From positions 248,001 to 312,000 of the forward strand of contig NZ_CAKLBU010000001.1 in assembly GCF_920984735.1 (NCBI RefSeq): a stretch of 64,000 nucleotides of DNA. The letters are read 5' to 3'. Made by a program: the position numbers and the translations under genes. This DNA comes from Pedobacter sp. Leaf250 (GTDB lineage: Bacteria > Bacteroidota > Bacteroidia > Sphingobacteriales > Sphingobacteriaceae). The notes below the pieces were generated by a model, which made no database searches, was not told where the DNA came from, and saw only the letters and a program-made list of their open reading frames with translations. Positions 1-64,000 of this stretch are shown here, in pieces (within the stretch, counting starts at the first letter, position 1; each line of letters opens with the position of its first letter).

Positions 1-1
1 T

Positions 2-37
2 AAAACATTCATTCTTGGTCTTAATGTAACTTTCTAA
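2..37 (+). CDS. C-terminal tail of a SusC/RagA-type TonB-dependent receptor (partial)
   Basis: Only the last 11 codons and the stop (35-37) lie in the window; they read KTFILGLNVTF. A C-terminal beta-strand ending in Phe is typical of outer-membrane barrels, and SusC genes directly precede susD genes, as here with 7 bases between stop and start. The receptor would import the ligand captured by the SusD partner. Identity is inferred from this tail and from synteny; the rest of the gene is outside the window. Confidence 0.7.
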   Translation, partial: KTFILGLNVTF

Positions 38-44
38 TTAAAAG

Positions 45-1469
45 ATGAAAAAATATTCATACATCATAGCAATATTACTAGTAGTTCTGGTAACTGGCTG
101 TAAAAAATATACTGATATCACTCCAACAGGTTCCATAGTAGTAGAAACCGCTGAGGATTATTACAAACTGGTTTCTTTACCAAATAGAGCTTATCCGATT
201 AATAACTTTCAATATTTAGTTGATGATCAATGGATTAGGGAGTCTTATGTAATTGGTCAAAAAAAGAGCATCGACATCATTAATTTTACTTTTGATGATA
301 CAGATGCCCGTACTAATTTGCTATCAGGATCATCCTTTTATAATCAAACCTATTCTTACATTAATCGATGGAATACAGTCATATCACTTGTAGATGGAAG
401 TAAAGGTGATGATAAAATAAAGCAGTTGGCTAAAGCTGAAGCTAAAATTTACAGGGCCTTTGATCATTTTATGTTGGTGAACGTGTATGCGAAAGCATAT
501 GATCCGGCTACTGCAGCTACAGATGGTGGCATTTGTATAATGGACAAATATGATCTTGAAGCAAAACCAATTAAATCAACTGTTGCTCAGGTATACGATT
601 TTATTCAAAAGGATATTGAAGAAGCACTTCCTTATCTTCAAAAAGTACCTATTGATCCATACCATCCTTCTTTAGCATTTGCTTATGGTTTAAAAGCTAA
701 AATTCATTTATTTAAGCATGAGTTTTCTTTGGCTAAGGAAGCTGCTCAAAAATCACTAAGCTATAATAATACGATATATGATTTAGTAGCATATAGCAAA
801 TTAGGTGGGCCTAGTACGCTACCTGTTTTAGCAGGAGAAAATCAAGAAGTACTAAGCTTCATGTATATGACTGGATATACGGAAATGAGTTTTGCCTACA
901 CATGTATCATTAGCCCGGAATTGGTTAAGCTTTTTGGAACAAATGATGCAAGATTTAATCTGTTTATGAATACCACAAGTACAAGTTTACTTGATCCAGG
1001 TGCTGGAACTGCATATTTTAGTGTTAACTACACAAAATTCTTTTATCCAACAGTTGGTATGAAAACCACTGAAGTATATTTGATGTTAGCGGAGTGTTAT
1101 GCCCGGGAAGGCAACCTTTTAGAAGCCATGGGTATAATAAATCAATTAAGGGCTAAACGTATTTTAAGTGGTACAATTGCCCTTACATCGCCAGGAACTA
1201 TAAAAGCAACTATGAACATTATTATCGAAGAAAGAAGAAAAGAATTGCTTCTTGGATTTCATCGTTTCTTTGATTTGAAAAGATTAAACAATGAGCCTGA
1301 TTATGCCAAAACAGTTACTCATACTTTTCCTATTGTGAATAAAACTGTTCCTCAAGTTACCTATTCTCTGAGCCCTAATTCAAGATTGTATATCATTCCG
1401 TTCCCATCGGGAGCAATGAAACTCAACCCTAATTTAAGATTAAACACCAACGAAACCCTTCCGTTTTAA
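45..1469 (+). CDS. RagB/SusD family nutrient-binding outer-membrane lipoprotein
   Basis: A 474-residue lipoprotein: hydrophobic signal segment then lipobox VTGC with Cys19 as the acylation site. The body has the SusD pattern: the TPR-like helical region with an AKAEAKIYRAFDHFMLVNVYA-type segment near residues 125-150 and the C-terminal EERRKELLLGFHRFFDLKR signature near residues 393-411. SusD proteins cap a SusC porin at the cell surface and bind a glycan, peptide or other polymer. It is somewhat shorter than the usual 500-600 residues but has both ends. The ligand cannot be read from sequence; the protease that follows by 1 base suggests peptides rather than glycans, which is inference. Confidence 0.93.
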   Translation: MKKYSYIIAILLVVLVTGCKKYTDITPTGSIVVETAEDYYKLVSLPNRAYPINNFQYLVDDQWIRESYVIGQKKSIDIINFTFDDTDARTNLLSGSSFYNQTYSYINRWNTVISLVDGSKGDDKIKQLAKAEAKIYRAFDHFMLVNVYAKAYDPATAATDGGICIMDKYDLEAKPIKSTVAQVYDFIQKDIEEALPYLQKVPIDPYHPSLAFAYGLKAKIHLFKHEFSLAKEAAQKSLSYNNTIYDLVAYSKLGGPSTLPVLAGENQEVLSFMYMTGYTEMSFAYTCIISPELVKLFGTNDARFNLFMNTTSTSLLDPGAGTAYFSVNYTKFFYPTVGMKTTEVYLMLAECYAREGNLLEAMGIINQLRAKRILSGTIALTSPGTIKATMNIIIEERRKELLLGFHRFFDLKRLNNEPDYAKTVTHTFPIVNKTVPQVTYSLSPNSRLYIIPFPSGAMKLNPNLRLNTNETLPF

Positions 1470-1470
1470 G

Positions 1471-3918
1471 ATGAATTTTAAACAAATTTTATTTCCGATT
1501 TCAATTGCGCTCTCGCTAACAGCATTTGGTCAGAAACCTGTTGCCAAACCAGATAGTACCGCGAAAAAAGCACCAATGGATTACAATAAAGTAATTCCAG
1601 CAACTGCTATTGGGCAAGATGGACTTTTCAATGTTCGGCAAGTTGATCAAAAATGGTTTTTCGAAGTTCCGGATAGTTTACTGGGGCGTTATTTGTTAGC
1701 CGTAACCCGGTACATTAGTACGCCGCAAGGCTTTGGGAGTTTTGGTGGCGAAAAGGTAAATGAGCAAACGCTTTACTTTCAGAAGGGAAATAATAACAAC
1801 CTTTTTTTAAAAGGGGTTATCTATCGCCAGGAAACCAAAAATACAGATGGGCCGATTTATCAAGCAGTAATGCAATCGCAAGAGAGTCCGATTGTAGCGA
1901 GTTTTGATATTAAAGCCAAAAATCCGATAACGGGCAATTATGTAATTGATGTTACCGATTTCTTTAAAAAAGATATCCCGGTGGTATCTATTTCTGCAGA
2001 GGAAAAAACATCAAAAAAGTTAAATAGCTTAGCCGATGACCGCTCATTTATTGAACGCGTTACTTGTTATCCGATCAACACAGAAATTAAAACAACCAAA
2101 ACTTACGCCAGTTCCGGGTTGGGAATTCCTGCTGGTGCATTAACCGGGGCAGTAACTTTACGGTTGAATACATCCATTATTCTGTTACCAAAAATACCAA
2201 TGAGAAAGCGTTTATCTGATGAGCGTGTGGGCTATTTCAATAACAAATACATTCTGTTTGATGAAGATTACCAAAGAACGCAAACCAAATATTTGGTGCA
2301 GCGATATCGTCTGGAACCTAAAAAGGAAGATATGGCTAAATATAACAGGGGTATTTTGGTAGAACCGAAAAAGCAAATCGTTTATTACATTGATCCGGCA
2401 ACGCCAAAAAAATGGCGGCCTTATCTCATTAAAGGAATAAACGATTGGCAAAAGGCATTTGAGCAAGCTGGATTCAAAAATGCCATTATTGGTAAAGAAT
2501 GGCCTTCGGCAGATACTACAATGAGTTTGGAGGATGCCAGATTTTCAGTAATCAGATATTATGCTTCTGAAACGCCTAATGCTTACGGACCCAGAATTAG
2601 TGATCCTCGTAGTGGGGAAATAATGGAAAGCCATGTCGGTTGGTATCACAATGTGATGAAACTGGTTCATAATTGGTACATGATTCAAGCTGGTCCGTTA
2701 GATAAAAGGGCGCAAAAAATGCAGTTTGACGATGAACTGATGGGGCAATTAATTCGTTTTGTTTCTTCGCATGAATTGGGCCATACATTAGGTTTGAGGC
2801 ACAACATGGGCTCCAGTAGCCAAACGCCTGTAGAAAAACTTCGCGATAAAGCCTGGGTAGAAAAAAACGGACATACCGTTTCCATTATGGATTATGCCCG
2901 GTTTAACTACGTGGCGCAGCCAGAAGATAAGATTTCGCCCGTAGGAATTTATGCCAGAATTGGTGCCTACGATAAATGGGCAATTAATTGGGGCTACCGT
3001 TATTTTGATGGCGAGAAGGATGAGTATGCTGAAGAGAAACTGCTGTCAAAAATTACTACTGATTCTTTAAATAAAAACCCAAAATTGTGGTTTGGAGGAG
3101 AGGGTAAAGATGAAGATCCGAGAAGTCAATCAGAAGATTTAGGCGATGATGCCATTGTTGCAAGTGATTATGGAATTAAAAACCTTAAAAGGGTAGTGGC
3201 TAATTTAATTCAATGGACTTATGAGCCTGGAGATCAATATGATAATCTGGAAGAATTGCATAAGGAAGTGGTAAAACAATATAGCCGTTATTTATACCAT
3301 GTAATGAAAAATATTGGCAATCGTTACGTAACCAAAAGAAGTGTAGATGAGAAAGGTGTGGTTTATGCCGAAGTTCCAAAAAAGAAAGTTAAAAGTGTTG
3401 TAGATTATGTAGGCCGCCAGGTTTTCGAAGCACCACTTTGGATGTATCCTGCGGAAATAGCAAAGTATATTGATTTGAAACCTATGGAACAGATATCTGA
3501 TCAACAATCTCAGATGTTAAATATGTTCTTAAGTGCTGGTATGCTTTACAATTTAAGCCAAAAAGCTTTAACCTCATCAGATCCATATCCTGTTAGTGAA
3601 TTTCTTGCCGATTTACAACCAACCGTTTGGAAGAAGCCATCGCTTGATATCCAGCAAAATACTTACTTAAGAAGTTTGCAACGTTCGTATGTAGAAAAAG
3701 TAGGCATGTTAATTAATCCGAAGGATGTTACGGATGGAAAAATGATGAGTAACGCCCAACGCAGTGATGTGAGATTGGAAGCTATTGCACATCTTAACTC
3801 CATTAGAAAAAAGGTAGAGGAGTTAATCCCACAAACATCTGGAATCGATCAGTTACACCTGAAAGATATACGTACCGAGATTGATAAAATATTGAAGAAA
3901 ACAACCTTAAATCCATAA
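1471..3918 (+). CDS. secreted zinc-dependent metalloprotease (DUF5117/DUF5118-type, metzincin-like)
   Basis: An 815-residue protein with a Sec signal peptide ending near AFGQ (residue 21). The extended zinc motif HELGHTLGLRH places ligands at His434, His438 and His444 with catalytic Glu435; MDYARF some 35 residues later resembles the metzincin Met-turn. Length and the N-terminal region match the Bacteroidota zinc-dependent metalloproteases with DUF5117 and DUF5118 domains. It starts 1 base after the susD stop, so it belongs to the SusCD operon, probably degrading extracytoplasmic protein or peptide. The exact substrate is unknown. Confidence 0.9.
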   Translation: MNFKQILFPISIALSLTAFGQKPVAKPDSTAKKAPMDYNKVIPATAIGQDGLFNVRQVDQKWFFEVPDSLLGRYLLAVTRYISTPQGFGSFGGEKVNEQTLYFQKGNNNNLFLKGVIYRQETKNTDGPIYQAVMQSQESPIVASFDIKAKNPITGNYVIDVTDFFKKDIPVVSISAEEKTSKKLNSLADDRSFIERVTCYPINTEIKTTKTYASSGLGIPAGALTGAVTLRLNTSIILLPKIPMRKRLSDERVGYFNNKYILFDEDYQRTQTKYLVQRYRLEPKKEDMAKYNRGILVEPKKQIVYYIDPATPKKWRPYLIKGINDWQKAFEQAGFKNAIIGKEWPSADTTMSLEDARFSVIRYYASETPNAYGPRISDPRSGEIMESHVGWYHNVMKLVHNWYMIQAGPLDKRAQKMQFDDELMGQLIRFVSSHELGHTLGLRHNMGSSSQTPVEKLRDKAWVEKNGHTVSIMDYARFNYVAQPEDKISPVGIYARIGAYDKWAINWGYRYFDGEKDEYAEEKLLSKITTDSLNKNPKLWFGGEGKDEDPRSQSEDLGDDAIVASDYGIKNLKRVVANLIQWTYEPGDQYDNLEELHKEVVKQYSRYLYHVMKNIGNRYVTKRSVDEKGVVYAEVPKKKVKSVVDYVGRQVFEAPLWMYPAEIAKYIDLKPMEQISDQQSQMLNMFLSAGMLYNLSQKALTSSDPYPVSEFLADLQPTVWKKPSLDIQQNTYLRSLQRSYVEKVGMLINPKDVTDGKMMSNAQRSDVRLEAIAHLNSIRKKVEELIPQTSGIDQLHLKDIRTEIDKILKKTTLNP

Positions 3919-3921
3919 AAA

Positions 3922-4449
3922 ATGAAGAATTATATATTAGCGATATTCCTTGTTATTGGCATGGTGAACGCAAATGCTCAAGTTAAAACATCAGCACAAG
4001 AAGTGGCGCCAGAATTGGTTAAGCAAAGAGAAGAATTAAAAACATTAATCATTACCAATTACTTAGGCATTAAAAACAGTTTGGTAGTGTCTGATTCTAA
4101 AAAAACTGCAGCTACTGCATCAGAATTTTCGGCAAATTTTGGCAAGTTTAAATTCAAGAAATTGACTTTAGAAGAGATGAACGCTGCAACTACAGCTCGT
4201 AAAAGCATTAAGGAATTGGCAGATAGTATCGCAATTGCGCCTTCTATTAATGAACAACGGAAATTGATGGAAAAATTATCTGAAAAATTTTGGGTAATTA
4301 TTGATAAGGTTAAACCTGAAAACATGCCGCTTTATCAGCAAAAATGCCCAATGATGGGAACAACCTGGGTAAGTAATGAAAAGAAAATTGAAAACCCATA
4401 TTATCCTAAAAATATGCTCACTTGTGGTGAAGTGATTGCTGAAAAGTAG
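3922..4449 (+). CDS. DUF3347 domain-containing periplasmic protein
   Basis: A 175-residue protein with a cleavable signal peptide (cleavage near NANA/QVK, residue 20). The C-terminus contains KCPMMGTTWVS and NPYYPKNMLTCG, matching the DUF3347 pattern CPMA...NPYYG..MLTCG. The Cys/Met residues there are thought to bind a metal in proteins where this domain follows copper-efflux adaptors. Here it stands alone as the last gene of the SusCD-protease operon, 3 bases after the protease stop. Its role in this operon is unknown; copper or other metal handling is a guess from the family. Confidence 0.72.
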   Translation: MKNYILAIFLVIGMVNANAQVKTSAQEVAPELVKQREELKTLIITNYLGIKNSLVVSDSKKTAATASEFSANFGKFKFKKLTLEEMNAATTARKSIKELADSIAIAPSINEQRKLMEKLSEKFWVIIDKVKPENMPLYQQKCPMMGTTWVSNEKKIENPYYPKNMLTCGEVIAEK

Positions 4450-4483
4450 TATAAAGATTTTAAATAATAGTTGATGATTGATT

Positions 4484-4516
4484 GCTGCAAGATGACGGAT
4501 GTTTCTTGCAGCTTTT
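4484..4516 (+). terminator. rho-independent terminator of the SusCD operon
   Basis: A perfect 9-bp stem, GCTGCAAGA (4484-4492) pairing with TCTTGCAGC (4504-4512), with an 11-base loop, followed by TTTT. It lies 35 bases after the DUF3347 stop. Confidence 0.75.
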
Positions 4517-4609
4517 CAATTTTTGAGCAATTCTACACAATCATTCCTCGCCAACTCAATAAAGCATCACTCAACCGCTATATATACTTTCTGTGAAGAA
4601 TAGTTTATT

Positions 4610-4617
4610 TATCTTTG
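4610..4617 (+). promoter_or_regulatory. Bacteroidota -7 box (TATCTTTG) upstream of the FAD/Fe-S dehydrogenase
   Basis: TATCTTTG matches the TAnnTTTG consensus of the Bacteroidota primary sigma factor. It lies 30 bases before the ATG, giving a leader of about 25 nt. No clear -33 TTTG element is seen. Confidence 0.5.
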
Positions 4618-4647
4618 GTTTTCTAAAAGATTATCCAGAGAATATTA

Positions 4648-7473
4648 ATGAATGAGATTGGTAAATTACTTAGCACAATAATCGCTGAAGATCGGGTTAA
4701 AACAAGATTGATCGATCTGGTTTCATACGCTTCTGATGCTGGATTTTATTATTTAAGACCAAAAGCTGTCGTTCAGCCAATTTCCATTAATGAAATTGTA
4801 TCTCTTTTTGGTTTTTCTCAACAACATCAAATTCCGATTACCTTTCGTTCTGCAGGTACAAGTTTATCCGGGCAATCAGTTTCTGATGGTATTCTGGTCG
4901 ATTTAAGTCAGTATTGGAATCTCGTTAGAGTCGAAAATGGAGGAGATCAAGTCCGCGTACATCCAGGCGTAACCGGATCTGTAGTAAATTCGGAACTGAA
5001 GAAATACAGTAAAAAAATAGGACCAGATCCGGCAAGTATCAATTCTGCCATGATGGGCGGAATAATTTCGAATAATGCCAGCGGAATGTGCTGCGGCGTA
5101 AGCAAAAACTCCTACCATACTTTAAAGTTTATCAAATTTGTATTGCCAAATGGCAAACAATACACAACAGAGCAACCGCTTGATTATAATCGTTTTCAAG
5201 ATGAGTGCCCCGAAATTTTTGAAGGGTTGGTTTCACTCAAAAACCAGATCATTTCAAATCAGGAAATTTTTTATCTGATTCGAAGTAAGTACAAAACAAA
5301 AAATACTGTTGGTTACTCGGTTAATGCATTTATCGATTATGAGCATCCTTTAGATATTTTAGCACATGTATTGGTTGGTGCAGAAGGAACATTGGGTTTT
5401 ATAGCTGAAGCTGTAATGAATACAGTTCCTGATTATCCCTTGAAAACCACTGCTTTATTATATTTTCCAAACATCTTTGCTGCCTGTAATGCCATTTTGC
5501 CCTTAACAATTTCTGGAGCTGAAGCAGTTGAATTGATGGACCGGGCATCTCTGCGTTCAGTTGAAGATATAAAAGGTGTTCCTTCGATATTAAAATCTTT
5601 ACCTGCCGATGCAGCAGCACTTTTGGTAGAATATCAAGATCATAGCCAGGCAGCGCTTGATGCTAAATCCGATCAATTTTTAGCAGTAGCGGATCAATTG
5701 GAACTTCTGTTGGTTCCTGAGTTTACCAATGATCCAATAGAACAGGCTTTTTTATGGAAAATTAGAAAAGGAATGTTTCCTTCAGTGGGCTCAGTTAGGG
5801 CAAGTGGAACTACTGTAATTTTAGAAGATATTGCTGTTCCTGTGGCCGAATTAGGTAATGCAATTTTAGATTTACAATCTCTTTTTGCTAAATATGATTA
5901 TGAGAACGCTATAATTTTTGGTCATGCAAAAGATGGAAATATTCATTTTGTAGTTACCCAGGCTTTTGATACTCCAGCAGAAATAACCCGTTACGATAAC
6001 TTTTTAAAAGAGGTAGTTTTTTTAGTAACGGAGAAATATAAGGGTGCTTTAAAAGCCGAACATGGAACTGGCAGAAATATGGCTCCATTTGTAGCTACGG
6101 AATGGGGAGATGGAATTTATCAGGTAATGAAATCTCTTAAACACCTGATCGACCCAAGCAATCTTTTAAATCCAGGTGTAATTATAAATGAGGATAAAAG
6201 TGGTCATATCAAAAACTTAAAAGATTTACCTCAAGTAGAAGAGGAGGTTGATAAATGTATGGAATGTGGGTTTTGCGAATATAAATGCCCAAGTAGAAAC
6301 ATCACTTTAACCCCTCGCAGAAGAATTGTTGTAAGAAGGGAATTACTAAAACTCAAAAGAAATAATGAAAAGCTAAGCTATAAAACGCTGCTTGATGAAT
6401 ATCAATACGACGGTTTGGATACATGCGCTGTCGACGGACTTTGCGCCACTGCTTGTCCGGTTGATATAAATACAGGCTCATTGGTAAAAAGATTACGCCG
6501 GGAAAATCACAGCAAATTTGCTAACGGCCTTGCATTAACAATTGCGAAAAATTTTGGAACTGTAACCTCAGTAGTGAAGTTTGGGATAAATATGGCATCT
6601 GGCATTAATTCTGTTTTTGGCGCAAACGCAATGACTAATCTTACAAAGGGATTTAAAAAAGTAATTCCTGCGGTGCCATTATGGTCTAACCAGATTAAGC
6701 CAACACATTCGTATAGCCAATACCAACATAAGTTAACGGCTGCCAGTGCACCATCGGTAGTATATTACCCTACCTGTATCAGCAGAACCATGGGCGGCAC
6801 TTTAGAGGGGCAAAAAAATATCATCGAAACTTTTATTGCGGTTTCTACAAAAGCTGGTATCGATTTCAAAATTCCTGATAATATTGCAGGCACTTGCTGC
6901 GGACAAATTTTTTCATCAAAAGGTTTTAATGATGCTTTAAGATTTACCGTAAATGATACAGTGAGTAAACTATGGGAGTGGAGTGGACATGGAAAAAGTC
7001 CGATTGTGTTGGATATTACCTCCTGTACGTACACATTGCAAGAGTGCAGACCTTCATTAACCGATGAAAATAAAAAGAAATTTGATGCCCTTACCATTAT
7101 CGATAGTGTAGATTATATTCTAGATTATTTGCTTCCAAATGCGACCATTTTGAAAAGGAAAGAGAAAATCGCATTACACCCAGTATGTTCGTTACAAAAA
7201 ATGGGGCTTGAAGGGAAGTTTGTTAAAATAGCAAATCAGCTGGCTATTGAAGTAATGATGCCTGTACACGCAGGTTGTTGTGGAATGGCTGGCGATAGAG
7301 GATTTTTATTTCCTGAATTAACGGCATCAGCTACATTTCCTGAAGCAAATGAAGTGAAAAAAGAAAAGTATGATGGTTATTATTCTTCGGGGAAAACATG
7401 TGAAATTGCTATGTCTGAAGCGGTAGGGAAAAACTACGAATCTATCGTATATATGCTTAATGAATGTATCTAA
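4648..7473 (+). CDS. FAD-binding and (Fe-S)-binding D-2-hydroxyacid dehydrogenase (D-lactate/glycolate oxidase-like fusion)
   Basis: A 941-residue fusion of the GlcD/Dld flavoprotein with a GlcF-type iron-sulfur subunit. The N-terminal FAD_binding_4 domain shows TFRSAGTSLSGQSVSDGILVD and MMGGIISNNASGMCCG; the FAD-oxidase C domain contains FGHAKDGNIHF and LKAEHGTGRNMAP (about residues 425-485). A 4Fe-4S ferredoxin module starts with CMECGFC at Cys537 and continues with CAVDGLCATACPVD at Cys593. Two CCG-type cysteine domains follow (GTCCGQIF; HAGCCGMAGDRG). Such enzymes oxidise D-lactate, glycolate or D-2-hydroxyglutarate and pass electrons to quinones; the substrate is not decidable here. The metallophosphoesterase gene follows after 15 bases, probably in the same transcript. 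Confidence 0.92.
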   Translation: MNEIGKLLSTIIAEDRVKTRLIDLVSYASDAGFYYLRPKAVVQPISINEIVSLFGFSQQHQIPITFRSAGTSLSGQSVSDGILVDLSQYWNLVRVENGGDQVRVHPGVTGSVVNSELKKYSKKIGPDPASINSAMMGGIISNNASGMCCGVSKNSYHTLKFIKFVLPNGKQYTTEQPLDYNRFQDECPEIFEGLVSLKNQIISNQEIFYLIRSKYKTKNTVGYSVNAFIDYEHPLDILAHVLVGAEGTLGFIAEAVMNTVPDYPLKTTALLYFPNIFAACNAILPLTISGAEAVELMDRASLRSVEDIKGVPSILKSLPADAAALLVEYQDHSQAALDAKSDQFLAVADQLELLLVPEFTNDPIEQAFLWKIRKGMFPSVGSVRASGTTVILEDIAVPVAELGNAILDLQSLFAKYDYENAIIFGHAKDGNIHFVVTQAFDTPAEITRYDNFLKEVVFLVTEKYKGALKAEHGTGRNMAPFVATEWGDGIYQVMKSLKHLIDPSNLLNPGVIINEDKSGHIKNLKDLPQVEEEVDKCMECGFCEYKCPSRNITLTPRRRIVVRRELLKLKRNNEKLSYKTLLDEYQYDGLDTCAVDGLCATACPVDINTGSLVKRLRRENHSKFANGLALTIAKNFGTVTSVVKFGINMASGINSVFGANAMTNLTKGFKKVIPAVPLWSNQIKPTHSYSQYQHKLTAASAPSVVYYPTCISRTMGGTLEGQKNIIETFIAVSTKAGIDFKIPDNIAGTCCGQIFSSKGFNDALRFTVNDTVSKLWEWSGHGKSPIVLDITSCTYTLQECRPSLTDENKKKFDALTIIDSVDYILDYLLPNATILKRKEKIALHPVCSLQKMGLEGKFVKIANQLAIEVMMPVHAGCCGMAGDRGFLFPELTASATFPEANEVKKEKYDGYYSSGKTCEIAMSEAVGKNYESIVYMLNECI

Positions 7474-7488
7474 AATAATTGCCAATAG

Positions 7489-8565
7489 ATGAAGCTTCTG
7501 CAATACTTATCAATCACTATTATATCTTTTCACAGTCTTTCATCTACAGCCCAGGTTGAGCAAGATGGACCATATATTTCTCGTTCTGGAACTAGGATTA
7601 TTTCTCGTTATGTTTTAAATGATGTAAGCAAAACAGATACTTTAAATGAAAAAGATTCTATCCAGGTTCGTTTTGCCAAACATAAAGATTGGGATTTTAG
7701 CTTTAAGCTTCGTTCCAAGCATATAATACAGCGATCTAGCTATAGAGCAGTTGACAAAATGCTGGTGCTTTCCGATATCGAAGGTGAATTTGAAGCATTT
7801 AGAGCTTTGATGATTGCCAACCAAGTAATTGATGAAAAGTTTAATTGGATTTTTGGTAAAGGTCATCTGGTGATTTGTGGTGATCTTTTTGATCGAGGCA
7901 AAGAGGTTATTCCGTATTTGTGGTTGCTTTATAAATTAGAAGATGATGCCATTAAAAAAGGTGGTTTTGTTCATGTGCTGCTTGGCAATCATGATATAAT
8001 GAACATGGCAGGTGATTTACGCTATTTAGCGCCAAAATACCTAGCTTCAGCTAAATTATTAGGATTGGAATATGAAAAACTTATTGCAGAAGATACCGAA
8101 ATTGGGCAGTGGTTAAGAAGCAAAAACGCAATTGAAAAAATTGACGATAAACTTTTTCTTCATGCAGGAATTTCTCCAGAAATTAATGCTACTCAACTCT
8201 CTTTGCAAAAAATAAATAATAAATGTCGAAGTTATTTCGGAATTCCTACGAAAAAGCTTGATGAAGAAGGCACTAAATTCATGAGCAGTAATGGTCCATT
8301 TTGGTATAGAGGTTATTTTGGAGATGACCGAACTAACGTTTCGACTATAGATTCTACGTTGAAAAAATTTGGAGTAAAACAAATTTTGGTTGGCCATACC
8401 ATAACCGAGCAAAATATTGCCGCTTATTACAATTACAAAGTTATTGGAGTTGATGTAAACCATCATAAAGGCAATCGAAAAGCGATATTTTTTAATGGCA
8501 AACAAGTTTTTGTAGTGGATGATAAGGGCAATCGTAAACTGCTGGATATCGGTGATAAAAATTAA
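7489..8565 (+). CDS. secreted metallophosphoesterase (Shewanella-type Ser/Thr phosphatase-like)
   Basis: A 358-residue protein with an N-terminal signal peptide (about 20 residues). Calcineurin-like metal motifs are present in order: SDIEGEF (near residue 98, a DxE in place of the usual DxH), CGDLFDRG, LLGNHD and LVGHT. The order and the inserted helices resemble bacterial Shewanella-like phosphatases, which are exported. The changed first metal ligand may be a subfamily trait rather than damage, as all other motifs are intact. Substrate unknown. Transcribed with the upstream dehydrogenase, 15-base gap. Confidence 0.85.
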   Translation: MKLLQYLSITIISFHSLSSTAQVEQDGPYISRSGTRIISRYVLNDVSKTDTLNEKDSIQVRFAKHKDWDFSFKLRSKHIIQRSSYRAVDKMLVLSDIEGEFEAFRALMIANQVIDEKFNWIFGKGHLVICGDLFDRGKEVIPYLWLLYKLEDDAIKKGGFVHVLLGNHDIMNMAGDLRYLAPKYLASAKLLGLEYEKLIAEDTEIGQWLRSKNAIEKIDDKLFLHAGISPEINATQLSLQKINNKCRSYFGIPTKKLDEEGTKFMSSNGPFWYRGYFGDDRTNVSTIDSTLKKFGVKQILVGHTITEQNIAAYYNYKVIGVDVNHHKGNRKAIFFNGKQVFVVDDKGNRKLLDIGDKN

Positions 8566-8638
8566 ATCAACCTTTTCTGCTTTCTTTCTTCTTACACACA
8601 GCAGCATTTTGGTACGAAGTCTTATCGTGACTAAAACA

Positions 8639-8666
8639 AAAAAGCAGATCCGAAAATCTGCTTTTT
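8639..8666. terminator. terminator hairpin, A/T-flanked
   Basis: Perfect 11-bp stem (8639-8649 with 8656-8666), 6-base loop, core AGCAGAT/ATCTGCT with A-run on one side and T-run on the other, so it could work in both directions. It ends the metallophosphoesterase transcript. Confidence 0.75.
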
Positions 8667-8898
8667 GATAGTGTTTAAATCGTCCCGTTGATTTAATTCT
8701 AACTAATGTAAATATAGATCAATGATGGTTATGCTGTAAGGGTAAAATCACCCTAAAATTTATCTTTTTTCTGTATTATTTCATTTACGGATACGTGAAT
8801 TAATTCTATTGTTGCAGAAAATCCCATTCGCAATAATATAAAACGACAAGCATAAGTTATAAATACACATCGTTGACTGAAAAAATAATCTGATCACG
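8667..8898. other. intergenic stretch with no gene seen
   Basis: AT-rich spacer without a supportable ORF. The only visible structure is a weak 5-bp hairpin, AGGGT...ACCCT, near 8740-8755. The spacer leads to the FUSC promoter box. Confidence 0.5.
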
Positions 8899-8906
8899 TA
8901 CCTTTG
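8899..8906 (+). promoter_or_regulatory. -7 box (TACCTTTG) of the FUSC gene
   Basis: TACCTTTG fits TAnnTTTG and has a TTG at 8873-8875, 23 bases upstream, as a possible -33 element. It supports a leader of about 25 nt and hence the TTG start of the next gene at 8937. Confidence 0.5.
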
Positions 8907-8936
8907 TCATACTAACTGATATTAATTCATCCTATC

Positions 8937-11018
8937 TTGATTCTACGAAGCAAAAAAGCTATCGCGTTAAATATTACATATTTTTTCTTGGGAGAATATT
9001 TTTCTGATGCTTTGCGCACCACGCTCACTGTTTTGTTTCCCATCATTATTTTCTTCTATCTCGGTAATCAAGAGGCTGCAACCGGGATTGGTGTAGGGGC
9101 ATTGTTAATTAGTTTAACTGATTTGCCCGATAACCGATTGAATAAATTAAAGAATGCTTTAATAAGCATTGCGGTTTTCTTTTTAACCACTTTTCTGGTT
9201 TCTCAAATTTTGGTTTTTCAGCTTTGGGCGGCTATTGTGATTACATTTTTGGCTCTCCTATTTTCCATGTTTGCTGTTTATGGCCAAAAAATGGGTTTAA
9301 TAGGCACCATGGCATTAATCGTTTGTACATTTGTAATGGGATTGCATCCCGCTAGACCACTTTATTTTAGTGGTTACATGTTAGTTGGTGGCGTTTGGTA
9401 CTATCTGGTTAGCGTAATTCAAACATTAATGAGGCCATACCGATCATTAAATCACGCCATTTTTGAATGTTTACTGGCCAGCGCTGCTTTTTTAAAAGTG
9501 AAGGCTAAAAATTATGATCCAACGCTACAATTGGATCATCAACAAAAGGAAATCATTAAATTACATATTCGCGTAAACCAAAAACATGAGTTGATTCGCA
9601 ATTTGTTGTTAACTGATCGTTATGCAATGGATCCAAGCAATAGAAAAGGCAGGATACTTTTGGATAGGGCAGGCTTGCTAATAGATTTGTATGAGCAACT
9701 TAATGCCGTACATTTCGATTATGAATCTATTCGAAAATCTTTATCTAAAGGTAAAAGTTTGGTGCTTATTGCTGGTCTTATCCGAATCCTTGCTGAAGAA
9801 ATCGAAGATCTTGGGAGGCATGTACGTTCCGTAAAAAATATCGAGTCACAATCTAAAATCAATTCTAACTTCACCGCTGATCATGCTTCATTGGTTGCTG
9901 AAATGGCTAAATTAGATGATCATCAAAAAGATTTTGTTCGAAATGTGATTTCCAATATTGATGAGATTGCAAAAATTATTACTTCTATTCGCAAAAGTGA
10001 TCTTGATAGCATTCATTTACCATCAAAAGAAATAATCGAATATCCACTTTTTATAAGTTCCGATCGTTTTTCTTTGAAAGACCATTTAAGTTTAAAATCT
10101 CCAATTTTCAGGTTTTCACTTCGCATGGCAATTTGCTTTCTTTTTGGATTCATATTAATCTATCAACTTGAAGCCAGTAGATACAGTTATTGGCTTTTTT
10201 TAACTTTGGTAATTGTGGCCAGACCAAAATTTTCCATTACTTGGAAAAGGAATTTTCAGCGGTTGAAAGGGAGTTTAGGAGGAATTGCAATTGGGCTCTT
10301 GTTGATTTATTTTATAAAAAGTCCAGCTGTATTGTTGAGTATTTCGGCTGTATGCTTACTTGGGTTTTATGCGTTTAACCGCATTAACTATACCTTAAGC
10401 GTAATGTTTATCACACCTGCGGTTATCCTTACTTTGGGCAGTTATCATGGTCACTTCGATCACATTGTTCACGATCGAATATTATTTACGCTGATTGGAT
10501 GCGCCATTGCAATTATTGCCACATATCTTTTTCCTATTTGGGACAGTAAACAACTTCACCAAAAAATTAAGGAAGCTGCAGATGCAAGTTTAAAGTATTT
10601 CTTAATTTCAATCGATAAGTTTCAAAACCACAACGAAAATATGGCTAGAATGGCTCGTAAAAATGCGAATTTGAGTCTCTCTGCTTTATCGGAATCCATT
10701 GAATCTGCCAGTCAGGAGCCTTGGCAATCCAATATCAAGATTGAATATCTATATCAGGTTCAGGTAACCATTTATAAAATCAACGCGATGATTACTTCGA
10801 TTTATTTAACCGGAGAGCGAATTGATTTAGATAATAAAAATGAATTGATGAAAAATATTGTTGGGAATTTGCAGCTGAAAAATGAACATCCTGTTGTTTT
10901 AGAAAGTGATCAAAATTCATCCAACACTTACCGCTCTCAAGATCTTCTCCAACAAAAGCTAAGAGATATCCATATTTTATCTTCAGAATTAACAGCAGAA
11001 TATCATTTGAATCATTAA
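8937..11018 (+). CDS. FUSC family inner-membrane protein (YccS/YhfK-like)
   Basis: A 693-residue membrane protein with two groups of hydrophobic helices (about residues 20-165 and 390-540), each followed by a soluble helical domain, the layout of FUSC/YccS-type putative aromatic-acid or small-molecule exporters. The start is taken as TTG at 8937; it reads ILRSKKAIALNITYFF directly into the first helix, and no ATG lies near that would keep the complete first membrane block. The promoter box at 8899 fits this start. Substrate unknown; it has no partner adaptor gene next to it. Confidence 0.82.
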   Translation: MILRSKKAIALNITYFFLGEYFSDALRTTLTVLFPIIIFFYLGNQEAATGIGVGALLISLTDLPDNRLNKLKNALISIAVFFLTTFLVSQILVFQLWAAIVITFLALLFSMFAVYGQKMGLIGTMALIVCTFVMGLHPARPLYFSGYMLVGGVWYYLVSVIQTLMRPYRSLNHAIFECLLASAAFLKVKAKNYDPTLQLDHQQKEIIKLHIRVNQKHELIRNLLLTDRYAMDPSNRKGRILLDRAGLLIDLYEQLNAVHFDYESIRKSLSKGKSLVLIAGLIRILAEEIEDLGRHVRSVKNIESQSKINSNFTADHASLVAEMAKLDDHQKDFVRNVISNIDEIAKIITSIRKSDLDSIHLPSKEIIEYPLFISSDRFSLKDHLSLKSPIFRFSLRMAICFLFGFILIYQLEASRYSYWLFLTLVIVARPKFSITWKRNFQRLKGSLGGIAIGLLLIYFIKSPAVLLSISAVCLLGFYAFNRINYTLSVMFITPAVILTLGSYHGHFDHIVHDRILFTLIGCAIAIIATYLFPIWDSKQLHQKIKEAADASLKYFLISIDKFQNHNENMARMARKNANLSLSALSESIESASQEPWQSNIKIEYLYQVQVTIYKINAMITSIYLTGERIDLDNKNELMKNIVGNLQLKNEHPVVLESDQNSSNTYRSQDLLQQKLRDIHILSSELTAEYHLNH

Positions 11019-11111
11019 TTATTAGGCTTCTTTTAATTTTTACATCTCTGTGCTTTTTCCGATAAACAGATCGTGAAAGGATTTGTTATTATTACATCTT
11101 AAAGCAAAATA

Positions 11112-11906
11112 ATGGATTTACAATTAAAAAATAAGACAGCTTTTATCAGCGGATCAACTGCTGGAATAGGATATGCAATAGCAGAAAGTTTATTAAAGGA
11201 AGGCGTTAAAGTAATTATCAACGGACGATCGCAAGATACTGTTGATGAAGCCATTGCGCAATTAAAGAAAGATACCGGTAATCAATCGGTGAGCGGAATT
11301 GCCGCAGATTTTTCTAAAGCCGAAGAGGTATTGCATTTAATAGAAAGTTTACCAGATATCGATATTTTAGTAAACAATGCTGGAATTTTCGAGCCAAAAG
11401 CTTTTGAAGATATCAAAGATGAAGATTGGTTTAGGTTTTTTGAGGTAAATGTGATGAGTGGCATTCGGTTATCACGTGATATCTTTCCGAAAATGTTAGC
11501 CAAAAATTGGGGCAGGATCATTTTTATTTCCAGCGAATCGGCAGTTTTTATTCCTGATGAGATGATCCATTATGGAATGACAAAAACGGCCCAACTTGGC
11601 GTAAGCAGAGGGTTAGCCGAATTGAGTAAAGGCACAAATGTAACTGTTAATTCAATTCTTCCCGGACCAACAAAATCAAAAGGTGTTGGAGGTTTTATAG
11701 AAGATTTAGCAAAAAAAGGCAATATCAGCGTGGCTGAAGTTGAAGATGACTTTTTTAGAAATATGCGGCCTACTTCCTTGATCCAGAGATTTTTAGATGT
11801 TAGCGAAATTGCGAATGCCGTTACTTATTATGTGAGTCCGTTGGCATCTGGCACAAATGGTGCAGCAATAAGGGTAGAAGGCGGTTTAATCCGCTCAATA
11901 TTGTAA
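11112..11906 (+). CDS. SDR family NAD(P)-dependent oxidoreductase
   Basis: A 264-residue classical short-chain dehydrogenase/reductase. The cofactor motif SGSTAGIG (TGxxxGxG-like) lies at residues 14-21, the NNAG motif near residue 90, the catalytic Ser in ISSESA and the YGMTK pair (YxxxK) near residues 155-160, and the PGP loop after the active site. Substrate specificity cannot be read; proteins of this subtype are often annotated as 3-oxoacyl-ACP reductase-like. msrA follows after 30 bases in the same direction. Confidence 0.9.
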   Translation: MDLQLKNKTAFISGSTAGIGYAIAESLLKEGVKVIINGRSQDTVDEAIAQLKKDTGNQSVSGIAADFSKAEEVLHLIESLPDIDILVNNAGIFEPKAFEDIKDEDWFRFFEVNVMSGIRLSRDIFPKMLAKNWGRIIFISSESAVFIPDEMIHYGMTKTAQLGVSRGLAELSKGTNVTVNSILPGPTKSKGVGGFIEDLAKKGNISVAEVEDDFFRNMRPTSLIQRFLDVSEIANAVTYYVSPLASGTNGAAIRVEGGLIRSIL

Positions 11907-11936
11907 TTTTAAATAGATAAATAAATAATCATAATT

Positions 11937-12428
11937 ATGAGTACTGAAAAAGCCATTTTAGCTGGAGGTTGTTTTTGGGGCGTTGAAGAATTGATTCGCC
12001 AGCAACCTGGTGTAGTTTCGACTGTTGTGGGGTATACCGGTGGTGATGTTGCAAATGCTACATACCGCAATCACGGAACACATGCTGAAGGAATTGAAAT
12101 AGAGTTTAATCCCGAAGAATTATCTTATCGAAAACTATTGGAATATTTTTTTCAAATCCACGATCCGACTACAAAAAATCGTCAGGGAAATGATGTGGGC
12201 ACATCCTACCGGTCGGCAATTTTTTATGAAAACGATGCTCAAAAAAATACCGCCAATGAGCTGATTGAAGAATTGGAAAATTCTGGAAAATGGCCTGGTA
12301 AGTTTGTTACTGAAGTGGTGCCTGCTGGTGATTTTTGGAATGCTGAAGAAGACCATCAGGATTACCTGCAAAAGGTTCCGTATGGTTACACCTGCCATTT
12401 CGAAAGACCAGATTGGAAATTAGATTAA
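11937..12428 (+). CDS. msrA: peptide-methionine (S)-S-oxide reductase MsrA
   Basis: A 163-residue enzyme that repairs methionine-S-sulfoxide in proteins and free methionine. The catalytic motif GGCFWGVEE places the nucleophile at Cys12; VVGYTGG, the HAEGIEI segment and the C-terminal HQDYL follow the family order. It has no fused MsrB domain. Cytoplasmic, with no signal peptide. Confidence 0.96.
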
Positions 12429-12437
12429 ATATAGAAA

Positions 12438-12469
12438 TGAGTTTGCATTTGCAAGCTCATTTTTTTTAG
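12438..12469 (+). terminator. terminator after msrA
   Basis: A 10-bp stem (12438-12447 with 12452-12461, one G-U pair), 4-base loop ATTT and a run of eight T. Confidence 0.8.
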
Positions 12470-12546
12470 GATATTTTTTCTACTCATATACCTAGCAGAT
12501 ATAGTGGATTCTTATTACTAATTTTATATCTATAAAACCAAATCAC

Positions 12547-13077
12547 ATGAGAACAATAAAATTATTAACCAGTCTGTTTTTGCTAGTTGCTACATTCAAC
12601 ACCACAAAAGCACAAACTACTGCTGCAGAGGTGGCTAAAGAATGGGAGCGAGCTAAGGCTTACACCAAAGAGTATTTAGATGCCATGCCAGAAAAGGATT
12701 ATGGCTATAAGCCAACGCCCGAAATGAGATCTTTCGCTGATCAAATGTTGCACCTTGCTGCAGATAATTATGTTTTTACTGCCGCTGCGCTAGGAAGTAA
12801 ATCTCCGGTAGGAATGGATGAATTGGAAAAAACCAGCGATAAAACTAAAGCAGCAGTAACTAAGAATGTTGTAGATAGTTACGATTTTGCAATTGCAGCC
12901 ATAAAAAAAATGAGCACTAAGCAATTAAATGAAAAGGTAAAACTTTTTGACCGTTTTGAACTTTCGAGAGAACAAGCATTTGAAAAAGGATTTGAGCACC
13001 AAACGCATCACCGTGGTCAAACAACCGTTTATTTGCGGTTGGCAGGAACTAAACCTCCGCAAGAAAAATTATTTTAG
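12547..13077 (+). CDS. exported DinB family protein
   Basis: A 176-residue protein with a signal peptide (cleavage near TKAQ, residue 23). The four-helix DinB fold is indicated by HLAADNYVF in the second helix and HQTHHRGQTTVYLRLAG near the end; the His residues are the usual metal ligands of the DinB/YfiT superfamily. Members are putative metal-dependent enzymes, some using bacillithiol or similar thiols; the reaction here is unknown. Export to the periplasm is a feature of Bacteroidota members. Confidence 0.88.
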   Translation: MRTIKLLTSLFLLVATFNTTKAQTTAAEVAKEWERAKAYTKEYLDAMPEKDYGYKPTPEMRSFADQMLHLAADNYVFTAAALGSKSPVGMDELEKTSDKTKAAVTKNVVDSYDFAIAAIKKMSTKQLNEKVKLFDRFELSREQAFEKGFEHQTHHRGQTTVYLRLAGTKPPQEKLF

Positions 13078-13080
13078 CAT

Positions 13081-13125
13081 AAAAACAACGAAGCCTTTCG
13101 AAATTTGAAAGGCTTTGTTGTTTTT
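13081..13125. terminator. bidirectional terminator between dinB-like gene and czcA
   Basis: A 19-bp stem (13081-13099 with 13107-13125; near perfect) with A-run and T-run on the two sides lies between convergent genes and overlaps the czcA stop codon. Confidence 0.85.
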
Positions 13126-16100
13126 ATGCTTGTGATGGATTGATTTTTTGAACTTTCTTTTTGTACGACCAATAAAATACAATTGGATAAACGAAAAGAT
13201 TAAAAAGTGTGTTTGTAATTAAACCGCCTATTACTACAATGGCTAAAGGTTTAGAAGCTTCAGATCCAATTCCGGTCGATAAAGCAGCTGGCATTAATCC
13301 GATTGCAGCCATTAAAGCGGTCATTAACACAGGTCTAAACCTGCTGGCAATTCCATCTCTCATTGCGTCAGTAAATGTCCATGTTTCATGGTGCTTTAAT
13401 TCGGCAATATTTGTTTTAAATCTGGTAATCAGAATTACGCCATTTTGAACACAAATTCCAAACAGTGCAATAAAACCAATTCCTGCTGAAATATTAAAGT
13501 TAACGCCGGCAATTAACAGTGCTAAAATTCCGCCAATCATTGCAAATGGAACATTGTTTAACACCAATAACGCATCTCTAAAGTTTCCAAAAAGCACAAA
13601 CAGAATGAAGAAGATTAATAACAAACTTACGGGAACGGCTTGTGATAATCGGGAAATGGCTCGTTGTTGATTCTCAAAATCTCCGGCCCATTCTAATTTG
13701 TACTCTTTTGGAAGTTTTATTTGTGCATTTACTTTTTGCTGTGCTTCGGCAATTACACTGCCCATATCTCTACCACGGATGGAAAATTTAATAGCGCCAT
13801 AACGTTTATGTTTATCCCGGTAAATCATACTCGGGCCAGTAATTTTTCTGATGCTCGAAATTTCGCCCAATTGTACATTCGAACCTGAAAGTGTAGGAAT
13901 ACGAAGTTTGCTGATCGAACTTTCATCATTTCTAAAATCTTCCGGATAGCGAATAATAAGATCGAACTTTCGCTCGCCTTCATATATTTGCGTGGCTGCT
14001 TTACCGCCAATTGCCATTTCAATTACAGCATTGGCATCAGCAGTACTCACCCCATAAAGTGCCATTTTTTTCTGATCGAGATTAATCTGTAATTCTGGTT
14101 GACCAAGATTTCTTAAAATTCCCAAATCTTCAATGCCATCAACAGTTTTTAAAATCTTTTCGATTTTTTCTTCCTCACGCTCTATAAATTCAAAATCTTC
14201 CCCAAACATTTTCACTACGATAGAACCCTTCACTCCAGAAACCGCCTCTTCTACGTTATCAGAAATCGGTTGAGAGAAATTGAGGCTAATGCCCGGAAAA
14301 CTCTTAAGCTTTTCCTGCATGCGTTCAATCAGTTGTTCTTTGCTTTGCTTACGCTTCCATTCTTTGCGTGGATAAATATCTACATGAAATTCCATGTTGT
14401 AAAAGCCTGTTGCATCAGTTCCATCATTCGGTCGGCCAGTTTGCGACATTACCTGCTTTACTTCCTCAAAACTTAAAAAGATCTTTCGCATATCATTAGA
14501 AAGTTTTTTGGTTTCATCCAACGAAATACTCAACGGGCCAGTAGCCCTTACATAAATGGAGCCTTCATCCAAACTTGGTAAAAATTCAGTTCCTAAAAAT
14601 TTAAAACTGAAGGCACCAGTTACCAAAATGATGATGGATACAAAAAATACCAATCTTTTTCTGCTGAAACATATATCGTAAAATTTTAAAGTGACTTTCG
14701 TCATCCATTCTAAAAAGATGTTGTGTTTGTCTTTTACGTTTCTTTTTAATAAGACACTTGCCATTGCGGGTACTAGCGTGAATGTTAAAATCAGCGCACC
14801 CAAAAGGGCAAAACTTAATGTCCAAGCCAGTGGAGAGAACATTTTTCCTTCTACTTTTTCGAAAGTGAAAATGGGCAATAATCCGGTGATGATAATCAGC
14901 TTAGCGAAGAGAATACCTTTTCCGTTTTCCATGCAGGCCTTTTTAATGAAACCCAGTTTGCTCATTTTATTAAAACGATCCATTCCAAGTTTTTTGGCTT
15001 TCATATCCAGGGTCACGAAGATTCCCTCAACCATCACAACTGCACCATCAATGATGATTCCGAAATCTATCGCACCCATGGATAGCAAGTTCGCAGGCAT
15101 GCCTTTTAGTTTCAGACAAATAAATGCGAATAAAAGTGCCAATGGAATAATAATCGACACGATGAGTGTTGTACGCCAATCGGCCATGAAAAGAAATACA
15201 ATCAGGGTTACAAATATGATTCCCTCAAGCATATTTCCCATCACGGTATGTACCGAATAATTCACTAAATCTTCCCGATCGTAAAAGGCTTTTATTTTTA
15301 CATCATCAGGTAAAATACTGTTGTTAATGACCTCGATTTTTTCTTTTAAACGGGCAATAACCTCACTCGGATTACCACCTTTGCGCATCACCACAATGCC
15401 TTCCACCACATCTGGATCATGGTCTCTGCCCACTTGTCCCAGTCGTGGCAGTGCCGATTCTGCAACTTCCGCAATGGTTTTAACGTAAATTGGTGTTCCG
15501 TTTACATTATCAACTACCACATTTCTAATTTCATCGATATTATTGAGCACACCAATTCCACGCACAACGTAGGCTTGTCCGCTTTGAACAATTACATCGC
15601 CACCCACGTTAATGTTGCTTTTGGAAACCGCCTCGAAAAGCTCGGTAGCCGTTACACCATACTGAATCGATTTTTGGGGATCTACAGTAATTTGGTATGT
15701 TTTTACCTCGCCACCAAAACTAACTACATCAGCAATACCCGAAACAGACAATAACTCCCTTTGAATAACCCAGTCTTGCAAAGTTTTCAGCTCGCGAACC
15801 GATTTTTGGTCGCTGGTAAGTGTATATCTGAAAATTTCTCCGGTTGGTCCGTAAGGAGGTTGTACTTCGGGTTGAATACCTTCTGGCAAATCAGCTTCAT
15901 CAAGGTGGTTATTCACCTGCACCCTTGCTTCTGCATAATCAACATCATCCTCAAAACTTAGTTTAACAATGGAAAGTCCAAATAGGGAAGAAGATCGGAT
16001 GCTGGTACGTTTTTCAGTGGGATTCATGGCAATTTCCAGCGGGCGACTCACGAATTTTTCTACCTCTTCGGCACTTCTGCCTGGCCATTGCGTAATTATA

Positions 16101-16252
16101 GTGATGTTGGTATTGGTTACATCAGGAAATGCATCTATGGTAGTGTTTTTGAAACTTAAATAACCAGCCAGAATGAGGATGAAAGTGGCAAAAAAGATGA
16201 AATATTTATTCTTCAGCGCAAAGCCGATTATGCTTTTGATGAATTTATTCAT
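13124..16252 (-). CDS. czcA: heavy-metal efflux RND transporter, inner-membrane pump (CusA/CzcA family)
   Basis: A 1042-residue proton-driven RND pump with 12 expected TM helices, at the usual family length. The TM4 motif AIDFGIIIDGAVVMVE has Asp396, Asp402 and Glu409, the DDE pattern of divalent-cation (Zn/Co/Ni) exporters rather than the Cu/Ag-type CusA. It works with the adaptor and TolC-type channel encoded just upstream (28-base gap). The group letter is inferred from TM4 only, so the metal is not settled. The operon is probably induced by the two-component system encoded upstream. Confidence 0.92.
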   Translation of the reverse strand: MNKFIKSIIGFALKNKYFIFFATFILILAGYLSFKNTTIDAFPDVTNTNITIITQWPGRSAEEVEKFVSRPLEIAMNPTEKRTSIRSSSLFGLSIVKLSFEDDVDYAEARVQVNNHLDEADLPEGIQPEVQPPYGPTGEIFRYTLTSDQKSVRELKTLQDWVIQRELLSVSGIADVVSFGGEVKTYQITVDPQKSIQYGVTATELFEAVSKSNINVGGDVIVQSGQAYVVRGIGVLNNIDEIRNVVVDNVNGTPIYVKTIAEVAESALPRLGQVGRDHDPDVVEGIVVMRKGGNPSEVIARLKEKIEVINNSILPDDVKIKAFYDREDLVNYSVHTVMGNMLEGIIFVTLIVFLFMADWRTTLIVSIIIPLALLFAFICLKLKGMPANLLSMGAIDFGIIIDGAVVMVEGIFVTLDMKAKKLGMDRFNKMSKLGFIKKACMENGKGILFAKLIIITGLLPIFTFEKVEGKMFSPLAWTLSFALLGALILTFTLVPAMASVLLKRNVKDKHNIFLEWMTKVTLKFYDICFSRKRLVFFVSIIILVTGAFSFKFLGTEFLPSLDEGSIYVRATGPLSISLDETKKLSNDMRKIFLSFEEVKQVMSQTGRPNDGTDATGFYNMEFHVDIYPRKEWKRKQSKEQLIERMQEKLKSFPGISLNFSQPISDNVEEAVSGVKGSIVVKMFGEDFEFIEREEEKIEKILKTVDGIEDLGILRNLGQPELQINLDQKKMALYGVSTADANAVIEMAIGGKAATQIYEGERKFDLIIRYPEDFRNDESSISKLRIPTLSGSNVQLGEISSIRKITGPSMIYRDKHKRYGAIKFSIRGRDMGSVIAEAQQKVNAQIKLPKEYKLEWAGDFENQQRAISRLSQAVPVSLLLIFFILFVLFGNFRDALLVLNNVPFAMIGGILALLIAGVNFNISAGIGFIALFGICVQNGVILITRFKTNIAELKHHETWTFTDAMRDGIASRFRPVLMTALMAAIGLMPAALSTGIGSEASKPLAIVVIGGLITNTLFNLFVYPIVFYWSYKKKVQKINPSQA

Positions 16253-16280
16253 AATAAAAATCTAAAAGATGAGTGGGGTT

Positions 16281-17378
16281 TTACTGGGTTTTTAAGTTTT
16301 CGAATAGAAAAACTTGCTTCGATGCAATTACACGATCGCCAGCCTGAACACCTTTGCTGATAAAAATTCTGTTGGCCGTTTTACGTCCAATTTCTATTTC
16401 TTGAATACGCACTTTATTATCGTTACCCAAAAGCAACACGTAATTTTTATTTTCATCAAAAATTACGGCTCTTGAATTTACTACCGGCAAATCAACTCCA
16501 GCTCTGGCCGAAACTTTTACAGTACCTAGCATGCCGGGTTTCAATAAAAAGTTTGGGTTTGGAATAATTACTCTTGCATTCATCACCTTGCTGTCTTGAT
16601 CAATCATATTGTAGATTTTATCAATTTTTCCGTTAAAAACTTTTTCTGGATAGGATAAGGTAGATAAACTCACTTCATCGCCCGGTTTAACACGAGAAAT
16701 ATCAGATTCATAAATATTGATCATCGCCCAAACATTCGATAAATCGGCTACAGTGAATAAACTCTTATCATTATCACTTCGCAATTGCATATTATCATTC
16801 ACGTTTTTCTCAATTACGAAGCCACTCAATGGCGATTTTATAGCATACAAGCCGGTGCTGCTTCCTCCATTAATTTTTAAAACCGAATTGGCTCTTTTTA
16901 ATTCTGCCTTTTTTATCTGGTAGTCGTTTTTAGCTTCTTCCAATTCTTTTGCCGATGATAAACCACTTTCATACAGTTGTTCTGCTTGCTTTAATGTTCT
17001 ATCTGCCGTTTTCAGTTCGGCATTCGCAGTAATAACTTCTTTATCAAAACCGGCCATTTCAGCACTGTTCACAGTTGCCAAAGTTTGTCCGGCGCTCACC
17101 TGATCTCCTAAACGTACATTTATGCGATTCACAGATCCGCTAACCATTGGAAAAAGTTCAGATTTGCGATCTTCATTGGCTGTAATCTTCGCAGAGAAAA
17201 TAATATCTGCTTTGCCATTGGCCTGTTGAACGGTATCAATAATAAGTTTGTTCAATAAAGAATCGGTAACGGCGAATTTTTCAGATTGAGTTTCTATTTT
17301 TTTATCGCTACAGCCATAGCCTAAACCTACTGAGGTGATAATTAATCCTTTAATGATATTCTTATGGATGGTTTGCAT
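16281..17378 (-). CDS. czcB: RND efflux periplasmic adaptor subunit (CusB/CzcB family lipoprotein)
   Basis: A 365-residue membrane-fusion protein. A signal segment ends at GYGC, so Cys23 is probably acylated and anchors it to the inner membrane. The biotinyl-lipoyl-like halves (VSGSVNRINVRLGDQVSAGQTLATV; AIKSPLSGFVIEKNV) flank a coiled hairpin (about residues 110-160) and are followed by a beta-barrel domain. It links the pump to the outer-membrane channel. No His-rich metal-binding extension is seen. Five bases separate it from the channel gene and 28 from the pump gene. Confidence 0.92.
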   Translation of the reverse strand: MQTIHKNIIKGLIITSVGLGYGCSDKKIETQSEKFAVTDSLLNKLIIDTVQQANGKADIIFSAKITANEDRKSELFPMVSGSVNRINVRLGDQVSAGQTLATVNSAEMAGFDKEVITANAELKTADRTLKQAEQLYESGLSSAKELEEAKNDYQIKKAELKRANSVLKINGGSSTGLYAIKSPLSGFVIEKNVNDNMQLRSDNDKSLFTVADLSNVWAMINIYESDISRVKPGDEVSLSTLSYPEKVFNGKIDKIYNMIDQDSKVMNARVIIPNPNFLLKPGMLGTVKVSARAGVDLPVVNSRAVIFDENKNYVLLLGNDNKVRIQEIEIGRKTANRIFISKGVQAGDRVIASKQVFLFENLKTQ

Positions 17379-17383
17379 AGTAA

Positions 17384-18655
17384 TTATTTGAAAATGTTGG
17401 CGCCTGTTACGTAGTTTAATTCTTCTCTCGAACTCATTTTCTCGAATTCAAGGTTGTTTATTTGAAGGATGTTCTCTTTATATGATTCGTAGAGATCGAG
17501 AAATTCAATCAGGCTGATGTTTCTTTCTCTAAAGTTTTTGATCAGTCCATTAACAATTTTATTAAAGTCACCATTAAAAGAAGGATCAATTTCTGATAGT
17601 AGTTTCTCATTTCTTAATGCGGTTTGATAACTGTTGAAAACCTCATTTGAAAGGATTAACTCTTGCTTTTTAATGTTCGAAGTTGCTGCATCAATTCCTA
17701 CTCTTGCTTTTTTAATTTCGCCCTGATTTCTATTGAATAGCGGGATAGGAATTTTTAAACCAATACCAGTATATTTTTCGGGATAATTGCCTTTTAAATC
17801 GTAAGCCAATGAAATTTCCACATCAGGAATGGCCATTGCTTTTTGCAATTTGAGATTGAGCTCATTGTACTCCAGATCGGTTTTTGCAAGTTTTAAATCT
17901 GCCCTGTTTGTTCTGGCCGAATCGAGCAGGGTGGAATATGGAATTTGATCCAGTTTAAGGTTTCTTTCTGCGGCAGTTGAAACACTTAATTTTAAAATGG
18001 AATTAGGTTCCAGGCCGCAAAGCAAGCGTAAATCTTTATAATGATCTTCTAAATCGTTTATTAGGTTTGCTTGTTCTGATTTTAAGCCAATAATTAAAGA
18101 TTTTATTCTGATAACATCTTTTAGCGCAACATTTCCGGCTTTTAGTTGTATATCATAAGCCTTTAATAAACTTTCTGTCGATTTAATTTGATCTTCATAA
18201 ACTTTTACCGACTGTGCAGAAAAATAGGTTTTATAAAAAGTGTTCCTTAGCTCAAATTTGAGTGTGCGCAGTAAATCAAAATATTCTAATTCTGCCAGTT
18301 TTATACCTGTTTGAGCAAGCTTTATATTTTTATTTCTTTTTCCGGCTAGTTTAACCAGCTGCGAAATTGAGGCTGCATATTGGCCGTATTCAAATGATGT
18401 TTGTAAGAATTTTTTGGTTTCATGATTGTAAAACAGATTTTCATACTCCAGTTCTGGATTGTCAAAAAGCTTTGCGGTAATCACTTCAGCTTTGGCCTGA
18501 TCTATTTGGTAATTACTGGCCAGCAATTCGAAGTTGTTTTTTAAAAATAAAATCTCCGCTTGCTTTAAATCAAGTTTTAACGAATCGGTTTGTGCAAAGG
18601 CAAAATTAGCCGTAACAGCAATTACGAAAATTAGAAAAGTACTTAATCTCATCAT
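17384..18655 (-). CDS. czcC: TolC family outer-membrane efflux channel (CzcC-like)
   Basis: A 423-residue protein with a signal peptide (cleavage near AFAQ, residue 22) and two duplicated TolC-type coiled-coil halves. It forms the outer-membrane tunnel of the tripartite metal efflux pump. It is the first gene of the efflux operon and has its own promoter (-7 box at 18660-18667) preceded by an array of direct repeats. The ATG at 18655 lies only a few bases from the expected transcription start. Confidence 0.9.
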   Translation of the reverse strand: MMRLSTFLIFVIAVTANFAFAQTDSLKLDLKQAEILFLKNNFELLASNYQIDQAKAEVITAKLFDNPELEYENLFYNHETKKFLQTSFEYGQYAASISQLVKLAGKRNKNIKLAQTGIKLAELEYFDLLRTLKFELRNTFYKTYFSAQSVKVYEDQIKSTESLLKAYDIQLKAGNVALKDVIRIKSLIIGLKSEQANLINDLEDHYKDLRLLCGLEPNSILKLSVSTAAERNLKLDQIPYSTLLDSARTNRADLKLAKTDLEYNELNLKLQKAMAIPDVEISLAYDLKGNYPEKYTGIGLKIPIPLFNRNQGEIKKARVGIDAATSNIKKQELILSNEVFNSYQTALRNEKLLSEIDPSFNGDFNKIVNGLIKNFRERNISLIEFLDLYESYKENILQINNLEFEKMSSREELNYVTGANIFK

Positions 18656-18659
18656 GCGG

Positions 18660-18716
18660 CAAAACTATCCTTGCCGAATTAAATGCGAATTAAATCGAAA
18701 TTAAAAGCAGATTAAA
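18660..18716 (-). promoter_or_regulatory. czcCBA promoter with four OmpR-type direct repeats
   Basis: On the minus strand the -7 box TAGTTTTG (18660-18667) is preceded by 9 bases and then four 7-mers: TTTAATT at 18677-18683, 18688-18694 and 18699-18705 and TTTAATC at 18710-18716. Each pair is separated by exactly 4 bases, giving an 11-bp period, the usual layout for tandem binding of OmpR/PhoB-family dimers. The most distal repeat overlaps the kinase stop codon. The neighbouring response regulator is the natural ligand; binding is inferred. Confidence 0.75.
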
Positions 18717-20061
18717 GTTTAGGTAGAATAATGATGATGGTACTTTTTTCACCATGTGAGGGAGGTATTTCTATTTTGCCTTTGAATAAATTGATGATCT
18801 TTTGTGCCATGTACAGACCCATTCCTTCACCTTTTTTTCCAACTTCCTCCGATCTGGTGTAAAACGGTTTGAAAACCTCTTCATGCTCCAACAATGGTAT
18901 ACCTGGACCTTTGTCTGTGATTTCAACTATAAAATTTTCATCCCTTTGCAACAATTTACAGATTACTGCCTGGTTGTTGGAAAATTTAAAAGCATTGGAA
19001 ATAATGTTATCAAGTACAATTTGCAGCAACACCTGGTTTGCTGATACCATTGGTTGATCATCTTTTAAATTATCAATAATTTCAATTTTTAGATTTTTTT
19101 GCTGCTGCCATTCCTCTTGTATCTTAAGCAATAAACTATTGAGCTGAATGGGAAAAAGTTGTGAATTGATCAATTCCATATCCATTTTTGCCAATGCTAG
19201 CAATCCAGTGATAATGTGATCCATTTTTTCAGCATCATCCAGTATGGAATGAATTACTTTTTGATAGGCGGTAACATCCCTTTCTTTCGATAACGCAAGT
19301 TCAGCAGCCATCATCATTCGCGTAACAGGTGTTCTCAATTCATGCGAGGCATTGGCTACAAAGGTTTTTTGAAGAATAAAAGCCTGTTCCAATTCATTCA
19401 TTAAATGATTAAAGTTTTTAGCAATCAGATTGATTTCATCTTTGGTGTCGCTTTCTTCAACCCTGAACTCCATGTTTTCAAGACCTATTTGCTTCACTTC
19501 GGTCATGAATTTTTTTAATGGCTTAAGCATTTTCTCTGCAATCCATCGGCTCAATAGAAGAACGATAAGAGAGATCAATACAAACACAAATATCATGATC
19601 CTCAATAATTTTACCAGCCTATCGTGCGAGCCTTGGTCTGTTGCCGAAGCTAAAATCACAAAATCGCCTTGGTTATCTTTATAGTAAATGCCAACAACCT
19701 GCCTTTCTCCATCAGTATATTTTAAACGTTTGTTTTTTCTAACCTTTTCTATGGTTGCTTTCGACCAGTATTGTGCAGAATCACCAATAAATGTTGCCCT
19801 GTTTTTATAGTCGTAAATACGGGTTACTTCGCCGTTTAATTTTTGCAAATACTTATGGCGAACGTCATTCATGGCATCACGACTAATTTCATCGGCTTCC
19901 AAATAGAGCTTAGCGGTAACCATTGTTCTATCTGTTAGGCGTTCAAAAAAATCAGCCTCCAGAAATTTCATGAAAGTAAAATAAATCACACACAACACGG
20001 CGAAAAGCATAGAAGTGCTTATCAAAGTAAAGTAAAGTGCAATGCGATCTTTTATTTTCAT
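18712..20061 (-). CDS. sensor histidine kinase of the metal-efflux two-component system
   Basis: A 449-residue kinase with TM helices at about residues 10-30 and 150-171 enclosing a periplasmic sensor of about 115 residues. A HAMP region follows, then HisKA with NASHELRTPVTR (phospho-acceptor His240) and HATPase_c with N-box DNIISNAFKF (Asn352/Asn356), G1 DKGPGIP and G2 GEGMGL. The sensor loop has no Cys or His cluster; metal recognition is not evident from sequence. Its start overlaps the regulator stop by one base (TAATG), showing translational coupling. The czcCBA genes follow downstream. Confidence 0.92.
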   Translation of the reverse strand: MKIKDRIALYFTLISTSMLFAVLCVIYFTFMKFLEADFFERLTDRTMVTAKLYLEADEISRDAMNDVRHKYLQKLNGEVTRIYDYKNRATFIGDSAQYWSKATIEKVRKNKRLKYTDGERQVVGIYYKDNQGDFVILASATDQGSHDRLVKLLRIMIFVFVLISLIVLLLSRWIAEKMLKPLKKFMTEVKQIGLENMEFRVEESDTKDEINLIAKNFNHLMNELEQAFILQKTFVANASHELRTPVTRMMMAAELALSKERDVTAYQKVIHSILDDAEKMDHIITGLLALAKMDMELINSQLFPIQLNSLLLKIQEEWQQQKNLKIEIIDNLKDDQPMVSANQVLLQIVLDNIISNAFKFSNNQAVICKLLQRDENFIVEITDKGPGIPLLEHEEVFKPFYTRSEEVGKKGEGMGLYMAQKIINLFKGKIEIPPSHGEKSTIIIILPKL

Positions 20062-20738
20062 TATTTAAAAATGTAACCCATATTAATTTTTGTATGAATT
20101 AGTTTCCTCTCAAAATGTTTATCTATTTTTTTTCGCAGAAAATTCACATAAACATCAATTACATTAGTTCCGGTATCGAAATTTATATCCCAGGCTTTTT
20201 CGGCAATATACTGGCGTGATAATAAACGGTTAGGATTCCTTAAAAACAATTCGAGCAAAACAAATTCCTTGGCGCTAAGCTCAATGTTTTTTCCTGCTCT
20301 GGTGACCTCTTTACTGCTGGTATCCATTATTAAATCTTCAAAAGTGAGTTGATGGTCTAAAATGTTTTTTACCGGATTTTGTCTTCTCAACAGGGCTGAT
20401 ACACGGGCCAAAAGCTCTTTCAAATGAAAAGGTTTTACTAAATAATCATCAGCCCCGGCATCCAAACCGGTAACTTTATCATCTACCGATCCCATGGCAG
20501 TAAGCAACAAAACAGGGGTTTGATCATTGTTTTCCCTTAATCGTTTGCAAACCTGAATACCACTCAAACCTGGCATCATAATATCTACAATTAAAAGATC
20601 ATAATTAGCATTAAGAAAACGATCCATTGCATCAATGCCATTAAAAACGATCTCGACCTGGTAACCATTTTCTTCCAATGCAGATTTTAGTAGATCGGCA
20701 ATTTTATGATCATCTTCAGCTATTCCTATTTTAAGCAT
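20061..20738 (-). CDS. OmpR/PhoB-family response regulator, probable activator of czcCBA
   Basis: A 225-residue regulator: receiver domain with acidic pocket Asp9/Asp10, phospho-acceptor Asp52 (in IVDIMMPG) and Lys102 (VKPF), then a winged-helix DNA-binding domain (ELSAKEFVLLELFLRN; TNVIDVYVNFLRKKID). Regulators of this type next to heavy-metal RND genes (CusR, CzcR) switch on the efflux operon. A promoter with two repeats like those before czcC lies upstream, so the gene probably controls itself. The -7 box is so close to the ATG that the mRNA may be nearly leaderless. Confidence 0.93.
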   Translation of the reverse strand: MLKIGIAEDDHKIADLLKSALEENGYQVEIVFNGIDAMDRFLNANYDLLIVDIMMPGLSGIQVCKRLRENNDQTPVLLLTAMGSVDDKVTGLDAGADDYLVKPFHLKELLARVSALLRRQNPVKNILDHQLTFEDLIMDTSSKEVTRAGKNIELSAKEFVLLELFLRNPNRLLSRQYIAEKAWDINFDTGTNVIDVYVNFLRKKIDKHFERKLIHTKINMGYIFK

Positions 20739-20742
20739 TTAG

Positions 20743-20777
20743 CAAAAATAAGGATCTCATCTTAAATCGAGATTAAA
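20743..20777 (-). promoter_or_regulatory. response-regulator promoter with two OmpR-type repeats (autoregulation)
   Basis: On the minus strand, -7 box TATTTTTG (20743-20750), a 9-base gap, then TTTAAGA (20760-20766), spacer TCGA and TTTAATC (20771-20777). The 9-base gap, 4-base spacer and 7-mers reproduce the czcC promoter, including the same TCGA spacer. A third unit in register is not seen. Confidence 0.6.
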
Positions 20778-20787
20778 ATGATTATCG

Positions 20788-21489
20788 TTAAATTGATTTA
20801 AGATTTGGAATTAGATTTAAAAAGGCTTGAAAGTTGGCTGCGTATTTCTTTTTATCGAGCTTAAAATAGAATGCACCTTTCTTAGAGCCCGATTTATCTT
20901 TTTCTTCGAGTTTGATAAGCAATCCTGTAGAGCTTATTTTTCTGCTAAAATTCCTTGTATCGATTTTGGTATCATTCACTTCCTCAAAAAGGATTTGCAA
21001 TTGCGGAATTGTAAATTTTTTAGGGAGCATTTCGAATAAAATAGGGTGAAGGGCAGCTTTATACCTTAGTTTTTTTCTTGCATCGATAACCATTTTGTCA
21101 TGGTCGAAAATTAATTTCGGACGATCATTAATTAAAAACCATTCTGCATGGAAATCGTCGTTAATTTGTGTTTGATATTTATTTATATCTATGAGGGCAA
21201 AGTAACCAACCGAAAGTGTTCGCTCAATCGGATCCCTTTTCGGTTCGCCATAAATTTGAAGTTGTTCTAGATAAATTCCCTCCAAACCTGTGTTTTTCTT
21301 CAAAATCCTGTTTGCTGCATCGTCTGGACTTTCATCTTCAGCAACAAAACCACCTATTAAACTCCATTTATCTTTTTCGGGTTCTAAACCTCTTTTAACT
21401 AACAAAATTTTTAAATGTTCTCCATCAAATCCAAATACAATACAATCTACTGCAACTAAATAATGCGGTTGACCAGAATATCCTCTCAT
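20788..21489 (-). CDS. NUDIX-fold transcriptional regulator with C-terminal winged helix (NrtR/AraR-like)
   Basis: An N-terminal NUDIX domain (LVAVDCIVFGFDGEHLKILLVKRG...) is joined to a C-terminal winged-helix region (about the last 90 residues, FTIPQLQILFEEVNDTKIDTRNFSRKI). The NUDIX box reads GGFVAEDESPDDAANRILKK: the REUxEE catalytic core is replaced by RILKKN, so hydrolysis is unlikely and a sugar-sensing or nucleotide-sensing regulator is more probable, as in NrtR and Bacteroides AraR-type proteins. The ATG at 21489 is preferred to an in-frame GTG at 21555, because it aligns with the family start and leaves the operator-like repeat outside the gene. It is divergent from galK. Confidence 0.82.
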   Translation of the reverse strand: MRGYSGQPHYLVAVDCIVFGFDGEHLKILLVKRGLEPEKDKWSLIGGFVAEDESPDDAANRILKKNTGLEGIYLEQLQIYGEPKRDPIERTLSVGYFALIDINKYQTQINDDFHAEWFLINDRPKLIFDHDKMVIDARKKLRYKAALHPILFEMLPKKFTIPQLQILFEEVNDTKIDTRNFSRKISSTGLLIKLEEKDKSGSKKGAFYFKLDKKKYAANFQAFLNLIPNLKSI

Positions 21490-21533
21490 TGCGTTTCGGT
21501 TAGCGTTTAAAAATTTCCCTAAATTATAAAAAT

Positions 21534-21578
21534 TTGATAAATTATTAATTGTCACTTTTACATTTAATAATTTATCAA
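21534..21578. promoter_or_regulatory. operator-like perfect inverted repeat between the NUDIX regulator and galK
   Basis: TTGATAAATTATTAA (21534-21548) and its exact reverse complement (21564-21578) are separated by 15 bases. Each arm is itself a near palindrome (TTGATAA-A-TTATTAA, 6 of 7 pairs), so the region may hold two operator sites 30 bp apart. It abuts a TAnnTTTG box at 21579-21586. Likely the target of the adjacent regulator; inferred. Confidence 0.65.
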
Positions 21579-21592
21579 TAGCTTTGTTAAAA

Positions 21593-21600
21593 TAGGTTTG
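21593..21600 (+). promoter_or_regulatory. galK: galK -7 box candidate (TAGGTTTG)
   Basis: TAGGTTTG matches TAnnTTTG. A second candidate, TAGCTTTG, lies at 21579-21586 directly beside the inverted repeat. Either would give a leader of 30-50 nt to the ATG at 21638. Confidence 0.5.
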
Positions 21601-21624
21601 AAGTAAATTCGCCTAATTCAAAAT

Positions 21625-21630
21625 AGGAGG
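21625..21630 (+). promoter_or_regulatory. galK: strong Shine-Dalgarno of galK
   Basis: AGGAGG seven bases before the ATG. Such a full Shine-Dalgarno sequence is unusual in Bacteroidota and is not seen before most genes of this window; it fixes the galK start at 21638. Confidence 0.7.
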
Positions 21631-21637
21631 AGTAGTT

Positions 21638-22789
21638 ATGGATATAGAACTTTTAAAAACATCATTTAGAAATATTTTCCAGGTAGAACCAGTAATTGTT
21701 AAATCGCCAGGTAGAATCAACATTATTGGCGAACATACCGATTACAATGATGGTTTTGTGATGCCAGCGGCAATAAATAAAGGAATTTATGTAGCGGTAT
21801 CGAAAAGGGAAGATAATGAAATGCATCTTTATTCAGAAAGCTATCAGCAGTTACATATTTGTGGTATAGAGCGAATTGAAAAATCGGATAAAGCCTGGGC
21901 AAATTACATTCTTGGTGTTGCCGATCAAATGAAAAATAGAGGTTATAAGTTTACTGGATTTAATTTATACTTAGATGGAAATGTGCCTTTAGGTGCTGGT
22001 TTATCATCTTCAGCAGCATTAGAGTGTGCTACCGCTTTTGCCCTAAACTATATAAACAATATAGGAATTTCTAAGATGGATCTGGCATTAATTTCGCAAA
22101 AGGCCGAACATGTATTTGCAGGGGTAAATTGCGGAATTATGGATCAATTTGCTTCAGTTTTCGGAAAGAAAGACCAAGCTGTAATGCTCGATTGCCGATC
22201 GATGAAATATGTTTACATCCCCTTAAAGTTGGATGGCTATAAACTTGTTCTCTTGAATACAAATGTTAAACATTCGCTTTCAGATTCGGCCTACAATACC
22301 CGAAGATCGCAATGCGAACAGGGTGTGAAGTGGATTAAAGAACATTTCCCAAAAATTTCTAGCTTACGCGATGTGAGTTTGGAGATGCTTGAAAAATTTG
22401 TTAAACCTAAAGACTCGGAAGTGTTTAAAAAATGTGCTTATGTAGTTGATGAAAATGAAAGGGTTATAAAAGCTGTTGATCAATTGGGAAATGGCGATTT
22501 AGTTGCTTTGGGAGAACTGATGTTTGCAACACATGGGGGATTGAGCAAAGATTATGAAGTAAGTTGTAAAGAACTTGATTTTTTAGTTGATTTTGTAAAA
22601 GATTTTGATGGGGTACTCGGAGCTAGAATGATGGGTGGAGGATTTGGTGGTTGTACACTTAACATCATAAGAAATGAAAGAATCGATGTATTAATCGAGC
22701 AAATTAAAGCTGCTTATCAACGTGAATTTAATTTGCAACTTGATGCTTATGTAGTTGAAACTGATAACGGATCAGAATTGATTGGGTAA
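21638..22789 (+). CDS. galK: galactokinase GalK
   Basis: A 383-residue GHMP kinase that phosphorylates galactose at C1 with ATP in the Leloir pathway. Signature motifs are in order: GRINIIGEHTDYNDGFVMP (galactokinase signature, residues 25-43), the ATP loop PLGAGLSSSAALE, the catalytic region VNCGIMDQFAS, and GGGFGGCTLNI near the C-terminus. galT and a transporter are not adjacent. The divergent NUDIX-winged-helix gene and the inverted repeat between them suggest local control. Confidence 0.96.
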   Translation: MDIELLKTSFRNIFQVEPVIVKSPGRINIIGEHTDYNDGFVMPAAINKGIYVAVSKREDNEMHLYSESYQQLHICGIERIEKSDKAWANYILGVADQMKNRGYKFTGFNLYLDGNVPLGAGLSSSAALECATAFALNYINNIGISKMDLALISQKAEHVFAGVNCGIMDQFASVFGKKDQAVMLDCRSMKYVYIPLKLDGYKLVLLNTNVKHSLSDSAYNTRRSQCEQGVKWIKEHFPKISSLRDVSLEMLEKFVKPKDSEVFKKCAYVVDENERVIKAVDQLGNGDLVALGELMFATHGGLSKDYEVSCKELDFLVDFVKDFDGVLGARMMGGGFGGCTLNIIRNERIDVLIEQIKAAYQREFNLQLDAYVVETDNGSELIG

Positions 22790-22838
22790 GCTGATATAAA
22801 ATTTTTTGCTAAGTATCGCTGCAGGCTTGTTAAAATAT

Positions 22839-23162
22839 TTAGCGTTGCATGCGGGGTCTTTTTCCTTTATTTGGTACTGCACTGCCCGCTGGCTTTGGCT
22901 TGAAAACTTTTTTAGGTGCTTCTTCTGCGCTTTGCTTAACAGTAATAACGTTTCCTTTAAAAGTTTCTCCATTTAACATCGAGATGATGTTACTGGCATC
23001 AGCCTGGTTTATTACCTCAATAAATGCATAACCTTTGCATTTTCCGGTTGCTCTGTCTCTTACAACTTTAATAGTTTCAATTTTACCGTGAAGGCTGACA
23101 AAGATTGCCAAATCCATTTCTTGAATATTATCTGCAAGGCCGCCAATAAAAAGCTTAATCAT
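22839..23162 (-). CDS. RNA-recognition-motif (RRM) RNA-binding protein
   Basis: A 107-residue protein with one RRM: RNP2 LFIGGL at residues 4-9 and RNP1 KGYAFIEV at residues 43-50, followed by a basic, Pro/Lys-rich tail of about 30 residues. Small RRM proteins of this form are common in Bacteroidota and cyanobacteria and bind RNA, often with cold-related expression; targets are unknown. Convergent with galK. Confidence 0.9.
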   Translation of the reverse strand: MIKLFIGGLADNIQEMDLAIFVSLHGKIETIKVVRDRATGKCKGYAFIEVINQADASNIISMLNGETFKGNVITVKQSAEEAPKKVFKPKPAGSAVPNKGKRPRMQR

Positions 23163-23442
23163 AAAGAGATTGTTAACTTCAGGATGAATCGTATATTCAT
23201 TAAGGATAAAATACGATATGTTTAATTATGGCGCAAAATAAACATTATTAAAGCATTATCAAATGAAAATTCATCATTTTGTTAGAAAATTTTAATCCAT
23301 TTTACTGTCCGGTTATAATATTTCTGTATTATGTTTAAAATATGATAGAATTTAAAGAATTTAATGCTTTTAAGTTTTCAAAATGTACTTATCTAAATTT
23401 TTTATCCTTAACTTTTTTTAATGATTTGTAATGAGTTAATGT
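23163..23442. other. AT-rich divergent intergenic region, no gene seen
   Basis: Spacer between the RRM gene and the OmpA-like gene. No ORF or clear TAnnTTTG box could be supported. The 3' part (23443-23484) carries the possible structured leader described separately. Confidence 0.5.
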
Positions 23443-23482
23443 TGCGAAGTGTGCCTGGAAGGCCTTAGTCGGCCTTTGAAAC
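23443..23482 (+). ncRNA. possible structured RNA leader upstream of the OmpA-like lipoprotein
   Basis: Nested complementary segments suggest a three-part stem: TTGC with GCAA, AAGT with ACTT, and an inner 6-bp GC-rich hairpin AAGGCC (23459-23464) with GGCCTT (23471-23476). No U-run follows the inner hairpin, so it is not a plain terminator. It would lie about 45 bases before the start codon. It matches no riboswitch class I recognise. Confidence 0.3.
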
Positions 23483-23528
23483 TTTACGGCAAGGAATTTG
23501 TTAAGCTATAATCTAAAAATACAAGATT

Positions 23529-24392
23529 ATGAAATTATACAAATCATTCCCAATTGTGCTTTTGGCAATTATTCTTGTTTCTGGTTGTGTAAGCAATAAG
23601 AAATATGCTGAATTGCAAGATACTTACTCCAAATTAAGGGAGCGAAACCAAGAGCTTAGCAATCAATTTCAGGATAGTCAACGTGAACTAACTGGCGCTA
23701 CCAGCAGAGTGAAAAGTTTAGAAGAGCAAATTGCTTCAGAGAAAGCAAACGTAACTGCACTTCAGGATGCTTTAAATAAATGTTTAAGTTCTAGCAATCA
23801 AGGAAATGTTAATATTTCAAAATTGGTTGATGAAATTAATAGTTCAAATAAATACATCAAACAGTTAGTAAATGCCAAAAATAAAAGTGATTCACTTAAT
23901 ATGGTGTTAACGAATAATTTAACCCGTTCATTAAGCAGAGAAGAACTAAGCGATGTCGATGTTCAGGTTTTAAAAGGAGTGGTTTATATCTCGTTAGCCG
24001 ATAACATGTTATATAAATCTGGTGGATTTGAGGTTAGCGATAAAGCTGGCGAAACGCTTAGCAAAATCGCTAAAATTATTCAAGACTATAGTTCTTATGA
24101 TGTTTTGATTGAAGGTAATACAGATAACGTTCCAATTTCGCAGCCAAATATTCGTAACAACTGGGATTTAAGTGCGTTACGTGCATCTTCAGTTGTACAA
24201 GTTTTGCAAAACAAATATTCAGTCGATCCAAAACGTTTAACCGCTGGCGGCAGAGGTGAATATAATCCTGTTGCAGACAATGCTACACCAGCTGGCAAAG
24301 CGAAAAACAGACGTACACAAATTATCATCACTCCGAAATTGGATCAGTTTATGGATTTGATTGGTAAAGCACCAGAAGCATCACAAAAATAA
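23529..24392 (+). CDS. OmpA family lipoprotein with coiled coil
   Basis: A 287-residue protein: lipobox VSGC with Cys20, a coiled-coil region (about residues 28-115, with LEEQIASEKANVTALQDAL), then a C-terminal OmpA/MotB peptidoglycan-binding domain with LIEGNTDNVPI, NWDLSALRASSVVQVL and AGGRGEYNPV and the NRRTQIIITP end motif. It should sit in the outer membrane and hold it to peptidoglycan. Monocistronic, with its own terminator. Confidence 0.92.
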   Translation: MKLYKSFPIVLLAIILVSGCVSNKKYAELQDTYSKLRERNQELSNQFQDSQRELTGATSRVKSLEEQIASEKANVTALQDALNKCLSSSNQGNVNISKLVDEINSSNKYIKQLVNAKNKSDSLNMVLTNNLTRSLSREELSDVDVQVLKGVVYISLADNMLYKSGGFEVSDKAGETLSKIAKIIQDYSSYDVLIEGNTDNVPISQPNIRNNWDLSALRASSVVQVLQNKYSVDPKRLTAGGRGEYNPVADNATPAGKAKNRRTQIIITPKLDQFMDLIGKAPEASQK

Positions 24393-24410
24393 AATTATCA
24401 TACACAGTTC

Positions 24411-24440
24411 AAAGGCAGCTTAATTTAGGCTGCCTTTTTT
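24411..24440 (+). terminator. terminator after the OmpA-like gene
   Basis: A 9-bp perfect stem AAAGGCAGC (24411-24419) with GCTGCCTTT (24429-24437), 9-base loop, then a T-run. Confidence 0.85.
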
Positions 24441-24514
24441 ATTTAATAAATTTTCATTTCAAAATCAATTTGGGAATTTACTATATTCGGAGTTTAATAT
24501 AATGCTCCGTTTTT

Positions 24515-27500
24515 ATGAAATTAAAATTTCCATTATGGAATTTCTTTAGGTTTTTAAACCTTTTAATTATCCTATCTATATTCTTTAAAAGTAGTTTAGC
24601 TCAACAAACCAAACCCAAATACAATCTGCTATGGCAAATAAGTGGCAAAGGATTAAGTAAGCCATCTTTTTTATTTGGCTCCATGCATGTAAGAGATAAG
24701 AGAGCATTTAATTTTAGCGATTCTGTTATGAAGGCTATAGAAAATACATCTGCTTTTATCTTAGAAGTTCATCCAGACTCCCTATTGCAATCAATATTTG
24801 GATTATCAGCACAACCTGCAATGCAAAAGAGAATGAAAAATCTTCTTTCTGCTGAACAAAAAAGTGAATTAATAAAAAGATTTCAAGCGAAAAATGGTTA
24901 TAAACCAGATTCTGCCCAGCTTGATAATCCTGTATTAATTACATCGCTAATGACTCCAGATTATGCTAAGAAAGATGATAAACAAACTTTTATTGACGCC
25001 TATTTATATGGTATAGCCAAAACGATGAGAAAAAAAATCTTTGGTCTAGAGAAACCTTCAGATCAGGTCGATATAATGTATCAAAAGGATGATAGAATTC
25101 TAGGGCTTTTCGATAAGGATGAGGATTTCGAGCTTGAAAATTTAGATAAGATGGTCGCAATTTACGAAGGTGGTAATTTAGAAGAAATTACAGCTTTATT
25201 AAATGAAGGTGATGAAGATAATCTGAATTTGTTTAAGCGCAATAAAATAATGGCTGATGGAATAGATAGTCTTTTAAAATCAGAAAGTGTATTTGTTACT
25301 ATCGGTGCTGCTCATATGCTGGGCGAAAGTGGGGTAATTAATCTATTGAGAAAATTGGGATATCAACTGCACAAAGTTAAAGCCGATTTTACAGGTGTTG
25401 CCAATAATTATAAAATAGACCATTCTAAAATGAGTTGGACAAAATACTTAAACAGTGATGATAATTATGAAGTAGAATTTCCATCAAAACCTTTTGAAAT
25501 TAAAAAGATGATGAAAAAATCAGTAGTTTTTTCTGATTTAACTAACGATGCTATCTACACGGCCAATTCAAATTATATTGGTCCAATAAAAGGACTTAAA
25601 CCACAAGCTTACTTAGATACGCTATTTAAAAATTATCTAGGAGATGGTAGGGAGGTAATTTCAAAGAAAAGCGAGAATAGGTATGGGGCAGCTTCTATTG
25701 ACGCAGATATTAAAGCAAGCGGAAAATTCATCAGATTAGTTTTGGTGCTGAAAAACAATACACTTTATGGATTGAGTGTAGAAAATGAAGTTAACGATGT
25801 ACACGAACCCTATGCAGATAGATTTTTTAATTCGCTAAAAATTAATGACCCTACCCTCGCTAAAAATGTATCGTGGATCGATTATAAAAATGAAAAAGGA
25901 GGCTTCAGCTTAAAAGTTCCAAAAATGCCAGATGAGGTAATTAAAGAAGTATTAGATCCATCTTACCCTGATCATCCTTATGTGATGAATATTTATACAA
26001 TTGTTGATAAAATAAAATTAAATAGCTTTCTGTTTAAATACAATGATTTTCCAGATGGGATGTATGTATCCGATAAAAATTCTGTTTTTAATGGCTTAAT
26101 TAAACAATTTGAAAATAAAGGAACAATAACAGCTGCTCCAAAAATAATCTTTAACAATGGTTATGAAGGTAGAGGATTAGATATAAATATTCAAGGATAT
26201 GATATGAGGTTACAATTTTTTTTAAGAGGTAACAGAACTTATATGCTTTTAAAACAAAATTTATCTGATGATAAAACCATTGCTGATGATTCTTTTTTTA
26301 GCTCCTTTAAAATAGAAAATTATTTAGATGGCAAAAGCGAGCTTTTTGATATTGAACAAATGAGCGTTAAAACGCCGACTAAACCACAGCTAATATTGGA
26401 TAAGGATGAGTATGATTCTGAAACCTTTTTGGTTAATAGCAAAGCATATTTCGCTGGTAACGTTAATACTGGAGGTTTGTATATGATGGAAACTGCGCAT
26501 TTGAGTAAATATTACAAATCGGGCAATGTTGATTCCCTTTACGATGCCATGATTGAAAGCATAAGTATTAATAAAGATAGTTTATTAAAACACGAAAATG
26601 TGTTAGTAGGTGATACCAAAGGCAAAATATATCATTTTAAAGATACCTTATCAGGCAATAACAGGAAAATAAAGATGTGGTTAAATGGAGATAATTTTTT
26701 TTATCAATCGCTAATTGGAACTAAAGAAGAAATTGAAGGTAAGCAAGCAAATGAATTTTTCTCTACCGCAATACAAACATCAACTTCACAGCCGTTTGAC
26801 ATTAAATCATCAAAAGCAAAAATCTTACTTCAAGATTTAACAAATAAGGATTCTACAATTTTCAACTCTGCGTTCGGTGCGCTAAAATTTTATGTTTTTG
26901 ATGAATCTGAAATTCCATTAATCAAGGCCGCATTAAAATTAAAATATCCAAGCGATTCAATATTTAATGGTGTTCGAGCCAAATTAATTGATGTTTTAGG
27001 GAATTTGGATAAGAAAAATAGTGTCCCTTTCTTAATGGGATTATTTTCTGATATAAAAAATGCTGATCTAATAAGATCTAAAGCGCTAGTAAAAGTTGTA
27101 AAAATCGATTCTACTAAATACGATTGGTATATAAAAAGTCTATTAGATAGTAAACCATTAAACCTTGATAATTATTGGATGACTTTTTCGCCATTAACAG
27201 ACTCCTTGGCTTATGCAGCTCAACATTTCGATAAATTGTTACTATTAAAAAAGCAACCTCAATATAAAGGTAATATTATCGATCTAATAGCTGACATAAG
27301 CGTTTCTTCGAAGAATCAAGAATATATGTCTATAATAAATGCCAATAAGAAAGAAATATTTTCCACAGCTACTGAAGATTTAAATAAATATCTTGAAGAT
27401 GAAGACCGAAATTACGCTATGGAAATTTATGGCTATTTAAAAATCTTTCCAGTTACAGATTTATCAAAATTAGCAGATGAGTTTACCATTAAACTTGTAA

Positions 27501-27976
27501 CTGATTCTAATTCATACATGAAAACTACCGCATTGGTTACGCGTATCAAAATGAATTTGCCTGTTGAGCAAAGTTTATTGGATACCCAATTGGATAGTTT
27601 ATCTACACGACTTGATATTTTGACAGCATACAATTCAATAGGGAAATTAGAAACAGTTCCGGCAAAATATAGATCTCATGATGAAATTGCCGAGGTAATC
27701 CTTTATCATTATTTAGGTGATGAAGACTATCCAGAAGATTTAAAGTTGTTGGGCAAAGTAGTTACGGAAAAAGGAAATTACTATGCTTTTGATTTTTCTT
27801 ATGCGGATGATGAAGGTTCTAGTAGACACTATATCGCAATCTGTGGTGCATTTGATGGCGAGAACATAAAAAAATCATTCGATGAATATTTTTGCCATAC
27901 AGAATATGAACTATTGATCAAAGATTGGCAAACACAGGCTAGAAAGCTTATAGATAGTCTTGATCAAACAAAATAG
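24515..27976 (+). CDS. giant TraB/GumN-domain secreted protein
   Basis: A 1153-residue protein with a signal peptide (hydrophobic segment to about residue 30). Residues 35-290 form a TraB/GumN domain: LWQISGKGLSKPSFLFGSMH at the start, a central GLEKPSDQ segment and the FVTIGAAHMLGESGVINLL end motif. TraB/GumN proteins are putative metal-dependent proteases or hydrolases related to TIKI. The remaining 850 residues have no family I recognise; 780-1030 looks helical and repeat-like. Stand-alone TraB/GumN proteins are about 300 residues, so this is an unusual extension. Monocistronic. Confidence 0.75.
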   Translation: MKLKFPLWNFFRFLNLLIILSIFFKSSLAQQTKPKYNLLWQISGKGLSKPSFLFGSMHVRDKRAFNFSDSVMKAIENTSAFILEVHPDSLLQSIFGLSAQPAMQKRMKNLLSAEQKSELIKRFQAKNGYKPDSAQLDNPVLITSLMTPDYAKKDDKQTFIDAYLYGIAKTMRKKIFGLEKPSDQVDIMYQKDDRILGLFDKDEDFELENLDKMVAIYEGGNLEEITALLNEGDEDNLNLFKRNKIMADGIDSLLKSESVFVTIGAAHMLGESGVINLLRKLGYQLHKVKADFTGVANNYKIDHSKMSWTKYLNSDDNYEVEFPSKPFEIKKMMKKSVVFSDLTNDAIYTANSNYIGPIKGLKPQAYLDTLFKNYLGDGREVISKKSENRYGAASIDADIKASGKFIRLVLVLKNNTLYGLSVENEVNDVHEPYADRFFNSLKINDPTLAKNVSWIDYKNEKGGFSLKVPKMPDEVIKEVLDPSYPDHPYVMNIYTIVDKIKLNSFLFKYNDFPDGMYVSDKNSVFNGLIKQFENKGTITAAPKIIFNNGYEGRGLDINIQGYDMRLQFFLRGNRTYMLLKQNLSDDKTIADDSFFSSFKIENYLDGKSELFDIEQMSVKTPTKPQLILDKDEYDSETFLVNSKAYFAGNVNTGGLYMMETAHLSKYYKSGNVDSLYDAMIESISINKDSLLKHENVLVGDTKGKIYHFKDTLSGNNRKIKMWLNGDNFFYQSLIGTKEEIEGKQANEFFSTAIQTSTSQPFDIKSSKAKILLQDLTNKDSTIFNSAFGALKFYVFDESEIPLIKAALKLKYPSDSIFNGVRAKLIDVLGNLDKKNSVPFLMGLFSDIKNADLIRSKALVKVVKIDSTKYDWYIKSLLDSKPLNLDNYWMTFSPLTDSLAYAAQHFDKLLLLKKQPQYKGNIIDLIADISVSSKNQEYMSIINANKKEIFSTATEDLNKYLEDEDRNYAMEIYGYLKIFPVTDLSKLADEFTIKLVTDSNSYMKTTALVTRIKMNLPVEQSLLDTQLDSLSTRLDILTAYNSIGKLETVPAKYRSHDEIAEVILYHYLGDEDYPEDLKLLGKVVTEKGNYYAFDFSYADDEGSSRHYIAICGAFDGENIKKSFDEYFCHTEYELLIKDWQTQARKLIDSLDQTK

Positions 27977-27980
27977 CTAT

Positions 27981-28017
27981 AAAACAAAAGGATTGAATTT
28001 TTCAATCCTTTTGTTTT
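27981..28017 (+). terminator. strong terminator after the TraB/GumN gene
   Basis: A 17-bp perfect inverted repeat (27981-27997 with 28001-28017), 3-base centre, flanked by A- and T-runs. Confidence 0.85.
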
Positions 28018-28133
28018 AGCAATCAGTCTGAATATCAACTTACAAGATTATTCAAAAATAAATTTTATCACAGTTTAAAATTCTACCAAACATTTTCATT
28101 CGTTTGGCTATTATTCATAGTGTAAATAATACT

Positions 28134-28367
28134 ATGGAAGAGCTCATCAATCAATTAAAAGAATATTTAGGCAGTAGGATAGAAGATGTAAGAAGAAAAG
28201 GTGCTGCAGAGTTGGAAATTGTAATAGGAGAAATGGAAGATGTTGATCAGCTTTCCACTAACCTTAAGGCACACATATTGGAAATAGTTGATCAAGATAC
28301 GATAGCAAAAATAGATTTTGTTACTCCTGATGGTAAAGAATTGTACAGTTTTTCGCTAGCACAATAA
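28134..28367 (+). CDS. small conserved-looking protein of unknown function at the head of the trehalose operon
   Basis: A 77-residue acidic, soluble protein starting MEELINQLKEYL. The ATG at 28134 is preferred to a TTG at 28104 because the intervening ten residues look like leader sequence. It ends 8 bases before treZ in the same direction, so the two are probably co-transcribed. It has a helix-rich N-half and a beta-like C-half but no recognised motif. A role in regulating the pathway is possible but not shown. Confidence 0.6.
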   Translation: MEELINQLKEYLGSRIEDVRRKGAAELEIVIGEMEDVDQLSTNLKAHILEIVDQDTIAKIDFVTPDGKELYSFSLAQ

Positions 28368-28375
28368 TCAGGTTT

Positions 28376-30250
28376 ATGGAGATAAATGTCCAAAGGCGAA
28401 GTATCGGAGTAAATTTTTTAGAGGATGGCAAGGTGGAGATCTGGCTTTGGGCACCTTATGCTTTGAATGTATCTTTATTGGTTCCAGAAAAAAAATTAAA
28501 AATCCCTTTACTGAAACAGAATTTTGGTTATTGGTACGGTATTTCACATGACATTACTGATGGAGATGGGTACTCCTTTAAAATTTGGCAGTCTGGAGAA
28601 ACAGAGCACAACCTGCCAAACACAAAACATATCAGACGGGCAGATCCTGCCTCCGTTTATCAAAGAGATGGTATCTTTGGTATATCAACTGCAATTAACT
28701 TAAATAAATCCAAGTGGACTGATCATAATTGGAAAGGTATTTCTTTAGAAAATTACATCATATACGAGCTTCATATTGGTACTTTTTCTCAAGCAGGTGA
28801 TTTTGAATCGATTGAAAAAAAATTAGATTATTTGGTGGATTTGGGCATTAATGCCATTGAATTAATGCCTGTGTCGCAATTTCCGGGAAACAGAAATTGG
28901 GGTTATGATGGTGTGTATCCGTTTGCTGTGCAAAATACCTATGGTGGGCCAAAAGAGTTGCAGCACTTAACAAATGCTTGTCACGATAAAGGTATCGCGG
29001 TTATTTTGGATGTAGTTTACAATCACCTAGGGCCTGAAGGAAATTATTTCAACGATTTTGGTCCGTATTTTACCGATAAATACCATACACCTTGGGGCAG
29101 TGCCATTAATTTTGACGATGAAAAATGCGATCCGGTAAGGCAATACTATATTGAAAATGTATTGATGTGGTTTCGTGATTTTCATATCGATGCGTTGCGA
29201 TTGGATGCTGTTCATGCCATAAAAGATGGAAGCGCCAAGCATATTTTATTAGAAATTAAACAGTATGTAAATAAACTCTCTGAAATGGTTGGTCGGGATT
29301 TTCATTTAATTGTGGAGCTCGATTTAAACGATAACAAATACATCAATACGATAGAAAAGGGTGGTTATGGAATAGATGCACAATGGATTGACGAATTTCA
29401 TCATGCGTTGCGGGTCACCACTGGTCAAAAAAAACGCGGCTATTACAGCGATTTTAATGGAATTGAAGATTTAGCAAAATCTTTAACCGATGCCTATGTA
29501 TATGATGGTCAGTTTTCTGTTCATCGAGACAAGCATTTTGGTACAGTTGCCAAAGGTAATGAAGGTAAACAATTTGTTGTTTTTTCGCAGAATCACGATC
29601 AAATAGGCAATAGAATGTTGGGTGAACGAACCTCTGGCCTGGTTAGTTTTGAAATGCTAAAGCTAATGGCAGCTACTGTTTTTGTAAGTCCTTATTTGCC
29701 TCTCATTTTTATGGGAGAAGAGTATGCAGAAGAAAATCCATTTCTTTTTTTTATCTCGCACCTTGATGAAAAACTTGTGGAATTGGTACGGGAAGGTAGA
29801 AAGAAGGAATTCGCTGCATTTCACCATGATGAACAAGTTCCGGATCCTCAAAGTGAAGAAACCTTTAACCGCTCAAAATTAAATTGGAATAGCCATTTGC
29901 ATGGCAAACACCAATTGATGCATGCTTTTTATAAAAAGATTATCAATATTAGAAAATCATTACCAGCATTATCAAGTTTAAATCGCCAACAGTTAAAAAT
30001 TGAAGCACATAAAATACAGAACTGTTTAATAATCAGCCGATGGCATCAAGAACAACAGGTATTGTGCGCCTTAAATTTTTCTAAGCAACAACAGGTTTTA
30101 CCAATTTTAAACGGATTGGATTATCAACTTGTATTAAATTCTGCCGCCGAACAATGGGGTGGACAAGATGTTAATAACCTAGTTTTTACTGATAACAATA
30201 TAACTATTTTTCCAGAATCGATCCTAATTTTTACTAGCTCAAATGTTTAA
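28376..30250 (+). CDS. treZ: malto-oligosyltrehalose trehalohydrolase TreZ
   Basis: A 624-residue GH13 enzyme that releases trehalose from maltooligosyl-trehalose. An N-terminal CBM48-like beta domain (about residues 1-100, VEIWLWAPYALNVSLLV) precedes the TIM barrel with DVVYNHLGPEGN, ALRLDAVHAI (nucleophile Asp), LIVELDLND (acid Glu) and FSQNHDQIGN (third Asp). Length is normal for the family. It overlaps the next gene by 8 bases, so translation is coupled to TreY-MalQ, which supplies its substrate. Confidence 0.95.
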   Translation: MEINVQRRSIGVNFLEDGKVEIWLWAPYALNVSLLVPEKKLKIPLLKQNFGYWYGISHDITDGDGYSFKIWQSGETEHNLPNTKHIRRADPASVYQRDGIFGISTAINLNKSKWTDHNWKGISLENYIIYELHIGTFSQAGDFESIEKKLDYLVDLGINAIELMPVSQFPGNRNWGYDGVYPFAVQNTYGGPKELQHLTNACHDKGIAVILDVVYNHLGPEGNYFNDFGPYFTDKYHTPWGSAINFDDEKCDPVRQYYIENVLMWFRDFHIDALRLDAVHAIKDGSAKHILLEIKQYVNKLSEMVGRDFHLIVELDLNDNKYINTIEKGGYGIDAQWIDEFHHALRVTTGQKKRGYYSDFNGIEDLAKSLTDAYVYDGQFSVHRDKHFGTVAKGNEGKQFVVFSQNHDQIGNRMLGERTSGLVSFEMLKLMAATVFVSPYLPLIFMGEEYAEENPFLFFISHLDEKLVELVREGRKKEFAAFHHDEQVPDPQSEETFNRSKLNWNSHLHGKHQLMHAFYKKIINIRKSLPALSSLNRQQLKIEAHKIQNCLIISRWHQEQQVLCALNFSKQQQVLPILNGLDYQLVLNSAAEQWGGQDVNNLVFTDNNITIFPESILIFTSSNV

Positions 30251-33200
30251 ACCAACTTCTACCTACCGCATTCAATTTCATAAAGATTTCAATTTTAAAT
30301 CATTAAATAAAATCATTCCATATCTGAAAAAACTTGGAGTTGATACCATTTATGCTTCGCCCATTTTTGAAGCTCTTGATGGTAGCACGCATGGTTACGA
30401 TGTTGTAAATCCACTTCGCATTAATCCAGAAATTGGTACAGAAGCCGAATTGATAAAAATTTCTGAGAAATTGAAGAATGCTGGCATCAGTTGGCTGCAG
30501 GATATTGTTCCCAATCACATGGCTTTTTCTCCCAAAAATAAATGGCTAATGGATGTATTAAGAAAGGGGGCAAAATCAAAATATGCAACTTTTTTTGATA
30601 TCAATATTTCCAACAATCAAAAGCTAATGGTACCTTTTTTAGGGAATGATTTAACCGATGCCATTGAAAATTCGGAATTAAAGTTGATTAAAAATGATGG
30701 CGAATATTTTCTGAATATTGGAGATTCCAATTGGCCTTTAAATGAATCTTCTCAGCGAAAAATTAGTAATAAAAATAAATCCGAAATTAATAGCAAGCAA
30801 TTTGTTGAGGAAATTGCAGGTGCGCAATATTATCGTCTCTGTAACTGGCAGGAAACCAATCATACCATCAATTATCGAAGGTTTTTTACCGTTAATGCTT
30901 TGATTTGCTTAAATATCCATCATCAAGATAACTTCGATATTTATCATGAATATATTTTATCTCTAATTAAAAAAGGAATTTTTCAAGGATTACGTATTGA
31001 TCATATCGATGGACTGTATGATCCAAAAGAATATTTGGATCGATTAAGGAAAGCAGCTGGTGAAGATATTTATATTGTAGTTGAAAAGATTTTGGAGCGA
31101 GATGAGAAAATGCCTGCTGATTGGGAAGCGCAAGGAAGCACTGGTTACGATTTTTTGTCTATGGCTAATAATTTGCTTACAAATCAAGCTAATGAGGCAA
31201 AGTTTGATGAAATTTATAAAGATATTACTGGTAAAAATCTTGATCCGAATAAACTCATCTATGAAAAGAAAGAGGCTTTTCTATTTCAATACATGCAGGG
31301 CGAACTCGAGAATTTATTGCAGCTATATCTCGATTTAAATGTTTCTTCCAATGATGAAATCGAACTGATTGGTGAAGAAAAGTTAAAACTTGGATTAGCA
31401 GAAATGCTAATTCAAATGCCTGTTTATCGATATTACAATTATAATTTTCCATTATCAAAAATTGATGAGGAAAATTTAAGTGCGCTACTAAAAATTGTTG
31501 GTAATAAGGATGTATTTAAAGATGTTTCTTTGTTTCTAAAGCGTGTTTTTATCGAAGAACCAAAAAATGCAAACGTTGAATACAATGATAAATTAAGAAA
31601 ATTTTATCAACGCTTAATGCAATTTTCAGGACCATTAATGGCAAAAGGTGTGGAAGATACCGTAATGTTCACCTACAATCGCTTTATTGGTCACTCCGAA
31701 GTTGGAGATGCTCCAGATGCATTTGGATTAACGCTTGATCAATTTCATAATAGAATGATAGATCGGCAAATGAATTGGCCTCTATCCCTAAATGGAAGTT
31801 CAACACATGATACCAAAAAAGGTGAGGATTTTAGGGCAAGAATAAATGTTCTTACTGATTTGCCTGATGAGTGGAAAGAAGGGGTTCAAAATTTTATCAC
31901 CTCCATAAAAGAATCGAAAAAGCTGAATGAAATTTTTAAATCAGTGCACAACAATGATTTCTATCTTATTTTTCAAACTATTTTAGGTGCTATACCTTAT
32001 CCTGGCGAAGATGCCGATGATCTCCATAATCGCTTAACTCAATTTATCGAAAAAGCATTAAGAGAGGCGAAAAAAAGATCTGACTGGGCAGAACCAAATG
32101 AGGCATACGAAAAGTTGGTTCAAGGCTTTGCACTCCAGTTAGTCAACAAAACTGAAGAAAGCTTTACCATTATAAATCATCTTCTTAATCGCATTGCCGA
32201 TTTTGGAATTGTGAACAGCTTATCTCAACTTGTTCTAAAATTTGCCTGTCCTGGCATTCCTGATGTGTATCAGGGAACAGAATTATGGGATTTGAGTTTG
32301 GTTGATCCTGATAACCGTAGACCGGTAGATTATGAAAAGCGTAATCAATTTATAGACGAAGAATTATCACTAAAAAAACTGTGGGCAGAGCGGTATTCGG
32401 GTAAAATTAAGTTGTGGCTAACTCGAAAACTTATCGATTTTAGAAAGAAAAATAGCGATGTTTTCACGAATGGCGAATATATTCCTTTAAAAGTTAAAGG
32501 GGCTTATCAATCTAATATTTTGGCTTTCGCCCGAAAATATAAGAATGAACATATCATAATTGCGCTTCCTGTAGCTTTGGCGAGCATTTGCAAACCAGAA
32601 GAAAAAGAAAATTTTAATTGGTTAGATACCCAAATCATGCTTCCAGGAGAATTCCCTTCTAGCTGGAGAAATATAATAACCGAGAAAGATGATGTAAAAG
32701 ACATCTTGAATGATGGCATTCTGGTATCTCAAATATTTGGAGAATTACCAATTGGCATCATTGAGTTAAAAAGAAAAAAAAATGATCGGTCTGCAGGTAT
32801 ATTGATGCATATTACCTCACTACCGTCAAAATACGGAATTGGTGATTTTGGATCGGAAGCAAACCGTTTTGTCGACTTTTTAAAAGAGACAAACCAACAA
32901 TATTGGCAATTGTTACCACTAAACCCCACAAAAACGGGAAATGGGCATAGTCCATATTCGAGCAATTCTGCAAAATCAGGGAATATATTATTGATAGATT
33001 TAGAGCAACTGGCCAATGAGGGTTTGCTTTCTACCGATGATTTAAATGCTAGTGTAACTCTATTTGAAAAGAAAATTGATTTCCAACACGTTGAAAAAAC
33101 GAAATTTAAGCTGCTTCAAAAAGCATATAAAGCTTTTAAGAAAAATAAACCTCCAATAATTTCAGAAGAATTTTTAGATTTCTGCAAAAAGGAAGGTGAA

Positions 33201-34286
33201 TGGCTTGATGACTTCGCATTGTACACCGCAATAAAACATCATCACAAACAATTGGAATGGTACAATTGGCCTACGGCATTTAAAACTAGGGAATTAGAAA
33301 GTATTGAAAGCTTTAGTAACAAATATGCTGATGAAATTAATGAGGTTAAATGGCAGCAATATTTATTTTCGAAACAATGGCATCTACTTAAAGATTACGC
33401 AAATTCCAAGGGAATCAAAATGATAGGTGATTTACCATTTTATCTTGATTATGATTCTGTTGAAGTATGGTCTAAACCAGGACTTTTTAAACTGGATGCT
33501 GATTTAAAACCAACTTTTGTTGCTGGTGTACCTCCAGATTATTTTAACGAGAATGGGCAATTATGGGGAATGCCGATTTTTAATTGGTCGGCAATGAAAC
33601 GCAATAATTATGAATGGTGGATTAAACGTTTGCAGAAAAATATGGAGATGTTCGATCTACTCCGCTTAGATCATTTTATAGCTTTTTCATCCTATTGGGA
33701 GATACCTGCTGATAGCGAAAGTGCTATAAATGGAAAATGGATAAAAGGCGAGGGTAATAATTTTTTTAAAGTTATTAAAAGAAATTTCCCAGAAATGCCT
33801 TTCATTGCTGAAGATTTGGGTGAAATAAGCACGGAAGTTGAATTATTAAGAGATCAATTTCAGTTGCCTGGAATGAAAGTTTTACAATTTTCATTTGGCA
33901 GCGATATCAGTGCGTCTTCGCATATTCCACACAATTATGAAAATCAAAATTGTATTGTATACTCTGGCACCCACGATAATAATACGTTAATAGGTTGGTA
34001 TAATAATGAGATAGAGATATCTACTAAAGAAAGAATTAACAAATATTTTGGGCAAAAAATAGATGAAAATAATATTCATCAGGAATTAATAAGACTTGCA
34101 TTTTCATCTACTGCTAAAATAGCGATTTTGCCAATTCAAGATATTTTAGGTTTAGATGAGAAATCCAGAATGAACATTCCAGGTAAAGCTCATGGCAATT
34201 GGTTATGGAGATTGGATGCCGCTAAGCTTAAGCCAATTCAGAATTGGTTAGCGGATATTACGAGTACTTATGGAAGATCAAAATAA
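30243..34286 (+). CDS. treY-malQ: bifunctional fusion: malto-oligosyltrehalose synthase TreY + 4-alpha-glucanotransferase MalQ
   Basis: A 1347-residue two-enzyme polypeptide. Residues 1 to about 845 are TreY (STYRIQFHKDFNF start; catalytic GLRIDHIDG with Asp253, VVEKIL with Glu281 and STHDTKKGED with Asp523), which isomerises the reducing end of maltodextrin to a trehalose unit. From about 850 to the end is a full-length MalQ (MHITSLPSKYGIGDFG start; LRLDHF with Asp1143, FIAEDLG with Glu1190, SGTHDNNT with Asp1245), which disproportionates maltodextrins. MalQ could recycle the short glucans that TreY/TreZ cannot use. No frameshift or stop divides the two parts. Confidence 0.95.
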   Translation: MFKPTSTYRIQFHKDFNFKSLNKIIPYLKKLGVDTIYASPIFEALDGSTHGYDVVNPLRINPEIGTEAELIKISEKLKNAGISWLQDIVPNHMAFSPKNKWLMDVLRKGAKSKYATFFDINISNNQKLMVPFLGNDLTDAIENSELKLIKNDGEYFLNIGDSNWPLNESSQRKISNKNKSEINSKQFVEEIAGAQYYRLCNWQETNHTINYRRFFTVNALICLNIHHQDNFDIYHEYILSLIKKGIFQGLRIDHIDGLYDPKEYLDRLRKAAGEDIYIVVEKILERDEKMPADWEAQGSTGYDFLSMANNLLTNQANEAKFDEIYKDITGKNLDPNKLIYEKKEAFLFQYMQGELENLLQLYLDLNVSSNDEIELIGEEKLKLGLAEMLIQMPVYRYYNYNFPLSKIDEENLSALLKIVGNKDVFKDVSLFLKRVFIEEPKNANVEYNDKLRKFYQRLMQFSGPLMAKGVEDTVMFTYNRFIGHSEVGDAPDAFGLTLDQFHNRMIDRQMNWPLSLNGSSTHDTKKGEDFRARINVLTDLPDEWKEGVQNFITSIKESKKLNEIFKSVHNNDFYLIFQTILGAIPYPGEDADDLHNRLTQFIEKALREAKKRSDWAEPNEAYEKLVQGFALQLVNKTEESFTIINHLLNRIADFGIVNSLSQLVLKFACPGIPDVYQGTELWDLSLVDPDNRRPVDYEKRNQFIDEELSLKKLWAERYSGKIKLWLTRKLIDFRKKNSDVFTNGEYIPLKVKGAYQSNILAFARKYKNEHIIIALPVALASICKPEEKENFNWLDTQIMLPGEFPSSWRNIITEKDDVKDILNDGILVSQIFGELPIGIIELKRKKNDRSAGILMHITSLPSKYGIGDFGSEANRFVDFLKETNQQYWQLLPLNPTKTGNGHSPYSSNSAKSGNILLIDLEQLANEGLLSTDDLNASVTLFEKKIDFQHVEKTKFKLLQKAYKAFKKNKPPIISEEFLDFCKKEGEWLDDFALYTAIKHHHKQLEWYNWPTAFKTRELESIESFSNKYADEINEVKWQQYLFSKQWHLLKDYANSKGIKMIGDLPFYLDYDSVEVWSKPGLFKLDADLKPTFVAGVPPDYFNENGQLWGMPIFNWSAMKRNNYEWWIKRLQKNMEMFDLLRLDHFIAFSSYWEIPADSESAINGKWIKGEGNNFFKVIKRNFPEMPFIAEDLGEISTEVELLRDQFQLPGMKVLQFSFGSDISASSHIPHNYENQNCIVYSGTHDNNTLIGWYNNEIEISTKERINKYFGQKIDENNIHQELIRLAFSSTAKIAILPIQDILGLDEKSRMNIPGKAHGNWLWRLDAAKLKPIQNWLADITSTYGRSK

Positions 34287-34750
34287 TGAAATCCACTAAG
34301 CAAAATATTTAATGTTCTCTTAGCCTAGATATAAAATAGTTAGTTAAGGTTATATTTAAGCTTCAGGTTGATTTATTCATTTCGGTATTATTAAAATTTA
34401 TTTGTCATATAATTCAAATGTATATTGTCTGAAACGTTTACAAGTTTAGGTTTTTTGGTAGATAGCCAATGTGAATTGTAAATTATAATTTTAAGAAGAA
34501 ACTTTACTGAAAATAAATTAGCAGAAAAATAAAATAAACTATCTAAAATTAATTAAATTACTGTTAAATAGTGTTTTAAGTGTTTTGTTGAGGATCTTAA
34601 TAAAAATCTATTAATCAATTGTATAAACTGTATCGATAAATAAAAAAGAACATCACAAATTTTATAGCTTAAAGTTGTTCAAAAATTGAATAATTTGTAT
34701 TTTTAATTAGACTTTTATTATTATACTTGTCAGATTTTATACGCTAATAA
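34287..34750. other. 464-base AT-rich intergenic region
   Basis: No ORF, tRNA or clear terminator is seen after treY-malQ. The 3' end carries a weak promoter candidate for the next gene: TATACTTG at 34722-34729 (one mismatch to TAnnTTTG) with TTTG at 34694-34697. Confidence 0.5.
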
Positions 34751-34948
34751 ATGAGTGATTTAAGAATGGGCACTATAGTCCATATGGATAATAAAAATAA
34801 ATCGGGAGTTATTGAAGATGAAAATGCTCAAGATATCATATTCGAATTTAGACATCTAAAAGCAACAGTAAAAGAATACGATCAAGTCTCCTTTGAAATT
34901 ATTTTAGATAAGGATGGTTTACGGGCCATCAATATTTCCAAACGCTAA
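34751..34948 (+). CDS. divergent cold-shock-domain-like small protein
   Basis: A 65-residue protein of exactly the length of CspA. It aligns along its whole length with the canonical CspA at 46310-46507: GTIVHMDNKNKSGVIEDE against GKVKWFNTQKGFGFIVQE, and DQVSFEIILDKDGLRAINI against DTVEFEVAEGRKGLQAVNV. The aromatic RNP1 (KGFGFI) and RNP2 (LFVHF) residues that stack on nucleic acid are replaced by KSGVIE and IIFEF. It probably keeps the OB fold; nucleic-acid binding is doubtful. Confidence 0.7.
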   Translation: MSDLRMGTIVHMDNKNKSGVIEDENAQDIIFEFRHLKATVKEYDQVSFEIILDKDGLRAINISKR

Positions 34949-35126
34949 CTGTAACAAGGCATTCATAAACATCCAATTTATCTTTACTTAAGTTTGAACC
35001 TATTTTAACTGACAGGATATAATATATAACTGTGCGCAACTTTTTTTTCTCATAATTGGTATTTAACATTCAATTATATTAATTTACGGTTCGAATCATT
35101 GTTTCTACGTCCCTAAATTGAATAAG

Positions 35127-35759
35127 ATGAATCCCGATAGAATAAATAATGAAGATAAATGGTTGGCTTATGGTGGTTTTTCTCCACTGATTACTGTCTT
35201 CCGCACTTTCCATAATTTATCGCCAGAAATTGAGCACATCATAAACGAACAGACCTTTCCGGTTACATTTAAAAAAAATAAATTTATTTCTTCCCCATTA
35301 CATCGTAATAAATTTATTTTCCTGTTACTTAAAGGCGTGGCAAGGGGATATATGAAGGATGATGATAAAGAAATTACTACCTGGATTGCTCAGGAAAATG
35401 AATTGGTTGGCAATATCAGGAATTTATGGGATGAGCAGCAACCAACAGAAGATTACGTTCAGGCGCTTGAAGATGTTGTAGCAGTTGCTGTTCCTCATGC
35501 AATGTCGCGACAGCTTTACAATAATTTTGAAATTGCTAATTATGTAGGTAGAAAAATGACTCAGCTTCATTATCTGCATGCTTGCGAACGTGCTTATATT
35601 TCCAGATTGCAATCTGCAGAAAAACGCTATCTGCGTTTTACACATAGTTATTCTCAATTGGTTAATCGGGTGCCACTTAAATACATCGCTTCATTTCTTT
35701 GCATGCGCTTGGAAACTTTAAGTAGAATAAGATCTAAAATCGCCGGAGAAAAAAATTAA
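35127..35759 (+). CDS. Crp/Fnr family transcriptional regulator
   Basis: A 210-residue protein with an N-terminal cyclic-nucleotide-binding-like beta-roll (about residues 35-125) and a C-terminal winged helix whose recognition region is VPLKYIASFLCMRLETLSRIRSKI. No phosphate-binding cassette for cAMP and no Cys cluster for Fe-S is visible, as in most Bacteroidota members of the family, so the signal is unknown. The ATG at 35127 is chosen over a TTG three codons upstream. Confidence 0.85.
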   Translation: MNPDRINNEDKWLAYGGFSPLITVFRTFHNLSPEIEHIINEQTFPVTFKKNKFISSPLHRNKFIFLLLKGVARGYMKDDDKEITTWIAQENELVGNIRNLWDEQQPTEDYVQALEDVVAVAVPHAMSRQLYNNFEIANYVGRKMTQLHYLHACERAYISRLQSAEKRYLRFTHSYSQLVNRVPLKYIASFLCMRLETLSRIRSKIAGEKN

Positions 35760-36019
35760 TTTAAGTTGATTAATTATCAGCCTACACTGGATTTTAAAAC
35801 ACATTTAACGTATTTGTACGTCGTTTTTGAGGTTTGATTGGTCCGTTTACGTTTTCTATGATGCTATTTTTAATCGAGACGTTTATAATTTTAAATTAAT
35901 ATTAGAAAATTTTTATAAAATAAAATACTGAATATCAGTTTATTAATTACTTTAAATTGATGGTTTGCTCATTTTAAAGGTTTTAACACTTCATAATTAT
36001 CTTTTTTTAAAATTTTATA
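35760..36019. other. AT-rich intergenic stretch, no gene seen
   Basis: Spacer between the Crp/Fnr gene and the hairpin region before ubiX. No ORF, tRNA or terminator was found in it. Confidence 0.5.
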
Positions 36020-36027
36020 TATATTTG
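36020..36027 (+). promoter_or_regulatory. -7 box (TATATTTG) of the ubiX leader transcript
   Basis: TATATTTG fits TAnnTTTG and lies 5 bases before a UUCG-capped hairpin, so transcription would begin at about 36033. No clear -33 element. Confidence 0.5.
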
Positions 36028-36031
36028 TTCT

Positions 36032-36097
36032 TACCCTTTCGAGGGTATGTTTTTCATAGGTAGATGTAGGGTCAGAACTTTGTTCTGGCCCTTTTTT
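36032..36097 (+). ncRNA. short two-hairpin transcript ending in a terminator, upstream of ubiX (attenuator or small RNA)
   Basis: Hairpin 1: TACCCT (36032-36037), tetraloop TTCG, AGGGTA (36042-36047). Hairpin 2: 10-bp stem 36069-36078 with 36082-36091 (one G-U pair), 3-base loop, then six T (36092-36097), a textbook intrinsic terminator. It lies between a promoter box and the ubiX ATG at 36132, and not behind any gene, so it either ends a small RNA of about 65 nt or attenuates ubiX. Confidence 0.5.
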
Positions 36098-36131
36098 GTT
36101 GTTATTATATTTTAAAGCTTATTTTTGGTTC

Positions 36132-36701
36132 ATGATAAAAAAGAAAGTAATTGTTGCGGTTACTGGTGCAAGCGGCTCTGTATATGCAAAGGTTTTGTTC
36201 GATCAATTGGAGAAATTAAAAGATCAGACTCAAGCTGTTGGTGTAGTGATGAGTGACAATGCAAAGGAAGTGTGGCAATTCGAACTTGGCAACCAAAATT
36301 ACAACGATTACCAGAATTTTAATTTCTATCATAAAAACGATTTTAATGCCCCATTTGCCTCTGGGTCTGCCAAATACGATACCATGATTATTGTACCTTG
36401 TTCTATGGGAACGCTGGGTAGAATTGCACATGGAATTTCTAATGATTTAATTTCAAGAGCGGCAGACGTTGTACTAAAAGAGCGTAGAAGACTTATTGCA
36501 GTGGTTCGTGATACACCTTTCAGCCTAATTCATATCAATAATATGAAAATAGTTATCGAAGCTGGGGGAATTATTTGCCCTGCTAACCCATCATTTTATA
36601 GTTTACCCAAAACTATAGAAGAAGTTGCAGGAACAGTAATTAGTCGCGTATTAGATCTGGCTGGTTTCGAGCAAGACAGTTATCGTTGGAATGAAAAGTA
36701 A
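36132..36701 (+). CDS. ubiX: UbiX family flavin prenyltransferase
   Basis: A 189-residue flavoprotein that attaches a dimethylallyl group to FMN to make prenyl-FMN, the cofactor of UbiD decarboxylases. Motifs: VAVTGASGSVYAKVL at the start, the PCSMGTLGRIAHGISNDLISRAADVVLKE-type core (residues about 93-121) and RDTPFSLIHINNM. The ATG at 36132 is used; an upstream in-frame TTG at 36096 would start inside the terminator T-run. A UbiD homologue is encoded at 58645-60480. Confidence 0.94.
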   Translation: MIKKKVIVAVTGASGSVYAKVLFDQLEKLKDQTQAVGVVMSDNAKEVWQFELGNQNYNDYQNFNFYHKNDFNAPFASGSAKYDTMIIVPCSMGTLGRIAHGISNDLISRAADVVLKERRRLIAVVRDTPFSLIHINNMKIVIEAGGIICPANPSFYSLPKTIEEVAGTVISRVLDLAGFEQDSYRWNEK

Positions 36702-36809
36702 AAAAATGATAAACTACAGTGACAATATAAATATTTCATCGAAATGTTAATTCACTGTAATTTACTATTCAACTCAAATCTCATATCCTAATACTCAAAT
36801 CTATTTTCA

Positions 36810-36817
36810 TATCTTTG
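36810..36817 (+). promoter_or_regulatory. mtaB: mtaB -7 box (TATCTTTG)
   Basis: TATCTTTG matches TAnnTTTG and ends 8 bases before the ATG, so the mRNA would have almost no leader. Confidence 0.5.
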
Positions 36818-36825
36818 CAGGCTCA

Positions 36826-38145
36826 ATGAAAAAGGTCGCATTTTATACATTAGGTTGTAAATTAAATTTCTCTGAAACTTCAACTATCGGTCGCTTATTT
36901 ACCGATGCAGGTTATGCTGTAGTTGAATTTCAAGATCAGGCCGATGTTTATGTGATTAATACTTGCTCTGTTACCGAGCATGCAGATAAAAAGTGCCGGA
37001 AAGTTGTTAAAGAAGCGTTAAAATATTCGCCAAACGCTTTTGTTACCATTGTTGGTTGCTATGCACAGTTAAAACCTCAAGAAATTGCCGAAATTGAAGG
37101 TGTTGATATGGTTTTGGGTGCTGCTGAAAAATTTCGCATTGTAGAGTATATTACCGATTTAACTAAAAATCCAAAGGCAGTTGTTCACCAACAAAATATT
37201 GAGAAGGTAAATCATAATTTTATTGCATCTTATTCCATTGGAGATAGAACCCGTACTTTCTTAAAAGTTCAAGATGGTTGCGATTATCCTTGTACCTATT
37301 GTACCATTCCGTTGGCACGTGGCGCAAGTCGCAGCGATACCATTGAAAATGTGGTGAATAGAGCTAAAATGATTGCTGAAGGTGGTGTAAAGGAAATTGT
37401 GCTCACCGGGGTAAATCTTGGTGATTTTGGCATCCGCAATGGTGAACGTGAAGATAAATTTTTTGATTTGGTTAAAGCTTTGGATGAAGTGGAGGGAATT
37501 GAAAGAATTCGTATCTCATCGATTGAGCCCAATCTATTAAGCAATGAAATTATAGAGTTTGTTTCTACATCAAAACGTTTTGTACCTCATTTTCATATTC
37601 CTTTACAGTCTGGTTCTGACAAAATTTTAGGCCTAATGCGCCGTCGTTACCGTACTAATTTATACATAGAGCGTGTAGCGAAAATTAAAGAGGTGATGCC
37701 ACATTGCTGTATTGGTGTTGATGTAATAGTTGGTTTTCCTGGGGAAACCAAAGAAGATTTTCTAGATACTTATCAATTTTTAAACCAACTTGATATTTCT
37801 TATCTGCATGTATTTACCTATTCCGAACGTGAATTAACGGTTGCGGCAGAAATGACGGGTGTTGTTCCTGGCAGCCAGCGAAATGAGCGTAGCAAAATGC
37901 TGCACATTCTTTCTGATAAAAAACGCAGGGCATTTTATGAATCACAAATAGGCAGCAATGCAGAAGTGCTTTTTGAAGCCGATCAAAAAATGGGATACAT
38001 GCATGGTTTTACAAAAAACTATGTTAAGGTACGTGCCAAATATGATCCAATTATGGTAAATGAACTAAAAGCAGTGAAGCTTTTGGAAATAACAGCCGAA
38101 GGTGAAGTTGAGGTAGCGGAACTCGAAACTGTTTATGCACATTAA
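36826..38145 (+). CDS. mtaB: tRNA (N6-threonylcarbamoyladenosine(37)-C2)-methylthiotransferase MtaB
   Basis: A 439-residue radical-SAM methylthiotransferase that converts t6A37 to ms2t6A37 in ANN-decoding tRNAs. The UPF0004 domain has three cysteines (LGCKLNFSET, INTCSVTE, VGCYAQL); the radical-SAM motif DGCDYPCTYC has Cys152, Cys156 and Cys159; a C-terminal TRAM-like segment follows. The GCKLN start distinguishes it from MiaB and RimO. Monocistronic. Confidence 0.93.
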   Translation: MKKVAFYTLGCKLNFSETSTIGRLFTDAGYAVVEFQDQADVYVINTCSVTEHADKKCRKVVKEALKYSPNAFVTIVGCYAQLKPQEIAEIEGVDMVLGAAEKFRIVEYITDLTKNPKAVVHQQNIEKVNHNFIASYSIGDRTRTFLKVQDGCDYPCTYCTIPLARGASRSDTIENVVNRAKMIAEGGVKEIVLTGVNLGDFGIRNGEREDKFFDLVKALDEVEGIERIRISSIEPNLLSNEIIEFVSTSKRFVPHFHIPLQSGSDKILGLMRRRYRTNLYIERVAKIKEVMPHCCIGVDVIVGFPGETKEDFLDTYQFLNQLDISYLHVFTYSERELTVAAEMTGVVPGSQRNERSKMLHILSDKKRRAFYESQIGSNAEVLFEADQKMGYMHGFTKNYVKVRAKYDPIMVNELKAVKLLEITAEGEVEVAELETVYAH

Positions 38146-38298
38146 GTAGTATCCAGTATCAAGTAATTAGTATCTATTATCAAGAAGTGGAAGGCTTAGG
38201 TTTTCGCGTCTGTCTTTTATTTTTGGTCTTTAGTCTTTTACCTTAAACTCTTCATCTTTCCTACCTTATTCAGCCTTTCAGCTTTGGTCTTTCTTTGC
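38146..38298 (+). repeat. degenerate low-complexity intergenic repeat
   Basis: The 5' part repeats AGTATC/AAGTA-like words (38151-38182); the 3' part is a T/C-rich run of GTCTTT- and CCTT-like words (38205-38297). It encodes nothing visible. Its 3' end holds TATCTTCG (38299-38306), one mismatch from TAnnTTTG, just before lgt. Confidence 0.5.
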
Positions 38299-38321
38299 TA
38301 TCTTCGCAACAAATAATTTTT

Positions 38322-39470
38322 ATGTTTCCTACCGTTTCGCATTTTTTAGAATATTTATTTGGCATTAATCTGCCGCTACCTTTCAATACTTTCGGTGTAT
38401 TTGTTGCCATTGCTTTTATAGCGGGTTATTGGGCCTTTACTAAAGAGTTGAAACGCAAAGAAGCTTTGGGAATTCTTCACCCAATAAAGAAAACTGTAGT
38501 GCTGGGTAAACCTGCAACCACATCAGAAATTATAATGAATGCGCTTTTTGGATTTATTATTGGCTATAAGCTGGTGTATGCGCTGCTAAACTATTCGCTT
38601 TTTGTAAGCGATGCGCAATCTATTTTAATGTCGGCAAAGGGTAACATTATTGGCGGCCTTTTTTTTGCTGGATTATTTGCTTACTGGGATTATAAAGAAA
38701 AAGAAAAAAATAAATTAGATAAGCCAAAAGAAACCCAAGTTATCGTTCACCCATATCAGTTAATGAGTAATTTAATTGTGTGGGCAGCAATTTGGGGCTT
38801 TTTGGGTGCGAAATTTTTTGATAACCTAGAGTATTGGGATGATTTTGTTAAAAATCCAATTGAGCGGTTATTATCTTTTAGCGGCTTAACATTTTACGGT
38901 GGTTTAATTTGTGGTGGTGCAGCTGTACTTATTATTGCCAAGAGAAACGGAATCAAACCCTTACATATGCTCGATGTTGGCGGACCAGGTATGATGCTGG
39001 CTTATGCAGTCGGCCGTATCGGTTGTCATTTATCTGGTGATGGCGATTGGGGAATTGTAAATCCAAATCCAAAACCTTTCACTTGGTTACCAGATTGGTT
39101 ATGGTCTTACACATATCCAAACAATGTAGTAGGCGAAGGCGTACCAATTCCAGGTTGTACGGGCAAATTTTGTAATGAGTTGGCTCAAGGCGTTTATCCT
39201 ACACCTTTATATGAAGTAATTATTTGTTTAATTCTCTTCGCTTTCTTGTGGAGCATTCGCGATAAAATAAAGGCACCAGGTTTAATGTTCGGTATTTACA
39301 TGATCTTAAATGGTGTTGAACGTTTCTGTATCGAATTATATAGAGTCAATTCTAAATATCATGTTTTCGGTTTATCTTTTACCCAAGCTGAAATGATTGC
39401 CACATTTTTAGTACTAGGCGGCATTGCTTTAAGTGCTTATGCCTTAAGAAATAAGAATCAATTGGCTTAA
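38322..39470 (+). CDS. lgt: prolipoprotein diacylglyceryl transferase Lgt
   Basis: A 382-residue inner-membrane enzyme that transfers diacylglycerol from phosphatidylglycerol to the lipobox Cys of prolipoproteins. Several TM helices and the Lgt signature AYAVGRIGCHLSGDGDWG are visible, together with TPLYEVIICLILF and GVERFCIELYR at the C-terminal helices. It is longer than the 270-290 residues of E. coli Lgt because of a cytoplasmic insert (about residues 120-150), which is common in Bacteroidota. The ATG at 38322 is preferred to an upstream TTG at 38295. It serves the many lipoproteins in this window. Confidence 0.93.
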   Translation: MFPTVSHFLEYLFGINLPLPFNTFGVFVAIAFIAGYWAFTKELKRKEALGILHPIKKTVVLGKPATTSEIIMNALFGFIIGYKLVYALLNYSLFVSDAQSILMSAKGNIIGGLFFAGLFAYWDYKEKEKNKLDKPKETQVIVHPYQLMSNLIVWAAIWGFLGAKFFDNLEYWDDFVKNPIERLLSFSGLTFYGGLICGGAAVLIIAKRNGIKPLHMLDVGGPGMMLAYAVGRIGCHLSGDGDWGIVNPNPKPFTWLPDWLWSYTYPNNVVGEGVPIPGCTGKFCNELAQGVYPTPLYEVIICLILFAFLWSIRDKIKAPGLMFGIYMILNGVERFCIELYRVNSKYHVFGLSFTQAEMIATFLVLGGIALSAYALRNKNQLA

Positions 39471-39530
39471 ATAGGTTCAGTAAATTTCATTTTAAAGCCA
39501 ACAACCTTTAAAGGGTTTTGTTAAATAACT

Positions 39531-40322
39531 ATGAATTACGAGTTACTATGCACTAAGGTTTCATCAATTGTTAAACTTACCGGAAATTTTATCCGTAAGG
39601 AAGCTATGCAATTTGATGCCAATAAAATTGAGTACAAAGGGTTAAATGATATGGTTTCTTATGTTGATAAAACAGCAGAACAGAAACTGGTTCAAAATTT
39701 GGAAAAATTAATTCCTGATGCGGGTTTTATTACTGAAGAGAAAACAATAAGCAGAGTAGGAAAAACTTACACCTGGATTATTGATCCTTTAGATGGAACC
39801 ACAAATTTTATACATGGAATACCGGCATATGGAATTAGCGTTGCCCTTTACGAGGATGGATTGCCGGTTATAGGCGTTGTTTACGAACTTAACAGAGGTG
39901 AGATGTTTTATTCATACAAAGGTGGCAAGGCATTTATGAATAAGAAAGAAATACACGTTTCTGTAAATCCTGATTTAAAATCGAGTTTACTGGCTACAGG
40001 ATTTCCTTATTATCAGTTTGAAAAGCAGGCGCAATATTTAAAACTGCTGGAAGAGATGATGCAAAAAAGCCATGGTGTTCGCCGAATTGGTGCTGCTGCT
40101 ATTGATTTGGTGTATACCGCTTGCGGCCGTTTCGATACTTTTTTTGAATACAATTTGCAACAATGGGATTTCGCTGCTGGTTGTTTCATAGTCCAGCAAG
40201 CAGGCGGAGAAGTTTTCGATTTTTCCGGAGGAAATGATTATTTCGAGAAACGAGAAATATTAGCCACCAATGGCAAGCTTACCAAAGAAATGCTCATCGC
40301 GATAAGTAAGCATTTTAGCTGA
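39531..40322 (+). CDS. inositol monophosphatase family protein (SuhB-like)
   Basis: A 263-residue Mg-dependent phosphatase with the family motifs in order: the metal-binding Glu in GFITEEKT, IDPLDGTTNFIHG (residues about 84-96) and WDFAAGCFIVQQAGG near the C-terminus. Substrates may be inositol monophosphate, other sugar phosphates or PAP; the sequence does not decide. Length is normal. Confidence 0.92.
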   Translation: MNYELLCTKVSSIVKLTGNFIRKEAMQFDANKIEYKGLNDMVSYVDKTAEQKLVQNLEKLIPDAGFITEEKTISRVGKTYTWIIDPLDGTTNFIHGIPAYGISVALYEDGLPVIGVVYELNRGEMFYSYKGGKAFMNKKEIHVSVNPDLKSSLLATGFPYYQFEKQAQYLKLLEEMMQKSHGVRRIGAAAIDLVYTACGRFDTFFEYNLQQWDFAAGCFIVQQAGGEVFDFSGGNDYFEKREILATNGKLTKEMLIAISKHFS

Positions 40323-40338
40323 TAAAAATGTTTTATAT

Positions 40339-40371
40339 AACAAAGGCTCAATTGTTTATTGAGCCTCTGTT
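40339..40371. terminator. bidirectional terminator between the suhB-like gene and nfu
   Basis: A 9-bp stem AGGCTCAAT (40344-40352) with ATTGAGCCT (40358-40366), 5-base loop, extended by four more pairs after one mismatch. It lies between convergent genes. Confidence 0.75.
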
Positions 40372-40396
40372 ACTATTACTTATAAAAATATGCTTT

Positions 40397-40948
40397 TTAT
40401 AAAGCCTCAGATACAACATCCGTAACTTCAGGAACCATTCTTTGTAATAAATTTTGGATTCCTGATTTAAGCGTGATGGTAGATGATGGACAACCACTAC
40501 AAGAACCTCTTAATTCAACAGTTACAACACCTTCATCAAAAGATTTATAGGTAATTGCACCGCCATCCTGCTCAACAGCCGGACGAACATAATCGTGCAA
40601 AATCTGCTGAATTTTAATTTCAGTTTCCGAACCTTCAAAAGCTGGTGCTTCTTCTGCACTGGCTTCTTTGATTTTTAATTCAGATTCTACAGCACCTTTA
40701 ACAAATTCTTTTAAAATAGCTTCTATATCACTCCAGTCTGCATCATCAGTTTTAGTGATGGTTACAAAGTTACTGGCGAAAAACACACCAGAAACAAAAT
40801 TGAACTTGAATAATTCTTTTGCAAATGGAGAATGCTCTGCGCTTTCTTTAGTTGCAAAATCTTCACTTCCGTTTATCAATAACTTATTAACCATGAATTT
40901 CATGGTTGCTGGATTTGGAGTTTGTTCTGTATATACGTTAATCGTCAT
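40397..40948 (-). CDS. NifU-like Fe-S scaffold/carrier protein (Nfu)
   Basis: A 183-residue two-domain protein. The N-terminal Nfu_N domain (TPNPATMKFMVN; ELFKFNFVSGVFFASNFVTITK) resembles human/yeast Nfu1; the C-terminal NifU domain carries the CxxC cluster site GSCSGCPSSTITLK. It delivers 4Fe-4S clusters to target enzymes in the cytoplasm. The architecture is the usual one for Bacteroidota. Confidence 0.93.
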   Translation of the reverse strand: MTINVYTEQTPNPATMKFMVNKLLINGSEDFATKESAEHSPFAKELFKFNFVSGVFFASNFVTITKTDDADWSDIEAILKEFVKGAVESELKIKEASAEEAPAFEGSETEIKIQQILHDYVRPAVEQDGGAITYKSFDEGVVTVELRGSCSGCPSSTITLKSGIQNLLQRMVPEVTDVVSEAL

Positions 40949-41035
40949 GTCTTAATCAATTTGAATAAACAAAATTAACAATTACTCACAAATAAAACTT
41001 TGGTATGCTGTCTGTTTAGCGTCAATTTAATTTCA

Positions 41036-42382
41036 CTAAAAAACACCTGTGTAATTAAATGGTGTAATGGTTCTCAATTGTGTTTTTATTTCTTCTGATA
41101 CCGCTAAACCTTCAATAAAATCTGCAATACTAGCTGCATTTATCTTTGCGTTAGTTCTGGTTAATTCTTTTAATGCTTCATAAGGGTTTGGGAAATTCTC
41201 TCTACGTAGAACAGTTTGAATTGCTTCTGCCACTACAGCCCAGTTATCATCCAGGTCTGCATGTAGCGCAGCTTCGTTTAAAAGTATTTTGTTTAATCCT
41301 CGTAAAGTTGAGTTTATGGCAATTAAGGTGTGGCCGAATGGAACACCAATATTTCTTAACACAGTAGAATCTGTCAAATCTCTTTGTAAACGCGAAATAG
41401 GAAGTTTCGCAGCGAAAAACTCGAACAATGCATTTGCAATCCCAGCATTTCCTTCAGCATTTTCAAAATCAATAGGATTTACTTTGTGCGGCATGGCCGA
41501 TGAACCAATTTCTCCCGCCTTGATCTTTTGCTTGAAATAATTCTTCGAAATGTATGTCCAAATGTCGCGATCTAAATCGATAATGATATTATTGATGCGT
41601 TTTAAAGCATCACACTGTGCCGCAAATTGATCGTAATGTTCAATTTGTGTGGTATGCTGTGCCCTGGTTAAGCCTAAAGTTTCATTTACCAATTTGTTTG
41701 AAAAATCCACCCAGTTTACCTTCGGAAAGGCGATATGGTGAGCGTTGAAATTTCCGGTTGCACCACCAAATTTGGCACTGTTTGGTATTGCCTTTAGTGC
41801 TTCAACCTGAATGCTTAACCGCTCCGCAAAAACCAGAAATTCTTTACCAAGTTTGGTAGGAGAGGCCGGCTGACCATGGGTATGAGCCAACATTGGAATA
41901 TCTTTCCATTCACTAGCCAAGCCATTAATCTTTTCTATTAATGAAGCTATTGCTGGATAATAGCTCTCGTTCAAAGCCAATTTTACCGAATAAGGAATGG
42001 CCGTATTGTTAATATCTTGAGAAGTTAATCCAAAGTGGATAAATTCTTTATAATCCTGTAAAGAAAGGTGATCGAATTTAGATTTGATAAAATACTCTAC
42101 AGCTTTAACGTCGTGATTGGTCACCTTTTCGGTTTCCTTAATTTCTAGTGCATCAACCTCTGAAAAATTTTCATGAATTTTACGAAGTTGGCTGTAAAGC
42201 GATCTGTCGAAATTTTCTAAACCAGGTAAATTGATTTCGCATAATGCAATGAAATATTCAATTTCTACAAAAACACGATATTTTATTAGCGCTTCTTCAG
42301 AAAAATAGTTGGCTAAATTTTCGGTAGTTTTTCTGTAACGACCATCAACAGGTGAAATTGCTTGTAGCGAAGTTAAATTCAT
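41036..42382 (-). CDS. purB: adenylosuccinate lyase PurB
   Basis: A 448-residue fumarase/aspartase-superfamily lyase acting twice in purine synthesis (SAICAR to AICAR; adenylosuccinate to AMP, each releasing fumarate). It has the signature GSSAMPHKVNPIDFEN with the catalytic mobile-loop Ser, the His-containing TSQDINNT and LAHTHGQPASPTKLGK segments, and normal length. Its promoter box lies at 42405-42412. Confidence 0.96.
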   Translation of the reverse strand: MNLTSLQAISPVDGRYRKTTENLANYFSEEALIKYRVFVEIEYFIALCEINLPGLENFDRSLYSQLRKIHENFSEVDALEIKETEKVTNHDVKAVEYFIKSKFDHLSLQDYKEFIHFGLTSQDINNTAIPYSVKLALNESYYPAIASLIEKINGLASEWKDIPMLAHTHGQPASPTKLGKEFLVFAERLSIQVEALKAIPNSAKFGGATGNFNAHHIAFPKVNWVDFSNKLVNETLGLTRAQHTTQIEHYDQFAAQCDALKRINNIIIDLDRDIWTYISKNYFKQKIKAGEIGSSAMPHKVNPIDFENAEGNAGIANALFEFFAAKLPISRLQRDLTDSTVLRNIGVPFGHTLIAINSTLRGLNKILLNEAALHADLDDNWAVVAEAIQTVLRRENFPNPYEALKELTRTNAKINAASIADFIEGLAVSEEIKTQLRTITPFNYTGVF

Positions 42383-42404
42383 TATGTAGATTATAATTTT
42401 GCCG

Positions 42405-42412
42405 CAAATTTA
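42405..42412 (-). promoter_or_regulatory. purB: purB -7 box (TAAATTTG)
   Basis: TAAATTTG on the minus strand fits TAnnTTTG and gives a leader of about 16 nt to the purB ATG. Confidence 0.5.
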
Positions 42413-42497
42413 CTACAATTGATGGATTTACAGGGTTTATATCTAAGAAATTTTAGCTTTGATTTAGTTAAATCATAAATTTAATCTTTCAAACAAA

Positions 42498-42530
42498 AAA
42501 ATCCTTAGTTCAATTTGAACTGAGGATTTT
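42498..42530 (-). terminator. terminator downstream of lipoprotein copy A
   Basis: A 14-bp stem (42498-42511 with 42517-42530, one G-U pair), 5-base loop, A/T-flanked. It separates the lipoprotein gene from the purB promoter. Confidence 0.8.
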
Positions 42531-42551
42531 ATGGTATAAAAAAACTTTTAC

Positions 42552-42749
42552 TTATTTTTTTACAACGGTAGTATCAGTTTTAACAACTGTATCAGCTACA
42601 GTAGTGTCAGTTTTAACAGTTGTATCAGCAGTGATAGTTGTATCAGCGCCTAAAGTATCAGTACCTTCACCTTTTTTTTCTGAAGTACAAGCTGCAACTG
42701 ATAAAGATAAAGCGATAGCTAAAAAGCCTAATTTGAATGCATTTTTCAT
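42552..42749 (-). CDS. small Thr/Asp-rich lipoprotein, tandem copy A
   Basis: A 65-residue lipoprotein: basic N-terminus, hydrophobic core and lipobox SVAAC with Cys21. The mature 45 residues are low complexity, built from DTTxxx units (DTTITADTTVKTDTTVADT), with little hydrophobicity, so they are probably disordered and exposed at the membrane surface. It differs from copy B by Thr22 in place of Asn. A sigma-type promoter (42787-42815) shared with copies B and C and with the ECF sigma gene lies upstream. Function unknown. Confidence 0.85.
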   Translation of the reverse strand: MKNAFKLGFLAIALSLSVAACTSEKKGEGTDTLGADTTITADTTVKTDTTVADTVVKTDTTVVKK

Positions 42750-42786
42750 TTTGATTTTGTTTAGGGTTATTTATTAAGTTTCAGTC

Positions 42787-42815
42787 TTTATACTTAAAAC
42801 AGGAAAAGGTAACCC
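42787..42815 (-). promoter_or_regulatory. ECF-type promoter of lipoprotein copy A
   Basis: On the minus strand GGGTTAC (42809-42815), a 14-base spacer and AGTATAAA (42787-42794). Same layout as the four other sites of this locus; the -10 is the weakest match. Leader about 30 nt. Confidence 0.6.
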
Positions 42816-42834
42816 TAAAAATAAATTTTAAATA

Positions 42835-42870
42835 AAAAGAGCTTCAATTAATTAAAATTGAAGCTCTTTT
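42835..42870 (-). terminator. terminator of lipoprotein copy B
   Basis: A 15-bp perfect stem (42835-42849 with 42856-42870), 6-base loop, with A/T runs at the ends. Confidence 0.85.
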
Positions 42871-42889
42871 ATATGATTTTAACTTTTAC

Positions 42890-43087
42890 TTATTTTTTTA
42901 CAACAGTAGTATCAGTTTTAACAACTGTATCAGCTACAGTAGTATCAGTTTTAACAGTAGTATCAGCAGTGATAGTAGTATCAGCACCTAAAGTATCAGT
43001 ACCTTCGCCTTTTTTTTCTGAGTTACAAGCAGCAACTGATAAAGATAAAGCGATAGCTAAAAAGCCTAATTTGAATGCATTTTTCAT
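42890..43087 (-). CDS. small Thr/Asp-rich lipoprotein, tandem copy B
   Basis: A 65-residue lipoprotein, identical to copy A except for Asn instead of Thr after the lipobox Cys21. Signal peptide, lipobox SVAAC and the DTT-repeat tail are unchanged. It has its own ECF-type promoter and its own terminator, so it can be expressed independently. The opposite strand holds an ORF of similar length that is only a shadow of the repeats. Confidence 0.85.
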   Translation of the reverse strand: MKNAFKLGFLAIALSLSVAACNSEKKGEGTDTLGADTTITADTTVKTDTTVADTVVKTDTTVVKK

Positions 43088-43122
43088 TTGAAATTTCGTT
43101 TTAGTGATTAATTAATTTACAC

Positions 43123-43151
43123 TTAATACAGTAAATAAAAAAAGGTAACCC
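43123..43151 (-). promoter_or_regulatory. ECF-type promoter of lipoprotein copy B
   Basis: On the minus strand GGGTTAC (43145-43151), 14-base spacer, TGTATTAA (43123-43130). Confidence 0.65.
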
Positions 43152-43172
43152 GCAAAATTGAAAAAAAAATAA

Positions 43173-43206
43173 AAAAAGCTTCAAACCATAAGGAATGAAG
43201 CTTTTT
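43173..43206 (-). terminator. terminator of lipoprotein copy C
   Basis: An 11-bp perfect stem AAAAAGCTTCA (43173-43183) with TGAAGCTTTTT (43196-43206), 12-base loop. Confidence 0.8.
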
Positions 43207-43227
43207 ATATTTTTATTAGACTATTAA

Positions 43228-43425
43228 CTAGTGTTTTACAACAGTAGTATCAGTTTTAACAACTGTATCAGCAACAGTAGTATCAGCTTTAACTGTAGTA
43301 TCAGCAGTGATTGTAGTATCAGCACCTAAAGTATCTGTACCTTCAGCTTTTTTCTCTGAATTACAAGCAACAACTGATAAAGATAAAGCGATAGCTAAAA
43401 AGCCTAATTTGAATGCATTTTTCAT
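43228..43425 (-). CDS. small Thr/Asp-rich lipoprotein, tandem copy C
   Basis: A 65-residue lipoprotein, the most divergent of the three: lipobox SVVAC (Cys21), EKKAEG for EKKGEG, VKADTT for VKTDTT and a terminal His instead of Lys. It is nearest to the divergent sigma gene. It has the shared ECF-type promoter and in addition a housekeeping-like TACCTTTG box (43468-43475) inside the spacer, so it may have basal expression that the other copies lack. Confidence 0.85.
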   Translation of the reverse strand: MKNAFKLGFLAIALSLSVVACNSEKKAEGTDTLGADTTITADTTVKADTTVADTVVKTDTTVVKH

Positions 43426-43458
43426 TTTTGAATTTTTTTTAAGTAATTAATTTTCTTG

Positions 43459-43487
43459 TTAATGCCGCAAAGGTAAAAAGGTAACCC
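43459..43487 (-). promoter_or_regulatory. dual promoter of lipoprotein copy C
   Basis: On the minus strand GGGTTAC (43481-43487), 14-base spacer, GGCATTAA (43459-43466). The spacer also contains TACCTTTG (43468-43475), a TAnnTTTG box. Confidence 0.6.
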
Positions 43488-43528
43488 AACAATTTTTAAA
43501 AAAATGAAAATATTTTTTCATGCATATT

Positions 43529-43558
43529 GGGTTACCCTAAATCTTATCAACGTATTAA
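43529..43558 (+). promoter_or_regulatory. distal ECF-type promoter P1 of the sigma gene
   Basis: GGGTTAC (43529-43535), 15-base spacer, CGTATTAA (43551-43558). It would give a leader of about 65 nt before the GTG start at 43630. Confidence 0.6.
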
Positions 43559-43597
43559 CCAATGATAGTTGCTATAAATATTTTTTTATCTAATATT

Positions 43598-43626
43598 GGG
43601 TTACTATTTTTAGAAAAACGTATTAA
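43598..43626 (+). promoter_or_regulatory. proximal ECF-type promoter P2 of the sigma gene
   Basis: GGGTTAC (43598-43604), 14-base spacer, CGTATTAA (43619-43626). Transcription would begin at about the GTG start codon itself (43630), so its transcript would be leaderless or would need another start. Confidence 0.6.
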
Positions 43627-43629
43627 CGG

Positions 43630-44196
43630 GTGAATAACAGTTTAAAGAGTTCAGTTCCAACAGATAGAGAAGTTATTTTAGGTATTCTAAATAACTCTGA
43701 AGATACACTTAACAAGTTATACAAAGCGTATTATGTGATGGTTTTGCAATTTATCCTCAATAATAATGGTGATGAAGATGATGCAAAAGATGTTTATCAG
43801 GAAGCCATTATCATATTGTATAATAAAATTAAGGAAGGGAACTTTGAATTAAGCAGTAAACTCAAAACATATATTTATTCAGTTTGCAGGCGAATATGGC
43901 TTAAGAAACTAAGTCAGAATAGTAAGAAAGCCGGTAACATTACTGATTATGAAGATGTGTTGGTTGTGGAGGAAGATGTAGAAACGCATGAGGAAAAAGA
44001 TGCAGCTTTTGTTAAAATGCAATCGGCCCTCGAGCATTTAGGAGAGCCCTGTAAAACTATTATTCAGGATTTTTATATCCATAATTTATCCATGCAGGAT
44101 ATTTGCGAAAAGTTTGGTTATACCAATACTGATAATGCAAAAACACAAAAGTATAAATGCCTGCAAAGGTTAAAGAAAATATTTTTTCAACCATAA
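43630..44196 (+). CDS. ECF-type RNA polymerase sigma-70 factor
   Basis: A 188-residue sigma factor with region 2 (LYKAYYVMVLQFIL...DAKDVYQEAIIILYNKI, residues about 33-75) and region 4 with a helix-turn-helix (LSMQDICEKFGYTNTDNAKTQKYKCLQRLKK, residues 155-185). Regions 1.1 and 3 are absent, as in ECF factors. The start is GTG; the next in-frame ATG lies inside region 2. Its own promoter region has two copies of the element found before the three lipoprotein genes, suggesting autoregulation. The anti-sigma/protease gene follows after 8 bases. Confidence 0.9.
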   Translation: MNNSLKSSVPTDREVILGILNNSEDTLNKLYKAYYVMVLQFILNNNGDEDDAKDVYQEAIIILYNKIKEGNFELSSKLKTYIYSVCRRIWLKKLSQNSKKAGNITDYEDVLVVEEDVETHEEKDAAFVKMQSALEHLGEPCKTIIQDFYIHNLSMQDICEKFGYTNTDNAKTQKYKCLQRLKKIFFQP

Positions 44197-44204
44197 TAAT
44201 TGAA

Positions 44205-45305
44205 ATGAGAAACGATTTGGAGTTAGATGCAATTATTGAAGATTATCTTTTAGGTAAACTTAATCCGCAGGAAACGGAAGCTTTTGAAACACTTCGCCGC
44301 AATGATGCGGCTGTTGATCATAAAGTTGTTTCGCATAAATTCTTTTTAGAATCGATGGAAACATTTGCTGCTCAATTAAGATTAAAAGAGCAATTAAATA
44401 ATATCCATGCAGAAATTGATGTAGAGGGTTTAGCTACAGCTTTAAGACCACATCCATCAAAAGTGATTCAGTTATGGAGAAAACATAAATCCGCCATTGC
44501 AGTTGCTGCATCATTTTTAGTATTGTCTTTAGTGTCTGTTTATTCTATTCAACATAACAGTAAGCAAAAAGAACAACTTGTTTTGCTGAGTAATCAAGTT
44601 AATAAAGCAATCAAAACGCAGAATAACCTAATTAGGAAAATTAATAATACCACTAACGCAGCTGGCAAGCCCGCTATTCAAAACAGCTTTGGTGGTACAG
44701 GTTTTGCGATATCTACGAATGGTTATATTTTAACCAATTTACATGTGATTAATGGTGCTGATTCTTTGTATGTTCAAAATAACAAAGGCGAATCATTCAA
44801 GGTAAAATCGATTTATACTGATTCGCAAAATGATATCGCTATTCTTAAGATAAGTGATAAAAATTTTAATCATCTTTCATCAATTCCATATTCTATCAAA
44901 AAGACAACCAGTAGTATAGGTGAAACGGTTTACACCTTGGGTTATCCTAAAGATGATGCTGTTTTGGGTGAGGGTTACGTAAGTTCTAAAAATGGTTTTA
45001 TCGGTGATACTACTCAATATCAAGTTTCCATTCCAGTAAATCCTGGTAATAGTGGAGGCCCGTTATTAGATAATAATGGAAATTTAGTGGGGATTATCAG
45101 TGGTAAGCCTGATCAGACTGAAGGTGCTGCTTTTGCTATTAAATCAAAATACATTTTAGAGGCCATGAGAGCTATTCCTCAAGATTCTTTAGGATCAAAT
45201 AAGCTATCATCAAGCAATAAGAAAAGTTTGCTTTCCGGTTTAAAACGTACCAAGCAAATTGAGAAATTGCAAGACTATGTATTTATGATTAAAGTTTATA
45301 ATTAA
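44205..45305 (+). CDS. membrane protein fusing an anti-sigma-like N-terminus to a periplasmic trypsin-like serine protease
   Basis: A 366-residue single-pass protein. Residues 1-95 are cytoplasmic and begin LDAIIEDYLLGKLNPQETEA, the form of many Bacteroidota anti-sigma N-termini. A TM helix covers about 98-118. A short coiled segment leads to an S1C/trypsin-like domain with GTGFAISTNGYILTNLHVI (His180), NDIAILKI (Asp210) and NPGNSGGPLL (Ser283); the triad is complete. No PDZ domain follows; only about 80 residues remain. ATG 44205 lies 8 bases after the sigma stop. It probably holds the sigma factor at the membrane and processes or senses envelope damage; this is inference. Confidence 0.85.
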   Translation: MRNDLELDAIIEDYLLGKLNPQETEAFETLRRNDAAVDHKVVSHKFFLESMETFAAQLRLKEQLNNIHAEIDVEGLATALRPHPSKVIQLWRKHKSAIAVAASFLVLSLVSVYSIQHNSKQKEQLVLLSNQVNKAIKTQNNLIRKINNTTNAAGKPAIQNSFGGTGFAISTNGYILTNLHVINGADSLYVQNNKGESFKVKSIYTDSQNDIAILKISDKNFNHLSSIPYSIKKTTSSIGETVYTLGYPKDDAVLGEGYVSSKNGFIGDTTQYQVSIPVNPGNSGGPLLDNNGNLVGIISGKPDQTEGAAFAIKSKYILEAMRAIPQDSLGSNKLSSSNKKSLLSGLKRTKQIEKLQDYVFMIKVYN

Positions 45306-45331
45306 TTTACCCAAACAAATTAATATTCTTG

Positions 45332-45364
45332 AAACCCTGTTGATTAACCTCTTCAGGGTTTTTT
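45332..45364 (+). terminator. terminator of the sigma/protease operon
   Basis: An 8-bp stem AAACCCTG (45332-45339) with CAGGGTTT (45354-45361), 14-base loop, T-run. Confidence 0.75.
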
Positions 45365-45463
45365 GTTGGCAGAATAATTTGATTGCATTATTATTATATT
45401 ATGTCTATGTATTTAGTATAGTATTGTTTATTTTTGTTTAAATCAAATTAAAAGAAAAATATC

Positions 45464-46099
45464 ATGAGTATAAGACTAGGCGATACCGCACCCAATTTTC
45501 AGGCAAATACATCAATTGGTGAAATAGATTTTTACGATTTTCTTGGCGATAGCTGGGGTGTTTTATTTTCGCACCCAGCAGATTATACACCTGTTTGCAC
45601 TACTGAACTCGGACGTACGGCTGCCCTAAAAGGTGAATTTGAAAAACGTAATGTGAAAGTGTTAGCCATAAGCGTTGATACTGCCGAATCTCATAAAGGA
45701 TGGATCAGCGATATCAATGAAACGCAAAATACGTCAGTTGAATTCCCGATCATTGCCGATCCAGATAGAACTGTAGCAAATCTGTACGATATGATTCATC
45801 CTAATGCATCTGAAACCTTAACAGTAAGATCGCTTTTCGTGATCAGTCCTGATAAAAAAGTAAAATTAATTATCACTTACCCGGCCTCTACAGGAAGAAA
45901 TTTCAATGAAGTATTAAGAGTTATCGATTCCCTACAGCTTACTGCAAATTATAGTGTAGCAACTCCTGCAGATTGGAAGGATGGGGAAGATGTAATTGTG
46001 GTTAATAGTATTAAAACAGAAGATATACCTGCTAAATTTCCTAAAGGACACCAAATAATTAAACCTTATTTGCGTACAACACCGCAACCAAATAAATAA
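45464..46099 (+). CDS. 1-Cys peroxiredoxin (Prx6 type)
   Basis: A 211-residue thioredoxin-fold peroxidase that reduces hydrogen peroxide and organic hydroperoxides. The catalytic motif HPADYTPVCTTELG has the peroxidatic Cys45; it is the only cysteine in the protein, so a resolving Cys must come from another thiol. The C-terminal arm with WKDGEDVIVVNSI and KGHQIIKPYLRTTPQ is typical of Prx6. Cytoplasmic, monocistronic. Confidence 0.94.
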   Translation: MSIRLGDTAPNFQANTSIGEIDFYDFLGDSWGVLFSHPADYTPVCTTELGRTAALKGEFEKRNVKVLAISVDTAESHKGWISDINETQNTSVEFPIIADPDRTVANLYDMIHPNASETLTVRSLFVISPDKKVKLIITYPASTGRNFNEVLRVIDSLQLTANYSVATPADWKDGEDVIVVNSIKTEDIPAKFPKGHQIIKPYLRTTPQPNK

Positions 46100-46176
46100 T
46101 TGTGCAAAAAACAATGTTTCTTCGCAACATTTTTGTTGATTAATGTTCAAGAGATTGCTTTAAGTCTCTGAATTAT

Positions 46177-46193
46177 TATATTTGATAGTTTTG
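46177..46193 (+). promoter_or_regulatory. two overlapping -7 boxes before cspA
   Basis: TATATTTG (46177-46184) and TAGTTTTG (46186-46193) both fit TAnnTTTG and would give a leader of about 110 nt, in keeping with the long regulatory leaders of cold-shock genes. Confidence 0.45.
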
Positions 46194-46309
46194 TTTCAGA
46201 ATTAGCGCTTAATCTGGTTGTTTTGCTTTATTATTAGATAAGAAATAATTAATTAAGATGTGAATCAAAGCATACGGGTTTATTTTTTTATAAAATTTTT
46301 TATTTTTTT

Positions 46310-46507
46310 ATGGCAACCGGAAAAGTTAAATGGTTTAACACTCAAAAGGGCTTTGGATTTATTGTTCAAGAAGACAACAAAGATTTATTTGTACACTTTA
46401 AAGATGTTTTAGGTGGTATTGATACCCTGAAAGAAAATGATACAGTTGAATTTGAAGTAGCTGAGGGCAGAAAAGGTTTACAAGCAGTAAACGTTAAAAA
46501 AGTTTAA
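46310..46507 (+). CDS. cold-shock protein CspA family
   Basis: A 65-residue OB-fold protein with intact RNP1 (KGFGFI) and RNP2 (LFVHF) and the WFN segment. It binds single-stranded RNA/DNA and acts as an RNA chaperone. A long AT-rich leader precedes it, and a terminator follows. It is the canonical counterpart of the degenerate paralogue at 34751. Confidence 0.95.
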   Translation: MATGKVKWFNTQKGFGFIVQEDNKDLFVHFKDVLGGIDTLKENDTVEFEVAEGRKGLQAVNVKKV

Positions 46508-46540
46508 GCGAAATTATATAACTTAATCATCCTCAAATGA

Positions 46541-46564
46541 AGCCTTTCTATGGAAAGGCTTTTT
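46541..46564. terminator. bidirectional terminator between cspA and the methyltransferase gene
   Basis: An 8-bp perfect stem AGCCTTTC (46541-46548) with GAAAGGCT (46553-46560), 4-base loop, followed by TTTT; convergent genes on both sides. Confidence 0.8.
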
Positions 46565-46569
46565 GCGTT

Positions 46570-47754
46570 TTAGTAATATTGTAGAATGGTAGATTTTAAA
46601 ATAATATTGTTACCAGTAATATCTTTTGTAAAGATGAGGAAATCACTTTTTCCTGGTTTTATTTTAAATTTTTTAGCTAAATCTTCTGCCTTTGCAGGAT
46701 AGTTTCTTACAATAATATTTCCAATAAGTTCAGTTTCCTTTTTCAGATCTTTAGGCATTAGAATTTCATTTATCTTAAAAATCCTACCAGGAAATTCAGT
46801 TTTGAATGCTGTTGAGGTATACAATTGGGTTTGAGGATGTAATTTATTTAATTCATACCTATTTCCAATTAAATTAAACGCCCCCGATTTTAGTAAAGCA
46901 GCATCAGGCTCATAAAGATATTCTGATGCTGAAATATAATCTGCAAAAGTTGCCGCTACATCCATTTCCGAATGTAAAAAGGTAAAATCCTTTTCATTTT
47001 CGTTTATTGTTACTGCATGTATTCTTAATGTACCCAAGAAGTTTTTATCAATCACCCAAAGCAATTCTTTACACTCATTTTTTAAACTAACGATATGAAT
47101 TTCACTTACGTTTTTCAATTCAGAAAGTCCGGCAGTGATATCAAGTAGTGGTGCAGTTTTAATAATCAGCCTTGATGATTTCTCTAATAATAAATCAAGA
47201 TTGCTAACAACATCTGGTGTACAATCTTTTAACATAAATACCTTACCAGCTTGGGCTCTTCTGGCCGGATCTACGTAAACGGTATCAAAACCTTCTGATG
47301 TAAAATTTAAAAAGTCAATTCCATCACCAGCATGGAAATTGATGTTCTTTACGTTTAGAACCGAAGCATTATATTTTGCGATTTCAGACAACTGATTATT
47401 GAATTCGCAATGTGTTACACTTTTTAGGTTTTGAGCAAAGTAATAAGCATCGATACCGAAACCTCCAGAAATATCAATCAAACTGTTTCCTATAACTAAT
47501 TTTGATTTATAGTTAGCTGTAATTTCTGAAGAGGTTTGTTCGATGGAGAGGGGTGCCGGATAATAAATGTTAGGTGTATTAAACCAGGTTGGTAATTTTT
47601 TTTGCGCTTTTTTTTTAGCAGTAATTTGATCGGCGAGTTCGGCTGAAGAAACATTTTCAAAAATACTTTTAGCCAAAATAATTCGATTTACATCAGCATT
47701 TAAATTTGCATCAATGTAGTTCTGAATTTCCTGATCTAATATATTTTTGTTCAT
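46570..47754 (-). CDS. class I SAM-dependent methyltransferase (THUMP-like C-terminal domain)
   Basis: A 394-residue protein from ATG 47754 (a TTG four codons upstream is possible). A Rossmann methyltransferase core is visible: IDISGGFGIDAYYFA (motif I), HCEFN acidic loop, GDGIDFL and VYVDPARR (motif IV-like, DPAR). The C-terminal part (about residues 300-394) resembles a THUMP-like domain, suggesting RNA as substrate. The target RNA is unknown. Last gene of the YggS-GNAT-aspartate kinase operon. Confidence 0.82.
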   Translation of the reverse strand: MNKNILDQEIQNYIDANLNADVNRIILAKSIFENVSSAELADQITAKKKAQKKLPTWFNTPNIYYPAPLSIEQTSSEITANYKSKLVIGNSLIDISGGFGIDAYYFAQNLKSVTHCEFNNQLSEIAKYNASVLNVKNINFHAGDGIDFLNFTSEGFDTVYVDPARRAQAGKVFMLKDCTPDVVSNLDLLLEKSSRLIIKTAPLLDITAGLSELKNVSEIHIVSLKNECKELLWVIDKNFLGTLRIHAVTINENEKDFTFLHSEMDVAATFADYISASEYLYEPDAALLKSGAFNLIGNRYELNKLHPQTQLYTSTAFKTEFPGRIFKINEILMPKDLKKETELIGNIIVRNYPAKAEDLAKKFKIKPGKSDFLIFTKDITGNNIILKSTILQYY

Positions 47755-47773
47755 TGATGTTATCAAAAACCCT

Positions 47774-49054
47774 TTAAATTTGGCTGTTTAAATTTTTGCT
47801 CTTCATTACCATTTGGCAGGTATGACGGCTTTTCACTTCCAGTAAAATATCTTTGTCAACAGTAACTCGATCAATCGTGTTTTGATTGTAGTATCTAATG
47901 GTAACCAATTCCAAATTTTTATTATATTTTATTGTAAACTCTGTAGAAAGATCGCCGATCAGTTTTTCTATTTGTGATGGGTGATCATCTACGCTAACAG
48001 AAAAGCTAATGGCCGAATTTAGCATGGTGTTGATTTTGATTTTATGTCTATGGAAGAGCTCAAAAATATTGCTCAAATTTTCTTCAATGATAAATGAATA
48101 ATCCTTTGGGAAAATAGAAATTAATGCCTGATTAACCTTAAAAATAAAAGAGGGGATAGGAAGTGGGTTGTTTTCCTTTGTTATGGCAGTACCATATCCT
48201 TCAGGTTGAATAAATGACCTTACAAACAATGGGATACCTTTATTTTGTAAAGGTTTAATGGTTTTTGGATGGATGACAGTTGCTCCATAATATGTCAATT
48301 CGATGGCATCATGGTATGACAATTGTGCAATTTTTTCTGTTTCATCAAACCATTTTGGATCAGCATTTAACACTCCAGGAACATCTTTCCAAATGGTTAA
48401 TGCAGCTGCATCCAAACACGATGCAAAAATAGCCGCTGAATAATCAGAGCCTTCTCTACCTAAAGTTGTAGTATAGTTTTCACTTGTACCTCCGATAAAT
48501 CCTTGAGTAATGATGATGTTTTCTGAAATTAAAGGTGCCAAATCCCTTTGAATAATTTGATTGGTTTTTAGCCAGTCTACTTTGCCTTCCCGGTAAGTAT
48601 TATCAGTTTGGATATAGTTTCTGGCATCAACCCACAAGGATTTATTCCCCATCTCATTTAACCAGGCCGATACAATTTTTGTAGAAATTACCTCGCCAAT
48701 AGAAACAATTTGATCATAAATATAATCAACATCATTATCTGGCTCATCTTCAATCAGCCAATCTATTTCAACAAAAGAGTTGGCTACATCATCATAAATA
48801 GAATTCGAATTTCCTTCAAATAAGTCATCAATAACCTGAAAATGAAAGTTTTTTATCTCCTCAAAAATAGAATGGGTTTCATCACTTTGTGTTAAATAAG
48901 CCTTTGTTAAATCTTCCAAACGGTTGGTAATTTTACCCATTGCAGAAACCACAACCAAAAGGTTTCCACTTTTATAATCGCGAACAATATTGGCTAAATT
49001 TTTTACACCTGCGGCATCCTTCACAGATGCGCCACCAAACTTAAAAATATCCAT
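47774..49054 (-). CDS. lysC: aspartate kinase (monofunctional)
   Basis: A 426-residue amino-acid kinase catalysing the first step of the Lys/Thr/Met pathway. It starts MDIFKFGGASVKDA, the KFGGxS kinase motif; the start at 49054 is chosen because an upstream in-frame ATG (49102) would add 16 residues before this motif and overlap the GNAT gene. Later motifs TLGREGSDYSAAIFA and WKDVPGVLNADP are intact, and an ACT regulatory region occupies the C-terminal third. It is not fused to homoserine dehydrogenase. Two bases separate it from the GNAT gene. Confidence 0.93.
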   Translation of the reverse strand: MDIFKFGGASVKDAAGVKNLANIVRDYKSGNLLVVVSAMGKITNRLEDLTKAYLTQSDETHSIFEEIKNFHFQVIDDLFEGNSNSIYDDVANSFVEIDWLIEDEPDNDVDYIYDQIVSIGEVISTKIVSAWLNEMGNKSLWVDARNYIQTDNTYREGKVDWLKTNQIIQRDLAPLISENIIITQGFIGGTSENYTTTLGREGSDYSAAIFASCLDAAALTIWKDVPGVLNADPKWFDETEKIAQLSYHDAIELTYYGATVIHPKTIKPLQNKGIPLFVRSFIQPEGYGTAITKENNPLPIPSFIFKVNQALISIFPKDYSFIIEENLSNIFELFHRHKIKINTMLNSAISFSVSVDDHPSQIEKLIGDLSTEFTIKYNKNLELVTIRYYNQNTIDRVTVDKDILLEVKSRHTCQMVMKSKNLNSQI

Positions 49055-49056
49055 AA

Positions 49057-49524
49057 TTAAAAAGCCTTTACTTGTTCTTGAGAAAGCGCTGCGTTTAACC
49101 AACCGCTTTCTAAATGTGCCGCATATTTGTTGTAAAAATTAATTGCCGGCTCATTCCAATCCAATACCTGCCAAACCATTCCAGTATATTTGTCACTTTT
49201 GGCTTCCTCGATCACTTTCTCAAAAAGAACTTTTCCAATGCCTTTGCCACGCATGTCTTCTGTTACAATGAAATCTTCTAAATATAATCTACAGCCCTTC
49301 CAAGTCGAATATCGAGTATAAAATAAGGCAAAGCCAACAATTTTTTTATCCACTACTGCTACGAATGCTTTCCAAACCGGATTTTCTCCAAAACCAGCAT
49401 CTACAAAGTGATTTAAATTCACTGTAACTTCTTGTGGAGCCTTTTCGTAAAGTGCAAGTTCATTAACTAATTCCAATATTCTTGGGCAATCATTTGCCAC
49501 TGCTATTCTAATATTTAAGTCCAT
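49057..49524 (-). CDS. GNAT family N-acetyltransferase
   Basis: A 155-residue acetyltransferase. The acetyl-CoA motif A is VTEDMRGKGIGKVLFEKVI (Q/RxxGxG/A), preceded by LYLEDFIV (motif D/A strand). The whole sequence resembles spermidine/diamine acetyltransferases (SSAT-like, with YSTWKGCRLYLEDF). The substrate is uncertain. It is adjacent (0-base gap) to YggS and 2 bases from aspartate kinase. Confidence 0.9.
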   Translation of the reverse strand: MDLNIRIAVANDCPRILELVNELALYEKAPQEVTVNLNHFVDAGFGENPVWKAFVAVVDKKIVGFALFYTRYSTWKGCRLYLEDFIVTEDMRGKGIGKVLFEKVIEEAKSDKYTGMVWQVLDWNEPAINFYNKYAAHLESGWLNAALSQEQVKAF

Positions 49525-50223
49525 TTAGTTTGCAGAGAGGTTTTTAAAATGCTTGATAATTCTTTTTCCAAAAATGCTACTCCCAATTCGTACCATCGTA
49601 CTTCCTTCTTCAATGGCTATATTATAGTCGGCGCTCATTCCTGTAGATATTTCTTTAAAAGAATCTTCATTGCGGAAAAAGCTTAACTTAATTCCATCAA
49701 AAAATACCTTAAGTTCATGGAATTCTATAGTAATTTGTTTTTCGTTTTTGGTATTGGTTGCAATGCCCATTAGGCCCACAATCCGAACGTTTTTCAATTG
49801 TTGATACTCTTCCGACCTTAAAATTTCTATAACCTCATCGTATCCTAAGCCAAATTTTGTATCCTCATCAGCAATGTAAACTTGCAATAAACAGTCTATT
49901 GTTCTTTTATTTTTTAAGGCTTGTTTATTAATTTCCTGAAGCAGCTTCAAACTATCTACACCATGTATCATGGTTACAAATGGCGCTATATATTTTACTT
50001 TATTGGTTTGAAGATGACCAATTAAATGCCATTCAATATCTTTCGGAAGCTTTTCTTCCTTTTCTACCATTTCTTGTACATGGTTTTCACCAAAAATACG
50101 TTGACCAGCATTGTAAGCTTCTTGCATGGCTTCGACTGTTTGTGTTTTAGAAACAGCAATTAACTTAACGCCATCAGATTCTACTTCGCTTTTATATTGT
50201 TTAAGATTATCAGCTATGCTCAT
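49525..50223 (-). CDS. YggS family PLP homeostasis protein
   Basis: A 232-residue alanine-racemase-fold protein that binds PLP and tunes vitamin-B6 and amino-acid pools (YggS/PROSC). The PLP lysine is Lys26 in LIAVSKTQT; FGENHVQEMVEK, the STGMSADYNIAI segment and the phosphate-binding VRIGSSIFGKR follow. It heads the operon with GNAT, aspartate kinase and methyltransferase. Confidence 0.94.
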   Translation of the reverse strand: MSIADNLKQYKSEVESDGVKLIAVSKTQTVEAMQEAYNAGQRIFGENHVQEMVEKEEKLPKDIEWHLIGHLQTNKVKYIAPFVTMIHGVDSLKLLQEINKQALKNKRTIDCLLQVYIADEDTKFGLGYDEVIEILRSEEYQQLKNVRIVGLMGIATNTKNEKQITIEFHELKVFFDGIKLSFFRNEDSFKEISTGMSADYNIAIEEGSTMVRIGSSIFGKRIIKHFKNLSAN

Positions 50224-50230
50224 TTATAAC

Positions 50231-50238
50231 TATTTTTG
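50231..50238 (+). promoter_or_regulatory. -7 box (TATTTTTG) of the DUF4296-mutS2 operon
   Basis: TATTTTTG fits TAnnTTTG and gives a leader of about 50 nt. It lies in the 70-base divergent region shared with yggS. Confidence 0.45.
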
Positions 50239-50293
50239 GGTAAAATTAACAACCTTGCCGCAATTTGAGCAAAAAAATAATGTTTAATTAATA

Positions 50294-50854
50294 ATGAAGA
50301 GATTAGTTTGGGTGTTGGTAGTCCTATTTTTTATAGCGGGCTGTAAACCAAAAGCTCCGCAAGGAATTATTGAAAGTGAAAAAATGGAGCAGATATTGTA
50401 TGATATTCATTTAGTTGATGGTTACATTTCTACAATCTATATTCAAGATTCGGCAAGAAAAGTTGGTGCAGCTTATTATAAAGGAATTTATAAAAAATAC
50501 GATACCGATTCTGTTCAATACGCTAAAAGTTTAAATTACTACAATAACAATCCAGATCAGCTTCAGGAAATGTATAAGGCAATTTCCAAAAAATTAGATA
50601 ACCAAAAAGTGAGCTTAAAAAAAGCCGATTCATTGATGCTGAGAAATACTTTTGTGAAAGATTCTATAAAAATTATCAAGAAATATAAAGCTGATTCCTT
50701 GCTCATTAGGAAAAAAATGAAACCAGATTCTGCCAGTAAAGCAACTACAGAAATACAAATTAAAAAGAAGAAAGCCCAGGCCGATTCGCTTATCAATACT
50801 AAAAGAAATTATAGTGGAGCATTACAAACAGTAGCACCCACAGCAGTACAATAA
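50294..50854 (+). CDS. DUF4296 domain-containing lipoprotein
   Basis: A 186-residue protein: signal segment with lipobox FIAGC (Cys17), then the DUF4296 helical domain (EKMEQILYDIHLVDGYIS, YKGIYKKYDTDSVQYAKSLNYYNNNPDQL, residues about 28-105) and a Lys/Asp/Ser-rich charged tail. Function unknown; the family is confined mostly to Bacteroidota. It ends 1 base before mutS2, so the two are co-transcribed, although a functional tie is not evident. Confidence 0.88.
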   Translation: MKRLVWVLVVLFFIAGCKPKAPQGIIESEKMEQILYDIHLVDGYISTIYIQDSARKVGAAYYKGIYKKYDTDSVQYAKSLNYYNNNPDQLQEMYKAISKKLDNQKVSLKKADSLMLRNTFVKDSIKIIKKYKADSLLIRKKMKPDSASKATTEIQIKKKKAQADSLINTKRNYSGALQTVAPTAVQ

Positions 50855-50855
50855 T

Positions 50856-53234
50856 ATGTTATACCCCGAAAATTGTTTAGAACGTTTAGGATTTTTAGAG
50901 ATAAGGCAACTGATTAGCAAGCATTGTTTAAGTCCGATGGGACAAGCAATGGTGCAAAAGATGCAAGTGATGAGTCGTTTTGACCAAATCGATAAATTTT
51001 TACGCCAAACCAACGAATTTAAAAGTATCCTGCAAAACCAGGAACCACTACAAATAAATACCTTTTTTGATATTAAATCACTTGTCGAAAAGATTAGAGT
51101 GGAGGGCACTTATCTTTTAGAAGATGAGTGGTTTCAGGTTTACACCTCTTTGCAAACTGTTTTTTCTGTATTGCGATTTTTTGAGGAAAGAGCAGAAGTG
51201 TATCCAACACTCGAGGCGCTCTTTGAACATTTGCCAATCGAAAAAAATATTTTACGCAAAATAGAAACAGTTATAGATGCAAAAGGAAAAATAAAGCCAA
51301 ATGCATCAAAAGATTTGCAGGAGATCACCTCGTCCATTTCAAAGGCAGAGCAAGATGTTCGTAAGCGAATGGATTCCATTTATAAACAAGCCATTGCCAA
51401 TAATTGGGTGGCCGATGGAAGTTTAACCATTCGCGATGGTAGAATGTGTATTCCTGTTTTGGCTGAAAATAAAAGAAAACTTAAAGGGTTTATCCATGAT
51501 GAATCGGCAACAGGGCAAACTGTATATATTGAGCCAGAAGAAGTTTTTACCTTGAATAATAAACTTCGCGATCTCGAATTTGATAAACGTAGGGAAATTA
51601 TTAAAATTTTAATTGCATTAACTGATGAATTGAGACCTTATTCACCATTATTGCTTTCCTATCATGGGTTTCTAACCAAGCTCGATTTTGTTAGGGCGAA
51701 GGCTTTATTTGCTTTAGATATTGAAGCCGAAATGCCTGGTTTGCTTAAAGAACCAAAAACTAAATTAATAAATGCAAGGCATCCATTGTTATCTATTTCC
51801 TTTGCAGCAGAGAAGAAAACGGTAACACCATTAAACATTCATATTGATGCCGAAACCCGTGTTGTTTTAGTATCTGGACCAAATGCCGGAGGAAAATCGG
51901 TTTGTATGAAAACGGTTGGGCTATTACAAATTATGCTGCAAACCGGTTTGTTAATTCCAGTAGATGCAAATAGTGAAGTAGGGATTTTCGAAAATATATT
52001 CGCCGATATTGGTGATGATCAATCGATAGAAAGTGATTTAAGTACTTATAGCGCCCACTTAAAAAAGATGCGTTATTTTGTAGAACATGCTTCGCCAAAA
52101 TCATTGGTTTTGATTGATGAATTTGGAACAGGCACCGATCCACAGTTTGGTGGCCCGATGGCCGAGGCGGTTTTGGAAGTACTGAACAATAAAAAAGTTC
52201 GAGGTGTAATTACCACGCACTATTCTAATTTAAAGCTATTTGCGGGGAACACACCAGGCTTAGAAAACGCATCAATGCTGTTTGATAACGCCAAAATGAA
52301 ACCATTGTATATTTTGGAAATGGGTAAACCCGGAAGTTCTTATGCCTTTGAGATTGCTCAAAACATTGGCTTGCCAAAAGAAGTGATTCAGCTGGCAAGA
52401 GAAAAAACGGGATCTAATCAAAACCGGGTTGATACCATGTTGGTTGATTTGGAACGTGAAAAGAAAACAATTTATGATGCCAAAGTTAGCCTGGCTAATC
52501 AACAAAATAAGGCCAAAAATTTAGTTGCCGAAAATGAAAAATTAAGGGCATTTCTGGATGAAAATCGGAGAGTCTTGATCAAGGAAGCAAAGCAGGAGGC
52601 GCAAAACATTATTAAAAATGCAAATAAACTTGTAGAAAATACCATTGCTGAAATTAAAGAAAAGCAGGCAGATAGAGCTGTAACTAAAGAGCTCCGTCAA
52701 ACTTTGCAGCAAGAATTGGTTAAAAACACTGTTCCAAAGGAGCGACCAAAACCTGCTCCGGTTGTTGTGGGTGGCGAAATTGTAATTGGCGATTGGGTAA
52801 AATTTACTGATAGTGAAACAACTGGACAAGTACTAGAAATTAACCGAAATGAATTGGTTTTAGCCATTGGCGATTTACGTTCGAACGTGAAAAAAAATCG
52901 TGTTCAAAAAATCAGTAATAAAGAAGCTAAGAAAGTAATCCAAAGTAGCGCAGGTTCATTTGCAGGAAGAATGAATGATGCTGTTTCAGGATTTAGAGCC
53001 GAATTGGATCTTCGTGGAAAACGAACAGAAGACGCTTTATTTGAAGTAGAAAAATATTTAGATAAAGCCATTATGCTTGGTTTTCCATCAATAAAACTGA
53101 TTCATGGAAAAGGCGATGGTATTCTGAGGAAAATGATTCGCGAATATTTGAGAAAGTATAGTCAGGTAAATAGGATGGAAGATGAACACGCTGATAGAGG
53201 TGGTGATGGGATAACCTATGTTTATTTAAATTAA
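50856..53234 (+). CDS. mutS2: MutS2-type ATPase with Smr domain
   Basis: A 792-residue protein. The clamp/lever region leads to the ABC-type ATPase with Walker A GPNAGGKS (about residue 347) and Walker B LVLIDEFGTGTDP; a coiled-coil and KOW-like part (ADRAV...GDWVKFTDSETTGQVLEI) lead to the C-terminal Smr nuclease domain with LDLRGKRTEDAL and LIHGKGDGILRKMI. There is no mismatch-recognition domain. In other bacteria MutS2 restrains recombination or rescues collided ribosomes; which one applies here is unknown. Confidence 0.95.
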   Translation: MLYPENCLERLGFLEIRQLISKHCLSPMGQAMVQKMQVMSRFDQIDKFLRQTNEFKSILQNQEPLQINTFFDIKSLVEKIRVEGTYLLEDEWFQVYTSLQTVFSVLRFFEERAEVYPTLEALFEHLPIEKNILRKIETVIDAKGKIKPNASKDLQEITSSISKAEQDVRKRMDSIYKQAIANNWVADGSLTIRDGRMCIPVLAENKRKLKGFIHDESATGQTVYIEPEEVFTLNNKLRDLEFDKRREIIKILIALTDELRPYSPLLLSYHGFLTKLDFVRAKALFALDIEAEMPGLLKEPKTKLINARHPLLSISFAAEKKTVTPLNIHIDAETRVVLVSGPNAGGKSVCMKTVGLLQIMLQTGLLIPVDANSEVGIFENIFADIGDDQSIESDLSTYSAHLKKMRYFVEHASPKSLVLIDEFGTGTDPQFGGPMAEAVLEVLNNKKVRGVITTHYSNLKLFAGNTPGLENASMLFDNAKMKPLYILEMGKPGSSYAFEIAQNIGLPKEVIQLAREKTGSNQNRVDTMLVDLEREKKTIYDAKVSLANQQNKAKNLVAENEKLRAFLDENRRVLIKEAKQEAQNIIKNANKLVENTIAEIKEKQADRAVTKELRQTLQQELVKNTVPKERPKPAPVVVGGEIVIGDWVKFTDSETTGQVLEINRNELVLAIGDLRSNVKKNRVQKISNKEAKKVIQSSAGSFAGRMNDAVSGFRAELDLRGKRTEDALFEVEKYLDKAIMLGFPSIKLIHGKGDGILRKMIREYLRKYSQVNRMEDEHADRGGDGITYVYLN

Positions 53235-53412
53235 AATCACTAATTAAGTGGTGTAGTCTTACAAAACAGATAGTGTTTTATTAATTGCGATAGGATTAGC
53301 CAATCGTCATCCTCGCCTATGCGGAATTTTTAATCGCTGAAGATTGCAGTTAATAGTTTAGAAGTAGGGGCTTCGGTATAATATCAATCGGAATTAGATT
53401 AATAGCAAGAAA
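53235..53412. other. intergenic stretch with nothing recognised
   Basis: Spacer between mutS2 and the small Cys-rich gene on the other strand. No hairpin terminator, ORF or repeat could be supported. Confidence 0.5.
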
Positions 53413-53577
53413 CTATTTTTTCTTATTTCCTGGGCATTTTTTGCAGCGTTTACCTTTTTTAAATTTCTCACAACATTTCTTATGTTCAGCTGTGCAGCTA
53501 AGAATAAAACCCATCCCTTTTTGAAATTCAGGATCGGTAGGTAGGATATAACTATTTTCTTCTCTCTCGTAAATCAT
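53413..53577 (-). CDS. 54-residue Cys/Lys-rich small protein
   Basis: A short gene from ATG 53577 to TAG 53413. The product has no signal peptide and ends in a basic tail with five cysteines: SCTAEHKKCCEKFKKG then RCKKCPGNKKK. The CxxC and CC pairs suggest a small zinc-ribbon-like or metal-binding protein. A good -7 box (TACCTTTG) lies 7 bases before the ATG, which supports a real gene in an otherwise empty 470-base gap. Function unknown. Confidence 0.6.
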   Translation of the reverse strand: MIYEREENSYILPTDPEFQKGMGFILSCTAEHKKCCEKFKKGKRCKKCPGNKKK

Positions 53578-53584
53578 TGCTGTA

Positions 53585-53592
53585 CAAAGGTA
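53585..53592 (-). promoter_or_regulatory. -7 box (TACCTTTG) of the small Cys-rich gene
   Basis: TACCTTTG on the minus strand fits TAnnTTTG and ends 7 bases before the ATG; the mRNA would be nearly leaderless. Confidence 0.5.
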
Positions 53593-53705
53593 AGCCTTGT
53601 TTAGATCAATTCCAATTAATTTAAGCCTTTAGAGATTTAAACTCTATTTATGTTGGCGTTTTATCGGCAATTTGTAAATTAGCGAACTAACCAAAAATTC
53701 ATAAA

Positions 53706-54407
53706 ATGATAAATAAAGTAGTATCAGATGCTGAAGAAGCAATTAAAGATATTTCAGATGGTGCAACGCTCATGCTTGGTGGTTTTGGTCTTTGCGGTAT
53801 CCCCGAAAATTGTATTAATGCTTTGGTTGCCAAAAATGTAAAGAATTTAACTTGCATATCGAATAACGCTGGAGTAGACGATTTTGGAATCGGATTAATG
53901 CTAAAGCAACGACAGGTAAAAAAAATGATTTCCTCTTACGTAGGCGAAAATGCCGAATTCGAGCGGCAATTACTAAGCGGCGAATTGGAAGTAGATTTAA
54001 TTCCGCAAGGAACTTTAGCTACACGATGTTTAGCTGCTGGATATGGTATGCCTGCAATTTTTACTCCAGCTGGCGTAGGTACGGAGGTTGCCGAAGGCAA
54101 GGAAATTAGAAATTTTGATGGAAAAGATTATTTAATGGAATATGCTTTCGATGCTGATTTTGCAATTGTAAAAGCTTGGAAAGGGGATACTGCAGGTAAT
54201 TTAATTTTTAGATCGACCAGTAGAAATTTTAATCCAGTGATGGCAATGGCTGGCAAAGTGACCATTGCTGAAGTAGAAGAATTAGTTGAGGCGGGTGAAC
54301 TAGATCCAGACTATATTCATACACCTGGAATTTATGTACATCGAATTTTTCAGGGTAAAAATTACGAGAAAAGGATAGAGCAAAGAACGGTTAGGAAGAA
54401 TATTTGA
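53706..54407 (+). CDS. scoA: 3-oxoacid CoA-transferase subunit A
   Basis: A 233-residue alpha subunit of the succinyl-CoA:3-ketoacid CoA-transferase type, which moves CoA between succinyl-CoA and acetoacetate. The start region [21 protein letters not shown] and [15 protein letters not shown] match the subunit A signature; [25 protein letters not shown] lies in the C-terminal part. Subunit B is encoded 440 bases downstream, with a four-helix-bundle gene between them. Confidence 0.94.
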
Positions 54408-54455
54408 TTAATTTGTAAATGTGATAATTAGCTAATTCTGCTCTAAACCAAAAAC

Positions 54456-54818
54456 ATGGATGATAATAAAATAAATGAAAATCTTATTGTGAAATTAAGC
54501 TTTGATTTTTCTTTATTAATAATTGACTTTGCTGAAAATTTAGAACAAAGGAGAAAGTTTGTTATTTCAAATCAATTATTGAAATCGGGAACAAGTATTG
54601 GAGCCAATATATGGGAGGCTCAAAATGCAGAGAGCAAAGCCGATTTTATACATAAAATGAAGATTTCTGCAAAAGAGTGTGAAGAAACTAAATATTGGCT
54701 TTTATTGTGCAAACATTCAAGTCAATATCCAAATAGTGATAAATTACTTGAAAAAATAGAAATTTTACAAAAAGTGTTGAATAAAATCATTTCTACATCT
54801 AAACGATTAATTGGCTAA
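54456..54818 (+). CDS. four-helix-bundle (S23/IVP-type) protein
   Basis: A 120-residue helical protein of the family first seen inside 23S rRNA intervening sequences: KSGTSIGANIWEAQNAESKADFIHKM and ECEETKYWLLL are the family motifs. Such genes occur scattered in Bacteroidota genomes and may bind RNA. Here it is inserted between scoA and scoB; short CTAAT-rich words (AGCTAATT-like) flank it on both sides, consistent with an inserted unit. Its function is unknown. Confidence 0.9.
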   Translation: MDDNKINENLIVKLSFDFSLLIIDFAENLEQRRKFVISNQLLKSGTSIGANIWEAQNAESKADFIHKMKISAKECEETKYWLLLCKHSSQYPNSDKLLEKIEILQKVLNKIISTSKRLIG

Positions 54819-54847
54819 TCAGCTAATTATCTAATCAACTAATTAAT

Positions 54848-55507
54848 ATGTTTACAAAAGAAGAAATAGCGCAACGTATAGCGCAAGAAATAAAAGATGG
54901 TTACTATGTTAATTTAGGCATTGGAATACCAACTTTGGTGGCCAATTATATTCCAAAGGGAATTGATGTGGTTTTACAATCAGAAAATGGATTGCTCGGA
55001 ATGGGCCCATTTCCATTTGAAGGAGAAGAAGATGCCGATTTAATTAATGCCGGCAAGCAAACCATTACCACATTGCCCGGCTCATCCATTTTCGATTCGG
55101 CCATGAGCTTTGGAATGATTAGAGCACAAAAAGTTGATCTTACAATCCTTGGAGCTATGGAAGTTTCGGAAAATGGCGATATTGCAAATTGGAAAATTCC
55201 TGGAAAAATGGTGAAGGGAATGGGGGGCGCTATGGATCTGGTTGCCTCTGCAAAAAACATCATTGTTGCCATGCAACATGTAAATAAAGCTGGCGAGAGT
55301 AAGCTACTTTCTCAATGTACGCTTCCACTAACTGGCGTAAAATGTATTAAAAAAATCGTTACCGAACTGGCTGTGTTGGATATATTACCAGAAGGTGGCT
55401 TTAAACTTTTAGAACGTGCTCCAGGGGTAAGTGTCGATTTTATCAAACAATCTACTGCAGGGAAATTAATCGTTGATGGTGAAATCCCTGAAATGCAGTT
55501 GAATTAA
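54848..55507 (+). CDS. scoB: 3-oxoacid CoA-transferase subunit B
   Basis: A 219-residue beta subunit. The catalytic Glu lies in QSENGLLGMGP (Glu46), which forms the glutamyl-CoA thioester intermediate; VNLGIGIPTLVANYIP and the MVKGMGGAMDL loop are conserved. It works with ScoA in ketone-body or branched-chain catabolism. It starts 29 bases after the inserted gene and is followed by a strong terminator. Confidence 0.95.
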   Translation: MFTKEEIAQRIAQEIKDGYYVNLGIGIPTLVANYIPKGIDVVLQSENGLLGMGPFPFEGEEDADLINAGKQTITTLPGSSIFDSAMSFGMIRAQKVDLTILGAMEVSENGDIANWKIPGKMVKGMGGAMDLVASAKNIIVAMQHVNKAGESKLLSQCTLPLTGVKCIKKIVTELAVLDILPEGGFKLLERAPGVSVDFIKQSTAGKLIVDGEIPEMQLN

Positions 55508-55547
55508 AAAAAGGGTCAAGTTATTTTAAAAACTTGACCCTTTTTTT
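55506..55547. terminator. strong bidirectional terminator between scoB and udk
   Basis: A 17-bp perfect stem (55506-55522 with 55531-55547), 8-base loop, long A- and T-runs; core GGGTCAAGTT. Confidence 0.9.
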
Positions 55548-55558
55548 ATGTAATACTT

Positions 55559-56209
55559 CTAGTTAATATCAACCAGAATGCTGTTTCTTAAGTCATTTGA
55601 AATATCCTCTGTTATAGCGATTATTTCATCTGGTTCGTTGGTATTATTCATTATCACCTTGTGGCACTGTTCCCTGTATGGCAATAAATATTCTTTATAT
55701 GCCGGCACCACGTGATTGTGCCATTTATAAAGTACATCATCTTCCGGATATCCACGTTCTAAACCATCTCGTTTTATACGGCGATCCAAAGCAACTTGCT
55801 CATCAGCATCAACAAAAATAGTATGATCTAATAATGCTGCGATTTCTTTGAAGTGTAAAATGAAAAGTCCTTCGACAATGATGATTGGAGCTGATTTAAT
55901 TTCCAGAATTTTCACAACTGCAAGCGGATTATTGAAATTGTATTCTTTCTTATAAACTACCTCTCCACTGGTTAATTGTTTAATGTCTCTTAAAAACTGT
56001 TCGCTATCAATAGTCGATGGAAGATCAAAATTGTACAATTTGTTTTCTTCTTGAGTCATGTCTCCAGCAGGGATGTAATAATCATCCTGCGACACTAAAG
56101 TAACTTCGTCTTGTTTAAAATGATGTAAAAAGCAGTTTAAGAAAAATGTTTTACCAGATCCGCTACCGCCAGCAATACCAATTATGAATGGCTTTTTATT
56201 CAAACTCAT
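55559..56209 (-). CDS. udk: uridine kinase
   Basis: A 216-residue P-loop kinase that phosphorylates uridine (and cytidine) in pyrimidine salvage. Walker A is GIAGGSGSGKTFF, with SQDDYYIP, NFDLPSTID and the arginine-rich RRIKRDGLERGY lid. Its ATG overlaps the stop of the LysM gene by 4 bases (ATGA), so translation of both is coupled. Confidence 0.94.
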   Translation of the reverse strand: MSLNKKPFIIGIAGGSGSGKTFFLNCFLHHFKQDEVTLVSQDDYYIPAGDMTQEENKLYNFDLPSTIDSEQFLRDIKQLTSGEVVYKKEYNFNNPLAVVKILEIKSAPIIIVEGLFILHFKEIAALLDHTIFVDADEQVALDRRIKRDGLERGYPEDDVLYKWHNHVVPAYKEYLLPYREQCHKVIMNNTNEPDEIIAITEDISNDLRNSILVDIN

Positions 56210-57726
56210 TGAGCACTATATGTTAAATTACAGAAAAAACGCTTGTCTAAAGCTCCTAATGAATCAGCTACAGCTTTAGTCATTACAATAATAACATCTT
56301 TTGTGGATTCGTTCTCTGTAAATTTACCAACAACTTTTGCGAATGTTGTTTTATTAGTCATCGGATTGGTAATTTTAATCACCCTTCCAACAGGAGCCGT
56401 ACGGTGCAAAACCAACATTTTCGATCCGTCTAGGTCGGCATCGGCAATCCAAACAGCAGCACCTTTTTCTTCTATCTGACTCAAGCCATATACACTTGGG
56501 TCACGACGAAGTTTTGGGTCTTTTACCATTGTGCTATCTGGCTCATTCTGCTGATCTTCTTTCGAAGCATCATTCACCGATTTAGGTTGAGGAGGTTTTG
56601 GGATAATTAATTTCTGATCAACTTTAATTGAGTTATCATTTAACTTATTCGCCGCTCTAATTTGGTAAGCGGTTAAATTATACTTCTTTGCAATGCTGAA
56701 AATATTCTCACCAGTAGCTACAGTATGAATAAAGCTTTCATCTTTCGATGGTGAAACCGGAGTTTCCTTTACGGGTTCTGCTTGTTTTTCTTTTGGAACT
56801 TCAACTTCTGCAATAATTCCACCTGGCACTTTTAAAACCTGACCAATTGTAATTGCATTATCTGGTAAATTATTTAGTTTACGCAATTGATAAGCGGTAA
56901 TTCCATATTGTTTCGCTACCGTGAAAATTGTTTCATTACGCAAAACGGTATGTGTGCCTGCAGCATCTGGAGTTTTTACTGTCTCTGTTGGAGTTTGCTC
57001 TGCAGCACTTATTACCTTATTTTCATCAACATTTTTTGTGGCAGGAATTTTCAGTTTCTGTCCAATACGAAGATTGTTATTCGAAAGATTATTGGCTTTC
57101 TTCACTTCTTCAACCGTGGTGCCATATTTTTCGGCTATTTTACCTAAAAACTCTTTCGGAGCAACCGTGTGCTCAATCATGGTTTGATCTGTAACTGTAT
57201 TTTCTGAAGGAGCAGTAATTACTGTTTTGGTGGTCTGAGCAGGTTCGATAACGTTCGTTGGTGTTTCAGTATTGTTCTTTATAGCGATTTTTAAAACCTG
57301 ACCAATGCTTAAATTATTTCCAGTTAAGTTATTTAATCTTTTAATTTCATTGATGGTAGTTCCATACTTTTCAGCAAGCATGTTTAAGTTTTCTTTGGCC
57401 TTAACAATGTGCTCAATAATGCCTCCATCTTTACCAGAAGAAACAGGGGCCGGAATATTTGTTGTTCCCCATGGGATATTGGTTGGAACTTTTATAACCA
57501 CGCCAACCTGAAGATATTTGTTGTCGTTATAAGCCATGATATCCTTTGGAGAAACGTTATATCTTCTTCCAACAGAATAATAAGTGTCTTTGGCTACAAT
57601 TTGATGAACGATAAGTTTCTTTCCATTGTTATTTTCAACCCCGATAGAATCTCTACTTGTGTTTGCTTTAGCATTTGCAATGTTCAGGGCAAATAGAACA
57701 AAAGCAGATAAATATATTTTGTGCAT
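56206..57726 (-). CDS. five-LysM peptidoglycan-binding protein with RlpA-like C-terminal domain
   Basis: A 506-residue secreted protein: signal peptide (to about residue 20), then five LysM repeats, each of about 45 residues with the IAxKYGTTxxEIxxLN pattern (starting near residues 40, 107, 185, 260 and 335), linked by Thr/Pro/Glu-rich spacers. The last 100 residues (VLHRTAPVGRVIKITNP, AKVVGKF) resemble the RlpA double-psi beta-barrel of septal lytic transglycosylases, without a visible catalytic Asp-rich core. It probably binds and perhaps modifies the cell wall. Upstream gene of an operon with udk. Confidence 0.88.
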   Translation of the reverse strand: MHKIYLSAFVLFALNIANAKANTSRDSIGVENNNGKKLIVHQIVAKDTYYSVGRRYNVSPKDIMAYNDNKYLQVGVVIKVPTNIPWGTTNIPAPVSSGKDGGIIEHIVKAKENLNMLAEKYGTTINEIKRLNNLTGNNLSIGQVLKIAIKNNTETPTNVIEPAQTTKTVITAPSENTVTDQTMIEHTVAPKEFLGKIAEKYGTTVEEVKKANNLSNNNLRIGQKLKIPATKNVDENKVISAAEQTPTETVKTPDAAGTHTVLRNETIFTVAKQYGITAYQLRKLNNLPDNAITIGQVLKVPGGIIAEVEVPKEKQAEPVKETPVSPSKDESFIHTVATGENIFSIAKKYNLTAYQIRAANKLNDNSIKVDQKLIIPKPPQPKSVNDASKEDQQNEPDSTMVKDPKLRRDPSVYGLSQIEEKGAAVWIADADLDGSKMLVLHRTAPVGRVIKITNPMTNKTTFAKVVGKFTENESTKDVIIVMTKAVADSLGALDKRFFCNLTYSAQ

Positions 57727-58008
57727 TTATTTTCTATAAATTTCTTAGTCAAAGGAAGCAATTATACGAATAAAATATTTAACCATATGGAGGTAATCAT
57801 CCAGTTTTTGAGTAAAATATAATGACTTTATCTCAAAAAAATGTTCATAATATTCATATACAATATCTTGCGAAAAGATTCAATTGGCTTCTTATTGATT
57901 AATAAACGCACTAATAAATAAGGTATTGTATAGCATGAAATTTAGATTAAAACATTTGCAAATTTGAGTTGTTACGTACACATTAAAATCACATAAATAT
58001 TAATAAAA

Positions 58009-58488
58009 ATGGACGCTAAGGAAATAAGCTTAAACGAAAAAGAAGTAAAACCAGTAGTTGATCTTTTGAACGATTATTTGGCAAATTATCACATTCATTA
58101 TCAAAAATTAAGAGGTTGCCATTGGAATATAAAAGGTCAGAATTTTTTTACACTTCATGTTAAATTTGAGGAGTTGTATACAAACGCACAACTTACAATT
58201 GATGAAATTGCCGAGCGTGTTTTAACTTTAGGTAAACCACCACATAGCCGTTTTGCCGATTATATTAAAGAATCGCAAATTAAAGAAATTGATACTATTG
58301 GCATGAAAGATTTAGATATGGTTGATGCCGTTTTGGATGATATGGCAAAACTTATCGAAATTGAAAGAGAACTTTTAGAAGCTACTGATAAAGCTGGCGA
58401 TGATGGTTCAAACGATATGGTTAACCGATTTATGCAGTTTAAAGAGAAAAACACTTGGATGTTGAGATCTTTTGCAGGAAAAAAATAA
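58009..58488 (+). CDS. dps: Dps family DNA-binding/ferritin-like protein
   Basis: A 159-residue ferritin-like protein that forms 12-mers, oxidises Fe(II) with hydrogen peroxide and protects DNA. The inter-subunit ferroxidase ligands are in GCHWNIKGQNFFTLHVKFEELYT and IDEIAERVLTLG. No long basic N-terminal tail is present, so DNA binding may be weak. Monocistronic; a 280-base AT-rich leader region precedes it. Confidence 0.94.
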   Translation: MDAKEISLNEKEVKPVVDLLNDYLANYHIHYQKLRGCHWNIKGQNFFTLHVKFEELYTNAQLTIDEIAERVLTLGKPPHSRFADYIKESQIKEIDTIGMKDLDMVDAVLDDMAKLIEIERELLEATDKAGDDGSNDMVNRFMQFKEKNTWMLRSFAGKK

Positions 58489-58630
58489 GGATATCAGGTT
58501 AAGGTTAAGGTTAAGGCTGAAATCAAGATTGAAGTTCTAAATAACATCTTGTAAAGTCCCAACCTTGATCTCGACCTTGATCCAAATCTCAACCTCAGAC
58601 TTATTCTCAGCCTCAATCTAATTACATTTT
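58489..58630 (+). repeat. degenerate AAGGTT/AACCTT repeat tract between dps and ubiD
   Basis: The 5' part repeats GGTTAAGGTTAAGG-like words and the 3' part repeats their rough complements (AACCTTGATCTCGACCTTGA), so the tract can fold into an imperfect long hairpin. No coding potential. Confidence 0.55.
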
Positions 58631-58633
58631 CTC

Positions 58634-58641
58634 TATCTTTG
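58634..58641 (+). promoter_or_regulatory. -7 box (TATCTTTG) of the UbiD gene
   Basis: TATCTTTG fits TAnnTTTG and ends only 3 bases before the ATG at 58645, so the transcript should begin at or inside the start codon region (leaderless) or the true start lies elsewhere. Confidence 0.5.
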
Positions 58642-58644
58642 GGC

Positions 58645-60480
58645 ATGGCATATAAAAGTTTAGCAGAATGTGTTTCCGATCTTGAAAAACATGGTCATCT
58701 AATTAGAATAAAAGAAGAAGTAGATCCTTATTTAGAAATGGCAGCCATCCATTTGAGGGTTTATGAAAAACAAGGACCGGCCTTATTATTTGAAAATGTA
58801 AAGGGTAGTTCTTTTCCGGCGGTATCAAATTTATTTGGAACATTAGAGCGATCAAAATTTATATTTAGAGATACTTTGCCAAAAGTACAGCAATTGGTTT
58901 CTTTGAGGGATGATCCAATAAAAGCATTAAAAAATCCTTTCAAATATGCAGGTTCTGCCATGTCGGCATTATCGGCTTTGCCGATGAAAACTCCTTCAGC
59001 TAAAAATAATTTTCTTAAAACCACTATAGATCAGCTACCTCAAATAGTGAATTGGCCAATGGACGGCGGTCCGTTTGTAACCATGCCACAGGTATATACT
59101 GAAGATGTAGAGAAACCCGGTATATTAAGTGCAAATTTAGGCATGTATCGCATTCAATTGGGTGGAAACGATTATATTCAGAATAAAGAGATTGGTTTAC
59201 ATTATCAGATTCATCGGGGTATAGGTGTTCACCAATCCAAAGCAAATAAAGCGGGTTTGCCTTTAAAAGTTAGCATTTTTGTGGGTGGGCCGCCATCTCA
59301 TCCCTTGGCTGCAGTAATGCCATTACCAGAAGGATTATCTGAAATGACTTTTGCAGGTGCATTGGGCGATAGGCGATTCCGTTACTTTTACGATGATGAA
59401 GGATTTTGCATTTCAGCAGATGCTGATTTTATCATAACAGGAACAGTTTATCCAAATGAAAATAAGCCTGAAGGCCCTTTTGGTGATCACTTAGGTTATT
59501 ATAGTCTTACGCATCCGTTCCCGTTGATGAAAGTGCACAACGTTTATCATAAAAAGGATGCCATTTGGTCGTTTACAGTTGTGGGTAGACCACCACAGGA
59601 AGACACTAGCTTCGGGGCACTAATTCATGAAATTACAGGTTCGGCTATACCTCAAGAAATTCATGGTTTAAAAGAAGTCCACGCCGTTGATGCTGCTGGC
59701 GTGCACCCATTATTATTTGCAATTGGCAGCGAGCGGTATACTCCTTATTTAAAAGAACGCAGGCCACAAGAAATTTTAACGATTGCCAATCACATCCTTG
59801 GTAAAAATCAGTTGAGTTTGGCGAAGTATGTATTTATCGCCGCAAAAGAAGACGATGAAAACCTGAGTACCCATCACATTAAAGATTTTATTACCCATAT
59901 TTTGGAAAGGATAGATTTAACCAGAGATATCCATTTCTATACCAATACCACTATTGATACATTGGATTATAGTGGTGATGGTTTAAATAGTGGCTCAAAG
60001 GTTGTTGTTGCGGCGGCAGGAGAGAAGAAGCGAGATTTATGGCATGAAAAGCCCGATGGTTTGAAATTAGGCGACGGTTGCTATCAATCTCATATTGCTA
60101 TGCCAGGGGTTTTGGTAATCGAATGTAATAAATACATTAGTGCCGAAAAAACAGCAGCCGAAATTGCTCTTTTAAATATTTCGCTAATTGATCAGGACCT
60201 TTCTGGTTTGCCATTGATTGTATTGGCTGATGATTCTGAATTTACAGCAGCAAGCATTGATAATATGGTTTGGATTACTTTTACAAGAAGCAACCCAGCT
60301 GCAGATATTTATGGTATAAACGATTTCACAATCAACAAACATTGGGGCTGTAAAGGCTCGCTGATTATTGATGCAAGAAAAAAACCTCATCATGCGCCCG
60401 AACTTATAAAAGATCAATCGATTGAAAATAAAATAGACCAACTTGCTAAAGAGGGCAAACCGCTCTATGGAATAATTTAG
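58645..60480 (+). CDS. UbiD family decarboxylase
   Basis: A 611-residue prenyl-FMN-dependent decarboxylase. Family segments are evident: GPALLFENVKGSSFPAVSNLFGT, MGAVDAAG-like HAVDAAGVHPLLFAIGSERY, and PEGPFGDHLGYYSLTHPFP with the conserved Glu. It is longer than E. coli UbiD (about 500) and close to the type annotated as menaquinone-biosynthesis decarboxylase in Bacteroidota. The cofactor would be made by the UbiX at 36132. The substrate is uncertain. ATG 58645 is taken rather than a TTG two codons upstream that lies inside the -7 box. Confidence 0.9.
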   Translation: MAYKSLAECVSDLEKHGHLIRIKEEVDPYLEMAAIHLRVYEKQGPALLFENVKGSSFPAVSNLFGTLERSKFIFRDTLPKVQQLVSLRDDPIKALKNPFKYAGSAMSALSALPMKTPSAKNNFLKTTIDQLPQIVNWPMDGGPFVTMPQVYTEDVEKPGILSANLGMYRIQLGGNDYIQNKEIGLHYQIHRGIGVHQSKANKAGLPLKVSIFVGGPPSHPLAAVMPLPEGLSEMTFAGALGDRRFRYFYDDEGFCISADADFIITGTVYPNENKPEGPFGDHLGYYSLTHPFPLMKVHNVYHKKDAIWSFTVVGRPPQEDTSFGALIHEITGSAIPQEIHGLKEVHAVDAAGVHPLLFAIGSERYTPYLKERRPQEILTIANHILGKNQLSLAKYVFIAAKEDDENLSTHHIKDFITHILERIDLTRDIHFYTNTTIDTLDYSGDGLNSGSKVVVAAAGEKKRDLWHEKPDGLKLGDGCYQSHIAMPGVLVIECNKYISAEKTAAEIALLNISLIDQDLSGLPLIVLADDSEFTAASIDNMVWITFTRSNPAADIYGINDFTINKHWGCKGSLIIDARKKPHHAPELIKDQSIENKIDQLAKEGKPLYGII

Positions 60481-60517
60481 TTGAATAATTGAAATTATTT
60501 GTTGATTTTTAGTGAAC

Positions 60518-62947
60518 ATGTTATGGATTCATTCTAAAATTTCACGTGTTTGGTTAGTCGCTATTTTAATCTTTTGTTGTCAATTTAAAACATCAGGTCA
60601 GCAGATTGATAGTTTGGCTTCAGTTATTTCTGAATACGGGAAACAGAATGCAACATCAAACCTATTTGTTCATTTTGATAAAAATATTTACTCTAATAAT
60701 GATCAGGTTTGGTTTACCAGCTATTTGCTTCAAGCCTTTACTCCAATATCAAATTATCACACTTTATATGTTGCGTTAGTAAACAATGTAGATAGTTCAA
60801 TAGTAAATCAGCATAAATTCCTTATTCATGATGGTTATTCATTTGGCGATTTCTTAATGCCAGATTCTCTTCCTAGTGGATCTTACCGTTTTGTAGTAAA
60901 TACCAATATCAAGGTTAAGGGTACTAACGATCCTGGATTTATTCAGCCCATTTCCATAAAATCGACTACAAAAAACTTGCTGGTGCCTCAAGTTTCTATA
61001 TTTAAATCTTTTGATGAAGAGACAAGAACTGGAACGGCACTGCTTAAAATTTTAACAAGCGATAACCGATTTATAGAAAATGCTGAAATAAAATATACTA
61101 TTGGGCGAGATCAAATTATAAAAAGTGGAGTGGCGAAAAGTAGTGTTATTGGCGAATTGATGATTGATTTTCCTGCAGATAAAATTGATGCCGGCAATAA
61201 TTTATTAAATATCACCATCAAAAAGGATAATCAAATCCGATATATTAAATACGAATTACCTATTCTCAACCAAAGAAAATTTGAGATTAACTTTTATCCT
61301 GAAAGTGGTTATCTAGTGAATGGGTTGCTTAGTAAAGTAGGTGTAGAGATTAAAGATCTAACTCATGCAGCGGTTAAGGTTAAAGCTGTTTTGCTAGAAG
61401 ATAATGAAGTCATCGATACCATCAATACCAATTCAATGGGGCTTGGCTTTTTCTCAATTGTTCCAAATATCAATTCAAAATACAGTTTTAAAATATTAAC
61501 TATTAATACTGAACTCAATCAATATGATTTACCTAAAATTTTAAAAGATGGGGTAGTAATCAATGTGAAGGATGTTATAGCAAATAAAGATTTTAGATTA
61601 AAATTACAGAGTAGCTTTGATACCAAAATTCATGTTGTGGTGCATAATTACAATGCGATATCACTTCACAGTGAAATGGTTTTAAAGAAAGGGCTAGCTC
61701 AAAATGTTAGACTTGACTTAGATTCTGTTCCGATAGGATTAAATACCATAACTATATTAAATAGTGAATTTAAACCCCTAACCGAGCGGATTTTTTTTAG
61801 CCATTATAATGATCTGAATGAATTAAAGGTTTCTACCGACAAAGCAGAATACGAGTTAAGAGATAGCGTCAAATTGAGTATAAAAGCGAGTGCTAGTAAC
61901 AAAAATTCTTCGCAGGGGCTGGTTTCAATTTCCTGTACACAAACCAATCGATTTTCTACATTGAACAATATGAATATTGTGGATTATGCAATGCTTGAAA
62001 AGGAATTAGTGAAATTGCCAGTTAACCCGATGGGAATAAAAATTACGGATCGTGACTATCTGAATAATATTCTAACGGTAAAAGGATGGAGGCGTTACAA
62101 GTGGCCATTATATAAGGATAGCATCTCAAAAGGTAAGGTAATAACTAGTGAGGAAATTACTGGGCAAATACGCAAAGGCAAAAAAAAAGTAACGTTACCG
62201 ATGCAATTATTTGCAATAGCTAAGAGCAACGTCCATACCATAGAATCAGATAGTAACGGAAGGTTTATGGTTCCATATACGAACCTGATTACCGAAAATA
62301 AAAATGAAGTTTGGGTTAGTCTAAATAAAAACGCTTCCGATTATAATTTGATAATTAATGATCCGGCTGAAGAATTGAAAAAAAATATTAGAAAACAACC
62401 TTACGAAGCTGAAGTTTTTAAATCATTACTGCCAAGTGATAATCAAGTTTTTGCTGATCCTGGCGGCAATACCCTTAAAGAAGTAACCATTAAAAATATT
62501 AAGAGTGATGGAATGCAATTTGCCAAAAATGGCTACATGAATAGTTGTGGTGATTATGTCTGCCCATCGAACATTTTAAATTGTATGAATCATTTTGGAA
62601 ATGCGTCGAATAAAATGCCAAGAGAAGGGGCTCAATACCGAAATCAAGGAGGTGGAACTTCTGTTTACCATGGCTGTGAAGAGCGAAAAAAAGATCCGAA
62701 TATTACCATCTTAAGTGGAATAAAATTTGGGAAAGAATTTTATAAATTTAATCTAGATAATAAGGAAGAACTCATTAATGTATCAACTATATTTTGGGAT
62801 TATCAAAAAACACTAAATCAACAAGGGGAGGCGAACCTTACCTTTACAACGGGCGATTTAACAGGGAGCTTCAAAATAATAGTACAAGGCGTTACCACAA
62901 ATGGGCCGGTTTATGGCGAACAATATATTACAATTAAACGCCCATAA
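60518..62947 (+). CDS. large secreted protein with MG2-like (alpha-2-macroglobulin) domains
   Basis: An 809-residue protein from ATG 60518 (a GTG two codons upstream is possible). After a signal peptide, residues 40-150 contain NLFVHFDKNIYSNNDQVWFTSYL, the pattern of Bacteroidota MG2-domain proteins ("FVHFDKPxYxxGDTIWFKAY"). Several further beta-sandwich domains follow. Near the C-terminus a segment with clustered cysteines (SCGDYVCPSNILNCMNHFG and HGCEER) looks like a small disulfide-bonded insert. Function unknown; possibly related to TonB-dependent transport or adhesion. It follows ubiD in the same direction, after 37 bases. Confidence 0.7.
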   Translation: MLWIHSKISRVWLVAILIFCCQFKTSGQQIDSLASVISEYGKQNATSNLFVHFDKNIYSNNDQVWFTSYLLQAFTPISNYHTLYVALVNNVDSSIVNQHKFLIHDGYSFGDFLMPDSLPSGSYRFVVNTNIKVKGTNDPGFIQPISIKSTTKNLLVPQVSIFKSFDEETRTGTALLKILTSDNRFIENAEIKYTIGRDQIIKSGVAKSSVIGELMIDFPADKIDAGNNLLNITIKKDNQIRYIKYELPILNQRKFEINFYPESGYLVNGLLSKVGVEIKDLTHAAVKVKAVLLEDNEVIDTINTNSMGLGFFSIVPNINSKYSFKILTINTELNQYDLPKILKDGVVINVKDVIANKDFRLKLQSSFDTKIHVVVHNYNAISLHSEMVLKKGLAQNVRLDLDSVPIGLNTITILNSEFKPLTERIFFSHYNDLNELKVSTDKAEYELRDSVKLSIKASASNKNSSQGLVSISCTQTNRFSTLNNMNIVDYAMLEKELVKLPVNPMGIKITDRDYLNNILTVKGWRRYKWPLYKDSISKGKVITSEEITGQIRKGKKKVTLPMQLFAIAKSNVHTIESDSNGRFMVPYTNLITENKNEVWVSLNKNASDYNLIINDPAEELKKNIRKQPYEAEVFKSLLPSDNQVFADPGGNTLKEVTIKNIKSDGMQFAKNGYMNSCGDYVCPSNILNCMNHFGNASNKMPREGAQYRNQGGGTSVYHGCEERKKDPNITILSGIKFGKEFYKFNLDNKEELINVSTIFWDYQKTLNQQGEANLTFTTGDLTGSFKIIVQGVTTNGPVYGEQYITIKRP

Positions 62948-62950
62948 AAA

Positions 62951-62978
62951 AAGGCTCCCGATAAAAATTGGGAGCCTT
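62951..62978. terminator. bidirectional terminator
   Basis: A 12-bp stem (62951-62962 with 62967-62978, one G-U pair), AAAA loop, preceded by an A-run. It lies between convergent genes. Confidence 0.8.
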
Positions 62979-62999
62979 ATTAGGTGTTATTATTTCTTA

Positions 63000-64000
63000 T
63001 TAAAATCTCACTCCAAAAGTTAAGAATACATTATCTGCAGAATTTTTCAAATTAGCAGTAGGTCCTTCACCAGTGAAATTAAAATCTGGATAATCAGATG
63101 AAATGGTATAAGGAGAACTTGTAGAATCAAATGTTGTATGTCTATAAGTAACATCCAAATAATAATTGTCAAATCGATATCCTAAACCACCACTGTAAGC
63201 TTTAGTATTTAGGTCGATGTTTTTATATGGTGATCCTGAATAATTGAATCCACCTCTAACCATAAAATTATCAACCACTTTAAATTCTGCACCAACTCTG
63301 TAATTAAAATTTCCTTTGTAAAGCGATGCGATATCACGATTGGTATTTGTTTCCTCATTAGCAAAATTTGAAGAAAAATGAATACTACTGTAGTCAACAT
63401 ATTCTACATCAGCACTAATTAAACCACTGTTACCAATAATATAAGATGCACCTCCATTTACTCTGTATGGTGTTCTTAAACTATATTCAGAATCATAGGT
63501 TTCTAAGTTATTTGTGTATTCAGGAATTGTGGTTCCGTTTGCTCGTTTAAACTTAGTACTTAGGTTTTCAGAGAATCTATCCGTCATACTATACCAGGTT
63601 GGCGTAATAAAACTTAAGCCTAATCTTAACTCATTGACAGGTTTGTAAATCAAACCAAGTTTAGCATTAATACCATTTCCTTTAGTCTGTTGAAGAGAGT
63701 TATAAGCAAAACTATAGGTTCCACCTGTAAAAACAGGATCCTGACCAGTGAATGATCTATTTGTACCACTTTCTGTATAAACACGATCTGAAGTATAGTT
63801 TACATTTGCTAATCCGATCGAGATACCTAGATACAACTTGTTTCCATAATTACCAGCCATTCCTAAATTAACTTCCGATTGAGAACCTGAACGATTAATA
63901 ATATTTGTTTGGTTATTATTAACGTTTGTAGTTGGGAAATAACCTGAAGGATCGTATTCAATTAAAAAGTTTTTGTAAGCCATACTTTCTAATGAACCTG
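63000..64000 (-). CDS. OmpP1/FadL-type outer-membrane transport protein (N-terminus outside the window)
   Basis: The 3' part of a beta-barrel protein (about 333 residues in the window). Amphipathic strands with Gly/Tyr/Asn-rich turns run throughout, and the chain ends VFLTFGVRF with a terminal Phe, the outer-membrane insertion signal. RVGAEFKVVDNFMVRGGFNY and GLGYRFDNYYLDVTYRHT fit the OmpP1/FadL long-chain-fatty-acid transporter family. The frame stays open through 64000 (GSLES before the Met at 63983), so that Met is internal and the gene begins beyond the window. Confidence 0.8.
   Translation of the reverse strand, partial: GSLESMAYKNFLIEYDPSGYFPTTNVNNNQTNIINRSGSQSEVNLGMAGNYGNKLYLGISIGLANVNYTSDRVYTESGTNRSFTGQDPVFTGGTYSFAYNSLQQTKGNGINAKLGLIYKPVNELRLGLSFITPTWYSMTDRFSENLSTKFKRANGTTIPEYTNNLETYDSEYSLRTPYRVNGGASYIIGNSGLISADVEYVDYSSIHFSSNFANEETNTNRDIASLYKGNFNYRVGAEFKVVDNFMVRGGFNYSGSPYKNIDLNTKAYSGGLGYRFDNYYLDVTYRHTTFDSTSSPYTISSDYPDFNFTGEGPTANLKNSADNVFLTFGVRF

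Follow-up and report, generated by a model that had tools for sequence, protein, structure and literature searches.

The locus

The window analysed here is the whole 64,000-nucleotide stretch of Pedobacter sp. Leaf250 DNA, and all positions refer to it. Within it lies a gene for an ECF sigma factor, followed on the same strand, 8 nt after the sigma stop codon, by a gene whose predicted product joins an anti-sigma-like domain, a transmembrane (TM) helix and a serine protease in one chain; three tandem genes for small lipoproteins run divergently from the sigma gene. These genes and the predicted promoter sites that accompany them are:

42552..42749, minus strand: small lipoprotein gene copy 3, 65 aa (open reading frame and lipobox)
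42787..42815, minus strand: promoter motif of lipoprotein copy 3, GTATAAA variant (one-mismatch search)
42890..43087, minus strand: small lipoprotein gene copy 2, 65 aa (open reading frame and lipobox)
43123..43151, minus strand: promoter motif of lipoprotein copy 2 (motif search)
43228..43425, minus strand: small lipoprotein gene copy 1, 65 aa, lipobox VVAC (open reading frame and lipobox)
43459..43487, minus strand: promoter motif of lipoprotein copy 1, GCATTAA variant (motif search)
43529..43558, plus strand: distal sigma promoter motif, a second copy with N16 spacing (motif search)
43598..43626, plus strand: proximal sigma promoter GGGTTAC-N15-GTATTAA, ending 3 nt before the GTG (motif search)
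43630..44196, plus strand: ECF sigma factor gene, 188 aa, GTG start (TIGR02937; Sigma70_r2; same family directly 5' of the protease gene in loci L001-L048)
44205..45305, plus strand: anti-sigma/TM/protease fusion gene, 366 aa (profile searches, homologue-shared start, AF2)

The initial annotation had read the last two genes in much this way, as an ECF sigma factor followed by anti-sigma-like, TM and protease parts in a single chain, and matches to TIGR02937, to Trypsin_2 and to an RskA-like profile bear it out. Beyond that annotation lie the lipoprotein genes on the opposite strand, the predicted promoter that they share with the sigma gene and, within the fusion, a putative coiled-coil linker and a conserved tail at the C-terminus.

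Conservation of the gene pair

The sigma and fusion genes form a conserved, obligate pair and not a local oddity. The genome survey that the initial annotation had proposed gives, for 151 genomes of the window's family, 136 with both genes, 14 with neither, one with a protease fragment alone and none with the sigma gene alone (counts read by hand, with protease genes split at contig ends in G079 and G149 taken as present). The fusion search was positive in 137 of these genomes, including those two, the other 14 giving at best an ordinary HtrA match; the sigma gene was absent from the same 14 and from G134, where the protease match is the fragment only. Co-occurrence of the two genes over the 151 genomes has a Fisher value of 7.6e-19 with kinship ignored, which overstates the number of independent losses because the 14 negatives include whole genera as well as genomes of low completeness.

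Another family (f2) has a match at 1.8e-35 or better in 186 of 195 genomes, and a phylum-wide sample has a match below 1e-55 in 21 of 296, all within four families; the remaining matches in that sample are to the protease domain only, or to ordinary HtrA proteins. Full-length matches include proteins of Pedobacter, Mucilaginibacter, Sphingobacterium, Chitinophaga, Flavihumibacter, Hymenobacter and Parachryseolinea. The same sigma gene lies directly 5' of the fusion, on the same strand, in 48 of 48 loci (L001-L048), and nine other matches (L049-L057) comprise the protease domain only, with no such sigma gene adjoining. An 80-locus set contained 51 pairs, two of them with an incomplete sigma reading (L174 and L189), and 27 of the remaining loci match just the protease domain of ordinary HtrA proteins. 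Altogether, 294 loci yielded 265 readable pairs, 242 of them full length and 229 distinct; eight of the 294 have the protease without the sigma gene (L049-L054, together with L186 and L193, contig edge). The fusion starts between -20 and +30 nt from the sigma stop codon in 217 of the 229 distinct pairs. The possibility of a mobile or horizontally acquired system was rejected: no plasmid record covers 80% of the fusion, and its presence is family-wide.

The sigma factor and its predicted promoter

The product of 43630-44196 matches TIGR02937 (sigma70-ECF) over residues 26-183 with 79.7 bits, against a cut-off of 42.9, and Pfam Sigma70_r2 with 34.6 bits (cut-off 24). Region 4 scores 11.9 bits by Pfam, under its cut-off of 25.7, and residues ~120-192 of the AF2 model, together with the rows of the structure comparison (VIA), align with sigma region 4 structures. 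Judged by its ECF profile score and by its possession of regions 2 and 4 alone, the protein is classed as an ECF sigma factor. Its median pairwise identity over the 229 distinct pairs is 0.50.

A further trait of ECF factors, an autoregulated promoter with a conserved -35/-10 pair, is represented by a predicted ECF-type promoter, GGGTTAC-N15/16-GTATTAA; 206 of 229 loci carry the exact motif at most 90 nt 5' of the sigma start codon. Between the end of the motif and that codon lie 2-3 nt in 100 of these 206 loci and 9-13 nt in 92, a -10-to-start distance so short that the sigma message is probably leaderless; the start codon is GTG in 197 of 229.

Within the window, GGTTACN{12,19}ATTAA occurs four times, always inside 43123-43626 (expected 0.44; 0 of 100 shuffles reach four): two sites precede the sigma gene and one each precedes two of the lipoprotein genes, the third of which is preceded by a one-mismatch copy. 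The exact motif occurs four times in the window's genome, three of them at this locus, and 0 times in the reversed control. When 81 genomes of the family were sampled, the motif was found in all 69 that have the system (197 sites, control 29) and in three of the 12 that do not (5 sites, control 3); for family f2 it was found in 53 of 60 genomes.

Lipoproteins and other predicted targets

Each of the three lipoprotein genes has its own promoter motif and encodes a lipobox and Asp/Thr repeats, the products being identical to one another, pairwise, at 61 to 64 residues with the stop left aside. Against the PG1828 family profile (NF050142, cut-off 50 bits) they score 33.2-34.9 bits and so fall below the threshold for that family; the copy of a relative (L022) scores 58.8 bits, above it. 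The tails of such small lipoproteins gave the impression, uncounted, of often ending in K or H, recalling peptidoglycan-linked lipoproteins. By a loose test, a divergent open reading frame with a lipobox accompanies 44 of the first 48 loci, and one was found at 39 of 51 loci of a second set, being absent mainly from Sphingobacterium.

The association extends beyond the locus. Among seven genomes for which the sites listed at the sigma locus are the sigma gene's own alone, an off-locus GGTTACCTTT site precedes a small lipoprotein gene in all seven; no lipoprotein copy was found 5' of the sigma gene in the three of them examined there (1531, 353 and 378 nt). Twenty off-locus sites in the family divide into ten before a lipoprotein gene, two before a DUF4294 gene and eight before nothing convincing. 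Within the window's family, four genomes have a DUF4294 gene after the motif (L138, L140, L396 and L405), and DUF4349 lipoprotein genes follow it at L399, where the site lies inside a long open frame, and at L406. For f2, the 20 chosen sites comprise six before AMPK1_CBM-like genes (L377, L379, L382, L386, L387 and L390), one before a lipoprotein gene, two before the sigma gene itself and eleven before nothing convincing; the two proteins scanned against AMPK1_CBM score 34.6 bits (L386) and 26.6 bits (L382), the cut-off being 26.8. That the motif stands in f2 before genes for small, glycogen-binding-like cytoplasmic proteins is unexpected for an envelope sigma factor.

Allowing one mismatch in the window's genome gives 13 matches, four of them at this locus, against 13 in the reversed control; one of the nine off-locus sites (L419) precedes a gene for a DUF4349-like lipoprotein that is under the Pfam cut-off and similar to that at L406. 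A wide regulon in this genome was rejected on these equal counts, several of the off-locus sites lying inside long open frames. A DUF2459 gene behind the fourth exact match (L061, N16 spacing) was set aside as uncertain, as it was not recovered again. The data support a module that, besides the two paired genes, is predicted to include the divergent lipoprotein genes and the shared promoter.

Domain organization of the fusion protein

The longest open reading frame of the fusion gene reaches back to an in-frame ATG at 44157, inside the sigma gene, but homologues favour the ATG at 44205, the start common to them. Numbered from the latter, the protein has these parts:

44205..44483, plus strand: anti-sigma-like domain, residues 1-93, helices 4-15, 21-33, 35-70 and 73-79 (hhalign, NF052375, AF2)
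44487..44555, plus strand: TM helix, residues 95-117 (hydrophobic run and AF2 model)
44568..44651, plus strand: periplasmic helix with heptad pattern, putative coiled coil, residues 122-149 (AF2 at low pLDDT, heptad)
44679..45179, plus strand: HtrA-type serine protease domain, residues 159-325 (profiles, structure comparison, triad)
44742-44744, plus strand: catalytic H180 (triad)
44832-44834, plus strand: catalytic D210 (triad)
45051-45053, plus strand: catalytic S283 (triad)
45180..45302, plus strand: conserved C-terminal tail, residues 326-366, with helix 348-358 and strand 359-365 (conservation, AF2)

Trypsin_2 matches the protein with 90.9 bits (cut-off 27.6), and DegP/DegS-type profiles score far under their full-length cut-offs because the protease domain alone matches. 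The domain has the chymotrypsin-like make-up and the His-Asp-Ser triad of HtrA/DegS proteases, with H180, D210 and S283 exactly where the initial annotation had placed them. That annotation had also reported the lack of a PDZ domain, and no PDZ family appears among the Pfam matches at E ≤ 0.01 of the 51 homologues scanned (51 of 51); where HtrA proteins carry their C-terminal PDZ domain, the fusion has its helix-and-strand tail.

The AF2 model (51 sequences; mean pLDDT 84.9, pTM 0.58) ends the protease domain at ~322, is confident for helix 348-358 and strand 359-365, and is of low confidence for helix 122-149; by structure comparison, residues 154-328 match the folds of HtrA1, MucD and DegS (VIA Z ~20). 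There is a single TM helix, ~95-117 by hydrophobic run and model, and within it A101-A102 is invariant in 229 of 229 homologues. The helix after it is hydrophobic at 125, 128, 132, 135, 142 and 146, with mostly Gln at 139, which amounts to a heptad pattern; from this pattern and the HtrA fold we infer that the fusion trimerises. The periplasmic linker shows no conserved cleavage site in the alignment of homologues.

The three catalytic residues, together with G281 and G284, are unchanged in 229 of 229 distinct full-length pairs. That the triad has persisted while median pairwise identity is 0.49 in the protease, 0.31 in the N-terminal domain and 0.21 in the linker (0.39 in the tail) argues for retained catalysis, and a dead protease was rejected on the ground of the intact triad.

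The N-terminal domain

The peptide by which the initial annotation had recognized the anti-sigma-like part, LDAIIEDYLLGKLNPQE, corresponds to residues 7-23. Pfam gives no anti-sigma match to this part of the fusion in 51 homologues at E ≤ 0.01. The NCBIfam anti-sigma factor model NF052375 matches 14 of the 51 at E ≤ 0.01, with a best value of 7.2e-9, and gives the window's fusion an E of 0.0012 and 18.9 bits, under the cut-off of 100. RskA-like anti-sigma factors were gathered with this model from the same and related genomes, and 11 were aligned; profile-profile comparison (hhalign) of 41 fusion N-termini with these 11 yields a probability of 92.7 and an E of 4.1e-7 over residues 11-61 (48 columns). 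By these comparisons the N-terminal domain appears homologous to known anti-sigma domains, and the AF2 model gives it a helical, anti-sigma-like layout.

How the domain might engage the sigma factor was approached through a co-fold of one chain from a Sphingobacterium locus, L153, read through in frame from sigma across the linker into N-terminus and TM (pTM 0.71, pLDDT 78.5). Its sigma2 and sigma4 domains lie at an rmsd of 9.7-17 Å from anti-sigma-bound sigma factors and of 16-25 Å from RNA-polymerase-bound ones; their modelled placement is suggestive only, leaning towards the anti-sigma-bound form and matching neither form well. A Foldseek search with the co-fold had zero matches at E ≤ 0.001. 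Structure-search rows for the full fusion model span 154-328, all protease, and those for the co-fold span sigma; the fold of the N-terminal domain lies outside the rows of either search, and no known fold is claimed for it. Ridge covariation between sigma and fusion (229 pairs, Neff 174) puts 38 of the top 100 couplings in the N-terminal domain, against 26% expected, and 44 in the protease, the strongest single pair being in the C-terminal tail; it was dropped as support for a sigma/N-terminus contact, the N-terminal domain not being clearly separated from the protease domain.

A proposed mechanism and its alternatives

The interpretation that we favour, with moderate confidence, is that of an autoregulated envelope-signalling module in which the fusion protease cuts its own or a neighbour's linker and an M50 protease then frees the sigma factor. 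The data support the pairing of the genes and their obligate co-occurrence, the domain make-up with its intact triad, the promoter and the lipoprotein regulon; the intervening steps would run as follows. The fusion's N-terminal domain would sequester the sigma factor, in inactive form, at the inner membrane, while the periplasmic HtrA-type part would trimerise through its fold and the coiled coil after the TM helix. An envelope signal, presumably sensed by the protease together with the tail that replaces PDZ, would switch the protease on, and it would then cut the flexible periplasmic linker (~118-158), either in its own chain or in an adjacent one. The TM stub would next be cut by the site-2 protease, of which the window's genome encodes one, an M50 protein. 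Freed sigma would transcribe its own operon and the small outer lipoprotein genes from GGGTTAC-N15/16-GTATTAA promoters and, in some lineages, DUF4294, DUF4349 or AMPK1_CBM genes as well. Cleavage by the chain's own protease followed by a site-2 cut would be the simplest model because there is one M50 protease and because of the analogy to RseA/DegS/RseP.

Since the linker lacks a conserved cut site and its cleavage is postulated, there is room for a non-proteolytic switch. A less likely alternative is that the chain is a true anti-sigma factor from which sigma is released by a conformational change passing through the coiled coil and TM helix; the protease would then have a separate periplasmic job, such as degrading misfolded or surplus lipoprotein, and be fused solely so that its load is sensed. 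An unbroken, helix-rich path from N-terminal domain through TM helix to coiled coil would suit such a switch, as would A101-A102, whose invariance is as compatible with helix packing as with intramembrane cleavage, and an independent role for the protease is suggested by lipoprotein-anchored sister proteases (L049, L051-L053) that share the tail and have no anti-sigma domain. Release of this kind would, however, depart from what generally holds for TM anti-sigma factors such as RseA, MucA and RsiW; the intact triad does not discriminate, being equally expected either way. The same triad, retained with G281 and G284 in all 229 pairs, tells against a different and improbable proposal, that the HtrA domain is catalytically competent but serves as a regulatory peptide sensor while another site-1 protease cuts the chain, a proposal favoured by the presence in the genome of at least one other HtrA-like protein above the Trypsin_2 cut-off (C15, a 523-aa frame). 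Most improbable of all is that the N-terminal domain is a mere cytoplasmic segment anchored in the membrane and the sigma factor an operon partner that it does not contact: the missing Pfam match and the weak covariation would fit this, but the RskA-like profile match, the 14 of 51 homologues found by NF052375 and the strict co-occurrence and co-loss with this very sigma factor oppose it.

To the favoured self-cleaving module a rather doubtful extension may be added, in which it acts as a self-contained sensor of lipoprotein homeostasis, the trimer's PDZ-less protease reading the lipoproteins made under its own sigma factor as ligand, inhibitor or substrate. A newly exported or mis-sorted lipoprotein would then set sigma release by self-cleavage, closing a feedback loop; if true, this would be a one-chain alternative to RseA/DegS with the product as its own signal.

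In most known cases of regulated anti-sigma proteolysis, the anti-sigma factor and its site-1 protease are two distinct proteins. The one-chain version, with its predicted promoter and targets, has been kept in Pedobacter, Mucilaginibacter, Sphingobacterium, Chitinophaga and Hymenobacter relatives, and it links an ECF sigma factor to a family of abundant-looking small Bacteroidota lipoproteins of unknown function. The system is small enough that sensing, cutting and output should be separable by simple mutations (S283A, a tail deletion, a linker swap).

Comparison with known systems

The initial annotation did not recognize the arrangement as a described signalling system, and this agrees with the open-access literature, where no title or abstract describing a one-chain anti-sigma/HtrA arrangement was found; the 2021 re-classification of ECF sigma factors, outside that search, may mention it. 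Other single chains combine comparable functions. BlaR1 and MecR1 unite sensor and protease, with a protease or mechanism and a topology unrelated to those of the fusion; FoxR/PupR and RsgI unite an anti-sigma factor with its own cleavage, by autoproteolytic mechanisms and in topologies that differ from the fusion's.

Closer relatives of the two halves occur separately. RskA-like anti-sigma factors of the NF052375 type, from the same genomes, appear by profile-profile comparison to share the N-terminal domain; unlike the fusion, they have a C-terminal domain of their own (~200 aa) and no protease. Other Bacteroidota have PDZ-less, HtrA-like proteases that are lipoproteins (L049, L051-L053), with a protease domain 38-44% identical over the matched stretch and a similar C-terminal ending; they differ from the fusion in having a lipobox N-terminus, no anti-sigma domain and no such sigma gene within the ~3.5 kb examined. 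These lipobox-anchored sisters are a possible source of the fused protease.

The systems nearest in outline are sigmaE-RseA-DegS-RseP of E. coli and AlgU-MucA-AlgW of P. aeruginosa, whose anti-sigma factors and site-1 proteases are separate proteins. Common to them and to the Pedobacter module are an ECF sigma factor, a membrane anti-sigma factor (predicted here), an HtrA-type periplasmic protease and a genome-encoded M50 site-2 protease. In contrast to RseA/DegS and MucA/AlgW, anti-sigma domain and protease in Pedobacter form one chain that has a conserved tail and no PDZ domain; and, unlike those of sigmaE and AlgU, the predicted regulon consists of the sigma operon itself and small lipoproteins.
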